The notes beneath the pieces are model-generated. The model was not told where the DNA came from. It worked only from the letters and a program-made list of their open reading frames with translations, and made no database searches. From positions 1,240,001 through 1,304,000 of the forward strand of contig NC_018632.1 of assembly GCF_000172635.2 (NCBI RefSeq): 64,000 bases of DNA. Reading direction: 5' to 3'. Positions 1 through 64,000 of this stretch are shown here, one piece after another. Positions within the stretch are counted from its first letter, which is position 1. The number at the start of each line of letters is the position of its first letter. The translations under genes and the position numbers were made by a program. The DNA is from Alteromonas macleodii ATCC 27126 (GTDB lineage: Bacteria > Pseudomonadota > Gammaproteobacteria > Enterobacterales > Alteromonadaceae).

Positions 1-75
1 GATATCGCAAAGATTGACGCGCTAGATTGTGGCGACCGTCAAGCTAACCCAGATTTTTCACCTGCGTGGGACTAA
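1..75 (+). CDS. dkgB: C-terminal end of an aldo/keto reductase (DkgB-like), cut by window start
   Basis: The frame is open from base 1 to a TAA at 73-75 and encodes 24 residues ending in ALDCGDRQANPDFSPAWD. From memory this matches the tail of 2,5-diketo-D-gluconate reductase B (DkgB), which in E. coli ends with an AALDCNDR...PEWD pattern. Such enzymes are cytosolic NADPH-dependent carbonyl reductases. Only the tail is visible, so the exact family member is uncertain. The next gene starts 30 bases later on the same strand, so the two may be co-transcribed. Confidence 0.6.
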   Translation, partial: DIAKIDALDCGDRQANPDFSPAWD

Positions 76-105
76 TCGGAAAAATCACTGTGTTAAGGAG
101 CTTTT

Positions 106-1041
106 ATGCAAGCTAACGTTTGGCAATTTGAACAAGCTGGCGCATCACTGGTAAAGCAGGTACGCGAGTTTTCTGAGCCGAAGGCAGGGCGTATTGTCGT
201 GCGCAACTATGCTATTGGCATTAACCCAGTTGACTGGAAGTTTATCGATGATAACCCGCGCGACTGGGAAAAAGGGCATATTCCCGGTGTGGACGGTGCG
301 GGTGTTGTTGTCGCTGTAGGTGAGGGCGTCGATAACAGTCTATTGGGTAAGCGTGTGGCTTACCATCATAGCCTAGGTGAAAACGGAAGCTTTGCCGATC
401 ATAGTGAAGTGTATGCTAGCCGTGTAATGGTCGTGCCGGAAAGCGTTGATTTTGCACTAGCTGCTGCGTTGCCATGTCCAATGCTTACTGCCTGGCAAGC
501 GTTTAGTAAAGTGCCGGTCCGAAAGGGGGCTGACGTGTTAGTCAGCGGTATGGGCGCCGTTAACAAATTGCTGGCGCAAATGCTTTCTCAGGCCGGTTTT
601 AATGTACATGTTATCTCAGGGAGCTTTTCGCAAGAGCAAGCTGCGGAGATGGGCGTAAAAGCCATCCATCGCGGTAAGCCTGAAGGGCAAACCTTTTACG
701 CGCTTTTTGATGCAAATGGTCCAGACTATGCGGCGTCACTTGTACCGCTTCTTGAAGCTAATGGTCACGTAGTGAGTATTCTAGGTCGTATTGAAGTGCC
801 TGTTGATGAGCCTTTCACGCGTACTATTTCTTATCATGAGATAGCGCTAGGTGCGCTGCATGATTATGGCGATTTGTCACAGTGGCAGCGTTTGGTGAAA
901 GACGGTGAGGCTCTACTTGAGCAAGTTGCTGCGCAAACGTTGGTTGTCGAAATACCTAACGTGTTTGAATTCGATAATTTGAACAACGCGCTGCAATTTT
1001 CAAAAGAAGACAAGCGAAAGGCAGTGGTTGCGGTTTCATAA
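106..1041 (+). CDS. Zinc-independent alcohol dehydrogenase / quinone oxidoreductase-like protein (MDR family)
   Basis: This 311-residue protein has the medium-chain dehydrogenase/reductase layout. An N-terminal GroES-like domain (about residues 20-130) carries NPVDWKF and the IPGVDGAGVV motif, followed by a Rossmann-type half with VLVSGMGAVN near residue 145. The catalytic-zinc ligands are not evident, so a zinc-independent NADPH quinone or enone reductase is most likely. The ATG is preceded by a clear AAGGAG Shine-Dalgarno at 95-100. The upstream neighbour is another carbonyl reductase, which suggests detoxification of reactive carbonyls. The substrate is unknown. Confidence 0.8.
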   Translation: MQANVWQFEQAGASLVKQVREFSEPKAGRIVVRNYAIGINPVDWKFIDDNPRDWEKGHIPGVDGAGVVVAVGEGVDNSLLGKRVAYHHSLGENGSFADHSEVYASRVMVVPESVDFALAAALPCPMLTAWQAFSKVPVRKGADVLVSGMGAVNKLLAQMLSQAGFNVHVISGSFSQEQAAEMGVKAIHRGKPEGQTFYALFDANGPDYAASLVPLLEANGHVVSILGRIEVPVDEPFTRTISYHEIALGALHDYGDLSQWQRLVKDGEALLEQVAAQTLVVEIPNVFEFDNLNNALQFSKEDKRKAVVAVS

Positions 1042-1103
1042 AGCCGGAATGATTAAGGTCCTTCTCTATCCTTAGCGATCTAAAGGGCTTCCTCTGCTCG
1101 CCT

Positions 1104-1134
1104 AAAGGCTTCGACGATATCGTCGAAGCCTTTT
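1104..1134 (+). terminator. Perfect 30-bp palindrome with T tail, probable terminator
   Basis: AAAGGCTTCGACGAT (1104-1118) is followed directly by its exact reverse complement and then TTTT. It lies 63 bases after the oxidoreductase stop. The A/T ends are symmetric, so it could also act on minus-strand transcripts from the DUF2955 gene. Confidence 0.65.
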
Positions 1135-1254
1135 ACTCTTTGTCACAGTCCTTTAACTCAAAATTTGTACACCAAAGGTCAACAGGCCCTAGAAGTAGTA
1201 AATCAACTTTTCGTCCACAAATTTTAACCAGTAAGCGTTATAACTACAGGTCTT

Positions 1255-2286
1255 TTAAGTAAACGTGTGGTGTCGTGTAGGCTGGAATTTGTTAAGTAGA
1301 CTGTGTACTACATAAATAACGCACAGGCTAAGTGCAATAGCTACGACTACCGATGAAAAGCGATACAGCGCACTATAAATAATATCCTGTTGTGGAGAGA
1401 GTGACTGGCCGTACAAAATGCCAAATGTGGTAAGTACGCCAAAGCCCGTGCCAGCACCACCACCGCTAAGCACATGCTGGCGGCTGATGAAAAATACCAA
1501 TATCCATAAGCTGAAACTTGCGAAAAACAACGTGTCACTGTAGTTGAGCAAAATGAGCTGGGCGAGCAGGGCAAGATTACATCCAATTAGCGTGCCCAGC
1601 GCTCGCTGCCAGCCACTCAATGTGGCTCCTTTCCAACACAGTGGAAAAAGAATCAATACACTTGCTGCTTGTGCTGATATCGAATCTACTAAGTCGAAGG
1701 TTTGAAATACAACAAACGATAGCGTGGCGACAGTGGTGCATAATATGACTTCGTGGCGAATACTTGCTTTATCTTTTGCCGCTTTGGGTAAAGGCGTGCG
1801 CGGCTCCTCATCGGGAAAAACAATATGCAAAGCGAATGCAATTATCAATGCCAACAGAATTGCACCGATGTTTGATATCACTAATGCGTAGATATCTATT
1901 CCATCGCTGCTGTAGCTGGCAAAGTGTAGCTGCAGCGAAAGTCCTACAAGGGAAAACGCACCGAATAAATACAGCGTACCTTTACTCATTTGCCAAAACA
2001 GAAAAGCGAAAGTGATGGCGATTAGCGGCGTGATCAGCAATGGGTGGCTTCCGAACAAGCCGTATACCACTAAAACAGCCGCCGCCGGAAAGATAGTTGC
2101 GGCAAGAAATTGTCGAATAATGTGACCATTTAAAACGGCTACCAGTCCAAGCAACAAAATAGGGTACAAGGTAAAAAATATCGGATTAGGCCAATCCAGC
2201 GCTTTCGATATAGCAAAGCCCAACGTGGCGCCGGAGGCGATCCTAAGCATCTGCTGGACATCATTTTTACTTAGCTGTGAATCCAT
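1255..2286 (-). CDS. DUF2955 (FUSC-like) inner-membrane protein, partner of the HlyD protein
   Basis: This 343-residue integral membrane protein has two similar hydrophobic halves, about residues 15-155 and 180-330, separated by a charged loop around PDEEPRTPLPKAAKDK. That layout is typical of FUSC/aromatic-acid exporter-like and DUF2955 proteins. It lies 9 bases downstream of an HlyD-type adaptor gene, itself behind a MarR repressor, and DUF2955 genes often sit beside HlyD adaptors. The likely role is the inner-membrane part of an efflux system for small toxic compounds. The family name is from memory and the substrate is unknown. Confidence 0.72.
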   Translation of the reverse strand: MDSQLSKNDVQQMLRIASGATLGFAISKALDWPNPIFFTLYPILLLGLVAVLNGHIIRQFLAATIFPAAAVLVVYGLFGSHPLLITPLIAITFAFLFWQMSKGTLYLFGAFSLVGLSLQLHFASYSSDGIDIYALVISNIGAILLALIIAFALHIVFPDEEPRTPLPKAAKDKASIRHEVILCTTVATLSFVVFQTFDLVDSISAQAASVLILFPLCWKGATLSGWQRALGTLIGCNLALLAQLILLNYSDTLFFASFSLWILVFFISRQHVLSGGGAGTGFGVLTTFGILYGQSLSPQQDIIYSALYRFSSVVVAIALSLCVIYVVHSLLNKFQPTRHHTFT

Positions 2287-2295
2287 AATTTAAGT

Positions 2296-3369
2296 CTAAT
2301 AAATGAAGTGCAGCAGGCTTATAAAGTGAATTTGAATGTTCGCTGCCACACTTTCAATAGGGTTGTCTGGAACTATCTGCACGGTAGCGCGAGCGCCACT
2401 GGTGAGGTGGCTTAACGATATTTCTTGTTCTTCAAGCTTAATGTGGACACGTTGGCGCTGTGCATCTCGTACCCATCGATTCGACTTTTCAACGCTTGCA
2501 AGGGTGCCGTTGGCGGCAAGTTGGCCGTCGCTTACACCAGCTTCAAATTCTTCCACTTTAGCTTCAAATACTTTACCCGGTAGTGCATCAAAAACGACGT
2601 TAGCGCGAATGCCTTCTTTTACATTGGCGAGTGATTTCTCTCGAAAATCTGCAACCACATCTAGCGTGTTATCGACAACTGAGGCAAGGGGCGTACTTTG
2701 TTTAGCATAAGTGCCTTGAGTTACCTGCATGTTTGCCATTATGCCGTCATGCGGTGCTTTAATTTTGGTATAGGCTAAGTTCAACTCTGCCCGTTTAACC
2801 GCATTTACCGCTTCTAGATATTTTAGGTTTTTGTCACCTTGCTCACCTCTTGCAACAACTTGCTCGTTTAGATCGGCTTCAAGCGCACTAATTTCAGCTT
2901 CAGCGCTTTTAAGTTGCGCGTACGCTTTGTCCACGTTTTGTTGAGATACCGCTTTAGTTTGAACTAAGGAATTGAGTCGTTGAAATTCACTGTTGCGTTC
3001 GTCGTAAACCGCCGATGCAGCCTCTATTTTGGCTCTAATCGCTTCCGCTTTCGCATCTATCTGAGCATTCTCTAACTCCACATTTGCCAAATCAATTTGC
3101 GCCTTTTCAAGCGCAATTAGGTAAGGTGTCTCATCTATAACAAATAAAACCTGCCCTTCCTTGACGGTTTGGTTATTTTTGACAAGCACCTCGTTTATCG
3201 GCCCATTTATCTGAGGAGAGATTTGCGTGACCTGATGATAGACTCTCGCCTGTGGTGTCATTGGCATGCGTATATCTGCAATAATAAAGTAGATAAAACA
3301 GATGGCAAAAGCGACTAAAGCCAGCTTTATATACCTAGCAAATTCCTGATCTGGTGTTCGTTGACTCAC
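2296..3369 (-). CDS. HlyD/EmrA-type membrane fusion protein
   Basis: The 357-residue protein has one N-terminal membrane helix (about residues 14-30, LALVAFAICFIYFIIAD). A biotinyl-lipoyl half (ISPQINGPINEVLVKNNQTV) follows, then a long alpha-helical hairpin rich in A/E/K (about residues 80-200), a second lipoyl half (IKAPHDGIMANMQVTQGTY) and a C-terminal beta-barrel region. This is the standard order for periplasmic adaptors of efflux systems. Its start overlaps the end of the MarR gene by four bases (ATGA), indicating translational coupling. It should link the DUF2955 membrane protein to an outer-membrane channel encoded elsewhere. Confidence 0.85.
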   Translation of the reverse strand: MSQRTPDQEFARYIKLALVAFAICFIYFIIADIRMPMTPQARVYHQVTQISPQINGPINEVLVKNNQTVKEGQVLFVIDETPYLIALEKAQIDLANVELENAQIDAKAEAIRAKIEAASAVYDERNSEFQRLNSLVQTKAVSQQNVDKAYAQLKSAEAEISALEADLNEQVVARGEQGDKNLKYLEAVNAVKRAELNLAYTKIKAPHDGIMANMQVTQGTYAKQSTPLASVVDNTLDVVADFREKSLANVKEGIRANVVFDALPGKVFEAKVEEFEAGVSDGQLAANGTLASVEKSNRWVRDAQRQRVHIKLEEQEISLSHLTSGARATVQIVPDNPIESVAANIQIHFISLLHFIY

Positions 3370-3821
3370 TTAAGTGACTCCAATAATTTTGCGGCATTAA
3401 CTTCAATTTTTTGAACACATTTAGCCATAATGCGTAACTCTTCTTCAGATACTCCTGCGTACACTTCATCTCGCAGCGCCATCAATGTACTTTCGATATC
3501 ATTCATTCGACCTTTGCCCATATCTGTGAAGTAAAGTAAGCGACTTCGTTTGTCGTTAGTATCGGTAACGCGTTTGATTAACCCGGTAGTTTCGAGCTGT
3601 TTAATTGTGCGAGTTAAGCTAGGCATTTCTATTTCCAAGCTTTCAGCCACCATCTGTTGCGTACAGCCCTCACCAAGTAATGACATGTGAATCATTACGC
3701 GCCATCTAGACTCTGTAAGGTCGAGATGAGCGACCGATTCAGTGACAGTTCTTCTGCACTTTTGCGCAGTGCGGGCAAAAAGCGCAATAAGTTGAAGTGG
3801 CATAGGTTCTGAAAATGACAT
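3366..3821 (-). CDS. MarR-family transcriptional regulator, probable repressor of its own efflux operon
   Basis: This 151-residue winged-helix protein shows typical MarR features: ESRWRVMIHMSLLGEGCTQQMVAESLEIEMPSLTRTI forms the helix-turn-helix region, and the wing contains TDTNDKRSRLLYFTDMG. It is the first gene of a three-gene minus-strand operon with the HlyD and DUF2955 genes. Two TTAGCATGCTAA palindromes lie 20-56 bases upstream of its start, which suggests autorepression relieved by a ligand. SlyA is the closest well-studied relative judged by the operator, but I do not assign the name. Confidence 0.85.
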   Translation of the reverse strand: MSFSEPMPLQLIALFARTAQKCRRTVTESVAHLDLTESRWRVMIHMSLLGEGCTQQMVAESLEIEMPSLTRTIKQLETTGLIKRVTDTNDKRSRLLYFTDMGKGRMNDIESTLMALRDEVYAGVSEEELRIMAKCVQKIEVNAAKLLESLK

Positions 3822-3834
3822 GTAAAAACCGTTG

Positions 3835-3883
3835 ATTTACTTAGCATGCTAACTATTTTATTTGTTTAGCATGCTAAGTAAAT
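3835..3883. promoter_or_regulatory. Paired SlyA/MarR-type operators upstream of the efflux operon
   Basis: TTAGCATGCTAA occurs at 3841-3852 and 3866-3877. The flanks extend this into an 18-bp perfect inverted repeat (3835-3852 with 3866-3883, 13-bp gap). Each half is itself palindromic and differs from the SlyA consensus TTAGCAAGCTAA at one position. On the minus strand a possible -35 (TTTACT) and -10 (TAAAAT), 16 bp apart, bracket the site at 3866-3877. Binding by the adjacent MarR protein is inferred. Confidence 0.65.
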
Positions 3884-4041
3884 AGCATTGAGATGAGAAA
3901 GAGATTTTGCAAGTTGAGCGTGAATTGAACGGGTGAAGGCTCTCCATCGAGCAGGAAAATGTGGCTATTTGTCTTACGGTGCCTGAAAATCAGGCATACT
4001 CTCTCAGTCCTTTTTAAGTTAATACAGCCTTTGTGGTGTGA

Positions 4042-4770
4042 TTAAAGCGTTAATAACGACTTTAGCTTTTTGAGATATCGACGGCTCACGGGAACTGAAT
4101 CTCCCGTCTTCATTAGAAGCGTAGCAAGGCCATTATCCAAGAGTTTAATTTCCCCAACGCATGATAACCTCACCAAGTATTGCCGGTGACACCGAACAAG
4201 CGCGGTTCTCTCTTCTAAGGTTTTCAATGTGAGCTGCGTGTCTGCTTGTTGTTCTAGCGATCTAACATGTACGCCCGCCACATCGCTGTAAGCAAACTGA
4301 ATATCAGATTCGGGCAGCAGTAATATGCGCTGATGACCTACGCAAGGAATATGTACTAATGTGGGGGAGGCAATGGCGTCAATGTCAGTTTGGGGCTGAG
4401 TTCTCTTTTTAAGCCTGGCGAGTGTTTTATCAAGCCGCTCTGGTTCCACAGGTTTGAGCAAGTAATCAAACGCGTTATCTTCAAATGCCTGAAGGGCATA
4501 CTGTTCAAATGCGGTGACCAGCACAACATAAGGCATGGTGTCTAAATCAAGCATAGCCAGCATATCGAGTCCAGAGAGCTGGGGCATTTCTATATCAAGA
4601 AATATAACATCCGGACGGTGTTGTTTAATTAATGCCAACCCCTCTATGGCATTTGCGGCCTCGGCTAAGACTTGTACTTCATTGGTTTCGTTGAGTAACT
4701 GGCAAAGCTCCTCTCTGGCGAGCGGTTCATCGTCAATAACAAGCGCGCGAAATGCTGAGTTCTTAGTCAT
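4042..4770 (-). CDS. btsR: LytTR response regulator BtsR (YehT)
   Basis: This 242-residue regulator has a CheY-like receiver with phospho-acceptor D59 (VIFLDIEMP), a conserved T/A switch region (VLVTAFEQYALQAFE) and K107-type LKPV. A C-terminal LytTR DNA-binding domain contains VRCHRQYLV and VPVSRRYLK. Similarity to E. coli BtsR is strong as I recall it. The gene starts two bases after the kinase gene stop, so they form one operon. In E. coli, BtsS/BtsR respond to extracellular pyruvate and induce btsT. A BtsT/CstA-like carrier lies directly downstream, and BtsR-like sites are seen upstream of it. Confidence 0.92.
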   Translation of the reverse strand: MTKNSAFRALVIDDEPLAREELCQLLNETNEVQVLAEAANAIEGLALIKQHRPDVIFLDIEMPQLSGLDMLAMLDLDTMPYVVLVTAFEQYALQAFEDNAFDYLLKPVEPERLDKTLARLKKRTQPQTDIDAIASPTLVHIPCVGHQRILLLPESDIQFAYSDVAGVHVRSLEQQADTQLTLKTLEERTALVRCHRQYLVRLSCVGEIKLLDNGLATLLMKTGDSVPVSRRYLKKLKSLLTL

Positions 4771-4772
4771 TG

Positions 4773-6473
4773 TTAGCCCTGATGAGAATGGTAATGAGTG
4801 TGTGGAATGGAAAAGGACATCCGAGTGAACTGGTTAGTTCGACATTCGATCACCAGGCCTGCTTGTTGACCAAACTGATGAATAAGTCGTTTATCTACAA
4901 TATCCATCCCTAAACCTGCGTGTTGCTCTTTTTTGGGTTTGTACAAGCCAGCATTATCTTCAACGAGAATGTGAATGTGGTTATCTGTTGTACATCGTAC
5001 ATTCAAAGTTAAATGCCCACCCTCTATTCGTTGGGCGATACCGTGTTTAACCGCGTTCTCTACTAGTGGCTGTAACGTAAAACTTGGTAGAAGCGCTGAC
5101 ATGGCAGCATCGTCACATTTGATGGCAACCTGCAGGCGTTCGGCAAAACGCGCCTTCTCGATTGCCAGATAAGCATTAACGTGGTCAATCTCTTCTTTTA
5201 GTGTCACCACTGCGGTGTTTTGCTTTAGGTTTATTCTGAAAAAGCGTGACAAGCTTAGAACGAGCTCTCTGGCCCTTTTGGGATCGCGACGAATTATAGC
5301 GCTAATCGTATTGAGTGCGTTAAATAGGAAATGAGGGTTGACCTGTGCATGCAGCAGCTTGATTTCAGATTGTGAGAGCAGATCTTTTTGCTGCTGATAC
5401 GCGCCGTAAACAATCTGACTAGACAGTAATTGAGCGATGCCTTCTGCCATTGACAGGGTAACCGTCGACATAAACTTCCGTTTGGGTTCGTAAAGCTTAA
5501 TGGTACCCACCACCTCAGAGCCAGAGTGAAGTGGAATAATCAATACTGAACCCAGCGGACAATTTTTGTTTAATGTGCATTGGTAAGGGCGCTCGGCACC
5601 GTCTAAATGGACTATTTTGTTATTGTTCAGTGACTCCATCGTACTTGATGACGATATGGGGGTGTTTGGCAGGTGATGATCGGCACCCGTTCCGATAAAC
5701 GCCAAAATCTTCTCTTTATCAGTAATCGCTACCGCACCCACATTCGTTTCTTCATAGATAATGCGTGCTACTTTTTCTGCATTAATTGGGGTGAATCCAG
5801 ATGTGAGCACGCCCACTGAGCGATCTGCTATGGATAGTGCACGTCGTGAAAAAGTGGCAGAGTACTTTTCAAAAATCGTTTTTTTGTCAGATAAAATACT
5901 GATAAAAAGTGCAGCTCCCACAGAATTTGCAATGACCATAGGTGCGGCTATAGCGCTGACCAGTGCGTAAGACTTTTCAAAAGGCTCAGCAACGGTAAGC
6001 AGTATAGCCATCTGAAACAACTCTGCTATGAAGGTAATGACACCAACTTTCCATGGGTTGAAAAGATCTAGACTTTTGTTCTGGCGAACATAGTAAACGT
6101 GCATGAGGCCGCCGATAAGACCTTCCAGCGTGGTGGAAATAGCGCAGGCAACATCAGTAAAACCACCCAATGAATAACGATGGAGGCCACCGGTCAATCC
6201 TACGGCAAACCCAACTACTGGACCGCCTAGTAATCCTCCTATAACTGCCCCAATGGCTCTGGTATTGGCAATGGCGTCGTCTATTTGCAGACCAAAATAC
6301 GTGCCCAGAATACAAAAGGAAGAAAAAACTACATACACCAAGTAGCGGTGTTTGCGATGAGAAGAAATGCTGAGAATAGGAAGAAAAAGCGGTGTTTTAC
6401 TCAGCATATATGCGAGCACAAGATACACACACATTTGTTGAAGTAGCGAAAGTATGAGTTCCATGCTTGCCAA
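4773..6473 (-). CDS. btsS: LytS-type sensor histidine kinase BtsS (YehU)
   Basis: This 566-residue inner-membrane kinase has several N-terminal membrane helices of the 5TM-LYT type (LLQQMCVYLVLAYML, IDDAIANTRAIGAVIGG, GFAVGLTGGLHRYSLGG). A GAF-like domain follows (about residues 225-350), then the His-kinase dimerisation motif with LLHAQVNPHFLFNALNTI (phospho-acceptor His) and an ATPase domain (LVENAVKHGI, DNAG, GLGMDIVDKR). It closely matches E. coli BtsS from memory. The first codon in this frame is TTG at 6473; ATG at 6464 is an alternative three codons later. It should sense external pyruvate and phosphorylate BtsR. Confidence 0.92.
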   Translation of the reverse strand: MASMELILSLLQQMCVYLVLAYMLSKTPLFLPILSISSHRKHRYLVYVVFSSFCILGTYFGLQIDDAIANTRAIGAVIGGLLGGPVVGFAVGLTGGLHRYSLGGFTDVACAISTTLEGLIGGLMHVYYVRQNKSLDLFNPWKVGVITFIAELFQMAILLTVAEPFEKSYALVSAIAAPMVIANSVGAALFISILSDKKTIFEKYSATFSRRALSIADRSVGVLTSGFTPINAEKVARIIYEETNVGAVAITDKEKILAFIGTGADHHLPNTPISSSSTMESLNNNKIVHLDGAERPYQCTLNKNCPLGSVLIIPLHSGSEVVGTIKLYEPKRKFMSTVTLSMAEGIAQLLSSQIVYGAYQQQKDLLSQSEIKLLHAQVNPHFLFNALNTISAIIRRDPKRARELVLSLSRFFRINLKQNTAVVTLKEEIDHVNAYLAIEKARFAERLQVAIKCDDAAMSALLPSFTLQPLVENAVKHGIAQRIEGGHLTLNVRCTTDNHIHILVEDNAGLYKPKKEQHAGLGMDIVDKRLIHQFGQQAGLVIECRTNQFTRMSFSIPHTHYHSHQG

Positions 6474-6523
6474 TATTACCGCCGATTAAAAATGAGCCTC
6501 ATTATAACCCATGTCAAAAGTAC

Positions 6524-6556
6524 AAAATAAATAGCCGCCCTATATAAAGGGCGGCT
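6524..6556 (-). terminator. Rho-independent terminator of the CstA/BtsT gene
   Basis: AGCCGCCC (6533-6540) pairs with GGGCGGCT (6549-6556) around an 8-base loop. On the minus strand the stem is followed by the T-rich ATTTATTTTG. It lies 31 bases beyond the carrier's stop and separates it from btsS. Confidence 0.8.
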
Positions 6557-6586
6557 CATCATATTACACGTGTTTAGTGTAGGTAG

Positions 6587-8080
6587 TTACGCGTCTACCG
6601 GTTGGGAAGGTTTTTCAACATTCACAGATGATGGCTCAAGCGGCGCTTCACCTTTCCCCTTGGAAATTCGAATGACGTAAACCGTGGTGATTAGCGATGC
6701 GATAAGCCCGATGGTTGTCGATACATTCATCGCCATACCGAAACCCAAGGTGTCGTTGTTTAGAATAAAGGTAACGCAAACGGCCGTCATAAATATTGCT
6801 GGTACCGTAGTTATCCAGTGCAGTTTATTATGTCTTAATAAGTATGCAGACGCGGTCCACAGCATCATGACGGCTGTTGCTTGGTTGGCAAATCCGAAGT
6901 AGCGCCAAATTACGCCGAAATCGACTTGGGTAAGAATACCGCCAAGCACAAACAATGGGGCGGCCATGAACAAGCGGTTACGTATACCTTTTTGTTCAAC
7001 GTTAAAGTACTCGGCCATGATAAGACGACTTGAGCGAAATGCGGTGTCGCCAGACGTAATAGGAAGAATAACCACGCCAAGAAAGGCCAGTACGCCACCA
7101 ACAACACCTAAAAGACCGAATGATGAGGCATAGACAACGTTTCCAGGGCCACCATTGGTAATAGCTGCCGATAGTCCTTCTAAATTGTCGAAGTAAGAAA
7201 GGGCAATGGCACACCAGATAAGGGCAATCACACCTTCACCTATCATCGCACCAAAAAACACAAAACGCCCGTTCTTCTCGTTCTCCATACAGCGAGCCAT
7301 AAGTGGGGACTGGGTGGCATGAAATCCAGAGATAGCGCCACAAGCAATAGTGATAAAGAGCGCCGGCCAAAGAGGCATATCGTTAGGATTCAAATTCGTC
7401 AGCATATCGCTTGCCGTGAATTGGCTAAGTATCGAGTGCTGGTCAGAATAGCTGGCAGCGGCTAATAATCCCACCGACATGAAAATAAGAAGGGCTCCGA
7501 AAAACGGATAAAAGCGACCAATAATTTTATCTACAGGAACAATGGTAGCCAAAATATAGTAGGCAAAAATAATGGCGACCATGGTGCCAACTTCAACATG
7601 CCATGATGTCTGATCATTAACGAGGTTTGTGATCATGCCTGCGGGCGCTGAGACAAAAACTACACCTACCAGTAGAAGCAGCACAATAGCGAACAAGTTC
7701 ATAAAGTGCTTAGCGCCTCGGCCCAAATAACGGCCAGATAAGCTAGGCACAGATTCGCCATTGTTGCGAACTGACAGCATGCCTGAAAAATAGTCGTGAA
7801 CAGCGCCGGCAAAAATGCACCCTAATACAATCCAAAGCATGGCAGCTGGGCCATATAGTGCACCCATAATAGGACCAAATATAGGGCCTACGCCAGCAAT
7901 GTTCAGAAGCTGAACGAGATACACCTTCGGTGTAGACATGGGAACAAAGTCTACGCCGTCTTTTTGGCTATGTGCAGGAGTGGGGCGTGCTGGTGTGACG
8001 CCAAATACCTTCTCAACAAAGGCGCCATATATAAAGTAGCCAGCAATAAGCGCGGCTACGCAAATTAGAAACAATATCAC
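6587..8080 (-). CDS. CstA-family carrier, probable BtsT-like pyruvate transporter (short form)
   Basis: This 497-residue, very hydrophobic protein has CstA landmarks: QLLNIAGVGPIFGPIMGALYGP near residue 60, GAVHDYFSGMLSVRN near 92, ACGAISGFHATQSPLMARC near 250 and GDTAFRSSRLIMAEY near 345. E. coli CstA and BtsT are about 700 residues; this is the shorter family form, lacking C-terminal helices. It follows btsS-btsR on the same strand and has BtsR-like boxes upstream, so pyruvate-induced pyruvate uptake is the best guess. A peptide-transport role, once proposed for CstA, is an alternative. Confidence 0.85.
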   Translation of the reverse strand: MILFLICVAALIAGYFIYGAFVEKVFGVTPARPTPAHSQKDGVDFVPMSTPKVYLVQLLNIAGVGPIFGPIMGALYGPAAMLWIVLGCIFAGAVHDYFSGMLSVRNNGESVPSLSGRYLGRGAKHFMNLFAIVLLLLVGVVFVSAPAGMITNLVNDQTSWHVEVGTMVAIIFAYYILATIVPVDKIIGRFYPFFGALLIFMSVGLLAAASYSDQHSILSQFTASDMLTNLNPNDMPLWPALFITIACGAISGFHATQSPLMARCMENEKNGRFVFFGAMIGEGVIALIWCAIALSYFDNLEGLSAAITNGGPGNVVYASSFGLLGVVGGVLAFLGVVILPITSGDTAFRSSRLIMAEYFNVEQKGIRNRLFMAAPLFVLGGILTQVDFGVIWRYFGFANQATAVMMLWTASAYLLRHNKLHWITTVPAIFMTAVCVTFILNNDTLGFGMAMNVSTTIGLIASLITTVYVIRISKGKGEAPLEPSSVNVEKPSQPVDA

Positions 8081-8209
8081 AGGGCGTTGTCCTTATTTTT
8101 ATAAATAGGGTTTATAAAAAGGGTCTGTCACTTGTGTTGTAAACGGTGTGTACAACAATGTTTGAAATAGGTTAACGATGTGAAAGTGTGTATGCATGAA
8201 AAAAAGCAG

Positions 8210-8237
8210 TGAGTGGTCGCATAGCAAATTAAGCGGT
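8210..8237 (-). promoter_or_regulatory. BtsR-type direct repeat upstream of the carrier
   Basis: On the minus strand ACCGCTTA (8237-8230) and ACCACTCA (8217-8210) are separated by 12 bases. Both fit the motif ACC(G/A)CT(C/T)A reported for E. coli BtsR (YehT) at its btsT (yjiY) target, which occurs as a direct repeat with a linker of about 13 bases. The pair lies 130-157 bases before the carrier ATG. The rest of 8081-8426 holds a short inverted repeat TGTTGTA/TACAACA (8135-8157) in the carrier leader and no other gene. Confidence 0.65.
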
Positions 8238-8426
8238 AGGGAGTATGTAATTTCGCTCTACTGTTACGTGCAGTAAAATGCTAAAATCCGCGCAATTAAT
8301 TACCAAGCCGTATCAAGCGTTTTACCGCAATACTGAATTTGCGCGGAAAAGCATTGCTTATCCGTTATAAAACGCGCCTGTAAGTAATTGGTTTACAGGG
8401 ATAATAGATAACGAAGATAAGTATTG

Positions 8427-10016
8427 ATGTCAGATAAGAAGCTTCTAGAAGAGATTAAAAAGCGACGTACGTTCGCAATCATATCGCACCCGGATGCGGG
8501 TAAAACCACGATTACCGAAAAAGTATTGTTATTCGGACGCGCCCTGCAAACTGCCGGTACCGTAAAAGGTAAAAAGTCAGGTCAGCATGCTAAATCTGAC
8601 TGGATGGAAATGGAAAAAGAGCGTGGTATCTCGGTAACCACCTCGGTCATGCAGTTTCCATATAGCGATCACTTAGTAAACCTGCTGGATACTCCGGGGC
8701 ACGAAGACTTTTCTGAAGATACCTATCGAACACTGACGGCGGTTGACTCATGCCTTATGGTTATCGACGCAGCGAAAGGTGTAGAAGACCGAACCCGTAA
8801 ACTTATGGAAGTCACCCGTTTGCGCGATACGCCGATTGTGACTTTCATGAACAAGCTTGACCGTGATATTCGCGATCCTATGGAACTGCTCGATGAAGTA
8901 GAAACCGAGCTTGATATCCTGTGTGCACCAATCACTTGGCCAATTGGCTGTGGTAAGAGCTTTAAAGGTGTATATCACCTTCACCGCGACGAAACTATTT
9001 TGTATCAAAGCGGCCAGGGTCACACTATCCAAGACGTGCGCATCATCAAAGGGTTAGATAACCCTGAGTTAGATACTGCAGTAGGAAGTGACCTCGCTGA
9101 AACCTTGCGTGACGAGCTTGAGCTTGTACGCGGTGCATCTAACGAATTTGAACAAGAGCTTTTCTTGGAAGGCCAGTTAACGCCAGTATTTTTCGGTACA
9201 GCATTAGGTAACTTCGGTGTTGATCATATGCTTGACGGTTTGGTTGAGTGGGCACCTGCGCCACTTGGCCGCGAAACCGAAGAAGGGACTATCGAAAGTA
9301 CCGATGGTAAGTTCAGTGGCTTCGTATTTAAAATTCAGGCCAACATGGACCCGAAACACCGTGACCGCATAGCATTCTGTCGTATTGTGTCGGGCAAGTA
9401 CGAAAAAGGCATGAAAATGCGCAACAGCCGTTTAGGTAAAGATGTGCGTATTTCGGATGCATTGACCTTCTTGGCTGGTGACCGTTCATTGCTAGAAGAA
9501 GCCTATGCCGGCGATATCATCGGCTTGCACAACCACGGTACCATTCGCATAGGGGACACCTTCACGTCAGGCGATAACTACCGCTTTACGGGTATTCCAA
9601 ACTTTGCGCCTGAGCTATTTAAACGCATCCGCTTGAAAGATCCGCTTAAGCAAAAGCAACTGCTGAAAGGGCTGATCCAGCTTTCTGAGGAAGGGGCGGT
9701 GCAGGTGTTTAGACCGCTTGCCAACAACGATTTGATTGTTGGCGCAGTAGGTGTGCTTCAGTTTGACGTAGTTGTCGCTCGCTTGAAAGCCGAATACAAC
9801 GTAGACGCGCTTTATGAGCATATTAACGTGAGCACTGCCCGCTGGGTTTACTCTGACAATGAGAAGAAGCTTGATGAATTCCGCCGTAAAGGTGAGCAAA
9901 ACCTTGCACTAGATGGCGGCGATAACTTGACGTACATCGCACCTACTATGGTGAATTTACAGCTAGCGCAAGAGCGCTACCCTGATATTCAGTTCAAGAA
10001 CACGCGCGAAAATTAA
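8427..10016 (+). CDS. prfC: Peptide chain release factor 3 (RF3)
   Basis: This GTPase recycles RF1/RF2 from the ribosome after termination. The 529 residues match the E. coli length. The G1 P-loop SHPDAGKTT is at residues 20-28, with G2/G3 elements [10 protein letters not shown] and [20 protein letters not shown], and NKLD as G4. The C-terminal half carries [23 protein letters not shown] chose ATG at 8427; a TTG directly before it is in frame but adds only one residue. argS follows 33 bases downstream on the same strand. Confidence 0.97.
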
Positions 10017-10049
10017 GCTAATAAAGATTAAACAAAGACACAATATATT

Positions 10050-11780
10050 ATGAATATACATGCACTATTAGTTAACCGTTTCACTGAAGCTCTACAAGAA
10101 ATGGGCGTAGAAAATGCGCCAGTGCCAGTTTCGCGCAGCGCTCGACCTGAATTTGGTGAGTATCAGTTTAACGGCGCGATGGCGCTAGCCAAGCAGCTTA
10201 AGCAAAAGCCGCGCGATATTGCAGAGAAAATTGTTGAGACTGTAAAGCTCGACGATATTGCCAGCAAGCTAGAAGTGGCGGGCCCTGGTTTTATCAACGT
10301 TCATTTAAATGACGAATGGCTGTCTAATCAGTGTGAGTTGTCACTAACCGACCCACGTTTAGGTATTGCTAAGTCAAAAGAACAAAACATTGTTGTTGAT
10401 TACTCATCGCCTAACCTGGCCAAAGAGATGCACGTGGGACACCTGCGTACTACCATCATCGGCGATGCTGTGGTTAAAGTACTTGAGTTCTTGGGCCACA
10501 ACGTTATTCGTCAAAATCACATGGGCGACTGGGGCACACAGTTCGGCATGTTGCTTGCGCACCTTTCAGACAAGCTACAAGATGAAGTGGCTGAAACTGC
10601 GCTCTCTGATCTAGAAGACTTTTACCGCGAAGCCAAAGTACGCTTTGACGAAGAAGAAGGTTTTGCCGACCGCGCCCGTGAATACGTAGTTAAGCTGCAG
10701 GGCGGTGACGCTCAGTGTCTGGCGCTATGGGAAAAGTTCATTGACGTGTCTATTGCTCACTCAGAAGAAGTGTACGACAAGCTAAACGTAAGCCTGACCC
10801 GTAAAGATATTATGGGTGAGTCGGCTTACAACGACGATTTAGCCAACGTAATCAGTGACCTTAAAGCGAAAGGCCTTGCAGTAGAAGACCAAGGTGCGCA
10901 GGTGGTGTTTATACCTGAGCTTGCTGATAAAGAAGGTAACCCTGCGGTTTACATCGTTCAAAAGTCGGGTGGCGGCTATTTATACGCAACGACAGACCTT
11001 GCGGCAATGCGCTATCGCAGCGGCAAGTTAAACGCTGACCGTACGCTGATTCTTACTGACGCGCGTCAGGCACTGCACTTCAAGCAAACTGAAATTGTGG
11101 GCCGTAAAGCGGGCTTTATGAAAGAAGAGCAAACTTACGAGCATTGCCCATTTGGAATGATGCTAGGCAGTGACGGTAAGCCATTTAAAACGCGTACTGG
11201 CGGTACAGTTAAACTGGTCGAATTGCTTGATGAAGCCGTTGAGCGTGCGGGTAAGCTTATCGCCGAGCGCGACAACGATTTAAGTGAAGACGAGCTTAAA
11301 GAAGTCGCTCACAAGGTGGGTATTGGCGCTGTGAAATACGCTGACCTATCTAAAAACCGCACAACTGATTACATGTTTAATTGGGACTCCATGCTAAGCT
11401 TTGAAGGTAACACCGCGCCTTACCTTCAGTACGCCTATACCCGTGTGAAAAGCTTGTTCAGAAAAGCGGGTGTGGATATGGCCACCATGCCAGTAGATAT
11501 CAATATTGCTGAGAAACAAGAGCACGCGCTAGCTGTATTACTTATGCAGTTTGAAGAGGTGATTGGTACAGTATCTCGTGAAGCCACGCCTCATGTACTG
11601 TGTACTTACCTCTATGATGTGGCTTCAGCATTTATGTCATTCTACGAAGCGTGCCCGATGTTAAAAGACGGTATTGAGCCAGCCGTACGCGATAGCCGTC
11701 TAGCGTTGTCAGCTCTGGTTGCCAAGACGCTAGAGCAAGGATTAACCCTACTTGGCATCGAAACACTAGAAAAAATGTAG
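10050..11780 (+). CDS. argS: Arginyl-tRNA synthetase
   Basis: This class I synthetase charges tRNA-Arg. The 576 residues match the usual length. An N-terminal Add-1 domain (residues 1-110, with ARPEFGEYQFNGAMALAK) precedes the Rossmann core carrying the HIGH-type motif MHVGHLRTT near residue 127. GMMLGSDGKPFKTRTGG takes the place of a canonical KMSKS. The C-terminal DALR anticodon-binding domain runs from about residue 460. A strong terminator follows the stop. Confidence 0.97.
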   Translation: MNIHALLVNRFTEALQEMGVENAPVPVSRSARPEFGEYQFNGAMALAKQLKQKPRDIAEKIVETVKLDDIASKLEVAGPGFINVHLNDEWLSNQCELSLTDPRLGIAKSKEQNIVVDYSSPNLAKEMHVGHLRTTIIGDAVVKVLEFLGHNVIRQNHMGDWGTQFGMLLAHLSDKLQDEVAETALSDLEDFYREAKVRFDEEEGFADRAREYVVKLQGGDAQCLALWEKFIDVSIAHSEEVYDKLNVSLTRKDIMGESAYNDDLANVISDLKAKGLAVEDQGAQVVFIPELADKEGNPAVYIVQKSGGGYLYATTDLAAMRYRSGKLNADRTLILTDARQALHFKQTEIVGRKAGFMKEEQTYEHCPFGMMLGSDGKPFKTRTGGTVKLVELLDEAVERAGKLIAERDNDLSEDELKEVAHKVGIGAVKYADLSKNRTTDYMFNWDSMLSFEGNTAPYLQYAYTRVKSLFRKAGVDMATMPVDINIAEKQEHALAVLLMQFEEVIGTVSREATPHVLCTYLYDVASAFMSFYEACPMLKDGIEPAVRDSRLALSALVAKTLEQGLTLLGIETLEKM

Positions 11781-11814
11781 TGTTCGCGGTACAACATACA
11801 TATTGATAACAAAG

Positions 11815-11843
11815 AGGCTGACATTGATTGTCAGCCTTTTTTT
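11815..11843 (+). terminator. Rho-independent terminator of argS
   Basis: AGGCTGACA (11815-11823), loop TTGAT, then TGTCAGCCT (11829-11837) running into seven T bases. It starts 35 bases after the argS stop. Confidence 0.9.
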
Positions 11844-11958
11844 ATGCGAAACATAAGCGTCAACCCTACAACGCTCGTTTGCGCTAATCGTGATTCTTAT
11901 ACCAGTGGGTATAGATTATTGCGTACTCAGCGAGATTTAAAATGTTCGTAATCTCGGC

Positions 11959-11994
11959 GTGTAACCGCAGGTACACGTGTAACAGCAGGTACAG
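11959..11994. repeat. Two tandem 18-bp repeats upstream of the FMN reductase
   Basis: GTGTAACCGCAGGTACAC is followed immediately by GTGTAACAGCAGGTACAG: two 18-bp units, two mismatches, no gap. It lies 93-128 bases before the reductase start, where a regulator could bind. Apart from this and the argS terminator I see nothing else in the 306-base gap 11781-12086. Confidence 0.7.
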
Positions 11995-12086
11995 TGGTAT
12001 TACATTTCGATTAGAACCGATAGGGCGATAGCTTCCTATAAATCAGACAACTAGAACACTACTTAAATTAACGACAGGAAACTCAA

Positions 12087-12653
12087 ATGACTAAGATCCT
12101 TGCATTTGCAGGTAGTACCCGTAAAGGTTCATTCAACCAAGCTGTTATGAAAGTTGCCGCAGAGGGCGCACGTGAAGCTGGCGCAGAGGTTACCGTTATA
12201 GATCTCGCTGACTTTCAAATGCCGTTGTTTAATGAAGATGAGGAAGCCGAGTTTGGTATGCCTGAAAAAGCACAGGCGTTCAAAGAATTGCTAATGAGCC
12301 ATGATGGTTTTCTTATTGCTTCACCAGAATACAACTCAAGCTATCCCGCACTGCTAAAGAATGCCATCGACTGGGCATCGCGCATGGGGGAAGGCGAAAA
12401 GCCATTACAAGCATATCGCGGTAAGGTGGCTGGAATTATGGCTGCGTCTGCTGGTGGGCTAGGCGGCATGCGCGTGCTGGTGGTACTGAGAATGTTACTT
12501 GAAAATCTAGGTACCATGGTGCTGCCGAACCAAAAAGCTATTGCGAAGGTAAATACGCTTATGGAAGATGGCGCAATTACGGATGAAAAGACGATTAAGC
12601 AGCTTAAAAATTTGGGTAAAGAAACTGCCGAGCTTGCCGCCAAAGTAAAATAG
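12087..12653 (+). CDS. NAD(P)H-dependent FMN reductase family protein
   Basis: This 188-residue flavodoxin-fold enzyme resembles the ChrR/YieF/azoreductase group. The FMN phosphate loop is GSTRKGSFN (residues 9-17), PEYNSSYPALLKNAIDWASR near residue 75 binds the flavin, and AASAGGLGGMRVLVVLR near residue 115 forms the third loop. Such enzymes reduce quinones, chromate or dyes by two-electron transfer in the cytoplasm. AGGAAA before the ATG gives a reasonable ribosome site. It appears to be a single-gene unit. Confidence 0.85.
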   Translation: MTKILAFAGSTRKGSFNQAVMKVAAEGAREAGAEVTVIDLADFQMPLFNEDEEAEFGMPEKAQAFKELLMSHDGFLIASPEYNSSYPALLKNAIDWASRMGEGEKPLQAYRGKVAGIMAASAGGLGGMRVLVVLRMLLENLGTMVLPNQKAIAKVNTLMEDGAITDEKTIKQLKNLGKETAELAAKVK

Positions 12654-12690
12654 CTGAAACTAGGTAATCAAATTTGAAGCCTACTAAATT

Positions 12691-12736
12691 AAGACTGGCC
12701 ACCTTGTAATTGCAGTATCTACGCGTGGCCAGTCTT
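12691..12736. repeat. 12-bp perfect inverted repeat (hairpin) after the FMN reductase
   Basis: AAGACTGGCCAC (12691-12702) and GTGGCCAGTCTT (12725-12736) are exact reverse complements with a 22-base loop. No T tract follows on either strand, so it may be a processing or Rho-associated hairpin rather than an intrinsic terminator. Confidence 0.55.
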
Positions 12737-12872
12737 CGGTGAATGTTCGAGGTTTTAGTTTTGTGCATGGTTAGTTGAGAGTGCTTAAATTCAACTTTTA
12801 GCGTGTTACTATAGACAAATCATTACTGCAAAATCTGCTACAGACGCACATATCTCCAAAAATAAAATATTC

Positions 12873-14831
12873 ATGAAACTTACTCAAGAAATAATAAATC
12901 AAGCAATGCAGGCGTTCGGTGCCGGTGAATTTAGCCGAGTCATATCGACGCTTTCTCCTGTCTATGAGCAGCATCCAATGGCACAAATGGTATATGCTAC
13001 GGCACTAGGAAAGGTTGCTGAATTTACTACGTCGTTTGAAATATTTGAAAGCCTTCAGTCTGATTATCCTCAAAACACTGATGTGGCGTATAATTATGGT
13101 CTATTGCTAAAAGAAGCTGAGCGGTTTGATGACGCACAAAAGCAGCTTTCAAAAGCGATAGCAATTAACCCAAACTACCACGTTGCTTTTCATGCACTTG
13201 GAAATTTAATGTCTGAGCTTGGCCGATATGAAGAAGCACAGTTAGCATATGAAAAAGCAATAGCAAAAAATCCTAAAAATATTCAGTACGGACAAAGCCT
13301 GAGTAAGTGTCTTTATCAGCAGGAAAAATGGTCTCAGTTGGTCGCGCATATTAAAAGAGAGGGTCTTCATCTAAGCGATAAACTTAGCGCTGAACTGTAT
13401 ACAGAAGCATGTTACAGAATTCATTCGAGAGGAGAATTAGCTAAGCAGAGTAATATGCTAAGTTCAACGTACTCAGATTCTTATTCGATCCACTATTTTT
13501 TGGCGTTGTCAGCATTGGAGTCGAAGCGTTACGTTCATGCAAAGCGTCATCTTGAAAAATCACTTTCCCTCGCTGATTCATCGGATAAAGAAGAGTTACT
13601 GACGTACTTAGACTATGTTTCTTGGCTACTCAATGCCACTAAAGACAACCTTGATGTCCTCAATAGAAAGTTTGAAAACACCGATAACATTCAGTTACTA
13701 GAGCTGGCCTTTAATATTAACGAAAACAGGCGTGAGCTAGCTGAAGCTGAGAAGTTTCTTGGCAAAATTCAATTAATTCAAGCTGAGGGCGACAAGGAGC
13801 AACACGAGTTAAAACGTTCGCTGTTGGCCTTCGCAAAAGGAGAGTTTGAAGAGGGGCTGCGAATTAACGAGCACTTCTTAGTAAAACAACCCAAAAGCCT
13901 TCCTCATCTTTACCAGAAGATTAGAAACCTTGAAAAGCTCAAGCGTTTTAGCGATGCCGAAGAGGTCATCAGGTTTATCGCACATAACGTGAATAACCTT
14001 CATTCCAGTAAATTCGCAGATTTGTCCTCTGGCGTCATGCTCAATGGTTTTGATGTATCACCTTCTCCTATCGTTAACGCGTCAAGTAACAGCACAAACA
14101 TTCTCTTTATTGTTGGATTTCCTCGTTCGGGAACGACATTGATAGAAAGTTTGTTACTTAAAAATGCGAATGTTGAGTTATTAGAAGAAACAGATGCTGT
14201 AGAAACCTTTTATAACCAGATGGTTGAACGCGAGATTGTTGACCCTGAGACGGGTGATATAAAGCGGACAAACCAAAGTGAACTAGACGCTTTGGCAAAT
14301 GACTATCTTGAGCATTTAACGGCTTATTCTCCTAGTGTTAACAGCAATAAACTCATCGTAGATAAGATGCCGCTTAACTTCCCTTATTTACCTGCAATGT
14401 TGACCTTATTTCCTAACGCAAAAGTACTTTGTTGCCTACGTAACCCGAAGGCAGTTGCGTTGAGTTGTTTACAGTTCGAGGAAATAAACTTGTACACCGT
14501 TGAGCAATTCGCTGAGGCTTATAATAAAGTCTTCACGTGCTGGGAAAAAATGGAACCAATCTTAAGGGACAGAGCAATAAGCATTAAATATGAAGATGTT
14601 GTTGCTGACCCTGAATCTTCTATAGCATCCATATATCAGTTTTCAGGGCTGACAGAAGGGGAGACTAAGACCTTAGAAAGTAATAGTTCGCCTTTGTTCC
14701 AAACACCGAGCTACTATCAAGTTAGTCAACCAGTGTATAAGTCTTCAATGCAAAAGTATGAGAACTACCCAACGCTTTTCTCTGAATGTCCCCCTCTTTT
14801 AGATGAATGGGAGCAAAAGTGGGGATATTAA
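12873..14831 (+). CDS. TPR-repeat protein with C-terminal sulfotransferase domain
   Basis: This 652-residue fusion begins with tetratricopeptide repeats (for example VAYNYGLLLKEAERFDDAQ and AFHALGNLMSELGRYEEAQ, around residues 70-140, with helical repeats to about 370). A sulfotransferase domain of the Sulfotransfer_3 kind follows: the PAPS-binding loop FIVGFPRSGTTLIES lies near residue 411 and the second phosphate motif CLRNPKAVALS near 520. It should transfer sulfate from PAPS to an unknown cytosolic acceptor. I see no signal peptide and no good Shine-Dalgarno. Base composition looks more A+T-rich than neighbouring genes, and no sulfation partner is nearby, so acquisition by transfer is possible. 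Confidence 0.82.
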   Translation: MKLTQEIINQAMQAFGAGEFSRVISTLSPVYEQHPMAQMVYATALGKVAEFTTSFEIFESLQSDYPQNTDVAYNYGLLLKEAERFDDAQKQLSKAIAINPNYHVAFHALGNLMSELGRYEEAQLAYEKAIAKNPKNIQYGQSLSKCLYQQEKWSQLVAHIKREGLHLSDKLSAELYTEACYRIHSRGELAKQSNMLSSTYSDSYSIHYFLALSALESKRYVHAKRHLEKSLSLADSSDKEELLTYLDYVSWLLNATKDNLDVLNRKFENTDNIQLLELAFNINENRRELAEAEKFLGKIQLIQAEGDKEQHELKRSLLAFAKGEFEEGLRINEHFLVKQPKSLPHLYQKIRNLEKLKRFSDAEEVIRFIAHNVNNLHSSKFADLSSGVMLNGFDVSPSPIVNASSNSTNILFIVGFPRSGTTLIESLLLKNANVELLEETDAVETFYNQMVEREIVDPETGDIKRTNQSELDALANDYLEHLTAYSPSVNSNKLIVDKMPLNFPYLPAMLTLFPNAKVLCCLRNPKAVALSCLQFEEINLYTVEQFAEAYNKVFTCWEKMEPILRDRAISIKYEDVVADPESSIASIYQFSGLTEGETKTLESNSSPLFQTPSYYQVSQPVYKSSMQKYENYPTLFSECPPLLDEWEQKWGY

Positions 14832-14917
14832 GAAAGTAAGTATGAATGGGTGTTAGTGAAGGTAATGGGCGCTGGCTATATCGAACGGCTCAATGTTTTC
14901 TTTCCACCCAATCACAG

Positions 14918-15586
14918 TTACCAGTTAATAGGACAGTTTATACATTCGTCCATGAAAGTGCCCTGAAATGTTGCGTAGTGGATGCGCGTGCCGGTTAGGT
15001 TTGCTCGATACAAACTTGCATCGTTCAGTTTTGCTTCCTGAATATTGGCGTTAATCAGTGAAGCACCTTCAAAGTTTGCTTTGTTCATCCAAACCCGCTC
15101 TAAGCGTGCGGCACGTAAGTTGGTGTTTACCATTGTCGCACCTGATAAACGCGCTTGGTCCAGGTTAGCACCTGAAAAGTTGGAGTTAGTGAAATCAACC
15201 CCTTGACCGAAAAGCGCCCAGCCATCTACGCCTTCTAAGTTAGCGTTGCGAACTTTTGAGCTGCGTAAATCTGCGTGTTTTAAGTTGGCGGTAGCTAAAT
15301 CAGCGTGATCTAGGTTACTTTTCTTAAACGTCGCATAGCTTAAGTTGGCGTGCCTTAAATCTGTTTTGTTGAACTTAACGTTGGTGAATACTGCCCCGTG
15401 CAAATTTGCATGGCTTAAATCAGCACCGCTTAAGTCTGTATCACTACACACTGTCTTTGGTTTTATTTCACATCCGTTGATAATTTTCACGTCATCTTCG
15501 AAATCGGGAATGGCACTGGCAGTTGCTGAATATAGGACAACTAATAATATGGGGAGTTGTTTGGTTGCTTGAAAACGTAAGCGCAT
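14918..15586 (-). CDS. Secreted pentapeptide-repeat protein
   Basis: The 222-residue protein starts with a signal peptide (LPILLVVLYSATASA, cleavage about residue 25). It then has some 25 A(D/N)LXX-type repeats, for example TDLSGADLSHANLHGAVF and ANLDQARLSGATMVNTNL, which form a right-handed quadrilateral beta-helix. A short cysteine-containing tail (ECINCPINW) ends it, and two more Cys sit before the repeats. The likely location is periplasmic; the function is unknown. It follows the PQQ dehydrogenase on the same strand with TAAGGAG before the ATG, so it may be a late gene of that operon. Confidence 0.8.
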   Translation of the reverse strand: MRLRFQATKQLPILLVVLYSATASAIPDFEDDVKIINGCEIKPKTVCSDTDLSGADLSHANLHGAVFTNVKFNKTDLRHANLSYATFKKSNLDHADLATANLKHADLRSSKVRNANLEGVDGWALFGQGVDFTNSNFSGANLDQARLSGATMVNTNLRAARLERVWMNKANFEGASLINANIQEAKLNDASLYRANLTGTRIHYATFQGTFMDECINCPINW

Positions 15587-15601
15587 GAGAGCTCCTTAAT
15601 G

Positions 15602-15628
15602 CCGAGAGGCGTTTTCACCGCCTCTCGG
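15602..15628 (-). repeat. Strong hairpin between the PQQ dehydrogenase and pentapeptide genes
   Basis: CCGAGAGGCG (15602-15611) and CGCCTCTCGG (15619-15628) form a 10-bp G+C-rich stem with a 7-base loop. On the minus strand it lies directly before the Shine-Dalgarno of the pentapeptide gene and has no T tract. It could stabilise the 3' end of the dehydrogenase message or reduce read-through. Confidence 0.6.
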
Positions 15629-15651
15629 TTGGGTTTGTTGCAAAGGTAAAG

Positions 15652-17502
15652 CTATTGTTTAGCTACGTTTTGCTTTTTATTGTGATTAGGAAGTTTAAAT
15701 ACCCAGAACGAACCACCTTGCGCCACAGGTTTGGTGAGTTCAGCCATATCTCCTCCCCATAGAGGTACTGCACCACCATACCCTGACGCTAAGCCGATGT
15801 ATTGCTCACCATCCTCTTCCCAGGTTATAGGGCATGAAATGATGCCCGAGCCCGTTTGGAACTTCCAAAGTTCTTCACCGGTTTCCTCATCGAAAGCTTT
15901 GACATAGCCATCGCCCGTTCCGGTAATAATGAGTCCGCCTTTCGTCGCCAGTACCCCAGCCCACATAGGAAGTTTCTCTTTGTGTGTCCATTTAATTTCA
16001 CCTGAAATGGGGTCTACGGCACGAAGTACGCCCACGTGGTCGTCATACATGCGCTTAATTCTAAAACCCTGTCCTAGGTAAGCGGCACCTTTTTTATAGG
16101 TCACTTCTTCCGTCCAGTAGTCTTCTTTCCAGTGGTTTGCGCCCATATAGAACCAGCCGGTATTCTGGCTGTAGGCCATCGGGTTCCAGTTCTTTCCGCC
16201 CAAGAATGGAGGCGATACCTCTATTGACTTTCCTCGTTTTTCACCCGGCTCAGGCAGTGGCGGGCGCTGTCCGTCTACTTCAACTGGGCGACCCGTGTCA
16301 GGGTCTATATGTGTGGCCCACGTGATATTATCTACAAAGGGAAAGCCTCTGATGAATTCACCGTTTTGTCTGTTAACTACATAGAAAAAGCCATTTCTGT
16401 CTGCATGAGCCGTCGCTTTTATGAGCTTTCCATTATCGTAATAGTCGAATAGAACAAGTTCATTGTTGCCAGAGAAATCCCATGCGTCGTTAGGTGTATG
16501 TTGATAGAACCATTTAACCTCACCAGTGGTTGCATCTACACCCACTTGTCCGGAAGTATAAAGGTTATCCCAATCTCGTGGATCGCCGCCTTTGGCGGTG
16601 CGTTTCCATGTATTCCAAGGAGCGGGGTTACCTGCACCTATGATGATAGTGTTAGTTTCAACATCGAAGCTTGCACTCTGCCATGGTGCGCCACCACCGT
16701 GGTGCCAAGCCTCAACCATTTCGCCGTTTTCATCCTTTGGCCACGTTGTCACTTCGTATGAACCACCAGTAGGCGTGCTGTCTTTTCCATTTAATCTGCC
16801 CATGTGCCCTTCAACAAATGGACGCATCCAAATCTCTTCACCGGTTTCAGGATCGCGTGCAAACAGTTTTCCTACAACACCAAACTCATCACCTGATGAA
16901 CCGTGAATAAGCATGACCTTTCCTGACTTTTGGTCTTTAACAATCGTAGGTGCCCCCGTCATGGTGTAGCCTGCACGATAGTCTTCAAAGCGCTTCTTCC
17001 ATTTTACTTTGCCTGTTAGCCGGTCAAGGGCAACAACGCCAGCATCCAGCGTACCGAAAAAGACTAAGTCACCATAAATTGCTGCGCCGCGATTTACCAC
17101 GTCACAACACGGTCGAATACCTTCTGGAAGGCGGTGGGCGTAGTCCCACAACTTCTTACCTGTTTTTGCTTCATAGGCGTAGATACGGGAGTAGCTACCG
17201 GTTACATAGACAATACCGTCGTACACGATTGCCTGGGACTCTTGACCCCGTTGCTTTTCATCACCAAAACTCATCACCCAAGCCGGAGATAGCATGTGTA
17301 CATTTTCTTTGTTGATTTGATCAAGTCCGCTGTAACGCTGAGCTTCTGGACCCATACCATACATCAGTACGTTCTCAGGCGTCTTGGCATCATTTTCAAT
17401 GTCTGCCCATGTCACGCCATCGTCCGCATATAAATGTGAACTCGTACCTAAACCAATAATTACGCTTAAGGCCAATGAAGCCTTTGAATAGAACTTAGCC
17501 AT
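15652..17502 (-). CDS. PQQ-dependent methanol/ethanol-type alcohol dehydrogenase
   Basis: A periplasmic quinoprotein of 616 residues from the ATG chosen here; it begins with a signal peptide (ASLALSVIIGLGTSSHLYA). The upstream in-frame extension to 17586 would overrun the promoter region. Beta-propeller tryptophan-docking motifs recur (DRLTGKVKWKKR, DATTGEVKWFYQ, DEETGEELWKFQ). The vicinal disulfide Cys-Cys (RPCCDVVNRG) is near residue 131. The catalytic Asp is in NDAWDFSGNN near residue 342; the residue two further on is Ser, whereas lanthanide enzymes have Asp there, so a calcium enzyme is inferred. No fused cytochrome domain is seen. A LuxR-type regulator gene lies upstream. Confidence 0.9.
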   Translation of the reverse strand: MAKFYSKASLALSVIIGLGTSSHLYADDGVTWADIENDAKTPENVLMYGMGPEAQRYSGLDQINKENVHMLSPAWVMSFGDEKQRGQESQAIVYDGIVYVTGSYSRIYAYEAKTGKKLWDYAHRLPEGIRPCCDVVNRGAAIYGDLVFFGTLDAGVVALDRLTGKVKWKKRFEDYRAGYTMTGAPTIVKDQKSGKVMLIHGSSGDEFGVVGKLFARDPETGEEIWMRPFVEGHMGRLNGKDSTPTGGSYEVTTWPKDENGEMVEAWHHGGGAPWQSASFDVETNTIIIGAGNPAPWNTWKRTAKGGDPRDWDNLYTSGQVGVDATTGEVKWFYQHTPNDAWDFSGNNELVLFDYYDNGKLIKATAHADRNGFFYVVNRQNGEFIRGFPFVDNITWATHIDPDTGRPVEVDGQRPPLPEPGEKRGKSIEVSPPFLGGKNWNPMAYSQNTGWFYMGANHWKEDYWTEEVTYKKGAAYLGQGFRIKRMYDDHVGVLRAVDPISGEIKWTHKEKLPMWAGVLATKGGLIITGTGDGYVKAFDEETGEELWKFQTGSGIISCPITWEEDGEQYIGLASGYGGAVPLWGGDMAELTKPVAQGGSFWVFKLPNHNKKQNVAKQ

Positions 17503-17590
17503 AGTTTTATTTCCACTGTTACCTTGATGTTGTGTTAACAGTATGTAACTAAGTAGAGGCCCTGATAAACGGATTCCGTCCTTCAAAATG

Positions 17591-17604
17591 CGGGAAAAAT
17601 TCCC
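17591..17604. promoter_or_regulatory. Palindromic 14-mer, candidate operator of the PQQ dehydrogenase (proximal copy)
   Basis: CGGGAAAAATTCCC. An almost identical copy in inverse orientation lies at 17711-17724. On the minus strand a possible -10 (CATACT, 17545-17540) puts this box about 64 bases upstream of transcription start, a usual spot for a LuxR-type activator. Confidence 0.5.
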
Positions 17605-17710
17605 TTAGATTGAAGTGTAATAAAAACGCTAATGTGTTGATTTAAATGAGATATCTTAATCATGAGACAAAGTTAGTACCAAAGGGGTATAAAAAAGATA
17701 CGAAAGTACA

Positions 17711-17724
17711 GGGAAGTTTTCCCG
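17711..17724. promoter_or_regulatory. Palindromic 14-mer, candidate operator (distal copy)
   Basis: GGGAAGTTTTCCCG; its reverse complement CGGGAAAACTTCCC differs from the proximal copy at one position. It sits between the regulator stop (17746) and the dehydrogenase promoter region. Confidence 0.5.
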
Positions 17725-17745
17725 ACCTTGTTTAGTGGCGCTTGT

Positions 17746-18381
17746 TTAGCTGGCAATTTTGATATAACCCTGCTTTACGGCAAGGTGAACAAACTCGGCA
17801 TTTGTCTGTAGCTCAAGTTTTCGCTTGAGCTGGGTGATAACGTTTGAGACCGTCTTTTCAGAAATGTTGAGGCTTTCAGCGACCTGTTTTCGGCAAAGCC
17901 CGTTCGCTATACCAAGGAATATATCCAACTCTCTTTGTGTCAGATCTGTTAAGTTGCCTCCGGAATGTGACAGGTTGAATGTAGCGAGCTCAATGGCAGT
18001 ATTGTGTTCTAAATAACGGCGGCCTTTAATGATAGATGTCACCGCGCTTATCAGTACATCAGGTTCACTTTGTTTACTAACATAGCCCATTGCCCCTAGT
18101 TTCATAGCTCTATCGATGATGGAAATATCATCGAACATGCTGAACATAAGTACTTTTGCGTGCTCCCAGCGCTGAACAATATATTCCGCTAGCGTGAGTC
18201 CGCTGGTGGTTCCTAAATTAATGTCTAAAATAATGAGGTCGAAGTGGTTGGCACGAAGTGCATTTGTGGCTTGCTGCGCATTTTTTGCATTGGTGACGAC
18301 AGCGCCTTCGAGTACCGAAGATAACAGTGTAGAAAAGCCTTCTCTCACTATTGCGTGATCATCAACAAGTAAAATTTCCAT
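17746..18381 (-). CDS. NarL/LuxR-type response regulator, likely controls the PQQ dehydrogenase
   Basis: This 211-residue regulator has a receiver domain with acidic pair D7-D8, phospho-acceptor D53 (LIILDINLG) and a KQS switch lysine near residue 104. A C-terminal LuxR helix-turn-helix (LTQRELDIFLGIANGLCRKQVAESLNISEKTV, written here in part) spans about residues 145-200. It is similar in design to the AgmR/ErbR/ExaE regulators of quinoprotein alcohol oxidation in Pseudomonas, and the adjacent PQQ enzyme supports that role. No histidine kinase gene is next to it, so its partner must be elsewhere. Confidence 0.85.
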   Translation of the reverse strand: MEILLVDDHAIVREGFSTLLSSVLEGAVVTNAKNAQQATNALRANHFDLIILDINLGTTSGLTLAEYIVQRWEHAKVLMFSMFDDISIIDRAMKLGAMGYVSKQSEPDVLISAVTSIIKGRRYLEHNTAIELATFNLSHSGGNLTDLTQRELDIFLGIANGLCRKQVAESLNISEKTVSNVITQLKRKLELQTNAEFVHLAVKQGYIKIAS

Positions 18382-18429
18382 AGCTGCGCTTTATTCATAT
18401 CACCATAGAATGAGCATGCCACGGTAGGC

Positions 18430-18470
18430 GTGTGAGACGAATAGCACTTTAGTGCTCATTCATCTCACAC
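18430..18470. repeat. Long imperfect hairpin between the response regulator and DUF2891 genes
   Basis: GTGTGAGA (18430-18437) pairs with TCTCACAC (18463-18470), GAAT with ATTC, and AGCACT with AGTGCT around a TT loop, giving about 18 pairs with single-base bulges. It lies just beyond the DUF2891 stop on the minus strand. There is no T tract, so its role as a terminator is unsure. Confidence 0.55.
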
Positions 18471-18486
18471 TTTAGTAGGATATAAG

Positions 18487-19662
18487 TTAATTCAAACCGT
18501 GCTGTGTTTCTAAGTAGCTGGCAAAGCTGCCAAGCCAATGGCTGCCCATGTAGTGCATGTCACCAAACACCGCGTTGAGCCCGGCCTCACGATGTGAACT
18601 TAATGCTTTCTTAAGCACAGGTAAGCGTTTGTCACCTTCAGGCAAAGCTTGCATTATGCCTTCTATCATCCACGCTCGGCTGATGTTCAGCCCGTCTAGG
18701 TGAGCGAGTTTACCATCCGTCTTGTCAGTCACTGTAGCGGGAGCTAGCCAATTTGATGTTCTAGCTGTGAGGCTAGGAAAGAATGCTGAAAGCCATTGGC
18801 TATAGTCCTTTTTAGACATTACTCTTCGCATTAAATCAGCTTCGGCCAAACACGGTGATAAGAAATCTTGTCCCGAAGGTTCGTAGGCAAGAGGGCACTG
18901 TGTATCGTCCTGATAGTAGTCTTTCACCCTGGACGTTAACAGCGCTTCAAACTCCTTATTACCTGCTGTTTTCGCCCAATCCAACATTAAGCCAAAAGCA
19001 AAGGCGGTTTGGCTATGCTCACCCGTTCGGATTGGGTAAGCTAATTTGGGTAACCATGCGCTTACTCTGGCTACAATTTCGTCCTCGAGAGGACGTAAAG
19101 TATTTAGCCATTTTGTTGCTTCAGGAAGGGAAGATTGACGTAGTTCAGCGGTTAGCTGCAGGAACCAAGCAAGACCATAGGGGCGTTCAAATGAGGCATT
19201 GTTTTCACGCTTAAGGCTCGTCAATTCACCTTGGATATTTTTAGGCGTGAAGCTGATGTTGAGCTTTTCAATGATCTCATCCTTATCCACTGCATCTTGC
19301 GCAGTGTTTAGCATTCTTACTAAAAGCCAATGGCCATGAACCGACGAGTGCCAGTCTAAACAACCATAAAATGAAGGGTATAGTTGATTTGGTGCCTTAA
19401 CGTCATCGCCGTTATTCATCATGTGTTTCACTACATTTGGAAACTCTTGATGAATACAATGAAGCGCGAGGTTAGCAAAAACGCTTTCGTAATTGTTGTT
19501 AGGGACGTCAGCGTTGGCGGTCGCGTCTGCGGTTTGGTTAATACTAGTGTTGCTTGTGTTCGCAATTTCAACAGTCGATGTACTGGTAGCAAAGGCAGTG
19601 TGTGCAGCAAACGCTGTGGCAAATGCAACTGTACAGCTAACAACGTTTTTTATTTTGATCAT
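18487..19662 (-). CDS. DUF2891-family secreted protein
   Basis: The protein has 391 residues from the chosen ATG at 19662, which is followed by a good signal peptide (NVVSCTVAFATAFAAHTAFA); the frame stays open 27 codons further upstream. A Ser/Thr/Asn/Ala-rich linker precedes the conserved DUF2891 domain (LHCIHQEFPN, PSFYGCLDWHSSVHGHWLLVRM, MGSHWLGSFASYLE). The His- and Trp-rich pattern suggests a six-hairpin (alpha/alpha) barrel enzyme fold. Its biochemical activity is unknown to me. It may be the first gene before the response regulator, but a hairpin separates them. Confidence 0.8.
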   Translation of the reverse strand: MIKIKNVVSCTVAFATAFAAHTAFATSTSTVEIANTSNTSINQTADATANADVPNNNYESVFANLALHCIHQEFPNVVKHMMNNGDDVKAPNQLYPSFYGCLDWHSSVHGHWLLVRMLNTAQDAVDKDEIIEKLNISFTPKNIQGELTSLKRENNASFERPYGLAWFLQLTAELRQSSLPEATKWLNTLRPLEDEIVARVSAWLPKLAYPIRTGEHSQTAFAFGLMLDWAKTAGNKEFEALLTSRVKDYYQDDTQCPLAYEPSGQDFLSPCLAEADLMRRVMSKKDYSQWLSAFFPSLTARTSNWLAPATVTDKTDGKLAHLDGLNISRAWMIEGIMQALPEGDKRLPVLKKALSSHREAGLNAVFGDMHYMGSHWLGSFASYLETQHGLN

Positions 19663-19779
19663 AATTTTGCGCGCTTTATCAATGAGAAGTATATCGCCAA
19701 TGTATAGAGATAAACGCTTTGAATAAAGTGCTGCGCGATGCATAACGCCCCAGCACTTTAAACAGCAGAAACAGGCTAT

Positions 19780-20829
19780 TTAAGCAGGGGCCCCGATGGC
19801 CTCTAGTTTGGTGGTGTATTCAGCGAAAGAGCCAATGGTCTTTTCTACCCAACCAGCATTATAGTAAGTTTCACTATACCGCTCTCCGCTGTCGCACATA
19901 AGCGTTACGATCGATCCCACTTCTCCTCGCTGCTTCATTTGTTCAGCAATACTTAATGCGCCCCATAGGTTTGTGCCGGTAGATGGGCCGGCTTTAATCC
20001 CCATGGTGTTGTTTAACCAATGCATGGTTGCAATACTGGCGGCATCGGGAACGGCAATCATGTCATCTATAACGTCATGTTGAAAAGAGGCTTCCACTTT
20101 AGGGCGTCCTATCCCTTCTATGCGGCTACCACGGGTAGCAGTAAGTGTATGATCGTTGTTTTTGAAGCTATCAAAAAACACACTGAATTCTGGATCTACC
20201 ACGACAAGCTGAGAAGAGAGACCTTTGTAGCGAATGTAACGCCCTATGGTGGCTGATGTTCCACCTGTACCTGCACTCATAACCACGGTGTGTGGAATAG
20301 GGTGGGGCTCGGCTTTCATTTGCTCAAAGATACTCTCAGCAATATTGTTATTGCCTCGCCAGTCTGTAGCGCGCTCTGCGAAAAGGAACTGATCCATAAA
20401 ATAACCATTAAGCTCGTGAGCTACTTTGGTTGCTTCGCTGTGCATTTGCGTAGGGCAATCTACAAAGTGACACTGCCCGCCATATCGCTCAATAAGCGCG
20501 ATTTTACTTTGGGCGGTAGATTTAGGCATAACCGCAACAAACGGAACGCCAATCATTTTAGCAAAATAAGCTTCAGACACCGCTGTACTGCCTGACGAGG
20601 CTTCAACCACAGTAGTTCCTTCTACAATTTTTCCATTACAAAGGGCGTATAGAAAAAGGGACCGGGCTAGACGGTGCTTTAGGCTGCCTGTTGGATGGGT
20701 GCTTTCATCTTTAAGGTAGATATCAATATCTCTAAAGGCGATCTGCTCTAATTTGATTAAGTGCGTATCAGCCGAACGTTGATAATCTGCATTGATAATA
20801 TTGATCGCTTTTGAAACCCAGCTTTTCAT
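19780..20829 (-). CDS. PLP-dependent cysteine synthase / cysteine desulfhydrase (Cds1-like)
   Basis: This 349-residue fold-type II PLP enzyme carries the Schiff-base lysine K51 in [12 protein letters not shown], the substrate loop [14 protein letters not shown] near residue 88, the phosphate loop [12 protein letters not shown] near 195, and [17 protein letters not shown] near 312. The whole pattern resembles Mycobacterium Cds1 L-cysteine desulfhydrase more than CysK/CysM, judged from memory. It would release sulfide from cysteine, or make cysteine, in the cytoplasm. No sulfur-metabolism neighbours are seen. Confidence 0.82.
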
Positions 20830-21131
20830 AACCTTCTCTCATTCACCCAAAATGCGAAACGTTAAGCGTAGTTCGCTTAATGCTAGCTGTATAAAACAAA
20901 AATAGAATACCAGTTAAGAACGAGTATTTGATTCTATTATTTTAGTATTAGGGCTTTATAGTAAAAAATATTTCTTTCATAGGTCTCATTTATGAAAATA
21001 AATTCCGTTTTTGTGTAAGAGCGAGAGCATGTTTGTCTTGTTGATACAACGGTCTTTAATAAAACAAAAAAGTTCAGATAAGTCGCTAAAGTTGCTATCT
21101 TTGCATTTCGCTTTTACTTACAGGTAACAAC
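20830..21131. other. 302-base divergent intergenic region
   Basis: An A+T-rich gap between the divergent PLP enzyme and phosphatase-like genes. It contains an 8-bp inverted repeat AATAGAAT/ATTCTATT (20901-20908 and 20931-20938). I see no gene, RNA or clear promoter. Confidence 0.5.
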
Positions 21132-22346
21132 ATGAAAAATAGGGCGCTTTTCTGTGCGATAGCTCTTCTACCCGCATTATTCGTATCTACGCTAGCTAGC
21201 TCGCAAGAAGAGCAAATGCTTAAAGTTGCAACGTTTAATGTAAGTATGGAAGCCACTAACTACAAAGCGTTGGGTATGAAGCCGAGCGATCAGGTACTTC
21301 AATACGTTCTTTCAACGGGTGAGCATAGCCAAGTTAAAAACATTGCTGAAATTATTCAACGCGTTAACCCCGATATCTTGATGTTGAATGAATTTGACTA
21401 CATTGCAGATAAGCGTAAAGGGGTAGATGCATTTGTTAAGAACTACCTGAATGTTTCACAAGGCGGCCTTGAGCCTGTGGATTACCTATATACGTATGTG
21501 GCCACAGTCAACACAGGGGAGCCCACGAAATTCGACTTAGATAACAATGGCAAAGCAGAAGGTTTTGGTGGCGATGCATATGGCTTTGGGCTTTATCCCG
21601 GGCAATATGGCATGGCGCTTTTGTCGAAATACCCTATTGATGTTGATGGTATTCGCACTTTTCAGACGTTTAAATGGCATCACATGCCTCATCCACAGGT
21701 TCCTATTATTCCCGATGAGAGCGGAAGTACTGATAAGGGCAAGCCATGGTACGACGTAGAAGAGTGGGCTGCGCTAAGGTTGAGTTCTAAGTCTCACTGG
21801 GATGTGCCGGTGAAAGTAGCGGGCAAAACCGTACACATACTTGCTATGCATCCAACACCACCTAATTTCGATGGAAGCGAGGATCGCAACGGCAAGCGCA
21901 ACTTTGACGAAATTAGGCTTATGGCAGATTACCTTTCTCCGGATAAAGGGGCCTACATTTACGATGATAATGGCGAGAAAGTCAGCCTGTCAGAGAACGC
22001 GCGTTTTGTACTTGTTGGTGATTTTAACGCGGCGGATATTGGAGATAAACATCGCGAGGGTGTAATTGAACAGTTAACTGAGCACCCGTTAGTTAATAAC
22101 GACATCATTCCAACAAGCGCAGGTGGTGCAGGCGCGTCAGGTGCAGAGTTTAGTAACCGCTTTACTGCCTATTGGGGAGCCAGAGCTGACTATGTTTTGC
22201 CATCTCGATTTGGCTTCGATGTGAACGATGCTGGCGTTTTCTGGCCTGCAAAAACCAGTGACCTATATCGATTAGTTAAAGACCGCGAAGCCAGCTCAGA
22301 TCACAGGTTAGTTTGGATTAGCTTGTCGTTGACCGACGATAACTAA
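21132..22346 (+). CDS. Secreted endonuclease/exonuclease/phosphatase-fold protein
   Basis: This 404-residue protein has an N-terminal signal peptide (LFCAIALLPALFVSTLASS). The EEP fold follows: KVATFNVSMEA near residue 32, PDILMLNEFDYI near 85, ILAMHPTPPNFDG near 236 (His), VLVGDFNAADIGD near 293, and the C-terminal SSDHRLVWI with the catalytic Asp-His pair. The metal-dependent enzyme probably hydrolyses phosphodiesters outside the inner membrane, for phosphate scavenging or nucleic-acid degradation. AGGTAA precedes the ATG. The next gene starts 75 bases later on the same strand. Confidence 0.85.
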   Translation: MKNRALFCAIALLPALFVSTLASSQEEQMLKVATFNVSMEATNYKALGMKPSDQVLQYVLSTGEHSQVKNIAEIIQRVNPDILMLNEFDYIADKRKGVDAFVKNYLNVSQGGLEPVDYLYTYVATVNTGEPTKFDLDNNGKAEGFGGDAYGFGLYPGQYGMALLSKYPIDVDGIRTFQTFKWHHMPHPQVPIIPDESGSTDKGKPWYDVEEWAALRLSSKSHWDVPVKVAGKTVHILAMHPTPPNFDGSEDRNGKRNFDEIRLMADYLSPDKGAYIYDDNGEKVSLSENARFVLVGDFNAADIGDKHREGVIEQLTEHPLVNNDIIPTSAGGAGASGAEFSNRFTAYWGARADYVLPSRFGFDVNDAGVFWPAKTSDLYRLVKDREASSDHRLVWISLSLTDDN

Positions 22347-22421
22347 AAACCACAATTTTTGTGTTAGTTAATAGATAGAGGTATTATTACACCGTCTATC
22401 TAATAATGTACCGAGAAGCCA

Positions 22422-25307
22422 TTGAAGTTTGTGTCTCTCACTTTTGTGATGTGTTTGCTGTGGGTGATACCCATAGATGGCTTTTCGGTAGAGTCTTCTC
22501 AGCTCATGCCGCTCAACCGGTATTTCCCTCAATCGTGGGGAACGAAAGACGGGCTTCCTCACAACAGTATTCACGCATTAGCACAAACGTCCAATGGGTA
22601 TCTATGGGCGGGTACTTGGGAAGGTGTTGCTCGGTTTAATGGTCAGCAGTTCACTGTATTTACCCGCGGCGCGCAAACAGGATTACCAGACTCCGGCATT
22701 CGAAGCTTGTATTACAACAAGCCCCGCGACGAGCTACTTGTGGCAGGAAACCGAGGCGGTATAACGTCGCTTATTGCCGAGCAGTGGCATGCTCAAGCGC
22801 CCCTGTCTTCAATGGTTAATCATGCATTCAGAGACAGTAATAACGTGTTGTGGTTTGCGCTGGAAGACACGGGGATTGCAATGAGAACGCCTGACGGTAC
22901 GCAAAAAGAATACATTGTAAATTCGAGTGCTTACCGCATAATCGAAGACGGATTTGGCGTAATCTGGTTTGCAACAAACCAAGGGTTATTCAAATACATA
23001 AACGATAAATTTCAGCTAGCTGTACCCGACCACAACATACTCTCTGGTCCATCATTTACTCTCGCTCTTGATAGCAAAAAACGTGTTTTAGTTGGCACGG
23101 AACACGGTGTTTGGCAGCAAAGAAACGGTACCTTCGCGCTACTTCACAGCTCACTTGCCGACAAATCAATTAGTAGTATTTTGCTTGATCATCAAAATAG
23201 CATTTGGGTAGGCACCATCAATCATGGCCTTTATCGTCTAAGTGACTTAGGCCTAGAAAAACTGGATGCAACTGCAGGTCTTCCCAATAACCGTGTTTTT
23301 TCACTGCTTGAAGATTTGGAAAAAAATATCTGGATTGGCACTAATGGTGGTTTGTTTAGGCTGCGTCGTGCGCTATTTACCACATTCTCGCAAAGCCAAG
23401 GAATGAGTGGAGACTTTTTGCGAACTGTTTTGCAAACGTCTGATGGCAAACTTTTATCAGGTGGAAGTGCTGGATTAGATATATTTTCCAATGATGCGTT
23501 TTCCAGCGCATCGCTTACTACGGGTGAAGCTTTTTCTGTACTCAGTTTGGCAGCGGTAACTGAAGAGGTAACGTTAGTTGGCACCTACACAAAAGGTGTA
23601 CTGCGATATGAAAACGACCAACTTACTCCGTACCTCAATAGACATTTAGGGTTACCGAGTAATGAAGTAAGGGCCATTCTTTTAGCGAGTGATAACAGTA
23701 TTTGGTATGCCACGGCGCAAGGTGTGGTTCAACAAACACCAGATGGAAAGCTAAGCCATTTTAATGAACAAAATGGGCTACCTGCCCATTTTTCGATGGG
23801 CTTGGCAGAAGATCGTGAAGGACGAATCTGGATTGCTACAGGGATAGGGCTAGCCTTTATCCAACAGGGTATTGTGCACGTAGTTTCGTTTCCTGAACAT
23901 TCAGATGCGCAGCACGCGTTCAGTTTTAGCGTTGTTGAAAAGGGAACTTGGATTACAACCGATCGAGGACTTGCGTATTTTGACAATGCTACTCAGGCAC
24001 TTAGTGTAATCGAAAAGTCGCAGGGGCTTCCCGTAGATAAACTGTTTTCAATCGGTATAGATCACAACAGCGGTGTATGGCTAAGTTCAAACCAAGGGGT
24101 CATTCTCACTTCACTATCAAGTCTTAAGGAGTGTCTGACACATCCAAGTGCATTATTGGAATTTGAGCATTTTAAGGAAGAAAATGGCCTGGCGAGTATT
24201 CAAATCAATGGTGGATCACAGCCATCTCAGATTGTCGATGTAGACGGAAATGTTTGGCTTCCTACTGCGAAAGGGCTCGCCACAGTGACGCCTGCAAACC
24301 TCGCCATGTTGAGTGAATTCCCTATTCCGGTAAGTATAGAGGCGGTACTACTGGACGGTGCTGACCAGCAATTTGATACGGATAAAAGGGAAGTAGACGT
24401 AACGCCGTTAACCACGCGAGTTGCGTTTCAGTATGCAGGGTTGGGTTTCGCTATGCCTTCGCGTATAGAGTATCAGGCTATGTTAGTAGGATATGACCAA
24501 GATTGGGTTAACCGTCATCAATTTAGAATGACTGAATACACTAATTTAGCACCTGGTCGTTATCAGTTTAAAGTACGTGCTCGTTACATTGGTGGTCCCT
24601 GGCAAGAGATTACGTCACCATTTTCTATTCGCGTGTTACCCAGTATTTATCAGACATTTGCTTTTAAATTCTCGGTTTTTCTTTTCTTCTGTTTTGTTAT
24701 CTATGCACTTTATAAAGTACGTTTTCATCACTTGAAAAAATCAGAAATGATTTTAAAACAAAGGGTCGATGAACAAACCAGATCACTAGAATTACAAACC
24801 AAGCGGTTCGAGTTCCAAGCAACTCACGATGATCTAACCGGTATTGCAAATAGACGAGCATTCGACCGCTGGCTTGTACAATATTTTGAAGAGGCTAAAG
24901 CGAAACAATCTCCTCTATGTCTTGCCGTTATCGATATCGACCATTTTAAACAGGTAAATGATCAGTACTCTCACTTAGTAGGGGATAAAGTCATTACTGA
25001 GGTGGCCCGTATATTAAATCGCGAAGTTCCGCATTATGCTAAATGTGCAAGGTGGGGCGGCGAAGAGTTTACTGTGTTGTTACCTGAATATGACTTGGTA
25101 AATGCAAGGGTAGCTATGGATCATGTTCGAAAAATCGTGGCAGCACATGATTTCAGTTTTATAGCGCAAACGCTGAAAGTCACAATCAGTATTGGTGTAG
25201 CAAGTGCAGATGGCGCGAGAGATCACGACAGAATGTTAACCCATGCCGACCAAGCACTTTACACTGCAAAAGAAAATGGCCGCAACCAAGTGACCATTTT
25301 CGAATAA
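22422..25307 (+). CDS. Two-component-propeller / Y_Y_Y / GGDEF diguanylate cyclase
   Basis: This 961-residue membrane receptor should make cyclic di-GMP. A signal peptide (VSLTFVMCLLWVIPIDGFS) is followed by about 14 Reg_prop propeller blades of the form ...IWIGTNGGLFR... (residues 30-610, two seven-bladed propellers). A Y_Y_Y immunoglobulin-like domain covers about 660-745, a membrane helix FSVFLFFCFVIYALYKV lies near 755, a coiled stretch follows, and the GGDEF domain ends the protein with an active GGEEF motif near residue 887. No EAL domain is present. The start used is TTG at 22422 because it gives the signal peptide; ATG at 22449 is the alternative. Confidence 0.88.
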   Translation: MKFVSLTFVMCLLWVIPIDGFSVESSQLMPLNRYFPQSWGTKDGLPHNSIHALAQTSNGYLWAGTWEGVARFNGQQFTVFTRGAQTGLPDSGIRSLYYNKPRDELLVAGNRGGITSLIAEQWHAQAPLSSMVNHAFRDSNNVLWFALEDTGIAMRTPDGTQKEYIVNSSAYRIIEDGFGVIWFATNQGLFKYINDKFQLAVPDHNILSGPSFTLALDSKKRVLVGTEHGVWQQRNGTFALLHSSLADKSISSILLDHQNSIWVGTINHGLYRLSDLGLEKLDATAGLPNNRVFSLLEDLEKNIWIGTNGGLFRLRRALFTTFSQSQGMSGDFLRTVLQTSDGKLLSGGSAGLDIFSNDAFSSASLTTGEAFSVLSLAAVTEEVTLVGTYTKGVLRYENDQLTPYLNRHLGLPSNEVRAILLASDNSIWYATAQGVVQQTPDGKLSHFNEQNGLPAHFSMGLAEDREGRIWIATGIGLAFIQQGIVHVVSFPEHSDAQHAFSFSVVEKGTWITTDRGLAYFDNATQALSVIEKSQGLPVDKLFSIGIDHNSGVWLSSNQGVILTSLSSLKECLTHPSALLEFEHFKEENGLASIQINGGSQPSQIVDVDGNVWLPTAKGLATVTPANLAMLSEFPIPVSIEAVLLDGADQQFDTDKREVDVTPLTTRVAFQYAGLGFAMPSRIEYQAMLVGYDQDWVNRHQFRMTEYTNLAPGRYQFKVRARYIGGPWQEITSPFSIRVLPSIYQTFAFKFSVFLFFCFVIYALYKVRFHHLKKSEMILKQRVDEQTRSLELQTKRFEFQATHDDLTGIANRRAFDRWLVQYFEEAKAKQSPLCLAVIDIDHFKQVNDQYSHLVGDKVITEVARILNREVPHYAKCARWGGEEFTVLLPEYDLVNARVAMDHVRKIVAAHDFSFIAQTLKVTISIGVASADGARDHDRMLTHADQALYTAKENGRNQVTIFE

Positions 25308-25368
25308 ACGATAAGTGGGGTAGTGGTTAATTACTACAACATCTTTAACCTGACTTTGCCGTAAAGCC

Positions 25369-26247
25369 TTACTGTGGCGATTGGCCCAACTGCGCTTCTT
25401 CGCGATCTCGTGAAACTGCCTCGAACAGCGTAAAGTAAGCCACCACAGCAAGATTAGCGACAAACCAAAGGTCTTTAATAACGAACTGACCTAGGCGGTT
25501 GACGATAGTCGTGCTGTTAAAGGTATCCGGTACAGTAAACAAAAACGTTTGTGTCATCAGAAAAACCGATAAACAAGCCAGTCCGCTCGCAATGATCACC
25601 GGCTTGTTCTTAGAAAAGATGCCCGCGCCCAATAGCAATGCAAAGAGGACATCAAATCCACCAATTACATTCGATGCCCCCTGTACGCTAAACACAGCAT
25701 ATAGCCACGACATAAACGGTGATGTTTCAACTAGCCCCACAATTGCATTAGCTTCAAACTCGAAAAACTTCATGCCTCCTATCCATAATAAGACCATGGC
25801 TACAGGAGCAAAGTTGAGGTATGTCAGTTGCTTGTGCGAAAATTTTTCGCGATAAAACAAGAATAGGAAAAGCGGTAATACTGCGAAGTACTTGATGATG
25901 CCTTGACCGCTGCCAATAATCGGGAAGCCCCCTAAATCGGCCATCCATCTTGTTGGTGATAATAACGTCAGCAATGGAATGGCAGTTACAAAAGCGGCAT
26001 ATAGTGTTACTGCTTTTGCTGATACAAGGTCAAAACGTGCTGCAATGGTCATTAACGGTAGTAACAGCAATGCGATACCTGAAAAAGCACCAAGGGCACT
26101 CTCGCTCAACACAGTGTCTAACGAGTAGAAATTAAATGTAGCGATAAGTGCATTGGGGTTTGCACCCAATAAAAATGTTAGGCCAAGAACTGCGAAGCTA
26201 AAAGTGAGCAATGCGGTGACCATGTTTTCGGTTTGGTTTAGTGTCAT
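25369..26247 (-). CDS. DUF417 (YkgB/RclC-like) membrane protein, double-length
   Basis: The 292-residue polytopic protein holds a DUF417 signature (LLWIGGMKFFEFEANAIVGLVETSPFMSW, shown to its core as LWIGGMKFFEFEANAIV) near residue 155. In E. coli YkgB and RclC this motif begins a protein of about 200 residues. Here about 140 extra N-terminal residues precede it, ending in GGFPIIGSGQGIIKYFAV, which resembles the usual family C-terminus; the real C-terminus has RLGQFVIKDLWFV. An internal duplication is likely. RclC helps resist reactive chlorine, but this role is not shown here. Confidence 0.75.
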   Translation of the reverse strand: MTLNQTENMVTALLTFSFAVLGLTFLLGANPNALIATFNFYSLDTVLSESALGAFSGIALLLLPLMTIAARFDLVSAKAVTLYAAFVTAIPLLTLLSPTRWMADLGGFPIIGSGQGIIKYFAVLPLFLFLFYREKFSHKQLTYLNFAPVAMVLLWIGGMKFFEFEANAIVGLVETSPFMSWLYAVFSVQGASNVIGGFDVLFALLLGAGIFSKNKPVIIASGLACLSVFLMTQTFLFTVPDTFNSTTIVNRLGQFVIKDLWFVANLAVVAYFTLFEAVSRDREEAQLGQSPQ

Positions 26248-26493
26248 AAAGCGTCCGTAAATACTGCTAGTTTTGCGAAGTGTATGTAGAGACCCGTCGA
26301 GGTAGCACTAAAATTTCATAGGTTTGATAATTTATTAGGCATAGCGCAATAAGCAAATAAGGATTTATCGACAAAATAAGAACTTATCTAATAGCGGTTG
26401 TCATAAGTAGCAGCGGTCTTAATAAATTAGGTCTTAAGTAATGTGGGGCTTAAATAGTAGTGGTTTAAAAAGTAAAATAAATTGAGAGAAAAA

Positions 26494-26952
26494 ATGAAAC
26501 AAGCAAGCAGTAGAGCACAGAAGCGTTTTAGGATCTGGTTAATAGCTGGCGTGTGTGCAGCGTTGTCTGCTTGTGGCGCTCAGCCCCCAGAACCTATTGA
26601 TGAGCCAATCGCGAGTGTTGAAGACGTCGAAAGATTAGAGCAAGTTGTTGATACCTCATTGCCTTTGGTACAGCAGGCCTATTCCATTGAGTCCGAAAAA
26701 GTGTGCGATAAACACGGTGGTAACTGGAAGAAAGTAGGCCGACAGCAGGCGCATGCTTGTGTGCTCCCAGCAAACGATGCCGGTAATGCGTGTAATGACA
26801 GCAGCGAGTGCGAAGTGGCTTGTGTTACGGAAAACAATAATATGGAAGCGGGAGAAAAGGCGCGCGGCGTGTGTTTAGAAAGTACGGACTTATTCGGCTG
26901 TAGAGCCTATGTGTCTAACGGCGTTGTGGAGCATACCTTGTGTGTTGACTAA
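26494..26952 (+). CDS. Cysteine-rich lipoprotein of unknown function
   Basis: 152 residues from the ATG at 26494; a TTG four codons earlier is also in frame. A lipoprotein signal peptide ends in the lipobox LSAC. The mature part begins acidic (EPIDEPIASVEDVERLEQVVD) and continues with a domain of at least eight Cys (VCDKHGGNWKKVG, ACVLPANDAGNACNDSSECEVAC, FGCRAYVSNG, LCVD), probably disulfide-bonded. I recognise the pattern as a common unnamed lipoprotein domain but know no function. Upstream lies an A+T-rich region with degenerate repeats. Confidence 0.7.
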   Translation: MKQASSRAQKRFRIWLIAGVCAALSACGAQPPEPIDEPIASVEDVERLEQVVDTSLPLVQQAYSIESEKVCDKHGGNWKKVGRQQAHACVLPANDAGNACNDSSECEVACVTENNNMEAGEKARGVCLESTDLFGCRAYVSNGVVEHTLCVD

Positions 26953-26979
26953 GAGGTTGTTTAGCAAACGAACGTTGAA

Positions 26980-27009
26980 TGAAGCGCACGCCATCGGCAA
27001 TGCGCTTCA
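26980..27009. terminator. Hairpin between convergent lipoprotein genes
   Basis: TGAAGCGCA (26980-26988) and TGCGCTTCA (27001-27009) form a 9-bp stem with a 12-base loop, 13 bases before the end of the opposing gene. No T tract, so a bidirectional terminator is only likely from position. Confidence 0.5.
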
Positions 27010-27021
27010 CAACAACGCGGG

Positions 27022-27468
27022 TTAATTAACGTTGGGGAACTCGATTTTGTCCAGTTCGCTCGCCGTTTCATTGCACTCACCTAATAGGTGAAGCCTATCT
27101 TCGGTTTGGTGTGTATCTATTTCTAGAAAGCCCGTTTGGCAGTAACCGGTCTCATCCAGTTTCTCATCTAGAGATGTATAAAGTTGCTCAGTCATTCTAT
27201 CGCTGCTATGTGACGAGCCTTCGCGACTTTCCTGTCCTTTGCGACCGCCACGACCACTTCGTTCGCCTCCCTGACCACGGCCGCCTTTACCGCCACCTTT
27301 GGCACTGTCACGATGCTGCATTAACGGAATGCTAAAGGCGAAGAGCTTGGTACCGTCTTGCTTGATCTTCGTTTCAAAAAATATTTCATCCATGTCTAAA
27401 GGTGGTGGCCTATGAGCGCACGCACTGACAATCAAAGAGGTCGTTATTACTAATAGTGTTTTATTCAT
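27022..27468 (-). CDS. Small lipoprotein with a Gly/Arg-rich low-complexity segment
   Basis: The 148-residue protein has a lipoprotein signal peptide with lipobox VSAC at residues 14-17. A globular start (EIFFETKIKQDGTKLFAFSIP) is followed by an RGG-like stretch at about residues 57-85 (GGGKGGRGQGGERSGRGG in its core) and a C-terminal half with two Cys (GYCQTGFLEID, LLGECNETASELDK). The basic glycine-rich segment is unusual for a lipoprotein and might bind polyanions. Not recognised as a named family; it is convergent with the cysteine-rich lipoprotein gene. Confidence 0.65.
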   Translation of the reverse strand: MNKTLLVITTSLIVSACAHRPPPLDMDEIFFETKIKQDGTKLFAFSIPLMQHRDSAKGGGKGGRGQGGERSGRGGRKGQESREGSSHSSDRMTEQLYTSLDEKLDETGYCQTGFLEIDTHQTEDRLHLLGECNETASELDKIEFPNVN

Positions 27469-27623
27469 TTTATTTAACGCTTATTTGAACCACGTCACTT
27501 TGAGATTCAAACGCCTCTTTAGTTGCAGCACCCAGTGTAAGTTTTAAGTAAAGCATTTCGGTATGCAAACTTCATAACGAGCGTATCGTTACAAGCAACA
27601 CTCATTACGTTATGCATTTTACG

Positions 27624-28535
27624 TCAAAAAGAAGCGGCATTGCCGAAGCGACAAGTCTCAACCAGATAGTCAATAAGTGCTCGGGTACGGCTTGGCACAT
27701 GCTTACGAGAAGGATAAACCAAGGTAAACAACAAGGTTTCACTTCCAAGTGAAGGGAAAATTCGTACCAGTTCGTTAGATGCGACTTCTTTTTGCACAGT
27801 TGAAGGTAGCAGCGTAGATATTCCCAACCCTGCTTTGACCATTTCTTGAACAAGGTGAGGAGAATTACACAGCTCGTAATGTTTGGGTGTAATGTCGATT
27901 GGTGTGTTGTCCAGCATTAGGTAATGCATGATTCGTGAATTTAACTGAGATAGCAAAATCCAGGTATGATTATTCAGTTCTGCAATAGTCTTAGGTTCAC
28001 CATATTTCTTGAGATAATCAGGGCTAGCATATAAGGCGAATTGTTCTTGATATAAGACCCTACCGACGAGCGAGTCGTCTCGTGGCAAACCAATTCGAAG
28101 TCCTACATCAATATTCTGAGCGATAAGGTCGAGCTTATCGTCACTGCTCACTATGTGTAAATCTATTTCAGGATAGCGGCGCTTGAACTCAGGCAGCAAC
28201 GGTAATAAAAACTTGTGTGCAATGTCGTTGGTGACTGTTATTGATACTCTTCCTTTTGGCGCCGGTTGACGCAGATCTTCATCAATACCATGCAAAATCT
28301 CGTGGCACTTTTTCGCATGGGAAAATACAGCATTTCCCTCGTCAGTAAGCATGAGCTGTCGAGTGGTTCTTTGCAGTAATCGCACGTCAAGAGATGCTTC
28401 TAAACCTGCTACTTGCTCGCTAACTCTAGATCGACTGGTGCCTAAACGGCGGGCAGCTTCCGCAAAGCTTCCACATTCTACTACGCTGGCAAATATAGCG
28501 AGTGCCTTAAGATGTGAATAGTTAATTGTACTCAT
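27624..28535 (-). CDS. LysR-family transcriptional regulator
   Basis: This 303-residue protein has a typical LysR winged helix-turn-helix at residues 8-66 (LAIFASVVECGSFAEAARRLGTSRSRVSEQV, in part) and a periplasmic-binding-like effector domain from about 90 (GRVSITVTNDIAHKFLLPLL). It belongs to the group with DDSLVGRVLYQEQFALYASPDYL. It is divergent from the qorB-like gene across 107 bases, so it probably controls that gene and itself. Confidence 0.85.
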   Translation of the reverse strand: MSTINYSHLKALAIFASVVECGSFAEAARRLGTSRSRVSEQVAGLEASLDVRLLQRTTRQLMLTDEGNAVFSHAKKCHEILHGIDEDLRQPAPKGRVSITVTNDIAHKFLLPLLPEFKRRYPEIDLHIVSSDDKLDLIAQNIDVGLRIGLPRDDSLVGRVLYQEQFALYASPDYLKKYGEPKTIAELNNHTWILLSQLNSRIMHYLMLDNTPIDITPKHYELCNSPHLVQEMVKAGLGISTLLPSTVQKEVASNELVRIFPSLGSETLLFTLVYPSRKHVPSRTRALIDYLVETCRFGNAASF

Positions 28536-28642
28536 ATTCGTAACAATTCATTCTGTATGTGTCTACTTATCATAACAGTGTTTCACGCACATAATCACCT
28601 CTGTATTCAACCAGTACTCATTTAATTGATAGAGGATAGATT

Positions 28643-29500
28643 ATGATTGCAGTAACCGGCGCTAACGGACAATTAGGTCAAAAAGTTATTCAAACACTGC
28701 TTAATACAGAGAAGGCAAACACAATTGTTGCACTAGTGCGCAACCCTGATAACGCACACGCATTAAAGCAGTTGGGAGTAGTAGTACGACAGGCAGACTA
28801 CAATAAACCGGAGACGCTTGAGTCGGCTTTTGAGGGTGTTGAGAAGCTGTTGCTAATATCAGGTACAGAGTTTGGGAAACGCTTTGAGCAGCACAAAGCG
28901 GTAATAGTTGCAGCTATGGCACAAAACGTTGGCCTCATTGCTTATACCAGTTTGTTGAAAGCAGATACGTCTCCTTTGCTGTTAGCGCAAGAACATAAAC
29001 AAACCGAGGCTTACTTTAAAGATGTGTCAGCGCCTTTCGTGTTTCTTCGAAATGGGTGGTACACGGAAAATTACACCGATAATGTAGACAGCGTACTGCA
29101 GATGGGAGCGGTGGCAGGCGCTGCAAAGCAGGGAGTTTTGTCTACCGCTAGCCGACAAGATTATGCAGACGCCGCAGTGGCCGTTCTTCTATCATCGCAA
29201 AATCAAACAGGCAAAATTTATGAGCTTGCTGGCGACACGGGCTTTACGCTAATGGAGTATGCTTCCACCCTATCTGAAATTACCGGCGAAGATATTGGTT
29301 TTTTAGACATGGATGAGAGCGCTTATAGAGAAGCACTCATTAAAGCTGGGCTGCCTGAAGGTATGGCAGCAGCGTTAGCAGATTCAGAGCATTACGCCGC
29401 CTCGGGGTGGCTCCAAGATAACAGCGGCACCTTATCATCACTACTTGGTCGTCCAACTGCAACTCTGCGTGCAACACTTGCTGCGAAAATGAAAAGCTGA
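28643..29500 (+). CDS. qorB: NmrA-like NAD(P)-binding quinone reductase (QorB)
   Basis: The 285-residue protein starts with the Rossmann motif VTGANGQLGQKVI. It closely follows E. coli QorB (YtfG, 286 residues) as I recall it: ALVRNPDNAHAL, VRQADYNKPETLESAFEGVEKLLLIS, IAYTSLLKADTSPL, LRNGWYTENY and YELAGDTGFTL. QorB reduces quinones with NADPH. A divergent LysR gene is the likely regulator. A hairpin follows the stop. Confidence 0.9.
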   Translation: MIAVTGANGQLGQKVIQTLLNTEKANTIVALVRNPDNAHALKQLGVVVRQADYNKPETLESAFEGVEKLLLISGTEFGKRFEQHKAVIVAAMAQNVGLIAYTSLLKADTSPLLLAQEHKQTEAYFKDVSAPFVFLRNGWYTENYTDNVDSVLQMGAVAGAAKQGVLSTASRQDYADAAVAVLLSSQNQTGKIYELAGDTGFTLMEYASTLSEITGEDIGFLDMDESAYREALIKAGLPEGMAAALADSEHYAASGWLQDNSGTLSSLLGRPTATLRATLAAKMKS

Positions 29501-29532
29501 GTATTTAAAAGCTAAGTGAATTATCATCCCAT

Positions 29533-29567
29533 GCGCATTACCTTGAATTATCATTCAAGTGATGCGC
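29533..29567 (+). terminator. Probable terminator hairpin after qorB
   Basis: GCGCAT (29533-29538) pairs with ATGCGC (29562-29567) and TTGAAT (29543-29548) with ATTCAA (29553-29558), with a small internal bulge. TTATTG follows, a weak T-rich tail. Confidence 0.5.
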
Positions 29568-29643
29568 TTATTGTGCAACACTTGCGTATTCATATTTTAA
29601 ATCACTTGCATCCGCAATTTGCTTATTTACAGGGATAGGTTCC

Positions 29644-30081
29644 ATGCTTTCCAACATCATTCGCTTTGCGAAAAACATCGTCGTGTCGTTAATTGCAATC
29701 TTTGTGTGTTTTGGTGTGCTCGACTTCTTGTGGCTTGGCGTTATTGCGGATGGCTGGTATCAAAGTGAAATGGCTCCTCTGCTTAGAAGTCAATTTATCA
29801 CGTGGCCTTGGGTGGTTTTTTACCTCATGTATGGATGTGTGGTGTTTGTACTTGCTGTGGTGGCGAACAGAGATAAGTCGTTACTTTATGCAGGGATCGA
29901 TGGCGCGCTTCTAGGGTTGGCCAGTTATGGCGCCTACAATTTAACGGCGTACAGCATAATTGAAGGTTTTACTTTGTTTATCATGTTGATTGATTGGGCG
30001 TGGGGCACGTGCCTAACCAGCGCAAGCGCCATGGCCGGCTGGTTAGGATTTCAACTGGTTAAGGGAAAGAGTAGCGAATAA
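29644..30081 (+). CDS. DUF2177 family membrane protein
   Basis: A 145-residue inner-membrane protein with four hydrophobic segments. Family-like motifs are FGVLDFLWLGVIADGWYQ near residue 23, VFYLMYGCVVFVLAVVA near 58, GLASYGAYNLTAYSII near 90 and MLIDWAWGTCLTSASA near 118. The DUF2177 assignment is from memory of this pattern, and the function is unknown. Its last 23 bases overlap the end of the convergent desaturase gene. Confidence 0.78.
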   Translation: MLSNIIRFAKNIVVSLIAIFVCFGVLDFLWLGVIADGWYQSEMAPLLRSQFITWPWVVFYLMYGCVVFVLAVVANRDKSLLYAGIDGALLGLASYGAYNLTAYSIIEGFTLFIMLIDWAWGTCLTSASAMAGWLGFQLVKGKSSE

Positions 30082-31213
30082 TGCGTTTTAACACGCTGGC
30101 GTATTGTTTTAAAAAGCTGCCAGTGTTGTAGTGTATGCCGTGTTCTTCGAATACGGCTTTTACCTTGGGTGCCATCTCTCGGTAGCGTCTGGCTGGGATA
30201 TCTGGAAACAGGTGGTGCTCAATTTGAAAGCTTAAATGCCCAGTAAGCACGTGAAACAGGTTTCCGCCCTTTATGTTCGACGAGCCCAGCGCTTGTCGGT
30301 AGTACCATTGCCCTTGGGTTTCATTAACACAATCTTCTTGTTTAAACGTTTCCACGTCGCCAGTGAAATGGCCGCAAAAGATAATAGTAGATGTCCATAA
30401 ATTGCGTAGTAAATTGGCGATAAGGTTGCCGGTAAATACCCATAAAAATAACGGCCCAGCTAACAAAGGAAATAGTACATAATCTTTTACTAACTGACGT
30501 GCGCCTTTACTAAAAAAGCGTTTCTTAAGTTCATTATGGGTAATCTGATTCTTACGGTTGTCCTTCTTTTTTCCAAAAAAGACCCGCTCAGCGGCCATTT
30601 CGTGATACGACACACCCCACTGAAATAAAACACTAAGTACGATGTAAGTCGCAAACTGCCATAGGTTTTTTACACGCCATCTAAAATCGTTAGACAGGCG
30701 AAGCAAGCCGTAGCCAAAGTCTCTGTCTTTCCCAATAATATTGGTATACGTGTGATGCTCGTAATTATGAACGCGATTCCAGCTCGCACCATCGCAGGCA
30801 ATATCCCACTCATAGCCTTTCGAATTAATGTGTTTGTCGTTCATCCAATCGTACTGGCCGTGCATTACGTTGTGGCCTATTTCCATATTATCGAGAATTT
30901 TTGCTGTAGCTAAACTCAATACGCCGGCAACCCAGAGCAGCGGTTGAATGAACCCCAACATTAAAAGTATCCGTCCGCTCCACTCGCAAATTCGCTGAAC
31001 AAGAATAATACGTCGGATATAGGCCGCATCTTCAGCACCCACTTTTCGTTTAATGTCAGCTTTAATTTCATCAAGCTGAGCGGCAAGTAACTCGTAGTTC
31101 GGTTTCTCTTTAGTGCTCGTTGACCGAATAGCTTTGGTTTCACTTATCGGAGCATGCGCCTGTTCGATGGCTTCTTCACGGTGTTGGTTGTCTATTGCAA
31201 CGCTGGTGTTCAT
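30059..31213 (-). CDS. Membrane fatty acid desaturase (acyl-CoA desaturase, DesB-like)
   Basis: This 384-residue di-iron desaturase has the three histidine boxes: HNVMHGQYD near residue 114, HNYEHH near 150 and FQIEHHLFP near 331. Hydrophobic spans lie near residues 75-100 and 185-270. It introduces double bonds into acyl chains at the inner membrane. Its ATG overlaps the TGA of the ferredoxin-reductase gene (ATGA), so electron donor and desaturase are made together, as in the DesB/DesC pair of Pseudomonas aeruginosa. FabR-like operators lie upstream of the operon. Confidence 0.9.
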   Translation of the reverse strand: MNTSVAIDNQHREEAIEQAHAPISETKAIRSTSTKEKPNYELLAAQLDEIKADIKRKVGAEDAAYIRRIILVQRICEWSGRILLMLGFIQPLLWVAGVLSLATAKILDNMEIGHNVMHGQYDWMNDKHINSKGYEWDIACDGASWNRVHNYEHHTYTNIIGKDRDFGYGLLRLSNDFRWRVKNLWQFATYIVLSVLFQWGVSYHEMAAERVFFGKKKDNRKNQITHNELKKRFFSKGARQLVKDYVLFPLLAGPLFLWVFTGNLIANLLRNLWTSTIIFCGHFTGDVETFKQEDCVNETQGQWYYRQALGSSNIKGGNLFHVLTGHLSFQIEHHLFPDIPARRYREMAPKVKAVFEEHGIHYNTGSFLKQYASVLKRIIRYSFP

Positions 31214-32280
31214 AGTTGAATCTCCAAATCAGTAACGGCTTGTGATACACACAGCTGAATAAGTTGCTCTGCGCTATCTGAAAGCTCACCCGTGCGGGTA
31301 TCTCTCACTACGCCCCGTTTCTTAACACATTGGCATTGATGACAAATTCCCATGCCACAGCCATAAGTCACAGGTTGTTCTGCTTGCTGAAGTTGTATAA
31401 GTAGGGTTTGCTGATTGTCGACAGTTAAAGATTGGCCGTTGTGTACCAAGGAAAAGGTTTCACTTTGGCTAAGACTAGAACTGCTTAGGACAGGAAGCGC
31501 AGCGAAGTGCTCGCTCGAAACAGGGACGTTGATCGTATTTGCATAACTTTCAACTTGCTCGAACATTGCATGTGGACCACACACTAACCAGTGTGCATTG
31601 GCAAAGTTACACAGATGCGCTTCTACGTCTCCGTCTTTTTGCTTGCTCAAAATATCATAGGTGAAGTGCTCACAGCGCTGACTGAACGCTGATAATTCAT
31701 TGAGTAATACATGCTCGTCCGGCTTAGCAAAATAAAGTAAGTGTACCGGTGTATGGTTTAGCTGCGCGTTGTTGACGGCATCGTCAAGCATGGCAATGAA
31801 AGGAGTTATACCCGAGCCGCCCGCTATCATAAGTAGGGGCTTTTCAACCTTCGGCCAGATAAATTCCCCCATAGGGGCTGAGATATTTACCCATTGATTA
31901 GGCACACAAGAGTGAAGATAAGGTGTTAATGCGCCCTGAGCTTTAACCTTGGTTACAAGACGAATCTGCTTTTCTTTTTGTCGGGTGTTAGCACCACTCG
32001 CTATGGTAAACACGCGAGTGGTGAGCCTGCCATTAATTTCTATGGTTAATGCGATATGTTGCCCTGCAACATGCGTTGGCCAAGACCTCTCTGGTATAAG
32101 TAACACCTCGAGCATATCCGTGCTCAGTTTTTTTACGGTCACGACCCTAGCTCTGAAATACCCATCGCGCCACGCGGGTCTAACTTGCTGCATCAGCACT
32201 TCCCAGTAGCCCTTCCAAGAGGCATGGTGAAAAATGCGATCAGTGAATTTATCTATTAATAGTCTCAATGTAGAAATCAC
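31210..32280 (-). CDS. Ferredoxin reductase with C-terminal 2Fe-2S domain, electron donor to the desaturase
   Basis: 356 residues. An FAD-binding barrel (RVFTIAS near residue 93) is followed by an NAD(P)-binding half (PLLMIAGGSGITPFIAMLDD near 145 and WLVCGPHAMFEQV near 232). A plant-type ferredoxin domain ends the protein with cluster ligands YGCGMGICHQCQC near residue 309 and a distal Cys (QLCVSQAV) near 346. It passes electrons from NAD(P)H to the desaturase encoded just after it. The first codon is GTG at 32280; TTG at 32268 is possible. Confidence 0.88.
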   Translation of the reverse strand: MISTLRLLIDKFTDRIFHHASWKGYWEVLMQQVRPAWRDGYFRARVVTVKKLSTDMLEVLLIPERSWPTHVAGQHIALTIEINGRLTTRVFTIASGANTRQKEKQIRLVTKVKAQGALTPYLHSCVPNQWVNISAPMGEFIWPKVEKPLLMIAGGSGITPFIAMLDDAVNNAQLNHTPVHLLYFAKPDEHVLLNELSAFSQRCEHFTYDILSKQKDGDVEAHLCNFANAHWLVCGPHAMFEQVESYANTINVPVSSEHFAALPVLSSSSLSQSETFSLVHNGQSLTVDNQQTLLIQLQQAEQPVTYGCGMGICHQCQCVKKRGVVRDTRTGELSDSAEQLIQLCVSQAVTDLEIQL

Positions 32281-32330
32281 ACCTGTATTTCGTCGGAATA
32301 TCTTAAATACAAAAAGGATGAAAATATTTT

Positions 32331-32371
32331 AGCTTACACTTGTACGCTAGCTCAGCGCACAAGTGTAAGCT
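32331..32371. promoter_or_regulatory. Two FabR/DesT-like operators upstream of the desaturase operon
   Basis: AGCTTACACTTGTACGCT (32331-32348) and AGCGCACAAGTGTAAGCT (32354-32371) are near-inverse copies, 5 bases apart. Each resembles the AGCGTACA-NN-TGTTCGCT type palindrome recognised by FabR and relatives, recalled from memory. They lie about 50 bases before the reductase start. The whole also forms a hairpin followed by T6 on the plus strand. No FabR gene is in the window. Confidence 0.55.
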
Positions 32372-32557
32372 TAATTTTTTATGCGTCAAGAGGAGATGCA
32401 TGAAATTTGGGATAACGTCGTCGAAATACACCGGTACTTTTGTGAAAAATGCAAAAGTGCTTTGTTAAAAGTACGGGTTCTAAGCCAGCTATAGGGCCTT
32501 ATATTTACCGTTATCTAAACGTGTAAATTGCAAGAATAAAGTTTAAAGGACTGTATT

Positions 32558-33643
32558 ATGAAACTATTTGAAACCCTATCGCTGGCTGGAAAAACGCTGA
32601 ACAATCGGGTTGTTATGCCGCCAATGACCCGCTCCCGCTCAACACAGCCGGGAGATGTGCCCAACAACCTTATGGCTGAATATTACGCTCAGCGCGCAAG
32701 TGCAGGGCTTATTGTGAGTGAAGGCACACAAATTTCGGCACTCGGTAAGGGTTATGCGTGGACGCCGGGTATTTATACCAAGGCGCAAATCGATGGCTGG
32801 AAGTTGGTAACAGATAAAGTCCATGAAGCGGGTGGTGTGATGTTTGCGCAACTTTGGCATGTGGGTCGCGTATCCCATCCTTCAAATACCGAAGGGCAGC
32901 AGCCTATTAGCGCATCGGCGATTCAAGCAAAAGGCGTAAAAGTATTTGTTGATGAAGGCGGCAACCCTGGCTTTGTTGAGTCGGTCATGCCCCGAGAAAT
33001 GAGCATTGAAGATATAAAAGCCGTGGTAGAAGAGTATCGCGTTGCGGCGCGCAATGCCGTAGACGCTGGGTTTGATGGCATTGAATTGCATTCGGCTAAT
33101 GGTTACTTGCTTAACCAGTTTATTGATTCTCAAAGTAATACAAGAACTGATGAATACGGCGGAAGTGTACAGAACCGTATTCGATTCTTGAAAGAAGTGG
33201 TGCAGGCTGTGTCTGAGGAAATTGGCGCTGATAAAGTAGGTGTACGTTTGGCGCCCCTAACAACATTAAACGGGACGGTCGACGACAATCCCGAAGAGAC
33301 CTATCTTGCGATTGCTTCCATGCTTAATAGTTTCAAGATTGGCTATATGCATATTGCTGAAGCCGACTGGGATGATGCGCCGCAAATGCCAATATCATTC
33401 AAGATGGCTATTCGTGAAGCCTATAGCGGTCTGCTCATTTATGCCGGAAAGTACGACACAGAGCGTGCCGAACAAGCTCTAACTGAAGGGTGGGCAGATA
33501 TGATTGGTTTTGGTCGACCTTTCGTGGCGAACCCAGATTTACCCTACAGACTAGCGAATAATGTACCCCTGAATGAGCACAACCCCGATACGTTATTTGG
33601 CGGTGGTGAGAAGGGCTACACAGATTATTCTTTTGCTAAATAG
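32558..33643 (+). CDS. Old Yellow Enzyme family alkene reductase (NemA-like)
   Basis: The 361-residue FMN-dependent TIM-barrel enzyme shows N-terminal PPMTRSRS, QLWHVGRVSHP near residue 98, the substrate-binding HSANGYLLNQF (His-Asn pair) near 178, RTDEYGGSVQNR near 196 and C-terminal ADMIGFGRPFVANPDL near 322. Such enzymes reduce activated alkenes, nitro-esters or N-ethylmaleimide with NAD(P)H in the cytoplasm. It is divergent from the desaturase operon. A small weak stem with T6 (33709-33725) and a second hairpin follow the stop. Confidence 0.9.
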   Translation: MKLFETLSLAGKTLNNRVVMPPMTRSRSTQPGDVPNNLMAEYYAQRASAGLIVSEGTQISALGKGYAWTPGIYTKAQIDGWKLVTDKVHEAGGVMFAQLWHVGRVSHPSNTEGQQPISASAIQAKGVKVFVDEGGNPGFVESVMPREMSIEDIKAVVEEYRVAARNAVDAGFDGIELHSANGYLLNQFIDSQSNTRTDEYGGSVQNRIRFLKEVVQAVSEEIGADKVGVRLAPLTTLNGTVDDNPEETYLAIASMLNSFKIGYMHIAEADWDDAPQMPISFKMAIREAYSGLLIYAGKYDTERAEQALTEGWADMIGFGRPFVANPDLPYRLANNVPLNEHNPDTLFGGGEKGYTDYSFAK

Positions 33644-33728
33644 CCGGAAATTCCAGCGGGTGTGTAAAAAACACTTTGCTCAGGAAAAAGGGGCAATCCA
33701 TTAAAAATGAGCATGGCTCTTTTTTACC

Positions 33729-33763
33729 AGAACGAACAGCACTTAAAACATGTTGTTCGTTCT
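33729..33763. repeat. 10-bp perfect inverted repeat after the alkene reductase
   Basis: AGAACGAACA (33729-33738) and TGTTCGTTCT (33754-33763) with a 15-base loop. Just before it, GAGC-ATG-GCTC plus T6 (33709-33725) could be the actual terminator. Confidence 0.5.
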
Positions 33764-33868
33764 AAATCTTACTTTCGTCAGTCAGCAGTTAGACTCATTA
33801 CGTAACAGTTATACGCAGTGATGTGTTAACACCGTTGATACTCACCGAGTCATTTCTGCACTTTACGG

Positions 33869-34087
33869 TTAATATTTACGATTGCGATATAGCCAAGTGA
33901 AAATTCCGCTTCCCGCTATTAACATTGACGTGGCAAGCCACAATTTAGAAATGGGCGTGCCGTTGGGGCACTGCAACGCCATCGTTGCCCCCGCAAGGTT
34001 CTGGCAATCGACGAGTTGGCCCAAGGCCAATACAAAAAGACCGAGAAGTACGCCGATAACGGCATAAGACAAATTATTGAACGACAT
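33869..34087 (-). CDS. Small hypothetical membrane protein (72 residues)
   Basis: The chosen ATG at 34087 has AGGAAAAGT just upstream; an in-frame start at 34132 would add 15 residues. Two hydrophobic helices (YAVIGVLLGLFVLALGQLV and LWLATSMLIAGSGIFTWLY) flank a short loop with two Cys (DCQNLAGATMALQCPNGTP). The tail is basic (RNRKY). The even helix spacing and good ribosome site support a real gene. Function unknown; no partner genes nearby. Confidence 0.6.
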   Translation of the reverse strand: MSFNNLSYAVIGVLLGLFVLALGQLVDCQNLAGATMALQCPNGTPISKLWLATSMLIAGSGIFTWLYRNRKY

Positions 34088-34398
34088 ACTTTTCCTAAAA
34101 GATTTTCCAAACAATTCGCACTCTAAACGCACGCGACACTAAGCAATAATGCTCCAAACTAGTGCAGCTGTAGGCTGCCTTTAAAAACATTTACTCTATT
34201 TGTATGGGCTAAGACAGCCTACCCAACAATATGTGCGCGCCATTGAACGGTGAAAATACTCGCTTCAACGAAGGTGCTTAAAATCCATACGAAAATTAGC
34301 ACAAGCTCAGTGTCGCAATATTTGCGCCAACCCCTATCAAAATTCCTTCAAATTCGGTACTATCCGCGGTCTTAAATTTTTAACGAAATAAGCGGACT

Positions 34399-35497
34399 AT
34401 GTTTGAAATAAACCCCGTTATGAATGCGATAAAAGATATCCGCGAGCGCACTGAAGCGCTTAGGGGGTATCTTTGACTTTGATGCAAAGTCAGAGCGTTT
34501 AGAAGAAGTTAGCCGAGAGTTAGAAAGTCCTGACGTTTGGAACGAGCCAGACAGAGCGCAGGCCCTTGGCAAAGAAAAAGTGGCCTTGGAGCAAATCGTA
34601 GAGACGATCCACAAGCTCGATCAGGGAACTGAAGACGTTGAAGGTCTCGTTGAATTGGCCGTTGAAGCCGAAGATGAAGATACCTTCGTTGAGGCCCAAA
34701 GTGAGCTTGAAGGCTTAATTGAGCAGCTAGAAGTGCTTGAGTTTCGCCGCATGTTTTCTGGCCCTAACGACGAAAACGACTGCTATATTGATATTCAGTC
34801 GGGCTCTGGTGGTACAGAAGCACAAGATTGGGCCAATATGCTGCTGCGCATGTATTTGCGTTGGGGCGAAGCGCACGGTTTCAAAACGGAACTTATTGAA
34901 GTGTCGGAAGGTGAAGTCGCGGGCATTAAAAGTGCTACGCTGCGCGTTCAGGGCGAATATGCGTTTGGCTGGCTACGCACAGAAACGGGCGTACACCGCT
35001 TAGTACGTAAATCGCCGTTTGACTCGGGCAACCGCCGTCATACGTCGTTTTCATCTGCGTTTGTATATCCTGAAATTGACGACGACATCGATATTGAAAT
35101 CAACCCGTCTGATTTACGTATAGACACCTATCGCGCATCGGGCGCGGGTGGCCAGCACGTAAACAGAACAGATTCAGCGGTACGTATTACCCATGAACCT
35201 ACGGGCATTGTGGTGCAGTGTCAGAACGACCGCTCGCAGCACAAAAACAAAGATCAGGCGATGAAGCAGTTAAAAGCCAAACTTTATGAGTTTGAACTGC
35301 AAAAACAAAACGCTGAAAAACAAGCGATGGAAGACAGCAAGTCTGATATCGGCTGGGGAAGCCAAATACGCTCTTACGTTTTGGACGACTCCCGCATTAA
35401 AGATTTGCGTACTGGCGTGGAAACACGCAACACTCAAGCCGTGCTGGATGGCGACTTGGACAAATTTATTGAAGCCAGCCTGAAATCCGGGCTGTAA
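34399..35497 (+). CDS. prfB: Peptide chain release factor 2 with programmed +1 frameshift
   Basis: RF2 reads UGA and UAA stop codons. Translation starts at ATG 34399 ([17 protein letters not shown]) and meets an in-frame TGA at 34474-34476 after 25 codons. Shifting +1 at CTT TGA C continues in the long frame to 35497, giving 365 residues, the E. coli length. The SPF anticodon-like motif is KSPFDSG and the catalytic GGQ is [15 protein letters not shown]. The mature coding path is 34399-34473 joined to 34475-35497. lysS follows after 23 bases, the usual operon. Confidence 0.97.
34462..34477 (+). promoter_or_regulatory. prfB autoregulatory frameshift site
   Basis: AGGGGGTATCTTTGAC: an internal Shine-Dalgarno (AGGGGG), three bases, then the slippery CTT and the UGA stop with a following C. 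This is the classical element by which low RF2 favours frameshifting and thus more RF2. Confidence 0.95.
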
Positions 35498-35520
35498 ACC
35501 GAACAACGAAGTGAAAGGTT

Positions 35521-37089
35521 ATGACTGACCAACAAACAGACGATAACAAATTGATTGCAGAGCGCCGTGCTAAGCTAAGCGCTATTCGCGAGCAGTGCCG
35601 TGCAAACGGTTTCCCAAACAGCTTCCGTCGCGAAAACTATGCGGATGAGCTTCAAGCTAAGTTCGGTGAATTCGACAAAGAAACGCTACAAGAGCAGGGT
35701 AACAAAGTAAGCATCGCTGGCCGTATTATGGCAAAGCGTGGTCCTTTCATGTTGCTTCAAGATATGACTGGCCGCATTCAGGCATACGCAGATAAAGACA
35801 CGCAAAAAGCCCTTAAAGCAAAATATGGCGCACTAGATATTGGCGACATTATTGGCGTGGCGGGTGACCTGCATAAGTCAGGTAAAGGCGACCTTTACGT
35901 GAACATGGAGCAATACGAGTTGCTAACCAAAGCACTTCGTCCATTGCCAGAAAAATTCCACGGTTTGAGTGACCAGGAAACGAAATATCGCCAGCGCTAC
36001 GTTGATTTGATCACAAGTGAACAAACGCGCAAAACGTTCATGATCCGTAGCAAGATCGTAAACGGTATTCGCAATTATCTTACCGAACGTGACTACCTTG
36101 AGGTAGAAACACCGATGCTTCAGGTTATTCCTGGCGGCGCGACAGCGAAGCCGTTTGTGACTCACCACAATGCGTTAGACATCGATATGTACCTGCGTAT
36201 TGCACCAGAGCTTTATCTTAAGCGCCTAGTGGTTGGTGGTTTTGAGCGTGTGTTCGAAATTAACCGTAACTTCCGTAATGAAGGCTTATCAACCCGTCAC
36301 AACCCAGAGTTTACTATGCTTGAGTTCTATCAAGCGTATGCAGACTACAACGACCTGATGAACCTTACCGAAGATATGCTGCGCACGCTGGCAGAAGATA
36401 TTCTTGGTACAAGCATTATCAAAAACACAACTAAAGACGCTGAAGGTAACGTAACGTCTGAAGTTGAATACGATTTTGGTAAGCCGTTTGACCGCTTAAG
36501 TATGGGCGAAGCTATTCTTAAGTACTGGCCAGAAGCTAACGAAGAAGCTATTCGCGACCCAGAGGCGAACCTTGACGCGCTTAAAGCAATGGCAAAACAG
36601 CTTCACATTAAAGAGCCTGAAGTTGACGGCATTTGGGGTGCGGGTAAGTACCTTTGCGAAATCTTCGAAGCAACAGCAGAAGAGAAGCTTATCCAACCTA
36701 CGTTTATTACAGAATATCCGTGGGAAGTATCGCCGCTTGCGCGCCGTAACGACAACAATCCATTCATTACAGACCGCTTCGAGTTCTTTGTAGGTGGACG
36801 TGAATTAGCGAATGGCTTTAGCGAGCTTAACGACCCAGAAGATCAGGCGGAACGTTTTGCAAAGCAGGTTGAAGAGAAAGACGCTGGCGACGATGAAGCC
36901 ATGCACTTTGACGATGACTACATCCGCGCCCTTGAATATGGCTTGCCGCCAACGGCGGGTGAAGGTATCGGGATTGACCGTCTAGCTATGCTATTTACTG
37001 ATAGCTCAACAATTAAAGATGTTATCTTGTTCCCACACATGAAGCCTCAGGCGCCAAAAGACGCGCAAGAAGCGGGCGAACAAGAATAA
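35521..37089 (+). CDS. lysS: Lysyl-tRNA synthetase (class II)
   Basis: 522 residues. The N-terminal OB-fold anticodon-binding domain ([22 protein letters not shown], in part) is followed by the class II core: motif 1 [16 protein letters not shown] near residue 193, motif 2 [15 protein letters not shown] near 240, and motif 3 [13 protein letters not shown] near 480. It charges tRNA-Lys. The insertion [18 protein letters not shown] near residue 305 is normal for proteobacteria. It is co-transcribed with prfB. Confidence 0.97.
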
Positions 37090-37129
37090 TCTTAATCCTT
37101 AAATTGCGTGATTTAGGTGCTCGGCGCTG

Positions 37130-38068
37130 TTAAAGCTTCAGCGCCTTAACACGCTCTACTAAAAGGGTATTCTCGGGAACGGGAATACCCTTTTTTGTTG
37201 CCATATCTACAATGTAACCGTTGATGGCGTCTATTTCTGTTTGTCTACCGTGAGCAACATCCTGATGCATACTTGAGTAGTTTTCTCCGGTCGCCTTGGC
37301 TACAGATAGCACATTTTCATGAACTGACAGTGCATCAAAATCTAGCCCGTAAGCATCCGCTACCTGAGTAAACTCATTGCAAATTGAAATACGGCTTTGT
37401 TCAAATTCAGGCTTAGCAATGTGCTTATTTTGGATATTGTGAAGCGCCGTTAGCGGGTTAATCACGGCATTAACGGAAAGCTTCGTCCACAGTGCTTTTA
37501 GAATATTATTTTGGTATTGCACTGGCGGAAGAGCCTTATCTAACGTCGCAATTGCGCTGGCTAGCTGTGGCGCTATTTGTGAGAGGGCGGCCAAAGATTG
37601 AGGTGATGGTTTATTTACATTTGGCGCGCCAATTTGCGTTGCGCCAACGCCAGTATACTTAACATGAAAACCACTTGATGTACTTACCTTTAACGCGCCA
37701 TGACTGGTTGTAGCAAGAAGCAACGGATAATCGCCGCCTAGTAAATCTCTTGCGATCTCAAGTCCGCCCATACCGTTGTGAAGCAGCACAACGGTAGGTT
37801 GTTGTGTGAGATAGGGAAGCCATTGCAATAGGGCTGCTTTAAGTTGATATACTTTCAAGGGGATTATCAGCACATCACTTTTAGGTAACACGATAGGTGA
37901 AGGCTTCGCAGGTTTTAGCGCAGTGGTTTGGCCGTTTTGCCAGTGTGCGCAAGAGGGCATGGTTTTCATGTCTCTGGGGTAGCAGTCATACGGCACGCCA
38001 TTTTTCTGGGAGCTCGCAGCAATCAGGCTTCCTATGGCACCGCCGCCAACTATATGTAGTTTACCCAT
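37130..38068 (-). CDS. 2-dehydropantoate 2-reductase family protein (PanE/ApbA)
   Basis: The 312-residue NADPH enzyme begins with the Rossmann motif LHIVGGGAIGSLIAA. It contains LLHNGMGGLE near residue 98, a core lysine/asparagine region KALWTKLSVNAVINPLTAL near 190 (conserved Lys and Asn), and SSMHQDVAHGRQTEIDAINGYIV near 268, typical of ketopantoate reductases. It would make pantoate for coenzyme A. I chose ATG at 38068; GTG at 38074 is in frame. Three copies of a 13-bp repeat overlap and precede its translation start. It is convergent with lysS; GGCGCTG/CAGCGCC at 37123-37145 may terminate both. Confidence 0.85.
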   Translation of the reverse strand: MGKLHIVGGGAIGSLIAASSQKNGVPYDCYPRDMKTMPSCAHWQNGQTTALKPAKPSPIVLPKSDVLIIPLKVYQLKAALLQWLPYLTQQPTVVLLHNGMGGLEIARDLLGGDYPLLLATTSHGALKVSTSSGFHVKYTGVGATQIGAPNVNKPSPQSLAALSQIAPQLASAIATLDKALPPVQYQNNILKALWTKLSVNAVINPLTALHNIQNKHIAKPEFEQSRISICNEFTQVADAYGLDFDALSVHENVLSVAKATGENYSSMHQDVAHGRQTEIDAINGYIVDMATKKGIPVPENTLLVERVKALKL

Positions 38069-38144
38069 TAGCACCTATTAAACATTCAAAGTAGCTTCTA
38101 TTTTTTTATGACTATTAGCACCTATTAGGTTAGCACCTATTAGG
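38068..38144. repeat. Three 13-bp direct repeats at the start of the panE-like gene
   Basis: TTAGCACCTATTA occurs at 38068-38080, 38115-38127 and 38130-38142; the last two are 15-bp tandem units with GG. On the minus strand each unit reads TAATAGGTGCTAA, and the first includes the ribosome site (AGGTG) of the gene. Confidence 0.8.
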
Positions 38145-38160
38145 CCGTTCGCGTTTTCCC

Positions 38161-38913
38161 CTAGCACACCGGCAAAAAGCGTGCGGGCAGGGAAGGCCAT
38201 GGATAAGTCTCAGGCGCATTAAGCCCGTTGTACCAAGTCTGCACATCGGCTTCGTTTATGACTTCACCTGTATCGAAAGGTGCAGTAACCGATAATTCAC
38301 CAGAAGACAAAGGTAGGCGCAAATGCCATGCATGAAGATACAGCCTGTCTGATGTCTCACCCCCATAAAGTGTATCACCCAAAATAGGTGCGCCAATGCT
38401 TTTAAGCGCCACACGAATTTGATGGGTTTTCCCCGAGTGAGGCTTAACGATAAACCCTCGGGTACCGGGCTTAGCCGCGCTACTGAAAAACTGAGTGATA
38501 GCCGGGTTTTCTGTGGTTTTTAGCAAAATCCGCTGGCCGCCTCGACGATTTTTCATATCGCCCATTATCATGCCTTGTTTCTTTTTAGGCTTGTGATCAC
38601 TTAGCGCCAAGTAATATTTGCTGACGCGTCTTGATGAGAAAAGCTCGCCAATTTCTCCGGCTACAGCTGCATTTTTAGCAAGACATAAACAGCCCGACGT
38701 GCCCGTATCTAAGCGGTGGCATAGATGCAGTTCTGTTACGGCTAACTGCTTTTTTAATCGGGTGACAATGCCGTCTATTTTTTCTGGTTCGCCGTTTTCG
38801 GCAATATCTTCTCTAACATCTGCCTCACTGGTGGCATCGTGCATAGCAATGCCAATAGGCTTGTTAACAATAATGAGGTCTGTATTTTCAAAGAGAACGG
38901 GGATCGGCTGCAC
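38161..38913 (-). CDS. RluA-family RNA pseudouridine synthase
   Basis: This 250-residue protein carries the catalytic motif HRLDTGTSG (Asp69), NKPIGIAMH near residue 17, and KPHSGKTHQIRVALKSIGAPILGDTLYG (in part) near 157. It lacks an S4 domain and is short, as in the TIGR01621 group of RluA-like enzymes. It isomerises uridine in rRNA or tRNA; the target site is unknown. Its GTG start overlaps the TAG of the Hpt gene by one base (TAGTG), so the two are translationally coupled. Confidence 0.85.
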   Translation of the reverse strand: MQPIPVLFENTDLIIVNKPIGIAMHDATSEADVREDIAENGEPEKIDGIVTRLKKQLAVTELHLCHRLDTGTSGCLCLAKNAAVAGEIGELFSSRRVSKYYLALSDHKPKKKQGMIMGDMKNRRGGQRILLKTTENPAITQFFSSAAKPGTRGFIVKPHSGKTHQIRVALKSIGAPILGDTLYGGETSDRLYLHAWHLRLPLSSGELSVTAPFDTGEVINEADVQTWYNGLNAPETYPWPSLPARFLPVC

Positions 38914-39479
38914 TAGCTATTTTCTAACTCTGAAATGGCTTCTTCATAGTCAAGTTCGTCTACCGCATCGATAATAGCCGAGCGCTTTTCTTGAGGTAGG
39001 GCAAGGGCATCTAGCCATTCATCCAGTTTGTCCTGGGCGATAAACTCGCTCGCTTTCAGCGCTGTCATTAACTGTTTTCGCGCTTGCTCAGCTGCTGCTC
39101 CATTCGCCGGTGCCGGGGCAGAAGCTGTGACTTCTGGCTCTTTGATCAACGCATCAACCGCAGCAATGGTTTCATCTAGTACTGCGATAAAAGCAGGGTA
39201 TTGTTCAGCAACGCGTTTGTCGTTTCTAAAGCCGCTTTCTACAGGCTTGCTCGCATTGTGCAAAGCAAAAAGCCCTAGGTTTCCTGTCACGCCTTTTAGT
39301 GTGTGAACAAGAGAGTAAGCCTCATTAAAATCACCCTTAGCAACATGCGCCTGCAAGTCAGCATCAAGAGAACGGTATTCGTCCGTAAACTTACCAAGTA
39401 GGGTGAACAACAGTTTTTTGTTACCACTTAGCTGTGACATTCCAAAATCAATATCGACTACTGTTGTTGACTGATCCAT
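38913..39479 (-). CDS. Histidine phosphotransfer (Hpt) domain protein
   Basis: 188 residues from the ATG at 39479, which has AGGATAG upstream; an ATG 24 bases earlier is less likely. The Hpt four-helix domain spans residues 12-110 with the phospho-acceptor His59 in SLVHTLKGVTGNLGL. A flexible Ala/Pro/Glu linker leads to a second acidic helical region (EKRSAIIDAVDELDYEEAI). Such proteins relay phosphate between hybrid kinases and response regulators. No kinase is adjacent. Operon with the pseudouridine synthase gene. Confidence 0.8.
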   Translation of the reverse strand: MDQSTTVVDIDFGMSQLSGNKKLLFTLLGKFTDEYRSLDADLQAHVAKGDFNEAYSLVHTLKGVTGNLGLFALHNASKPVESGFRNDKRVAEQYPAFIAVLDETIAAVDALIKEPEVTASAPAPANGAAAEQARKQLMTALKASEFIAQDKLDEWLDALALPQEKRSAIIDAVDELDYEEAISELENS

Positions 39480-39816
39480 GCAACTATCCTTTTTATTTCG
39501 CAACTTCTATTGGGCTATTTCTATTCCAAATGGAAACCGTTTGTCAGTTCATTCGTACCACTTAGCGAATTCAACTGGCTAAAGCCTATTTTACAAAAGA
39601 CTATGAAGTGTAAGTGTATTTCAGAAATACACAAATTAATACAATCATAGCAAAGTCGAAGCAAGTAAAGCGCTAAAAAGTCTGGTAGTCTTCGAAAATT
39701 CGCTTGCGCTATAGAGATAGCAACCTCTGTTTTCACCCAATAAGCCAAGTACCACTCAGTGAATATAGAGTGAAAAGGCAGAGTGAAGAATGTGTAGTAA
39801 TTTAAAAGGAATCATC
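39480..39816. other. 337-base divergent intergenic region
   Basis: Between the Hpt gene and the M16 peptidase gene. A minus frame of 75 codons (39521-39748) has no ribosome site or recognisable motif and I do not call it. Related GTGAA/GAGTGAA stretches at 39758-39786 may be promoter elements; nothing else is seen. Confidence 0.4.
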
Positions 39817-42702
39817 ATGTCAGGAAAACTGACCCTACGTACCTTCGTTATGACCATAGGCGTCATTGTAGTAACAGCGTGTCAGCACGTACAGGAAGAG
39901 AAGACGAATAACCAACTAAACACAGTAGCTGATTCGTCGAACACCGTGTCTATTCCTTACGAAAAGTACACATTAGAAAACGGACTTACCGTCATTCTCC
40001 ACGAAGACCATTCTGACCCACTGGTTCATGTTGACGTTACCTATCACGTTGGCTCTGCGCGAGAAGAGGTAGGTAAATCGGGTTTTGCTCACTTTTTTGA
40101 GCACATGATGTTTCAAGGCTCAAAACACGTTGCCGATGAGCAGCATTTTAAGGTTATTACGGAATCGGGCGGTAACTTAAACGGCACAACCAATACCGAT
40201 CGCACAAACTATTTTGAAACCGTACCGGCTAACCAATTGGAGAAAGTCCTTTGGCTAGAATCTGACAGAATGGGCTATCTGTTAGAAGCCGTAGACCAAA
40301 CTAAGTTTGAAAACCAAAGAGAAACGGTTAAAAATGAGCGTGCACAACGTGTGGACAATCAGCCGTATGGATTGCGTTTCGAGCTTAATGGTGAAGCGTT
40401 ATATCCCGAAGGGCATCCATACTCGTGGATGACTATCGGCTATGTAGAAGATTTAGACCGGGTTGACGTCAATGACCTAAAAGCCTTTTTTAAGCGCTGG
40501 TATGGCCCGAACAATGCGGTCCTAACTATTGGTGGCGATATCGACGTAGCCAAAACCAAAGCGTGGGTGAACAAGTACTTTGGGGAAATCCCAACAGGAC
40601 CGAAAGTAGAAGAGCCTGAGCCTCAGCCAGTAACGCTAGACGAAACCCGTTATGTAACGTTAGAAGATAAAGTTCATCTTCCGCTTCTGCAAATAACTTA
40701 CCCTACAGTGTATGGTCGCCATGAAGACGAAGCGCCACTGGACGTGTTGGCCGATATTTTAGGCGGTGGAAAAACCTCACTGTTTTACAAAAACCTAGTC
40801 AAAGAAGGCATGGCGGTGCAAGCCGTGGTGTCTCACCCTTGCCGCGAACTTGCCTGTGAATTTCAGCTACTCGCTTTGGCTAACCCTGCAAAAATTACCT
40901 CACTTTCTACTCTTCAGAACGTACTGAATGAAACCCTAAAAGAGTTTGAGACACGTGGTGTCACGGCAGATGATTTGGCGCGTACAAAAGGACAAATTGA
41001 AGCGCGTACGGTATTTGGCTTACAAAGTGTGTCTGGCAAAGTGTCAGCCCTCGCCGCTAACGAAACCTTTTACCAAACGCCAGATTTGATTGCCGAAGAT
41101 ATTGCGCGCTACAACGCCGTAACTGCTGAAGACGTTATGCGTGTTTACAATAAATACATTAAAGACGCCAATAGCGTTGTATTAAGCGTGGTGCCCAAAG
41201 GGCAGGTTCAGCTCGCTGCGGCTGAGCAGACCTTTGAACGTCCGGTGAGAAATATTGAAATCGATACGGTAGAAGTGTCTGAAAATGAAGCTGTTACCAG
41301 TGCCCTATCTACCAATACCGCCCCTAGCTTTGATAGAAGCGTAATGCCGAAAGCCGGTGAGGCACCGGTTGTGGAAGTTCCTGATTATTGGGAATCTGAA
41401 CTTGCTAACGGCATTGAAATACTTGGCGTAACCAGCACCGAAACGCCAACGGTAACGCTTACATTAGGTATGGATGGCGGCATGTTGCTAGACCCTGAAG
41501 GTAAAGCGGGTACGGCCTACTTAACCGCGTTACTTATGAATGAAACTACAAAGCATTACAGCAATGAAGAATTAGCTAGCGAACTTGCAAAACTGGGTAG
41601 CGCTATCCGATTTAGTACTGCAGGTAGATACTCACAAGTTTACGTCTCTACCTTAACCAAGCATTTAGATGAAACCCTAGCGCTATTAAAAGAAAAGCTG
41701 TTCAACCCTGCGTTCACTCAAGAAGATTTTGACCGCATGAAAGAGCGTGTTGTACAAGGCTTGCAGCAACAAGCGAAAACGCCGTCTAGCTTAGCCCGCC
41801 GCGCGCGTGACCTCGTTTTGTTTGGTGAAGAGAACCGTGTCAGCCTGCCGGATGAAGGCACGCTGCAAACTGTGCAGAATATCACGTTGGAAGATGTTAA
41901 AACGTTTTATGCCAATTACTATTCGCCAGATAAAGCGAGTATCGTCGTTGTTGGTAACTTACCGAAAAAAGACATGGTGAATACACTAGACTTTATTGGT
42001 CAGTGGAAGGGGAATTCCTATGAATTTGCTGATTACAGCGATTTTCCCAAGTACGAAGAAAACCAAATCTTCCTAGTGGATAGCCCAGAAGCGGTTCAGT
42101 CGGTAGTATTTATTGTTGATAGAAGCTTACCTTTTGATGCGACAGGCGATCACTTTAAGTCTCGCCTTATGAACTTCCCATTAGGGGGAGCATTTAATAG
42201 CCGCATAAATCTGAACCTTCGAGAAGATAAAGGCTTCACCTATGGAGCAAATAGTGGTTTCGTTGGTGGCAAAACCCTTGGCTGGTTTGAAGCAAGTACC
42301 GACCTCACTGCTGCTAACACAGGTGAAGGTATCGCTGAAATTTTAAAAGAGATTAATCGCTACCGCACTGAAGGTGTAACCGAGGAAGAAATTGCGTTCA
42401 TGCGCAATGCCTTTACGTTAAGCGACGCACTTGAATTTGAAACACCTACCAGTAAAGCGCGCTTTTTAAGGCAATTGCTTAGCTATGGTCTTGATAAAGG
42501 CTATCGTGAAGAGCAGCTTGCTATTATCAACAATATTGATAAGAAAACGATGGATACCTTGGCAAAGCAATATTTGAATCTTGATAAGATGCAAATTATT
42601 GTAGTAGGCGATAAAGCTAAAATTTTGCCTCAGTTAAACGCGCTATCGATACCAATTATCGAGTTATCAGTAGAGAGTAACACCCGAGAAACGTTAAACT
42701 GA
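39817..42702 (+). CDS. M16 (pitrilysin/insulinase) family zinc peptidase lipoprotein
   Basis: 961 residues from the ATG at 39817, which has AAAAGGA at the right distance; nine codons upstream another ATG is in frame. The lipoprotein signal ends at Cys22 (VVTAC). The first half has the inverted zinc motif HFFEH (residues about 92-96) with the downstream Glu in ENQRETVKNERAQR. The second half (from about residue 530) is a non-catalytic M16 repeat, with RINLNLREDKGFTYGANSGF near 805. It probably degrades peptides in the periplasm, attached to a membrane. It appears single-transcribed. Confidence 0.9.
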   Translation: MSGKLTLRTFVMTIGVIVVTACQHVQEEKTNNQLNTVADSSNTVSIPYEKYTLENGLTVILHEDHSDPLVHVDVTYHVGSAREEVGKSGFAHFFEHMMFQGSKHVADEQHFKVITESGGNLNGTTNTDRTNYFETVPANQLEKVLWLESDRMGYLLEAVDQTKFENQRETVKNERAQRVDNQPYGLRFELNGEALYPEGHPYSWMTIGYVEDLDRVDVNDLKAFFKRWYGPNNAVLTIGGDIDVAKTKAWVNKYFGEIPTGPKVEEPEPQPVTLDETRYVTLEDKVHLPLLQITYPTVYGRHEDEAPLDVLADILGGGKTSLFYKNLVKEGMAVQAVVSHPCRELACEFQLLALANPAKITSLSTLQNVLNETLKEFETRGVTADDLARTKGQIEARTVFGLQSVSGKVSALAANETFYQTPDLIAEDIARYNAVTAEDVMRVYNKYIKDANSVVLSVVPKGQVQLAAAEQTFERPVRNIEIDTVEVSENEAVTSALSTNTAPSFDRSVMPKAGEAPVVEVPDYWESELANGIEILGVTSTETPTVTLTLGMDGGMLLDPEGKAGTAYLTALLMNETTKHYSNEELASELAKLGSAIRFSTAGRYSQVYVSTLTKHLDETLALLKEKLFNPAFTQEDFDRMKERVVQGLQQQAKTPSSLARRARDLVLFGEENRVSLPDEGTLQTVQNITLEDVKTFYANYYSPDKASIVVVGNLPKKDMVNTLDFIGQWKGNSYEFADYSDFPKYEENQIFLVDSPEAVQSVVFIVDRSLPFDATGDHFKSRLMNFPLGGAFNSRINLNLREDKGFTYGANSGFVGGKTLGWFEASTDLTAANTGEGIAEILKEINRYRTEGVTEEEIAFMRNAFTLSDALEFETPTSKARFLRQLLSYGLDKGYREEQLAIINNIDKKTMDTLAKQYLNLDKMQIIVVGDKAKILPQLNALSIPIIELSVESNTRETLN

Positions 42703-42732
42703 TAGATTGATTTTTGTTGAATTTACATTATT

Positions 42733-42751
42733 GCCCCCCATAACAGGGGGC
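42733..42751 (+). terminator. G+C-rich hairpin between the M16 gene and gshA
   Basis: GCCCCC (42733-42738) and GGGGGC (42746-42751) with a 7-base loop, 31 bases after the M16 stop and just before the gshA ribosome site. There is no good T tract, so it may be an attenuating hairpin. Confidence 0.4.
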
Positions 42752-42776
42752 TATATTGACATAACGGACCACCATT

Positions 42777-44375
42777 TTGACTGTAGACTCATCCCGTTTT
42801 GAAGCGCGCATTGCTGCGCTTAAGTCACCCGAATTTCTCGCTGCGCTAAAAGATATTAAGCGCGGCGTTGAGCGCGAAGCCCTTCGTATAAACCCGAACG
42901 GTACGTTGGCACAAACACCCCATCCTAAACCGCTGGGATCTGCGCTAACCCATGATTCAATCACCACAGACTTTTCTGAATCGTTGCTTGAATTCATTAC
43001 GCCGCCAGAAAACAGTGCTGCCAAAACGATTTCTCAGTTAAAAGATATCCATAAATTCGTTATTGATAATATTGGTGAAGAGCAAATATGGCCGCTAAGT
43101 ATGCCATGCTTTATAGATGATGAAGCGCACATTCCCATCGCCTATTTTGGTGAGTCAAATGTGGGCAAGATGAAGCGTGTATATCGCATTGGTCTGAAAA
43201 ACCGCTACGGCAGTATGATGCAGGCAATTGCCGGCGTGCATTTCAACTTTTCTCTTCCCGAAACGTTTTGGAAGCTATGGGCTGAACTGAACGAAAAAGA
43301 ACATTCTCAAGAGCAGACTTCAGCCGATTATTTTGGGCTTATCCGCAACTACCGCAGGTTGTGTTGGCTTATTCCTTATTTGTACGGTGCATCCCCTGCA
43401 TTATGTGGATCGTTTTTAAAAGGAAAGCAGCATGCGTTACCTTTTAAAAAGGTAGGTAAGGGCACGGTATACATGCCATACGCGACATCACTTCGCATGA
43501 GTGATTTAGGCTACACAAGTGCAGAGCAATCGTCGCTTAAGATTTGTTACAACAAGCTAGACAACTATGTCACCTTGCTGCGCGATGCGATGAATACGCC
43601 GTCATCCCGGTTCAGCCAGTTTGCTGCAGGCGAAGAGGGCAATTATCAACAGTTAAGTCGCAACATCATTCAAATTGAAAATGAACTGTACTCGCCTATA
43701 CGCCCTAAGCAGCCCACTCAGTCAATGGAAAAGCCAACAGACGCTTTGGTTAGACGCGGTATCAGCTACATTGAAGTGCGCGCTCTAGATGTAAATCCAT
43801 TTTCGGCAATTGGTATTTCACAGACGCAATTCGATTTCTTAGATGTTTTCTTAGTGGCGTGCTTACTAATGCCAAGTGCAGAACTTGACGAAGCGCAGCT
43901 TAAAGAAGCTAAAGAGAATATGAATAAAGTGGTGTTAGAAGGGCGAAACCCTGATTTGCTCCTGCAAAATGGCGGAGAAAATATTTCACTACCTAAATGG
44001 TGTGCCTCGCTGTTTAAGTCCTTCGAGCAAGCGGCCGAATTACTCGATTTAGCCAATGATACGTCGCGTTATACACAAGCGGTGAACGTCGAGGCTGAGA
44101 AAGTGGCGGATCCGGCGCTAACACCGTCAGGTAAACTACTTGCTACTTTGCTAGAAAGCGACAAAGATAATGGCGTGTTGGGCTTAGAGCTGGCACAAGC
44201 TTATCAAGCTGAGATGAAGTCTTTTGAATACACGGATACGGATGCTGCTGGTTTTGCTGCCCAAGCTGACGTGTCGTTTGCTGCTCAAAAAGAAATAGAA
44301 GCTGCTGATGTGAAAGACTTTGATACATTTATTCGTGATTATTTCGCTGAGGCCCCAGCAAAAAAAAATGCCTGA
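42777..44375 (+). CDS. gshA: Glutamate-cysteine ligase
   Basis: It catalyses the first step of glutathione synthesis. The 532 residues are close to E. coli GshA (518). Family blocks include IKRGVEREALRINPNGTLAQT near residue 25, SALTHDSITTDFSESLLEFITP near 52, QAIAGVHFNFSLP near 148 and RGISYIEVRALDVNPF near 322. The start is TTG at 42777, as in E. coli gshA, which limits expression. A hairpin includes the stop codon. Confidence 0.95.
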   Translation: MTVDSSRFEARIAALKSPEFLAALKDIKRGVEREALRINPNGTLAQTPHPKPLGSALTHDSITTDFSESLLEFITPPENSAAKTISQLKDIHKFVIDNIGEEQIWPLSMPCFIDDEAHIPIAYFGESNVGKMKRVYRIGLKNRYGSMMQAIAGVHFNFSLPETFWKLWAELNEKEHSQEQTSADYFGLIRNYRRLCWLIPYLYGASPALCGSFLKGKQHALPFKKVGKGTVYMPYATSLRMSDLGYTSAEQSSLKICYNKLDNYVTLLRDAMNTPSSRFSQFAAGEEGNYQQLSRNIIQIENELYSPIRPKQPTQSMEKPTDALVRRGISYIEVRALDVNPFSAIGISQTQFDFLDVFLVACLLMPSAELDEAQLKEAKENMNKVVLEGRNPDLLLQNGGENISLPKWCASLFKSFEQAAELLDLANDTSRYTQAVNVEAEKVADPALTPSGKLLATLLESDKDNGVLGLELAQAYQAEMKSFEYTDTDAAGFAAQADVSFAAQKEIEAADVKDFDTFIRDYFAEAPAKKNA

Positions 44376-44389
44376 CATAGGTCAGGCAT
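44368..44389. repeat. Hairpin containing the gshA stop codon
   Basis: ATGCCTGAC (44368-44376) and GTCAGGCAT (44381-44389) form a 9-bp stem with loop ATAG; the TGA stop is in the left arm. Eight A bases precede it, so on the minus strand it has the form of an intrinsic terminator. Confidence 0.7.
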
Positions 44390-44442
44390 CGAAGGGTTCC
44401 AGGGAAACACACATTTTACTAGAACATTAGTTAAGACAAGCT

Positions 44443-45081
44443 ATGAACCAAAAGTTCAAAAAATTGGTTGTTTTTTTATCAACTCTCATCGTTCTTTTTC
44501 CGCTGTTTATCGCTGGGTGTGCAACTACGCCTCCTAAAGACATCAGTAATTTGTGCGAAATATTCTACGAAAAGGACGATTGGTATGATGCAGCTGCTGA
44601 TGCCCGCGATAAATGGGGTGTGCCTATACATGTTCCAATGGCCATGATGTATCAAGAAAGTTCCTTCCGCCACGATGCGCTTCCACCGCGTGATTACGTT
44701 TTCTTCGGGCTTATTCCTTGGGGGCGTGTTAGTTCGGCTTATGGCTATTCACAAGCGAAAACACCTACCTGGTCTGACTATATGAGAGAAACAGATAACA
44801 GTGGTGCGGATCGTGATGATTTCGAGGACGCTATCGACTTTATGGGATGGTTTATTTACAAGTCGCAAAAAGTGAACGGTATTTCTAAATGGGATGCCTA
44901 CGCGCAATACCTTAACTATCACGAAGGATGGGGCGGGTACAAACGCAGAAGCTATGATAGAAAGCCGTGGCTGAAGAAAGTGGCGTCAAAAGTTAAAGCG
45001 CGCTCGCTGCGCTATGCTACGCAACTTAAAACCTGCGAGGAAGATCTTCAAAAAGGTTGGTTTATGAAGCTGTTTAGCTAA
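44443..45081 (+). CDS. Lipoprotein with lytic-transglycosylase-like (SLT) domain
   Basis: A 212-residue protein with a lipoprotein signal peptide ending at Cys26 (LFIAGC). The lysozyme-like fold follows: a putative catalytic Glu in MAMMYQESSFRHDA near residue 72, SSAYGYSQAKTPTW near 103 (GYSQ in place of the usual GLMQ), and YLNYHEGWGGYKR near 164. It probably cuts or binds peptidoglycan from the outer membrane side. Divergence from the standard GLMQ motif leaves the activity uncertain. A strong terminator follows. Confidence 0.82.
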   Translation: MNQKFKKLVVFLSTLIVLFPLFIAGCATTPPKDISNLCEIFYEKDDWYDAAADARDKWGVPIHVPMAMMYQESSFRHDALPPRDYVFFGLIPWGRVSSAYGYSQAKTPTWSDYMRETDNSGADRDDFEDAIDFMGWFIYKSQKVNGISKWDAYAQYLNYHEGWGGYKRRSYDRKPWLKKVASKVKARSLRYATQLKTCEEDLQKGWFMKLFS

Positions 45082-45095
45082 ATTAAAGAAGCGAG

Positions 45096-45123
45096 AAAAA
45101 GCGACGTGATAGTCGCTTTTTTT
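45096..45123 (+). terminator. Rho-independent terminator after the SLT lipoprotein gene
   Basis: AGCGAC (45100-45105), loop GTGATA, GTCGCT (45112-45117), then seven T bases, preceded by A-tract complement. Confidence 0.85.
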
Positions 45124-45170
45124 ATGCGTCTATGAACGTTGATTAAAATAAATAGAAAAATATATTGAAG

Positions 45171-45250
45171 AAAAAAATTGAGGGATAGACGGGCGTCTAT
45201 CCCTCAGCGACGCTAAGCCAAGACCGTTTTTTACCCAACGTCGAACAGGC
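45171..45250 (-). ncRNA. Predicted Fur-regulated small RNA (about 80 nt) with intrinsic terminator
   Basis: No protein frame explains this stretch. On the minus strand a sigma70-like promoter (45285-45257) would start RNA near 45250. It would end in a 12-bp stem GAGGGATAGAC/GTCTATCCCTC (45180-45205, loop of four) followed by AATTTTTTT. Between them lies an A-rich single strand (GGGUAAAAAACGG) of the type bound by Hfq. ACGGUCU (nt 24-30) is complementary to AGACCGU between the Shine-Dalgarno and start codon of sodB in this window (56597-56591). By size, Fur box and target it resembles RyhB in role, though sequence similarity is slight. Prediction only. Confidence 0.6.
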
Positions 45251-45256
45251 ATTTAC

Positions 45257-45285
45257 AAGATAGTGTAAATGAGAATGATTTGCAA
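45257..45285 (-). promoter_or_regulatory. Fur box overlapping the small RNA promoter
   Basis: Minus-strand -35 TTGCAA (45285-45280) and -10 TATCTT (45262-45257) are 17 bases apart. The plus-strand TGAGAATGATTTGCA (45270-45284) matches the Fur heptamer pair TGATAAT-N-ATTATCA at 11 of 14 positions and covers the spacer and -35, so iron-loaded Fur should block the promoter. Confidence 0.65.
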
Positions 45286-45374
45286 TACCTTTTTGTAAAT
45301 TAATTCTATCCCTAAATATGCAACAAATTTATCTGGCCCTGATCTTGTTCTATACTTTTCAAGTGGAGGAACGT

Positions 45375-45833
45375 ATGGATATAGACAAGTTTAGTGCGCA
45401 TGGAGAGGTTCACGCTCATTTTCAAGCAGAGCAAAATATTCTACATATAGACTTAGTAGGTCCGTTTAATCTTGAGTTCATGCAAAAGTATGAGCGTGTG
45501 GTTGGCGCACAAAGAAAGAATATTGATACACCGTGTTGGGGAAGCTTAGTAAATGTGCATGGTCTGGCACTTGCGCCCATGGAGGCTACTAACGCTGGGC
45601 AAGAAATTGTTAGTAAAGCCGTAGCATTGGGGCTAATTGCCACGGCAGTGGTGCTTCATGAACCAGAAGGTGTGGCAATGCAAAAGAAGTTTTGGTCTCG
45701 TGTTTATGAATCTTCAACACTAGCATTCGAATACTTTGACGACACTGCTCAGGCAACACTGTGGTTGAGTGAAAAAGTACTTGCTTGTCTGCAGGCCCAC
45801 AATGTTAATCAGTTCAATAATGCCAGACGATAG
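45375..45833 (+). CDS. Small STAS/SpoIIAA-like protein
   Basis: 152 residues from the ATG at 45375, chosen because GGAGGA lies just upstream; the longer frame from 45318 has no ribosome site. The pattern of alternating beta strands and helices (LHIDLVGPFNLEFMQKYERVV, in part; WGSLVNVHGLALAPM; TAVVLHEP; LAFEYFDDTAQATLWLSEKV) resembles SpoIIAA-like/STAS-type domains, which act in regulation or lipid binding. The family call is by inspection only. A shorter similar protein is encoded 98 bases downstream. TATACT at 45351 may be its -10 box. Confidence 0.68.
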   Translation: MDIDKFSAHGEVHAHFQAEQNILHIDLVGPFNLEFMQKYERVVGAQRKNIDTPCWGSLVNVHGLALAPMEATNAGQEIVSKAVALGLIATAVVLHEPEGVAMQKKFWSRVYESSTLAFEYFDDTAQATLWLSEKVLACLQAHNVNQFNNARR

Positions 45834-45931
45834 CCATAACAGTCCTAACTAGGCGAACTCGCCATGTCTAAACTGATCTTTGCTCAGTGCTCCACTCTAC
45901 CAATTGAATGAAGGCATAACAGGAGGTAGCC

Positions 45932-46345
45932 ATGGTAGGTAGTCAGCATCAATACCGTTTTTTCAACGTCAACAATGTTCTATTTGATATACCAAGCAAT
46001 GTATACGACGATAGCGTTGTCGACGGATGGTTTAGGAATATCGCAAGAGAGGGTCAGAAACTTGATAAGTGGGTAATTCTATCTATTCCCGACAAAAGTT
46101 TAACGATTACACATACTGCCGCATCTCAACTTTGCTCACGGCTTCCCTTTCTGAGAACGTATGGGTGTTTGGGTTTTCTTTTGCTTGCGAACCATGTAAA
46201 CGCCAAAATCTTTCAACACAGTCTTCGAGCAACACCCCCCAATTTTGATATACAAGTTAGTGAGTCGATGGAGCAGCTGTGCCGTAATGCGGAGGCCTTG
46301 CTTGGTTATGAGGGAAACCTGAACATATTCAATCGTTACAACTAA
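45932..46345 (+). CDS. Small protein, probable divergent paralogue of the preceding STAS-like protein
   Basis: The 137-residue protein has an excellent GGAGG before its ATG. Order and spacing of strands and helices follow the upstream gene: YRFFNVNNVLFDIP, SVVDGWFRNIAREGQKLDKWVILSI, LGFLLLANHVNAKIF and a C-terminal SMEQLCRNAEALL helix match VGPFNLEFMQ, WGSLVNVHG, VVLHEP and DDTAQATLWLSEKV in position. No catalytic motif is visible. Function unknown; the paralogy is an inference from pattern, not an alignment. Confidence 0.65.
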   Translation: MVGSQHQYRFFNVNNVLFDIPSNVYDDSVVDGWFRNIAREGQKLDKWVILSIPDKSLTITHTAASQLCSRLPFLRTYGCLGFLLLANHVNAKIFQHSLRATPPNFDIQVSESMEQLCRNAEALLGYEGNLNIFNRYN

Positions 46346-46404
46346 GTATGGCAAAGCCCAATTGTGATGGCGCGAAAAATATGCGGATTGGTATTAACTG
46401 TATG

Positions 46405-46418
46405 TTGACCTGGATCAA
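46405..46418. promoter_or_regulatory. FNR/Anr-type box (distal)
   Basis: TTGACCTGGATCAA matches the FNR consensus TTGAT-N4-ATCAA at nine of ten positions. It is 50 bases from a second box upstream of the small membrane protein gene. Confidence 0.65.
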
Positions 46419-46454
46419 ATAATTAGGCCGACAGCTAACGACTAGAAATCGAAT

Positions 46455-46496
46455 TTGATCTGGATCACATCCTCTTTCTAACGCCTCTTCTACTAT
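46455..46496 (+). promoter_or_regulatory. FNR-dependent class II promoter of the small membrane protein gene
   Basis: The FNR box TTGATCTGGATCAC (46455-46468) is nine of ten to consensus. A -10 box TACTAT lies at 46491-46496, giving a start near 46503; the box centre is then at about -41.5, the classical position for FNR activation. The first ATG with a ribosome site follows at 46523. Confidence 0.68.
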
Positions 46497-46522
46497 TTAC
46501 TTAGTTGAAGAGGAGATTACTT

Positions 46523-46648
46523 ATGTTGTGGACTATGATGAAAGACCCCGTAGTATGGGGCTCACTACTCGGTATAGGCATTATTGTAGCGATGATGATG
46601 TATTACACTTATTTGTTTATGCACAACAGTGCAGATGAAGACAAATAA
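46523..46648 (+). CDS. 41-residue membrane protein, DUF3149-like
   Basis: A short gene with GAGGAG seven bases before the ATG. The product starts MLWTMMKDPVVWGSLLGIG and has one membrane helix (about residues 10-34, ending MMMYYTYLFM) and a charged tail NSADEDK. The (D/N)PVVW start plus single helix is the pattern I remember for DUF3149. Two FNR boxes upstream predict induction at low oxygen. By size and regulation it could be a small accessory subunit of a respiratory complex or transporter, but no partner gene is adjacent. Confidence 0.75.
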   Translation: MLWTMMKDPVVWGSLLGIGIIVAMMMYYTYLFMHNSADEDK

Positions 46649-46677
46649 GTCACCATGTATGGCTGTCCAGGCGCAAA

Positions 46678-47328
46678 TTAACGCTTGTTGTTTTGAAGCG
46701 GTATGTCGATGAGTACCAATAGTGCTGCTTGTCCACCGTATTCGAGGGGCGCTTGATGAAATGCACGTACGTGTGGGTGCTGAACTAAGTAATGGGGCAG
46801 GGCGGCTTTTAGCACGCCCTGACCAAAACCATGCATTACACACACGCAATCTATCAGTTCTTTTCTTGCCGTGTGAATAAGTGCGGCAAGCTCGGCTTTT
46901 GCCATCTCTCGGGTAAGGCCATGTAAATCTAAAGTCATTTCTGGCGAGTAGTCGCCACGGCGCAGCTGCTTCAAAATATGCGTAGACTCACCTTCTTGGC
47001 AAAAGCGCATGGGTCCTTCTTGCGGCAACGCTGCCTGGTACATATCAGAAAAGTCGAAGCTTGCCGCTAATTGCTTACTGTGTTTTAGATGTTTACCTTT
47101 TACCTGCTGTGACTTCTTAAATAACTCAACTTGCTTATCAGGCTCAACTTTATCTTGTGATAAAGGCGTCACTCCCTGCATTGCATCGGCAAATGAAAAG
47201 GTCTCTTCCTCGGTATTCGTAGACATATTTCCATTACGGGCGCCTTCCTGTCTCGCCTGACTTTTATGGCGATGAGGTTCAGAAAGTTGCTTCTTCAATG
47301 CTTTGAGTTCTTTTTTAAAGGTTTTCAT
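46678..47328 (-). CDS. smrB: Smr-domain endonuclease SmrB
   Basis: 216 residues from the ATG at 47328 (a GTG at 47352 is in frame). The basic N-terminus is followed by the conserved ILKQLRRGDYSPEMTLDLHGLT block and the Smr core with HGFGQGVLKAALPHYL and VRAFHQAPLEYGGQAALLVLI, all close to E. coli SmrB (YfcN) as I recall it. SmrB cleaves mRNA between collided ribosomes, a rescue function. The DLHG and HGxG motifs are intact. It is divergent from prmB, the same neighbourhood as in E. coli. Confidence 0.93.
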   Translation of the reverse strand: MKTFKKELKALKKQLSEPHRHKSQARQEGARNGNMSTNTEEETFSFADAMQGVTPLSQDKVEPDKQVELFKKSQQVKGKHLKHSKQLAASFDFSDMYQAALPQEGPMRFCQEGESTHILKQLRRGDYSPEMTLDLHGLTREMAKAELAALIHTARKELIDCVCVMHGFGQGVLKAALPHYLVQHPHVRAFHQAPLEYGGQAALLVLIDIPLQNNKR

Positions 47329-47480
47329 CAACGATAGCTTGGGTAAATACACTCGAGTTTAACGATTCAAAACGCCTAAATTATAACGAATAGAAAGATT
47401 CGGTACGTAGTTAATTATGTGAATCGGTATGAAGTTTGGGTATGATACCAGCTTTGAAATTTTTGATGTACCCAAACGCC

Positions 47481-48416
47481 ATGACCGATAAGTTTTACCT
47501 CGAAGAAGCCATTGAAGATCTGCATACCCTGTTAGATATGACACGATGGGCAACCAGCCGTTTTAACGATGCGGCTTTGTATTTTGGTCATGGTACTGAC
47601 AATGCATGGGATGAAGCGACAAGCCTAGTTATGCAAGCCTTACATTTGCCTCATCCTATATTGGAACAAGTTGGGGACAGCGTAATGACGTCTCGCTTAA
47701 CGAAAAGCGAGCGAGAGAAGATTGCAGAGCTTGTTTTAAAGCGCGTGCAAACTCGCATGCCATTGCCTTATATCACAAACGAAGCTTGGTTCTGCGGTAT
47801 GCCGTTCTACGTAGACGAGCGAGTGCTCATTCCTCGGTCTCCATTTGCTGAACTTATTCAAAAAGAGTTTGCGCCATTTGTAGAATCGACGCCTAACAGT
47901 ATTCTTGATATGTGCACGGGCGGTGCGTGTATTGCTATTGCGCTTGCTCATGCATACCCAGAGGCGCAGGTAGATGCCGTAGATATCAGCACAGATGCAT
48001 TGGAAGTGGCCGATATTAATATTCAGGAGCATGGTCTTAGTCACCGTGTTTATCCCATTCAGTCTGACCTGTTTTCAAGTTTAGAAGGGCAGAAATACGA
48101 CCTTATCGTGTCTAATCCGCCTTATGTTGACGCAGAGGACATGGCTGACTTGCCTGAAGAGTATCACCACGAGCCTGAGCTTGCCCTTGCCGCAGGTGAA
48201 GACGGTCTGGAACTGGTTGATATCATGCTTAAAGAGGCGCCAACTTACCTTAATGACGGTGGCTGGTTATTCGTTGAAGTTGGAAATAGCGAAGTGCACA
48301 TGAGCGAAAGGTTCCCCGGGTTAGAAGTGATTTGGCTTGAATTCGATAACGGTGGTTCAGGTATTTTCGCCGTGCGCAAAGACACACTAGTACAGTATTT
48401 TAGTAGTAAGGATTAA
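47481..48416 (+). CDS. prmB: Ribosomal protein uL3 glutamine N5-methyltransferase
   Basis: 311 residues from the ATG at 47481, which matches the family N-terminus (TDKFYLEEAIEDLHTLLDM); longer starts at 47436 are unlikely. It has the YFGHGTDNAWDEA block, an AdoMet-binding motif ILDMCTGGACIAIALA near residue 138 and the NPPY catalytic motif (LIVSNPPYVDAEDM) near 205. It methylates Gln in ribosomal protein L3. aroC begins nine bases later, and smrB is divergent. Confidence 0.95.
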   Translation: MTDKFYLEEAIEDLHTLLDMTRWATSRFNDAALYFGHGTDNAWDEATSLVMQALHLPHPILEQVGDSVMTSRLTKSEREKIAELVLKRVQTRMPLPYITNEAWFCGMPFYVDERVLIPRSPFAELIQKEFAPFVESTPNSILDMCTGGACIAIALAHAYPEAQVDAVDISTDALEVADINIQEHGLSHRVYPIQSDLFSSLEGQKYDLIVSNPPYVDAEDMADLPEEYHHEPELALAAGEDGLELVDIMLKEAPTYLNDGGWLFVEVGNSEVHMSERFPGLEVIWLEFDNGGSGIFAVRKDTLVQYFSSKD

Positions 48417-48425
48417 TAGTTAATT

Positions 48426-49523
48426 ATGTCAGGTAACAGCTTCGGAAAACTTTTCACTGTAACCACGTTTGGTGAAAGCCACGGCATTGCAATTGGCGGT
48501 GTAGTAGACGGTTGCCCTCCAGGACTTGAGATCACTGAAGAAGATCTTCAGGTTGATTTAGACAGACGTAAGCCCGGCACCTCTCGTTATACTACGGCGC
48601 GAAGAGAAGACGATGAAGTACAAATTTTATCTGGCGTATTTGAAGGTAAAACTACTGGCACCAGTATTGGTTTATTAATTAAAAATAAAGATCAGCGAAG
48701 CCAAGATTACGGCAATATCAAGGACCGCTTTCGTCCAGGCCACGCTGACTATACCTACGATCAAAAGTACGGAAGCCGTGACTATCGCGGTGGTGGTCGT
48801 TCGTCTGCACGTGAAACGGCTATTCGCGTAGCCGCAGGTGGTATTGCGAAAAAGTACCTTAAAGAAGTGCACGGTATTGAGGTATTAGGCTATTTGTCTC
48901 AGCTTGGGCCGGTAACAGTAGATAAGGTTGATCACAGCGTAACCAACACTAACCCGTTTTTCTGTCCTGATGAGTCTAAGCTAGACGCGCTGGACGAGTA
49001 CATGCGAGACCTTAAAAAGTCAGGCGACAGCATTGGCGCGAAAGTATCGGTTGTTGCGAAGAATGTGCCTGTAGGCCTAGGCGAGCCTGTTTTCGATAGG
49101 CTAGATGCTGAAATCGCCCACGCCATGATGGGAATTAACGCCGTGAAAGGCGTGGAAATTGGTGATGGTTTTGATGTTATTAATCAAAAAGGCAGTGAAC
49201 ACCGCGATACGCTTACTCCTGAAGGATTTACATCTAATCATGCAGGTGGCGTGCTAGGCGGCATCTCTACCGGTCAGGATATTGAAGTACACATGGCGCT
49301 TAAGCCGACCTCAAGTATTTCGGTTCCCGGTAAAACTATCAATAAAGACAATGAAGAAATCGATATCGTCACCAAAGGTCGTCACGACCCGTGTGTGGGT
49401 ATCCGTGCTGTACCTATTGCTGAAGCCATGCTGGCACTGGTATTGATGGATCATCTGCTACGCCACCGCGCGCAAAATGCCGGTGTGCAGTCGACCACGA
49501 AACCAATTGCGGGTCAGGCATAG
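48426..49523 (+). CDS. aroC: Chorismate synthase
   Basis: The last enzyme of the shikimate pathway: converts EPSP to chorismate with reduced FMN. 365 residues, normal length. Signature blocks are [23 protein letters not shown] (in part) near residue 8, [18 protein letters not shown] near 115 and [20 protein letters not shown] near 318. Operon with prmB; a terminator follows the stop. Confidence 0.97.
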
Positions 49524-49626
49524 CAGTTTTTTAAATCGCAAGACCGCAATGCCAGGACTGCGACGTTAACGCGGATTAAAGATACACGCAGCATGAGCGC
49601 ATGTTGCGCTAATTAATTTTATCATT

Positions 49627-49659
49627 CGCCACTGCCTGTTCTGCGCTAGTGGCGTTTTT
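49627..49659 (+). terminator. Rho-independent terminator after aroC
   Basis: CGCCACT (49627-49633) and AGTGGCG (49648-49654) with a 14-base loop, then TTTTT. It stands just before the ribosome site of the MFS gene. Confidence 0.65.
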
Positions 49660-49676
49660 GCATATGGAGATGTGAA

Positions 49677-50894
49677 TTGTCACCAAATGGCCTAAACGAT
49701 GCCAACAATACTGCGGCGAGCCCAGCAAGCAGCAAAACCGGCCTCTTTATTCTTGCTATCACCTACTGGCTTTACTTCGGTCAGCTTGGCGTGCTTGTGC
49801 CTTATTTAGGTATCTTCCTTGATGGGCGGGGATTTTCTTCTGCCGAAATCGGTGAACTTTTTGCTGTTATAACGCTAGCGCGTATTTTAGGGCCAGGCCT
49901 GTGGGCTGGCGTGGCCGATAAAACGGGTAATGCCATTGGCGTAATGCGTTTAGGCTGCTTGCTCACCGTACTAACTTTCAGTTCGGTGTTTTACTTCACC
50001 AGTTTTTGGGGGCTTACGTTGGCTTTCGGGTTAATGATGATGTTCTGGACAGCGGTGTTGCCTCAACTTGAAGTTATCACGATGAACACGGTGGCGAAAA
50101 CCAATGCCACGTATGGGCAGGTAAGGCTATGGGGGAGCGTTGGCTTTATTTGTTTGACGGTAGGTGTGGGTAAAGCCCTAGATATTTTTTCTACCGACAC
50201 GCCAGTGCACGCCAGTATTGGCGTACTCGCGTTACTGTTCATCAGTACCTTGTTCATACGTGCGCCCAAAGAAGCTGCACCTGAAACGTCTACGGCGGGA
50301 AGTATTTGGAAATACGCCAAACAAAAGCCTTTCGCCATCTTTATATTCTCTTCAGCGTGCTTGCAAATTAGCTTTGGTGCGTATTACGGATTTTTCGCAC
50401 TTTACATGCGCGACCTTGATTATAGCGGTCAACAAACTGGCATCTTTATCGCGCTTGGGGTACTTGCCGAGGTGGGGATATTTCTTATTGCCCGCCGTCT
50501 GATTAGCCAGTTTGGCGTGTGGAATTTGTTGTTTGTGAGCATCGCACTGACAGGGCTTCGCTGGTATGTCATGGCGGCATTCGCTGATACCTTTATGGTG
50601 ATTGTGTTAAGTCAGCTTATTCATGCGTTAAGCTTTGGTTTAACGCATGCAGTATCGGTGCATTTTATCCACCAGTTCCTGCCGAAGGCGTATCAAAGCC
50701 GAGGGCAAGCGGTATACATCAGTATAGCGTTTGGATTAGGTGGCGCATTTGGAAACTACATGGCAGGGCAGCAGTGGCAGCAAGGCACCAACGCCTATGA
50801 GACGTTCGTTACCGCAGCCGTTTTTGCAGCAATAGGCGCACTGTCATTGTTACTGTGTTCCAGAAAAGAAATGGAAAGTGCAAAGGCGGCTTAA
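49677..50894 (+). CDS. MFS transporter of the HcaT/LacY-like (MFS_1_like) group
   Basis: The 405-residue protein has 12 predicted membrane helices. Early motif YWLYFGQLGVLVPYLGIFLDGRGFSS (in part) near residue 31 and GLWAGVADKTGN near 74 resemble the 3-phenylpropionate transporter group. A central loop (APKEAAPETSTAGS) splits two six-helix halves. The start is TTG at 49677, with GGAGA upstream. Substrate unknown. It is separated from aroC by a terminator. Confidence 0.82.
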   Translation: MSPNGLNDANNTAASPASSKTGLFILAITYWLYFGQLGVLVPYLGIFLDGRGFSSAEIGELFAVITLARILGPGLWAGVADKTGNAIGVMRLGCLLTVLTFSSVFYFTSFWGLTLAFGLMMMFWTAVLPQLEVITMNTVAKTNATYGQVRLWGSVGFICLTVGVGKALDIFSTDTPVHASIGVLALLFISTLFIRAPKEAAPETSTAGSIWKYAKQKPFAIFIFSSACLQISFGAYYGFFALYMRDLDYSGQQTGIFIALGVLAEVGIFLIARRLISQFGVWNLLFVSIALTGLRWYVMAAFADTFMVIVLSQLIHALSFGLTHAVSVHFIHQFLPKAYQSRGQAVYISIAFGLGGAFGNYMAGQQWQQGTNAYETFVTAAVFAAIGALSLLLCSRKEMESAKAA

Positions 50895-50922
50895 AATCTT
50901 GTTCTGAGGGCTGACCGCAGGC

Positions 50923-52470
50923 TTACGCCTGCGGTGCACGTTTACACTCTGATATCACGTCAATACCATCATCACCATTGTCTTGCTCTAAACGTACATC
51001 AAATTTCCACAGCCTGTGCAGGTGGCGCATAACTTCATCTTTTGAATCGCCTAGCGGAATTCCTCGCTGAGGAATATAGCGAAGAGTAAGCGAACGATCG
51101 CCCCTCACATCAACGTTATGTACCTGAATGTTGGGTTCTAAATTACTCAAATTGTATTGAGCAGACAGCTTCTCTTTAATAATTTGATAACCCATTTCGT
51201 CATGAATAGCGCTCACCGCAATAAAGGGCTTGGTGGTGTCATCTTCAAGGGCGAATAACTTAAAGTCGCGAATAACTTTAGGCGATAAAAACTGACTGAT
51301 AAAACTTTCGTCTTTAAAGTTTTCCATGGCGAAATGCACGGTCTCAAGCCAGTCTTTTCCCGCAATACTTGGAAGATATTTATAGTCTTCTTCAGTGGGG
51401 GACTGACACACTCGTTTAATATCCATGAACATGGAAAAGCCTAACGCATACGGATTGATGCCAGAGTAATAAGGGCTGTTGTACTCTGGCTGCATAACGA
51501 CGCTTGAATGACTGTGCAAAAACTCCATCATGAAGCGGTCGCTGACCAAACCCTCGTCATACATCTCATTTAGAATGTGATAGTGCCAAAAACAGGCCCA
51601 TCCTTCATTCATTACTTGGGTTTGTTTTTGCGGATAAAAATACTGCGAAACTTTCCGTACAATACGCACAATTTCACGTTGCCAAGGTTCAAGTAAAGGT
51701 GCGTTTTTTTCAATAAAATAAAGCAGGTTTTCTTGCGGTTCTTGTGGAAAACGAATTTTTTCTTTGTGTTTGCTATGCGGGCTATTTGGCAGGGTGCGCC
51801 AAAGCTCGTTCACTTGCGATTGCAGGTAGGCCTCGCGCTCTTCTTGTCTGTTTTTCTCTTCCTGTAACGAAATTTTCTGCGGGCGTTTGTATCGGTCAAC
51901 GCCGTAATTCATTAGCGCGTGGCACGAGTCGAGCATATTTTCGACTTCATCAAATCCATATTTTTGTTCGCATTTAGCAATGTAGTTTTTAGCAAATACT
52001 AGGTAGTCGATGATAGAGCTGGCATCGGTCCAGGTTTTAAATAAGTAGTTGCCTTTGAAGAATGAGTTGTGACCGTAGCACGCATGAGCCATAACGAGCG
52101 CTTGCATGGTAATGGTGTTCTCTTCCATTAAATACGCAATGCAGGGGTCAGAGTTAATGACGATTTCGTAAGCCAGCCCCATTTGTCCACGACGGTATTG
52201 TTGCTCAGTTTGAATAAACTTTTTGCCAAAGCTCCAGTGCGTGTAGTTAAGCGGCATGCCGATGCTGGCGTAAGCATCCATCATCTGCTCTGCGGTGATC
52301 ACCTCAATTTGATTGGGATAGGTGTCTAACTTAAATTTTTTGGCGATGCGATCGATATGTTGCTCATACTCTTCGATAAGTGGAAACGTCCAGTCGGGCC
52401 CATCGCTTAATAAGTGGCGTTTTGATGTTTCAGGCTCGCTGTTTTCTTTTGCCATAGCGTCGGTTGTCAT
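50923..52470 (-). CDS. ycgB: SpoVR family protein (YcgB)
   Basis: 515 residues from the ATG at 52470, which has AAGGAGCC upstream; the frame is open 32 codons further but without a ribosome site. SpoVR landmarks are YTHWSFGKKFI near residue 48, VINSDPCIAYLMEENT near 78, MAHACYGHNSFFKGNYLF near 103, NEGWACFWHYHILNEMYDEG near 280 and NPYALGFSMFMDIKR near 335. E. coli YcgB is 510 residues. Function unresolved; it belongs to the general-stress kinase operon with yeaG and yeaH. It starts one base after the yeaH stop. Confidence 0.93.
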   Translation of the reverse strand: MTTDAMAKENSEPETSKRHLLSDGPDWTFPLIEEYEQHIDRIAKKFKLDTYPNQIEVITAEQMMDAYASIGMPLNYTHWSFGKKFIQTEQQYRRGQMGLAYEIVINSDPCIAYLMEENTITMQALVMAHACYGHNSFFKGNYLFKTWTDASSIIDYLVFAKNYIAKCEQKYGFDEVENMLDSCHALMNYGVDRYKRPQKISLQEEKNRQEEREAYLQSQVNELWRTLPNSPHSKHKEKIRFPQEPQENLLYFIEKNAPLLEPWQREIVRIVRKVSQYFYPQKQTQVMNEGWACFWHYHILNEMYDEGLVSDRFMMEFLHSHSSVVMQPEYNSPYYSGINPYALGFSMFMDIKRVCQSPTEEDYKYLPSIAGKDWLETVHFAMENFKDESFISQFLSPKVIRDFKLFALEDDTTKPFIAVSAIHDEMGYQIIKEKLSAQYNLSNLEPNIQVHNVDVRGDRSLTLRYIPQRGIPLGDSKDEVMRHLHRLWKFDVRLEQDNGDDGIDVISECKRAPQA

Positions 52471-52471
52471 A

Positions 52472-53758
52472 TTAGGCTCCTTGCTGCGCATCTTGTTCAG
52501 AGCGTTTGAATAGCTCTCTGAACACAGGATAGATGTCGGCCTGTGTTTGTATGTGCTTACATACAAAGTTGTCGTGAGTGGCGGCCACTTTCTCGTATTC
52601 TCGCCACAAACTTTGGTGCTGCCTCTCGGTTATCTCGATATAGGCATAATACCGGGTTGCGGGTAGCAGTTTAGCGGTAAGCAAGTCACGACACTGTGGC
52701 GAGTCATCAGCCCAGTTATCGCCATCTGACGCTTGTGCTGCATAGATATTCCAGTTTCCATCGCTGTAGCGCTCGCGAACGACTTCATCCATTAGCTTCA
52801 ATGCACTTGAAACAATAGTGCCGCCGGTTTCTTGAGAGTAGAAAAACTCGTGCTCGTCCACTTCCTTAGCTTGCGTGTGATGACGAATGTACACCACGTC
52901 TACATTTTCGTAGGTGCGCGTCAAAAAGAGATACAGCAAGATATAAAACCGTTTAGCCATGTCTTTGGTGGCTTGGTCCATAGAGCCAGATACATCCATT
53001 AAGCAAAACATTACGGCTTTGCTTGAGGGAAGCGGACGCTTGTCATAGTTCTTAAAGCGCAAATCGAAAGTATCAATAAAAGGCACGCGGGCTATTTTGG
53101 CTTTAAGTGCTTCAATTTCTTCTTTTAATGCATTTATGGCTAACGTATTGTCGTGCTTGTCTTCTATAAGCAGTGCAAGTTTTTCTTCAAGCTCTCTCAG
53201 TTTCTTTCTATCACTTCCGCTTAAGGCAATACGCCTTGCCACAGAGCCTTTGAGAGAGCGAACAATATCTAAATTACTTGGCACGCCATCGGTCTGATAA
53301 CCTGCGCGATAGGTTTCGTATTGGGTGACTTTATCAAATTGATTTTTCTTTAAGTTGGGAAGCGCTAAATCTTCAAAAAGTAGGTCTAAATATTCGTCTT
53401 TAGATATAGAAAATACGAACTCATCTTGGCCTTCGCCTTCATTGCTGGCGTCGCCTTCGCCTGCGCCCTTGCCACCGCCACCTGGTGGTCTATCAATTTT
53501 ATCACCCGCTGTGAATTGGTCGTTGCCAGGGTGGACAATATCTCTACTGCCGCCGCGGCCGGTATGAAAAATAGGTTCAGAGATATCTCTGGCTGGAATG
53601 CTAATTTGCTCGCCAGAATCTAAATCGGTAACAGAACGTTTACCCACTGCATCAGAAACAGCGCGCTTTATCTGCTGTTTGTAACGCTTTATAAAGCGCT
53701 GGCGGTTTACCGTACTCTTACCTTTGCTGTTTAACCTTCGGTCAATAAAATGCGCCAT
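52472..53758 (-). CDS. yeaH: YeaH/YhbH family (DUF444) protein with VWA-like domain
   Basis: 428 residues from the ATG at 53758 ([21 protein letters not shown]), matching E. coli YeaH (427). GTG at 53764 is also in frame. A Gly-rich linker ([20 protein letters not shown]) near residue 95 precedes the C-terminal von Willebrand A-like domain with MIDAS motif [11 protein letters not shown] near 245. It is the middle gene of the yeaG-yeaH-ycgB operon and probably acts with the PrkA-type kinase under starvation. Confidence 0.93.
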
Positions 53759-53843
53759 ACACACCTGCTTGTCTTGTTGTGAACTACAAATACCCGTGCT
53801 GAAGCACGCATTACACGCGCTTCAGCACCACTTGCGTTTAGCG

Positions 53844-55766
53844 CTAAGACGCTTTACGTACGCGCAGGTACCATTCACACAGCAACCGAACTTGTTTTTG
53901 CGTATATCCCTTCTCGGTCATACGATTTACAAAGTCGTCGTGTTTTTTCTGCTCCTCTGCAGAGCCTTTGGTGTTGAAAGAAATAACCGGCAGTAAGTCT
54001 TCCGTGTTAGAGAACATTTTCTTCTCAATCACGGTGCGAAGTTTCTCGTAACTGGTCCATGCTGGGTTTTTGCCGCCGTTATTTGCACGGGCTCTCAAAA
54101 CAAAGTTAACGATTTCGTTACGGAAGTCTTTCGGATTACTTATTCCCGCAGGCTTCTCTGTTTTTTCTAATTCAGCATTCAGTGACGCTCTGTCGAACAG
54201 CTGTCCGGTTTCTGGGTCGCGATACTCTTGGTCTTGGATCCAGAAATCAGCATAGGTTACATAGCGGTCAAACAGGTTTTGCCCATATTCAGAATACGAT
54301 TCTAAGTAAGCCGTTTGAATCTCTTTACCAATGAATTCCACGTAGCGAGGAATGAGGTAGCCTTTCAAAAACTCCAAATACTTATCAGCGGTTTCTTGAG
54401 GGAACTGCTCCCGTTCAATTTGACGCTCCAGTACATAAAACAAATGGACTGGGTTTGCCGCCACTTCTTGATGATCGAAGTTAAAAACCCAAGAGAGAAT
54501 CTTAAATGCAAAGCGGGTGGATAACCCCTCCATGCCTTCATCGACACCGGCGTAGTCGCGGTACTCTTGATAAGACTTGGCTTTCGGGTCGGTGTCTTTC
54601 AGGCTCTCGCCATCATACACGCGCATTTTAGAAAATAGACTGGAGTTCTCTGGCTCTTTCAAGCGCGATAACACAGTAAACTGCGCTAAACACTCTAGCG
54701 TGTCTGGCGCACAGGGCGCGCCGTTAAGCTCGCTGCTGTCTAGTAACTTTTTGTAGATCTTAATTTCTTCACGTACTCGCAAACAGTACGGTACTTTTAC
54801 TATATAGACACGGTCTAGGAAGGCTTCGTTATTCTTATTGTTTCTAAACGATTGCCACTCAGATTCGTTTGAATGCGCAAGTATAAGCCCATCGAAGGGA
54901 AGCGCAGAGAAGCCCTCTGTTGGGTTGTAGTTACCCTCTTGTGTTGCGGTTAATAGTGGATGCAGCACTTTAATCGGTGCTTTGAACATCTCCACAAATT
55001 CCATTAAGCCCTGATTGGCTTTACATAGTGAACCCGAGTAACTGTAAGCATCAGGGTCGTTTTGTGCATATTGTTCTAAGCGGCGAATATCAACTTTACC
55101 CACCAAAGATGAAATATCTTGGTTGTTTTCGTCACCGGGTTCGGTTTTAGCGATACCCACCTGGTCGAGCACTGACGGATAAACGCGAACCACCTTAAAC
55201 TGGGTAATATCGCCATTGAATTCATGCAGGCGTTTGCGTGCCCACGGAGACATGATGGTTTTTAAGTAGCGCTTAGGAATGCCGTACTCTTTTTGTAAAA
55301 TGTCGCCATCTTCTTTGACATCAAACAGACAGAATGGATGGTCGTTAACAGGCGAGCCTTTCAGCATGTAAATAGGTACGTGCTGCATCAGTTCTTTAAG
55401 TCTCTCTGCCAGAGACGATTTACCGCCACCCACTGGGCCGAGCAAATAGAGAATTTGTTTCTTCTCTTCAAGACCTTGTGCGGCGTGTTTAAGGTAAGAA
55501 ACGATTTGTTCTATGGCTTCTTCCATGCCATAGAATTCTGAAAAAGCTGGATAACGAGAAATAACGCGGTTTGAGAAAATGCGGCTAAGTGCCGGGTCGT
55601 TGGCAGTGTCGATTAATTCAGGCTCACCAATAGCTTGTAGCAAACGTTCTGCTGCATTTGCATAAGCGGTTTGATCCTCTTTACAAATTTCAAGGAACTC
55701 CCCAATGGTGAACTCTTCCTGTTTTCGCTCTTCATAGCGACTTTGATAGTGTTCAAAAATACCCAT
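53844..55766 (-). CDS. yeaG: PrkA family serine protein kinase (YeaG)
   Basis: 640 residues, close to E. coli YeaG (644). N-terminal AAA-type module: Walker A GPVGGGKSS at residues 110-118, then LAHSNESEWQSF near 295. A C-terminal PrkA kinase-like region includes AFKILSWVFNFD near 430 and PAWTSYEKLRTVIEKKMF near 590. YeaG acts in nitrogen starvation and stationary phase in E. coli. First gene of the operon; AAGGGGT precedes the ATG. A -10-like CTATACA lies about 75 bases upstream (minus strand, 55844-55838) with a poor -35, which would suit sigma-S. Confidence 0.95.
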   Translation of the reverse strand: MGIFEHYQSRYEERKQEEFTIGEFLEICKEDQTAYANAAERLLQAIGEPELIDTANDPALSRIFSNRVISRYPAFSEFYGMEEAIEQIVSYLKHAAQGLEEKKQILYLLGPVGGGKSSLAERLKELMQHVPIYMLKGSPVNDHPFCLFDVKEDGDILQKEYGIPKRYLKTIMSPWARKRLHEFNGDITQFKVVRVYPSVLDQVGIAKTEPGDENNQDISSLVGKVDIRRLEQYAQNDPDAYSYSGSLCKANQGLMEFVEMFKAPIKVLHPLLTATQEGNYNPTEGFSALPFDGLILAHSNESEWQSFRNNKNNEAFLDRVYIVKVPYCLRVREEIKIYKKLLDSSELNGAPCAPDTLECLAQFTVLSRLKEPENSSLFSKMRVYDGESLKDTDPKAKSYQEYRDYAGVDEGMEGLSTRFAFKILSWVFNFDHQEVAANPVHLFYVLERQIEREQFPQETADKYLEFLKGYLIPRYVEFIGKEIQTAYLESYSEYGQNLFDRYVTYADFWIQDQEYRDPETGQLFDRASLNAELEKTEKPAGISNPKDFRNEIVNFVLRARANNGGKNPAWTSYEKLRTVIEKKMFSNTEDLLPVISFNTKGSAEEQKKHDDFVNRMTEKGYTQKQVRLLCEWYLRVRKAS

Positions 55767-55918
55767 GAATACCCCTTAAATACGGAACCCCGTAATTTCA
55801 GCTTAGTAGGTATTTGGGAAAACGATAGTAATTATTGTGTATAGTTTTTAATCTTTTCGTCTAATGAAAAATGCAACTTTAATAAGAATTTAGTGTCACT
55901 TAATGAACAATAGTGCAT

Positions 55919-55950
55919 AAAAAAAGCCCCGCTTGGAAGCGGGGCTTTTT
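55919..55950. terminator. Bidirectional-looking terminator downstream of sodB
   Basis: AAAAAGCCCCGC (55921-55932) and GCGGGGCTTTTT (55939-55950) with loop TTGGAA. On the minus strand it ends in a T run and is 58 bases after the sodB stop. Confidence 0.9.
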
Positions 55951-56007
55951 ATAACTGATACTTTACGCTGTTAAGAGCGCAAGGCGCTTAACGCTTCAGT
56001 CTTTGGC

Positions 56008-56589
56008 TTATGCAAAGTTGCTGCTTGCGAATTCCCAGTTAACCAGCGCCCAGAAATTTTCTAGGTACTTAGGACGCGCATTGCGGTAGTCGATGTAGTA
56101 AGCGTGTTCCCAAAGGTCAACAGTAAGCACTGGCGTAAGGTCGTCGCCAGAAATAGGCGTTTGCGCGTTGCTTGTGTTAACGATATCTAGGCTGCCGTCT
56201 GCAGTTTTAACTAACCACGTCCAGCTTGAACCGAAGTTGTTAACCGCTTTATCGTTAAATGCTGCTTGGAAGTCTGCAAATGAGCCCCATTTCGCGTTGA
56301 TAGCTTCTGCTAGCGCGCCTGTTGGCTCACCGCCGCCGTTCGGGCTTAGACAGTGCCAGTAGAACGTGTGGTTCCATACCTGCGCTGCGTTATTGAAAAC
56401 ACCGCCGTCAGAAGATTTGATGATTTCTTCTAGGCTTTTGTTTTCCATGTCAGTACCTTCAACTAGGCCGTTAAGCTTAGTTACATAAGTAGCGTGGTGC
56501 TTGCCATAGTGGTACTCAAGCGTTTCAGCAGAAATATGCGGTTCTAGTGCATTTTGTTCGTATGGTAATGCTGGTAATTCAAAAGCCAT
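56008..56589 (-). CDS. sodB: Iron superoxide dismutase
   Basis: Converts superoxide to peroxide and oxygen. 193 residues from the ATG at 56589, the E. coli SodB length; GGAG lies eight bases upstream. Metal ligands fit [13 protein letters not shown] (His near 27), [11 protein letters not shown] (His near 74) and [11 protein letters not shown] (Asp and His near 157-161). [10 protein letters not shown] and GSSWTWLVK support the Fe type. The region between ribosome site and start (AGACCGU) is complementary to the predicted small RNA at 45171-45250, and in E. coli sodB is a RyhB target. Confidence 0.97.
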
Positions 56590-56938
56590 GACGGTCTCCA
56601 TGTTGGTTTAGTATTGTAGTCTAAAGCCCACTTATCTTCGCCTGTTCAATAAGTGCATATTAATTCTATGTTCAATATACTGCTTTAGACGCTAAAGCAT
56701 ATCCCAAATGTGGGGATAAAGTCCTATAACTCAATGACAAAAATGTGAATTTTTTTTCAAAAGTTAAAATGTGACACTAATTTGTATTGCAATGTATGGG
56801 TAGATAACGATCCAGAGGTTGAAAAGATCAATTCAGCTATGAGTAATTAAACATAAAATTATGATACCCTTTCCCTTGATAAATCATTCATGCATTCCCA
56901 TCTAACTGGGAATACACTTTTGTGCTCAGAGGAATCAA
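56590..56938. promoter_or_regulatory. 349-base divergent region between sodB and grxD with repeats
   Basis: Holds two direct repeats TGTTCAATA (56643-56651, 56669-56677), 26 bases apart, a near-palindrome TGCTTTA-GACGC-TAAAGCA (56681-56699) and TATCCC/GGGATA (56700-56718), all 50-130 bases before sodB. On the minus strand TACAAT just before the sodB leader could be its -10. Near grxD, ATTCCC/GGGAAT (56894-56913) is a short stem. No gene seen. Confidence 0.45.
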
Positions 56939-57289
56939 ATGGATAATACTGAAAATCAATCAACGCTAGATAGAATCAAGCAGCAAATCGAAGAAAACCC
57001 AATTTTATTGTATATGAAGGGTTCTCCTAAACTACCTAGCTGTGGCTTTTCTTCACAAGCATCGCAAGCGTTGATGTCATGTGGCGAACCATTTGCTTAT
57101 GTAGATATTCTTCAAAACCCAGACATCCGCGCAGAACTACCAAAATATGCAAACTGGCCGACATTCCCGCAACTATGGGTTGAAGGTGAGCTTGTAGGCG
57201 GTTGCGATATCATTATTGAAATGTTCCAACAAAACGAGCTTCAACCGCTTATTAAAGAAACGGCTGCAAAGTACAAAGAAGCAGAGTAA
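56939..57289 (+). CDS. grxD: Monothiol glutaredoxin Grx4
   Basis: 116 residues with the CGFS active site at 35-38 (LPSCGFSSQA), WPTFPQLWVEGELVGGCDI near residue 80 (cis-Pro and glutathione-binding GGCD). This type carries or delivers 2Fe-2S clusters and works with BolA in iron sensing. It is divergent from sodB, and both concern iron and redox balance. A terminator follows. Confidence 0.96.
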   Translation: MDNTENQSTLDRIKQQIEENPILLYMKGSPKLPSCGFSSQASQALMSCGEPFAYVDILQNPDIRAELPKYANWPTFPQLWVEGELVGGCDIIIEMFQQNELQPLIKETAAKYKEAE

Positions 57290-57333
57290 ATCTTGTTTCC
57301 ATGTACAAATCTTTGGGTTTGTAAAAACGATTT

Positions 57334-57361
57334 AAAAGCCGGCTTATAGTCGGCTTTTTTT
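57334..57361 (+). terminator. Rho-independent terminator of grxD
   Basis: AAAAGCCG...CGGCTTTT stem with one internal mismatch and an upper CT/AG pair, followed by a T run. 45 bases after the stop. The rest of 57362-57622 holds a probable promoter (next entry) and no gene. Confidence 0.85.
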
Positions 57362-57474
57362 ATTAAAACCCGCCAAAAATCCCGCACTTTTATTCCCGTA
57401 AAAACTATATAGACAGGTCAGAAATTAAAATCCTCTACGGAGTGAAAAAATATTTTTATTTTGTCGAAAAAGGT

Positions 57475-57503
57475 TTGTTTTTTAATATCTTGCGTTCTAT
57501 AAA
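57475..57503 (+). promoter_or_regulatory. Probable promoter of the first TonB receptor
   Basis: TTGTTT (57475-57480) and TATAAA (57498-57503) with a 17-base spacer, leaving a leader of about 110 bases before the ATG at 57623. Confidence 0.45.
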
Positions 57504-57622
57504 AAACACCATCTGACCGCAAATGAGTCAGTGTTGAAGGTAAAAAATAACAACTACTCTGAGCATTTTTTTAATGTGTTTAAAACGCTGAAGGTGTCTT
57601 AGAGAAACTCCGGGAAACCACC

Positions 57623-60210
57623 ATGAATACAACCTTGTCTTTATTGACCAAAAACGTGCGTGGCGTATTAGCCGCATCAGCTGCGTTTTCAGTAATGGCC
57701 GCTGCACCTGTTTATGCGCAAGAAGCTGAAGAGAGTGCTAAGGCCGAAGATTTTGAACAAATTGCGGTAGTTGGTTCACGTGCAGCGCCTCGCTCGGTCG
57801 CTGACTCAGCGGTGCCAATTGATATTATTTCTGACGAAGAGTTTAAGCAGCAGGGTGCCACTGATATGGTATCTATGATGCAGACTGTTGTTCCGTCTTT
57901 TAACGTAAACGACCAGCCGATCAACGATGCTTCAACGCTTGTTCGTCCTGCTAACCTTCGCGGTATGGCATCAGACCACACGCTTGTGCTTGTAAATGGT
58001 AAACGTCGTCACCGTTCTGCGGTTATCACTTTCCTTGGTGGTGGTCTTTCTGACGGTGCACAAGGTCCTGATATTTCTGTTATCCCAGCAGCGGCATTAA
58101 AGCAGGTGGAAGTACTTCGTGATGGTGCAGCAGCACAATACGGTTCTGATGCGATTGCGGGTGTAATTAACTTCGTACTTAACGATGCATCAGAAGGTGG
58201 TTCGTTTGAAGCCCGTTACGGCTCTTTCTACGAAGGCGACGGCGACATGATTCAGATGTCGGGTAACGTAGGTCTTCCTCTATCTGATAAAGGCTTTATT
58301 AACCTTTCAGCTGAATACCGTACTGCAGATGACACATCTCGAAGTGTACAGCGTGCCGACGCTGCTGCATTGATAGCGGCAGGGAACACCTTTGTAGCAG
58401 ATCCTGCGCAAATTTGGGGTTCACCTGAAATCAAACACGACATCAAACTTTTCGCTAATGCAGGTATAGAGCTTTCTGCTACCTCAGAAGCTTATATGTT
58501 TGGTAACTACGCCGAGCGTGAGGTTGAAGGTGGTTTCTACTTCCGTAACCCACACAATCGTGGTGGTGTGAACGATGGTGGTACAAATGAAGATGGCGAG
58601 CAACTACTGCTTGTTGGTGATTTAACCGGTGATATGTCAGGTAACTGTCCAACCGACATCGTAGTTGGTGATAACGTACTAGAGAACCCGCGTTATATTA
58701 ACGAAGTTCAGAACAACCCTGACTGTTGGGCGTTCAACGAAATGCTGCCAGGTGGTTTCACGCCTCGTTTCGGTGGTACGGTTACAGATATGTCGCTTGT
58801 CTTTGGTACGAAAGGCGAACTTGACCACGATATTACTTATGACGTGAGCTTGAACCTTGGCCAAAACGAAGTTGACTTTGCTATTAGCAACACCATCAAC
58901 CCGTCTTTAGGTCCAGAAACACCTACAGAATTTAGCCCAGGTCGCTATACGCAGTCTGAGCAAACCCTTGATATTGATTTCACTAAGCCGTTCGATGTTG
59001 GTTTATATGAACCACTATTCGTGGCAACTGGATTCCAATATCGCAACGAAAGTTATGAGAGCTTTGCAGGTGATACTGCCTCTTATGAAATAGGTCCGCT
59101 GGCGACACAAGGCTTTGGCATTGGCTCAAATGGTTTCCCTGGCTTGGCGGCCAATAGCCAAGGTCGTGTGTCCCGCAACAACATCGCACTGTACATTGAC
59201 GCAGAAGCGTATATCACTGAAAACTTCATGTTAGCCGGTGCGCTACGTTATGAAGACTTCTCTGATTTCGGTGACACAACGAAAGGTAAGATTGCTTTCC
59301 GTTGGCAAGCACTTGAGAACATCGCTTTCCGTGGTGCGTTCTCAACAGGCTTTAAAGCACCTACCTTGGTCAAAGCAACGTGCGTAACGTAACTACCGCG
59401 TTTGGTACAGGTGGTGAACTTATTGACCGTGCAACACTGCCTCCGACAGATCCAGTGTCTCAACTTAAAGGTGGTGAGCAGTTAACGCCTGAAGAGTCAG
59501 AAAGTATCACGTTTGGTGTGGTAGCCGATTTCGATAATGGTCTATTCATTACCGCAGACTACTACAACATTGAACTGACTGACCGTATCAGTACTGCCTC
59601 TGGTATTGCGCTGACTGAAGAAGACATTGCCACGCTGCTTGAGCAAGGTATCAACGATGCGTCTAGCTTCTCTGAAATCAGCTTCTTCACTAACGACTTC
59701 GACACCACCACCGAAGGTGTAGACGTAGTAGCGAACTATTCGATGGATATGATGGGCGGTGAAACTAAGTTCTCACTTGCATATAACTGGACGTCGACAG
59801 AAGTTGACCGCGCGTCGGATAATATCTCTGATTTCCGTATTCGCATGCTAGAAGATAACCTTCCAGCGGTACGTTACAGTGCAACAGCTAACCACACTAA
59901 TGGCGACTGGCGCTTCCTTGCGAGAATGAACTACTACGGTAGCATCTTCGAAGATCACCTAGACTCTGCATTGCCGATTGACAAAGTAGGTTCTGAAATT
60001 ACGTTCGACTTTGAAGTGGCATATAACTTCACTGAAGAGTTCACGGTAACTGTTGGTGCTAAGAACGCGTTTGATGAATACCCTGACGAAAACAACACTG
60101 ATGCAGGTGGTATCACCTACGCACAGATTGCAGGTTCAGCGTATCCGACAACATCACCAATTGGTATAAACGGTGGCTTCTACTACCTAAGAGGTGTTTA
60201 CACTTTTTAA
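57623..60210 (+). pseudogene. TonB-dependent receptor broken by a one-base frameshift
   Basis: Frame 57623-59392 (signal peptide GVLAASAAFSVMAAAPVYAQ, plug domain, first part of the barrel) ends out of frame after FSTGFKAPTL. The rest of the barrel continues in the frame of 59380-60210 to a terminal aromatic residue (YYLRGVYTF). Restoring one G in the GG at 59368-59369 gives a single protein of about 862 residues with the join ...TLGQSNVRNVTTAFGTGG. The plug has VVGSRAAPRSVADSAVPID and GKRRHRSAVITFLGGGLSDG, close to the second receptor downstream. No STN domain. Either a true inactivating mutation or a sequencing error. Ligand unknown. Confidence 0.85.
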
Positions 60211-60260
60211 TAGGTAAGCAATTACCTATAAACCAAACTTTCACTTAATGTTTCAAAGTT

Positions 60261-60287
60261 AAGGGGGCATTAGCCCCCTTTTATTTT
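60261..60287 (+). terminator. Rho-independent terminator after the first TonB receptor
   Basis: AAGGGGGC (60261-60268), loop ATTA, GCCCCCTT (60273-60280), TTATTTT. It separates the receptor from the sigma-factor gene that starts a few bases later. Confidence 0.85.
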
Positions 60288-60292
60288 ATTAG

Positions 60293-60925
60293 GTGAAAAA
60301 GAACGAAAAAGCAGGCATTATTGATGCCAATGTAAGCAAATCGAAACACACAACATTTAATATTATGACGAGAAAGTCGACAGTAGCTGAAACCTTTTTA
60401 AAATACCGCTCAAAGCTAATGCGCGCGGTAGGTTCTATTGTTGGCGCCGACGACATTGAAGACATCGTGCAAGAAGCTTTTATTAAAAGCTACGAAGCAG
60501 AGTTAAAACAAGAAATACAGTATGAGCGTACCTATATGCTCAAGACAGCGCGTAATCTAGCGCTGAACCATGTTGCGAAAGCTGAAAACAAAAATAAGCA
60601 GCAGCTCGATGACATGGATATTTTGCCTTATGAGCTTGTAGGGCACAGTTTAGAAAAAAATGTAGAAAGCAAAGAGCGTTTTATTCATTTTTGCCGAGCG
60701 ACAGATACACTGTCTGCTGATGTAAAACGCGTATTTTTGCTGAAAAAAGTATATGGCATGCGACAAAAAGAGATTGCAGAGCTTGTGGGGCTAAGCGAAA
60801 GCACCGTTGAGAAGCATGTCGCCAAAGGTTTAATGATGTGCTCTAGGTACTTAGCCGAGCTGTCAAAGGACAGTGCATCCCCCCGTGCCACTGCTAACGC
60901 GACTCAGGACATAAGCCGTAGTTAA
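60293..60925 (+). CDS. ECF RNA polymerase sigma factor (FecI-like)
   Basis: 210 residues from GTG at 60293. ATG at 60365 gives 186 residues and fits the usual family start (STVAETFLKYRSKLMRAV), but neither has a clear ribosome site. Sigma region 2 contains DIEDIVQEAFIKSYEAE and YMLKTARNLALNHV; region 4 contains FLLKKVYGMRQKEIAELVGLSESTVEKHVAKGL (in part). Next to fecR and an STN-containing receptor, it should be an iron- or substrate-starvation sigma factor released by cell-surface signalling. The GTG is six bases after a terminator, so its own promoter or read-through is needed. Confidence 0.9.
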   Translation: MKKNEKAGIIDANVSKSKHTTFNIMTRKSTVAETFLKYRSKLMRAVGSIVGADDIEDIVQEAFIKSYEAELKQEIQYERTYMLKTARNLALNHVAKAENKNKQQLDDMDILPYELVGHSLEKNVESKERFIHFCRATDTLSADVKRVFLLKKVYGMRQKEIAELVGLSESTVEKHVAKGLMMCSRYLAELSKDSASPRATANATQDISRS

Positions 60926-60926
60926 C

Positions 60927-61982
60927 ATGAATAATATTCGCCAGTTTTCAAGCAAAGAAGATATCCAAGAGCAAGCATGCTTATGGATAAGCCGTCTCGA
61001 TCGCGGCTTAAACAGTGACGAAAAGACGGAGCTAGATGCTTGGTTGTCGGAAAGTAATGCGCATCGTCAAGCTTTGCTCGACGCCGCTAGCTTGTGGGAC
61101 GACATGTCGGTATTAAATGAATTGAGCGGTTTATTCCCGCAGCCTACCTCACGTCAGTCGTCGAAAAAACGCAATATGCCTAAAACAGCGGTTTGGGGCA
61201 TTGCGGCCACATTTTTAGTGATGGCAATTGCTGTTGGGGTAGTGGTTCAGCGCACGTGGCTAAATAGCACCCCTGAATTCGCAGCGGTAACACAAAAGGT
61301 ACAAACCGGTGTTGGCGAACAGAAAAACGTGACGCTAGCCGATGGCTCTAAACTTCATCTAAATACAAACTCTGTCGTTACCGTAGACTTCTCATCAACG
61401 GCGCGCAATATCGTTTTATTGAAAGGGGAGGCACACTTTGAAGTGGCTCACGACACGTCTCGCCCGTTCTCTGTAACTGCAGGCAACAACACCGTTACCG
61501 CTGTTGGAACTGCTTTTAATATGCAATATGTGGATGATAATGCGTTTGAGTTAGTGGTGACCGACGGAAAGGTATTGGTGAAAGATCGCTTTAAGGCTTC
61601 ATCCTCAAATGAGTCGCTCTTCACGAAACGTCCTGTTGCTGAAGAAGGACTTCTCATGTTCGCAGGTGAAAAAGCAACAGTGCAAGGTAAAGTGGAAGCC
61701 CGTGAAAGCATGTCTCAAAATGACATTGACGACGATTTAGCGTGGCAACAAGGTATGATTGTATTTAAAGGTGAACCGCTAGAGGCCGTATTAGCTGAGA
61801 TTGGGCGCTATACACCCGTTCGCTTTAACATTTCGGATGAAAGTCTGCGCAAGCGACGTGTAGCGGGCTACTTTAAGGTAGGCGATATAGACGGTCTGTT
61901 GTCAGCACTTAAGAGCAGCTTTAATATCAATTACGAGAAAGTCACAGAAACAAGTATTGAGCTTAAGCTAGCGAAAAGTTAA
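60927..61982 (+). CDS. FecR-family anti-sigma / sigma regulator protein
   Basis: 351 residues beginning one base after the sigma gene stop, so coupled. A cytoplasmic N-terminal DUF4880-like domain (ACLWISRLDRGLNSDEKTELDAWL, in part) at residues 15-60 is followed by one membrane helix (TAVWGIAATFLVMAIAVGVVV, about 88-108). The periplasmic FecR domain (TGVGEQKNVTLADGSKLHLNT, in part; VLLKGEAHFEVAHD) is at about 125-220, and the C-terminal STN-like region near 280-345 (FKGEPLEAVLAEIGRYTPV). It transmits the signal from the outer-membrane receptor to the sigma factor. Confidence 0.92.
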   Translation: MNNIRQFSSKEDIQEQACLWISRLDRGLNSDEKTELDAWLSESNAHRQALLDAASLWDDMSVLNELSGLFPQPTSRQSSKKRNMPKTAVWGIAATFLVMAIAVGVVVQRTWLNSTPEFAAVTQKVQTGVGEQKNVTLADGSKLHLNTNSVVTVDFSSTARNIVLLKGEAHFEVAHDTSRPFSVTAGNNTVTAVGTAFNMQYVDDNAFELVVTDGKVLVKDRFKASSSNESLFTKRPVAEEGLLMFAGEKATVQGKVEARESMSQNDIDDDLAWQQGMIVFKGEPLEAVLAEIGRYTPVRFNISDESLRKRRVAGYFKVGDIDGLLSALKSSFNINYEKVTETSIELKLAKS

Positions 61983-62180
61983 ATATTTCTGAAAGATAGG
62001 TGCTTTCTACTATTCGTAGTTGGCATCAATTTCTTTAATGTGACAATATAATTAAAATAATAAGCACATCGATTTTATATCTTGCAATACAGCAATTTTG
62101 CGATAAGCAGGCAAACCAAAAAGGCAATAGAAAAGCTGCATGCCCTCGCGTGTTCGGCCCAATGCCTTTCGCAAAAAAGA

Positions 62181-64000
62181 ATGTGCAAATTCTCCCGTAT
62201 TTTGTCCCTCTCGGCACTACACATAGCGTCCGGCTTTTTTCTTTTCATAGCACCAGCGCCAACGCTTCATGCACAAACAGACAGCCCTTCGCAATCACCC
62301 GACCAAACCGAACCAAAATTGGGTGCTTACAGCTTTTCAATACCCGCACAAAATGCTAATGAAGCGCTAACCGAACTAGCTAAACAGGCAAATACCACAT
62401 TGCTTTTTCCTTTTGATTTAGCAAAAAAAGTGAAAACAAACGCATTGGAAGGTACGTTCACACTGAATGAAGCGCTGGCACAGCTTCTTGAAGGAACAGA
62501 ATTGGCGGTAGTGACTGATGAAAGCGGTGCGGTAAGTATTCGTTCTCGTTCATCGTTAGTGGCGAAGGAAACACAGCCACAAGATACCGAAAAGAAAACA
62601 GACGAGGGAGGCAATGGACTTGAAAAAATTGCGGTCGTCGGTACTCGTAACTCGCCTCGAAGTGCTGTTGACTCACCAGTTCCTTTGGATGTGATTGGTT
62701 CTGAAACCCTCAACTCACAGGGAAATTCAGACGTGCTTTCTATGTTAAGCGTGATGGTTCCTTCGTTGAACGTAAACGATCAGCCCATCAATGATGCCAG
62801 TAGCCTGGTAAGGCCGGCGAACCTTAGAGGAATGTCCTCGGATCACACGCTTTTGTTGCTTAACGGAAAGCGACGCCATCGCTCTGCGGTAATCACGTTT
62901 TTAGGCGGAGGTTTATCTGACGGTGCACAAGGGCCTGATATATCGGTTATTCCTGCCTATGCGTTAAAGCAAGTCGAAGTATTGCGAGATGGTGCAGCAG
63001 CCCAGTATGGCTCAGACGCCATTGCAGGCGTGATTAACTTCGTACTTAAGGATGCTCGTGAAGGAGGGCATGTTGCGCTGAAGGTTGGCGGATACAGTGA
63101 AGGCGACGGCGAACTGTTTCAAGTGCAGTTGAATAAGGGCTTTGCTATTGGAGAAAACGGCTTTTTAAATGCAACGGCAGAGTATCGTCAGCAAAATGGC
63201 ACGTCGCGCTCTGTACAGCGGGTTGATGCGCAGAACTTGATTGACCAAGGGAATGTGTTCATCGCGTCACCGTCCCAAGTATGGGGAGCGCTTGATGTTA
63301 ACGAAGATATTAAACTTGCGCTAAATGCAGGCGCAGACATTTCGTCTAAATCACAATTTTACAGCTTTGCCACTGCAGCAAGAAGAGAAATAAACGGTGG
63401 TTTTTACTTTCGAAATCCGCAAACCCGAGAAGGGGTGTTCAGCCGTACCGACCCAAATACAGGGGAAAGTCGTTTGATTGTAGCCGATCTCGACGGGCTG
63501 GAAAGTGGAATTGCTTGCCCTTCTATAACCTTGTCCAGCAATAGTGTATTGCTGGACCCCTCGTATCAACTTATTGCAGATAACACAACGGCGCTTGGTG
63601 CCAACTGTTTTGCTTTCAACGAGTGGTTCCCTGGCGGTTTCACACCAAAATTTGGGGGCACGATAACGGATGCTTCTGTTGCGATGGGCGTTAAACATGA
63701 GTTACCTAATGGCTGGGCGATGGATGCCAGTGCGACATTGGGCTACAGTGACATTGAGTACACCATCTCCAATACGGTTAATCCATCGTTAGGGCCACAA
63801 ACGCCAACGTCGTTTTCGCCCGGTGGTGTGTCGCAAGTAGAGCGAACGCTTAACTTAGATTTTAACAAACTCATTCAAACTATTTTCGACGATCCGGTTA
63901 GCATTGCCGTGGGCTTAGAATGGCGCAAAGAAACCTATTTTCAAAAGTCCGGCGATGAAGCGTCATATATTGCAGGCCCTTTCGCTCTAGAGCCGCCACT
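62181..64000 (+). CDS. TonB-dependent transducer receptor with N-terminal STN domain, cut by window end
   Basis: The frame is open from ATG 62181 through base 64000 (606 residues seen). Signal peptide to APTLHAQ, then the STN signalling domain at about residues 50-112 (YSFSIPAQNANEALTELAKQ, LEGTFTLNEALAQLLEGTEL), plug from about 150 (IAVVGTRNSPRSAVDSPVP) and barrel. Plug and barrel are closely similar to the first receptor (INDASSLVRPANLRGM, RHRSAVITFLGGGLSDGAQG). STN is the part that contacts FecR-type proteins, so this is the sensor of the sigma/FecR pair just upstream. Start chosen for the signal peptide; no strong ribosome site is seen. Substrate unknown. Confidence 0.9.
   Translation, partial: MCKFSRILSLSALHIASGFFLFIAPAPTLHAQTDSPSQSPDQTEPKLGAYSFSIPAQNANEALTELAKQANTTLLFPFDLAKKVKTNALEGTFTLNEALAQLLEGTELAVVTDESGAVSIRSRSSLVAKETQPQDTEKKTDEGGNGLEKIAVVGTRNSPRSAVDSPVPLDVIGSETLNSQGNSDVLSMLSVMVPSLNVNDQPINDASSLVRPANLRGMSSDHTLLLLNGKRRHRSAVITFLGGGLSDGAQGPDISVIPAYALKQVEVLRDGAAAQYGSDAIAGVINFVLKDAREGGHVALKVGGYSEGDGELFQVQLNKGFAIGENGFLNATAEYRQQNGTSRSVQRVDAQNLIDQGNVFIASPSQVWGALDVNEDIKLALNAGADISSKSQFYSFATAARREINGGFYFRNPQTREGVFSRTDPNTGESRLIVADLDGLESGIACPSITLSSNSVLLDPSYQLIADNTTALGANCFAFNEWFPGGFTPKFGGTITDASVAMGVKHELPNGWAMDASATLGYSDIEYTISNTVNPSLGPQTPTSFSPGGVSQVERTLNLDFNKLIQTIFDDPVSIAVGLEWRKETYFQKSGDEASYIAGPFALEPP

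Follow-up and report, generated by a model that had tools for sequence, protein, structure and literature searches.

The intergenic stretch considered here lies on the minus strand of a 64-kb window of the Alteromonas macleodii ATCC 27126 chromosome, the window being the whole stretch of DNA analysed (64,000 nucleotides). An earlier note, made from the letters alone, had pointed to a promoter overlapped by a Fur box, to a short region with no reading frame and to a hairpin, and had read this succession as a stand-alone iron-responsive small RNA (sRNA), possibly an analogue of RyhB. The locus thus raises the question of whether these parts belong to a genuine regulatory RNA and, if so, on which mRNAs such an RNA would act. 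Here, comparisons across the genus point with high confidence to a Fur-repressed, trans-acting sRNA that would execute an iron-sparing response in Alteromonas, with its 5' tail as the main seed. Taken separately and judged from sequence, the RNA and its control by Fur are close to certain, and it is very likely that the RNA spares iron by way of sdhC.

The minus strand carries, in this order, a promoter with an overlapping Fur box, an RNA of about 80 nt and a 12-bp terminator hairpin (Table 1). The promoter has the 17-base spacing first described, and its 8 of 12 consensus bases left it out of the list produced by the mechanical scan, the threshold of which was 9. A TANNNT hexamer ending 6-7 bases upstream of GCCTGTT was found in 46/46 aligned homologues. 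The terminator stem is made of TGAGGGATAGAC and GTCTATCCCTCA around a GCCC loop, with the T run next to it. On the other side of the promoter, the ORF listed at 45318-45833 (+) probably starts at 45375 (ATGGATATAGAC behind GGAGGAACGT) rather than at 45318, and the longer form of this ORF had no match in Pfam.

Table 1. Positions in the window of the sRNA, its promoter elements and its predicted contacts at sodB
Feature	Position	Strand	Basis
-35 element TTGCAA	45280..45285	-	Sequence
Fur box TGCAAATCATTCTCA (11/14), between -35 and -10	45270..45284	-	15-mer match to TGATAATnATTATCA
-10 element TATCTT	45257..45262	-	Sequence; 17-base spacer from -35
Predicted small RNA, about 80 nt	45171..45253	-	Start at about 45252, placed from the distance to -10
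5' single-stranded tail GCCUGUU, proposed main seed	45244..45250	-	Invariant, unpaired in fold
Stem 1 (11 pairs) and loop	45208..45243	-	Fold and covariation
Loop ACGGUCUUGG, possible second seed	45227-45218	-	Within stem 1 hairpin
Rho-independent terminator, 12-pair stem and U tract	45171..45206	-	Fold, covariation
sodB, Fe superoxide dismutase, predicted target	56008..56589	-	NCBIfam PRK10543 above cut-off; start 56589
AGACCGT beside sodB Shine-Dalgarno, would pair with sRNA loop	56591..56597	-	Part of genus only
Predicted sodB leader hairpin, with GAACAGGC (56647-56640) in its loop, would pair with sRNA tail	56626..56656	-	Fold

A Fur box in one sequence is weak evidence, whereas conservation of the box provides strong evidence. 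When scored against the 15-base Fur consensus, a match of 11/14 occurs at three places in the 64-kb window and was reached by 13 of 5000 random 50-base stretches of it. The 15-base form was used, the 19-base form not being discriminating in a single sequence: with 14/19 by the latter, the box is not unusual in a window that contains one other 14 and sixteen 13s. Among 65 homologous upstream regions (58 of the genus and seven of another genus, g5), the box scored at least 11/14 in 63 and 10 in the remaining two, and six regions had a perfect 14/14 match (TGATAATAATTATCA). Since the RNA models were built without the promoter, conservation of the promoter and its box is an independent check, and the putative Fur operator on the sRNA promoter is conserved across homologues. 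In two loci (L038 and L040), the box stands in reverse orientation between otherwise similar promoter elements, which is compatible with the same arrangement because the Fur operator is palindromic.

In the predicted fold, the 5' end of the RNA is an unpaired tail, after which come a stem of 11 pairs with its loop and then a 12-pair terminator followed by a U tract. The energy of the whole RNA was -34.2 kcal/mol as compared with a mean of -19.4 for shuffled sequences (z = -5.4). The approximately 55 bases preceding the terminator, which the earlier note had taken as a stretch with no reading frame, are thus occupied by the 11-pair stem-loop rather than being unstructured. Across 41 distinct sequences, 92.8% of the paired cells were maintained (82.5% in shuffles) and 130 cells displayed two-sided changes (43.5 in shuffles), these changes affecting the terminator at 12/12 pairs and stem 1 at 3/11. 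In a larger set of 54 homologues (52 distinct), the number of stem 1 pairs with two-sided changes rose to 6/11, stem 1 cells being paired at 96% in the 41 sequences and 93% in the 54 homologues. The 54-homologue alignment leans towards structure because it was fitted to the model, and the number of its pairs with two-sided changes was not above that of shuffles (260 of 500 reached an equal number). All 41 distinct sequences share the same tail, GCCTGTT, and the same loop core, ACGGTCTT.

Homologues occur in 58 of the 59 genomes of the genus. A blastn search with a 151-base query detected the RNA in 46 of these, and a first covariance model, built without promoter from just the RNA part of the 41 distinct sequences, recovered it in 11 of the 13 genomes that blastn had missed. 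In G017, the homologue came to light through an exact pattern scan, and a second model detected it as well. The pattern scan covered a species-genome collection in which each of 84,980 species is represented by one genome, and the core pattern matched 64 stretches there. Forty-one of these had Fur scores of 12-15/19 and were labelled as Alteromonas, Salinimonas, Marisediminitalea, Aestuariibacter, or bins of the Alteromonadaceae or Gammaproteobacteria; the other 23 came from different taxa, ranging from Pseudomonas to an archaeal bin, with Fur scores of 7-10/19. Across the family, the second model matched 50/395 genomes at E <=0.05, of which 31 were in the genus. Matches beyond the genus with E <1e-8 comprised seven g5 genomes and one g37 genome. 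Eleven weaker matches were also obtained beyond the genus, eight of which were read: four (L351, L352, L355 and L356; two from g10 and two from g5) had a 13/14 Fur box and, together with the stronger match L348, are likely distant homologues. The other four (L353, L354, L357 and L358) had no Fur box above 10/14 and were regarded as chance matches. The conservation of promoter, seed and terminator in relatives, proposed at the outset as a check, thus extends over 58/59 genus genomes and some relatives of other genera. In the remaining genus genome, G002, no RNA was detected by the models or within 75.8 kb around sodB, and one reading is that it was lost or is very divergent there. This genome was also found to contain no main acnA orthologue, its best aconitase match being partial and 50% identical.

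These data bear on two simpler explanations of the locus. The box and the hairpin might have arisen by chance, or might be parts of the neighbours, namely the terminator of the gene at 44443-45081 and a Fur operator of the gene starting at 45375. A single 11/14 box is indeed not rare in 64 kb, and genes are close on either side. However, the left gene appears by eye to have its own hairpin and T run at about 45100-45123 (absent from the mechanical list), and the RNA and its Fur box are conserved together. Moreover, a relative of the left gene adjoins the RNA in 45/60 loci and a relative of the right gene (45375-45833) in 12/60; the RNA persists while flanking genes change and therefore behaves as an independent unit. 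This explanation is barely credible. It is also very improbable that the locus encodes a small protein. In this genome, an ATG does open a frame at the start of the RNA, at 45252, which qualifies the claim that the stretch has no reading frame. Yet this ATG is retained in only 25/46 homologues, the spacers separating tail from loop fall in all three frames (22, 15 and 9 homologues), no conserved reading frame was found across the 46 homologues, and both stems covary as RNA. The original proposal of a stand-alone Fur-controlled sRNA is thereby borne out at the level of box, tail, loop and terminator, all conserved, and the predicted product is a short non-coding RNA with an intrinsic terminator.

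As to the mRNAs on which it would act, the predicted RNA is complementary, at conserved sites, to mRNAs that encode iron proteins, and as a putative seed the 5' tail has better support than the loop. Its complement, AACAGGCA, stands 14 bases upstream of the GTG start of sdhC (15 in one case) in 50/50 genomes read, this gene having been selected by protein family and not by seed (59 genomes have the gene; nine were left out). Pairing of the tail (nt 1-12) with sdhC was matched by 0.7% of 300 shuffled leaders. Conservation of this site may be partly ribosomal, because AACAGGCA contains the AGG nearest the start codon; G002 carries the sdhC tail site (L370), though no RNA was found in this genome.

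The gene sodB, also chosen without regard to the tail, ranked 1st of 49 window starts for tail pairing (two of which, 45375 and 56586, had been repositioned), and its pairing was matched by 1.0% of 300 shuffled leaders. The motif AACAGGC, complementary to the seven-base tail, was found in 25/59 sodB leaders and in 12/31 clusters of divergent leaders, these sodB counts leaving out eight second-SOD loci. No other 7-mer is as common in sodB leaders (rank 1 of 1617), and in 24 of the 25 leaders the local hairpin fold left 6 or more of the 7 bases of the motif unpaired, six of the sites being located by eye on the printed folds owing to the presence of an earlier CAGGC. The stems of this leader hairpin vary between clades. 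In acnA leaders, AACAGGC was found just upstream of the Shine-Dalgarno in 20/55 genomes and ACAGGC in 26/55, the four genomes with no main acnA match being left out, and AACAGGC ranked 4 among 7-mers, behind overlapping shifted words. The motif was absent from 34/59 sodB leaders and 35/55 acnA leaders, and the deep branches do not have it. For katG, CGAACAGGCA was found upstream of the start in G021 and G028 among the matches listed; also among the matches listed, this string occurs in G037 and not in the ATCC 27126 genome.

In the ATCC 27126 genome itself, 18 places have AACAGGC upstream of a Shine-Dalgarno and ATG (3 in the control), and 14 have it with a longer gap (2 in the control); the control, the pattern read backwards, is not ideal, and the two sets partly overlap. 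These matches are leads only, many lying inside genes or opening no real gene. Among them are acnA and three genes whose products presumably carry iron cofactors: a GMC oxidoreductase with clustered cysteines, a PuuD-like protein bearing a CVGCH motif, and a FadH-like protein related to Fe-S flavoenzymes. Others have no iron link, for example those encoding an amidase, an aminotransferase or a metallo-hydrolase. Tail pairing at acnA and at the GMC gene was equalled by 0/300 shuffles, a circular result because both genes were found through the AACAGGC search. The same search yielded the puuD, FadH-like and CGKCIEGC-protein candidates, whose pairing was not special (18%, 11% and 27% of shuffles, respectively, pairing as well). 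The CGKCIEGC protein (MCGKCIEGC...; 302 residues) had no match in Pfam or NCBIfam, and its leader contains two tandem AACAGGC sites (G000:C1:3183814-3183888 (+), L239/L252). A seed-plus-start match common to many genomes, GAACAGGCAGCCGC, looks like coding sequence and was discarded.

Other observations concern positions 57623-61982 (+) of the window. A sigma factor-like gene and a FecR-like gene, identified by eye at 60293-61982 (+), rank 2nd and 3rd of the 49 starts for tail pairing (-14.4 and -12.8 kcal/mol), the former with AAAGCAGGCATT in codons 6-9; these genes are possibly a further target. At 57623-60210 (+), a TonB-dependent receptor-like protein, also recognized by eye, is split into overlapping frames (57623-59392 and 59380-60210), for which a frameshift, a sequencing error or a pseudogene are the alternatives.

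The loop may provide a second contact, at sdhC and, in some clades, at sodB. The earlier note had placed its proposed seed here, predicting that ACGGUCU would pair with AGACCGU between the Shine-Dalgarno and the AUG of sodB; the site exists, and this pairing proved to be the weaker part of the note's proposal. The sodB leaders contain AGACCGT in 16/59 cases, AGACCG in 28/59 and AGAC in 53/59, and loop pairing at sodB was matched by 2.7% of shuffled leaders. At sdhC, codons 1-9 (GTGAAAAAGCAAAGACCAGTAAATTTA) were identical in 50/50 genomes, whereas two or more synonyms are used at 28 of the 36 codons that follow. Within this frozen segment, which could be due to another cause, codons 4-6 hold AAGACC, a six-base complement of GGUCUU in the loop. 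Outside the genus, loops of g5, g10 and g37 differ, as illustrated by CUGGUCCUGG in g5.

Two further alternatives retain an sRNA regulated by Fur and differ as to its action. One takes the loop ACGGUCUUGG as the main seed, leaving the tail with only a structural role or a protein contact. It draws on the invariant loop core, on the retention of GGUC(C/U)U among probable homologues from other genera, including some with an altered tail, on AGACCGT at the sodB ribosome site in the window, and on AAGACC at sdhC in all 50 genomes. Energies argue against it: for loop pairing, sodB ranks only 5th of the 49 starts, 14% of shuffles pair as well at sdhC, so that the energy test alone is unsupportive there, and 64% do so at acnA, where the tail has a perfect 10-base site. 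With AGACCG in fewer than half of the sodB leaders as well, we regard a leading role for the loop as unlikely. The other alternative, which we consider less probable still, assigns the RNA a different main job, such as an RNA sponge or an action through protein, the target matches being side effects. The proposed role does rest on sequence, and target sets differ between clades; against this, the complement of the tail tops the words of sodB leaders, comes fourth in acnA and never varies at sdhC. A Fur-repressed sRNA acting mainly through its tail thus remains the preferred reading.

In the model that we infer for transcription, Fur binding, the direction of regulation, the use of Hfq (for which the only relevant feature is the U tract) and pairing at two sites at once, Fe-Fur would occupy the box between -35 and -10 under iron-replete conditions and block transcription. 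At low iron, Fur would depart and the RNA of about 80 nt would be made. Its 5'-terminal tail UGCCUGUU would then pair with AACAGGCA, which iron-enzyme mRNAs carry at the ribosome site or close to it; the predicted targets are sdhCDAB in every genus genome read and, in parts of the genus only, sodB, acnA, katG and some other mRNAs. The tail would either cover the ribosome site, as in sdhC and acnA, or dock on the leader hairpin of sodB; with initiation blocked, translation would stop and mRNA decay would be faster. The loop GGUCUUGG would probably add a contact, with AAGACC in sdhC or, in some clades, with AGACCG at sodB. A more tentative proposal, the chances of which we would put somewhat below even, is that of an independently evolved two-seed family, in which tail and loop grip sdhC simultaneously on both sides of the start codon. 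The need for both contacts would have frozen the sdhC ribosome site and nine codons, and sodB would have kept or rebuilt a leader hairpin of changing stems that displays the partner of the tail in its loop.

RyhB, found in E. coli and its relatives, acts on sdhC and sodB through an internal seed. The Alteromonas RNA resembles it in the Fur box on its promoter, in being a short terminated RNA and in the iron-protein mRNAs predicted as targets, and differs from it by its main seed, proposed at the extreme 5' end, and by having no covariance match to RF00057. With strict filters, a RyhB (RF00057) search gave 0/59 genus genomes above the cut-off and none in the window, the E. coli control being positive; one weak match in G019 was at a different place from the sRNA. 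The designation as a RyhB analogue therefore holds for the kind of regulator, with seed matches at sdhC and partly at sodB, acnA and katG, but not for descent, no RyhB homology being detectable. At a relaxed Rfam threshold, the best weak match at the locus was tfoR, which was set aside at 24.3 bits against a cut-off of 70. Rfam searches on 11 related loci (E up to 0.5) assigned no family to the sRNA, the only element recovered being a cspA thermoregulator near the sRNA in one of them (L043:1482-1851 (+); RF01766, 106.8 bits).

PrrF (Pseudomonas), NrrF (Neisseria), HrrF (Haemophilus), BrrF (Burkholderia) and IsrR (Staphylococcus) are Fur- or iron-controlled sRNAs, and the Alteromonas RNA shares with them the logic of an iron-repressed sRNA. 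NrrF has been reported to repress sdhCDAB, and IsrR is predicted to target mRNAs. The distinction from these five holds in so far as they have Rfam models, no Rfam family having reached its gathering score in the whole 64-kb window. In Alteromonas itself, Aln1a-c of A. macleodii Te101 are CsrB-like sRNAs that act as CsrA sponges and occupy one 404-bp region (PMC5864184). Like the present RNA, they are kept across the genus, and their CsrA-sponge role sets them apart from the Fur-linked RNA. The primary transcriptome of Te101 comprises 127 reported chromosomal sRNAs (PMC5864184), among which the RNA may figure. Among the matches listed in a search of titles and abstract openings, with most subscription journals outside its coverage, no description of a Fur-controlled Alteromonas sRNA was found. 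We conclude that this predicted RNA represents a new sRNA family of the Alteromonadaceae, putatively repressed by Fur and iron-sparing. The kind of regulator is a known one, shared with RyhB, which is under Fur control and has an iron-sparing role (PMC8891985).

Alteromonas is a marine copiotroph, and iron limitation of A. macleodii ATCC 27126 was reported to lower most transcripts of the citric-acid cycle, NADH dehydrogenase, cytochrome bc1 and cytochrome oxidase, together with a rise in nickel superoxide dismutase and fumarase C (PMC7190382). The words 'RyhB' and 'sRNA' are absent from the main text of that report, the passages of which on this transcript loss name no post-transcriptional agent (PMC7190382). 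The pattern fits the proposed role and proves nothing on this RNA, which is a candidate agent for the iron-limited loss of iron-enzyme transcripts. The RNA offers a defined putative seed and defined predicted target sites in a strain called genetically tractable (PMC7190382), and would add a further sRNA with no detectable RyhB homology serving an iron-sparing purpose.
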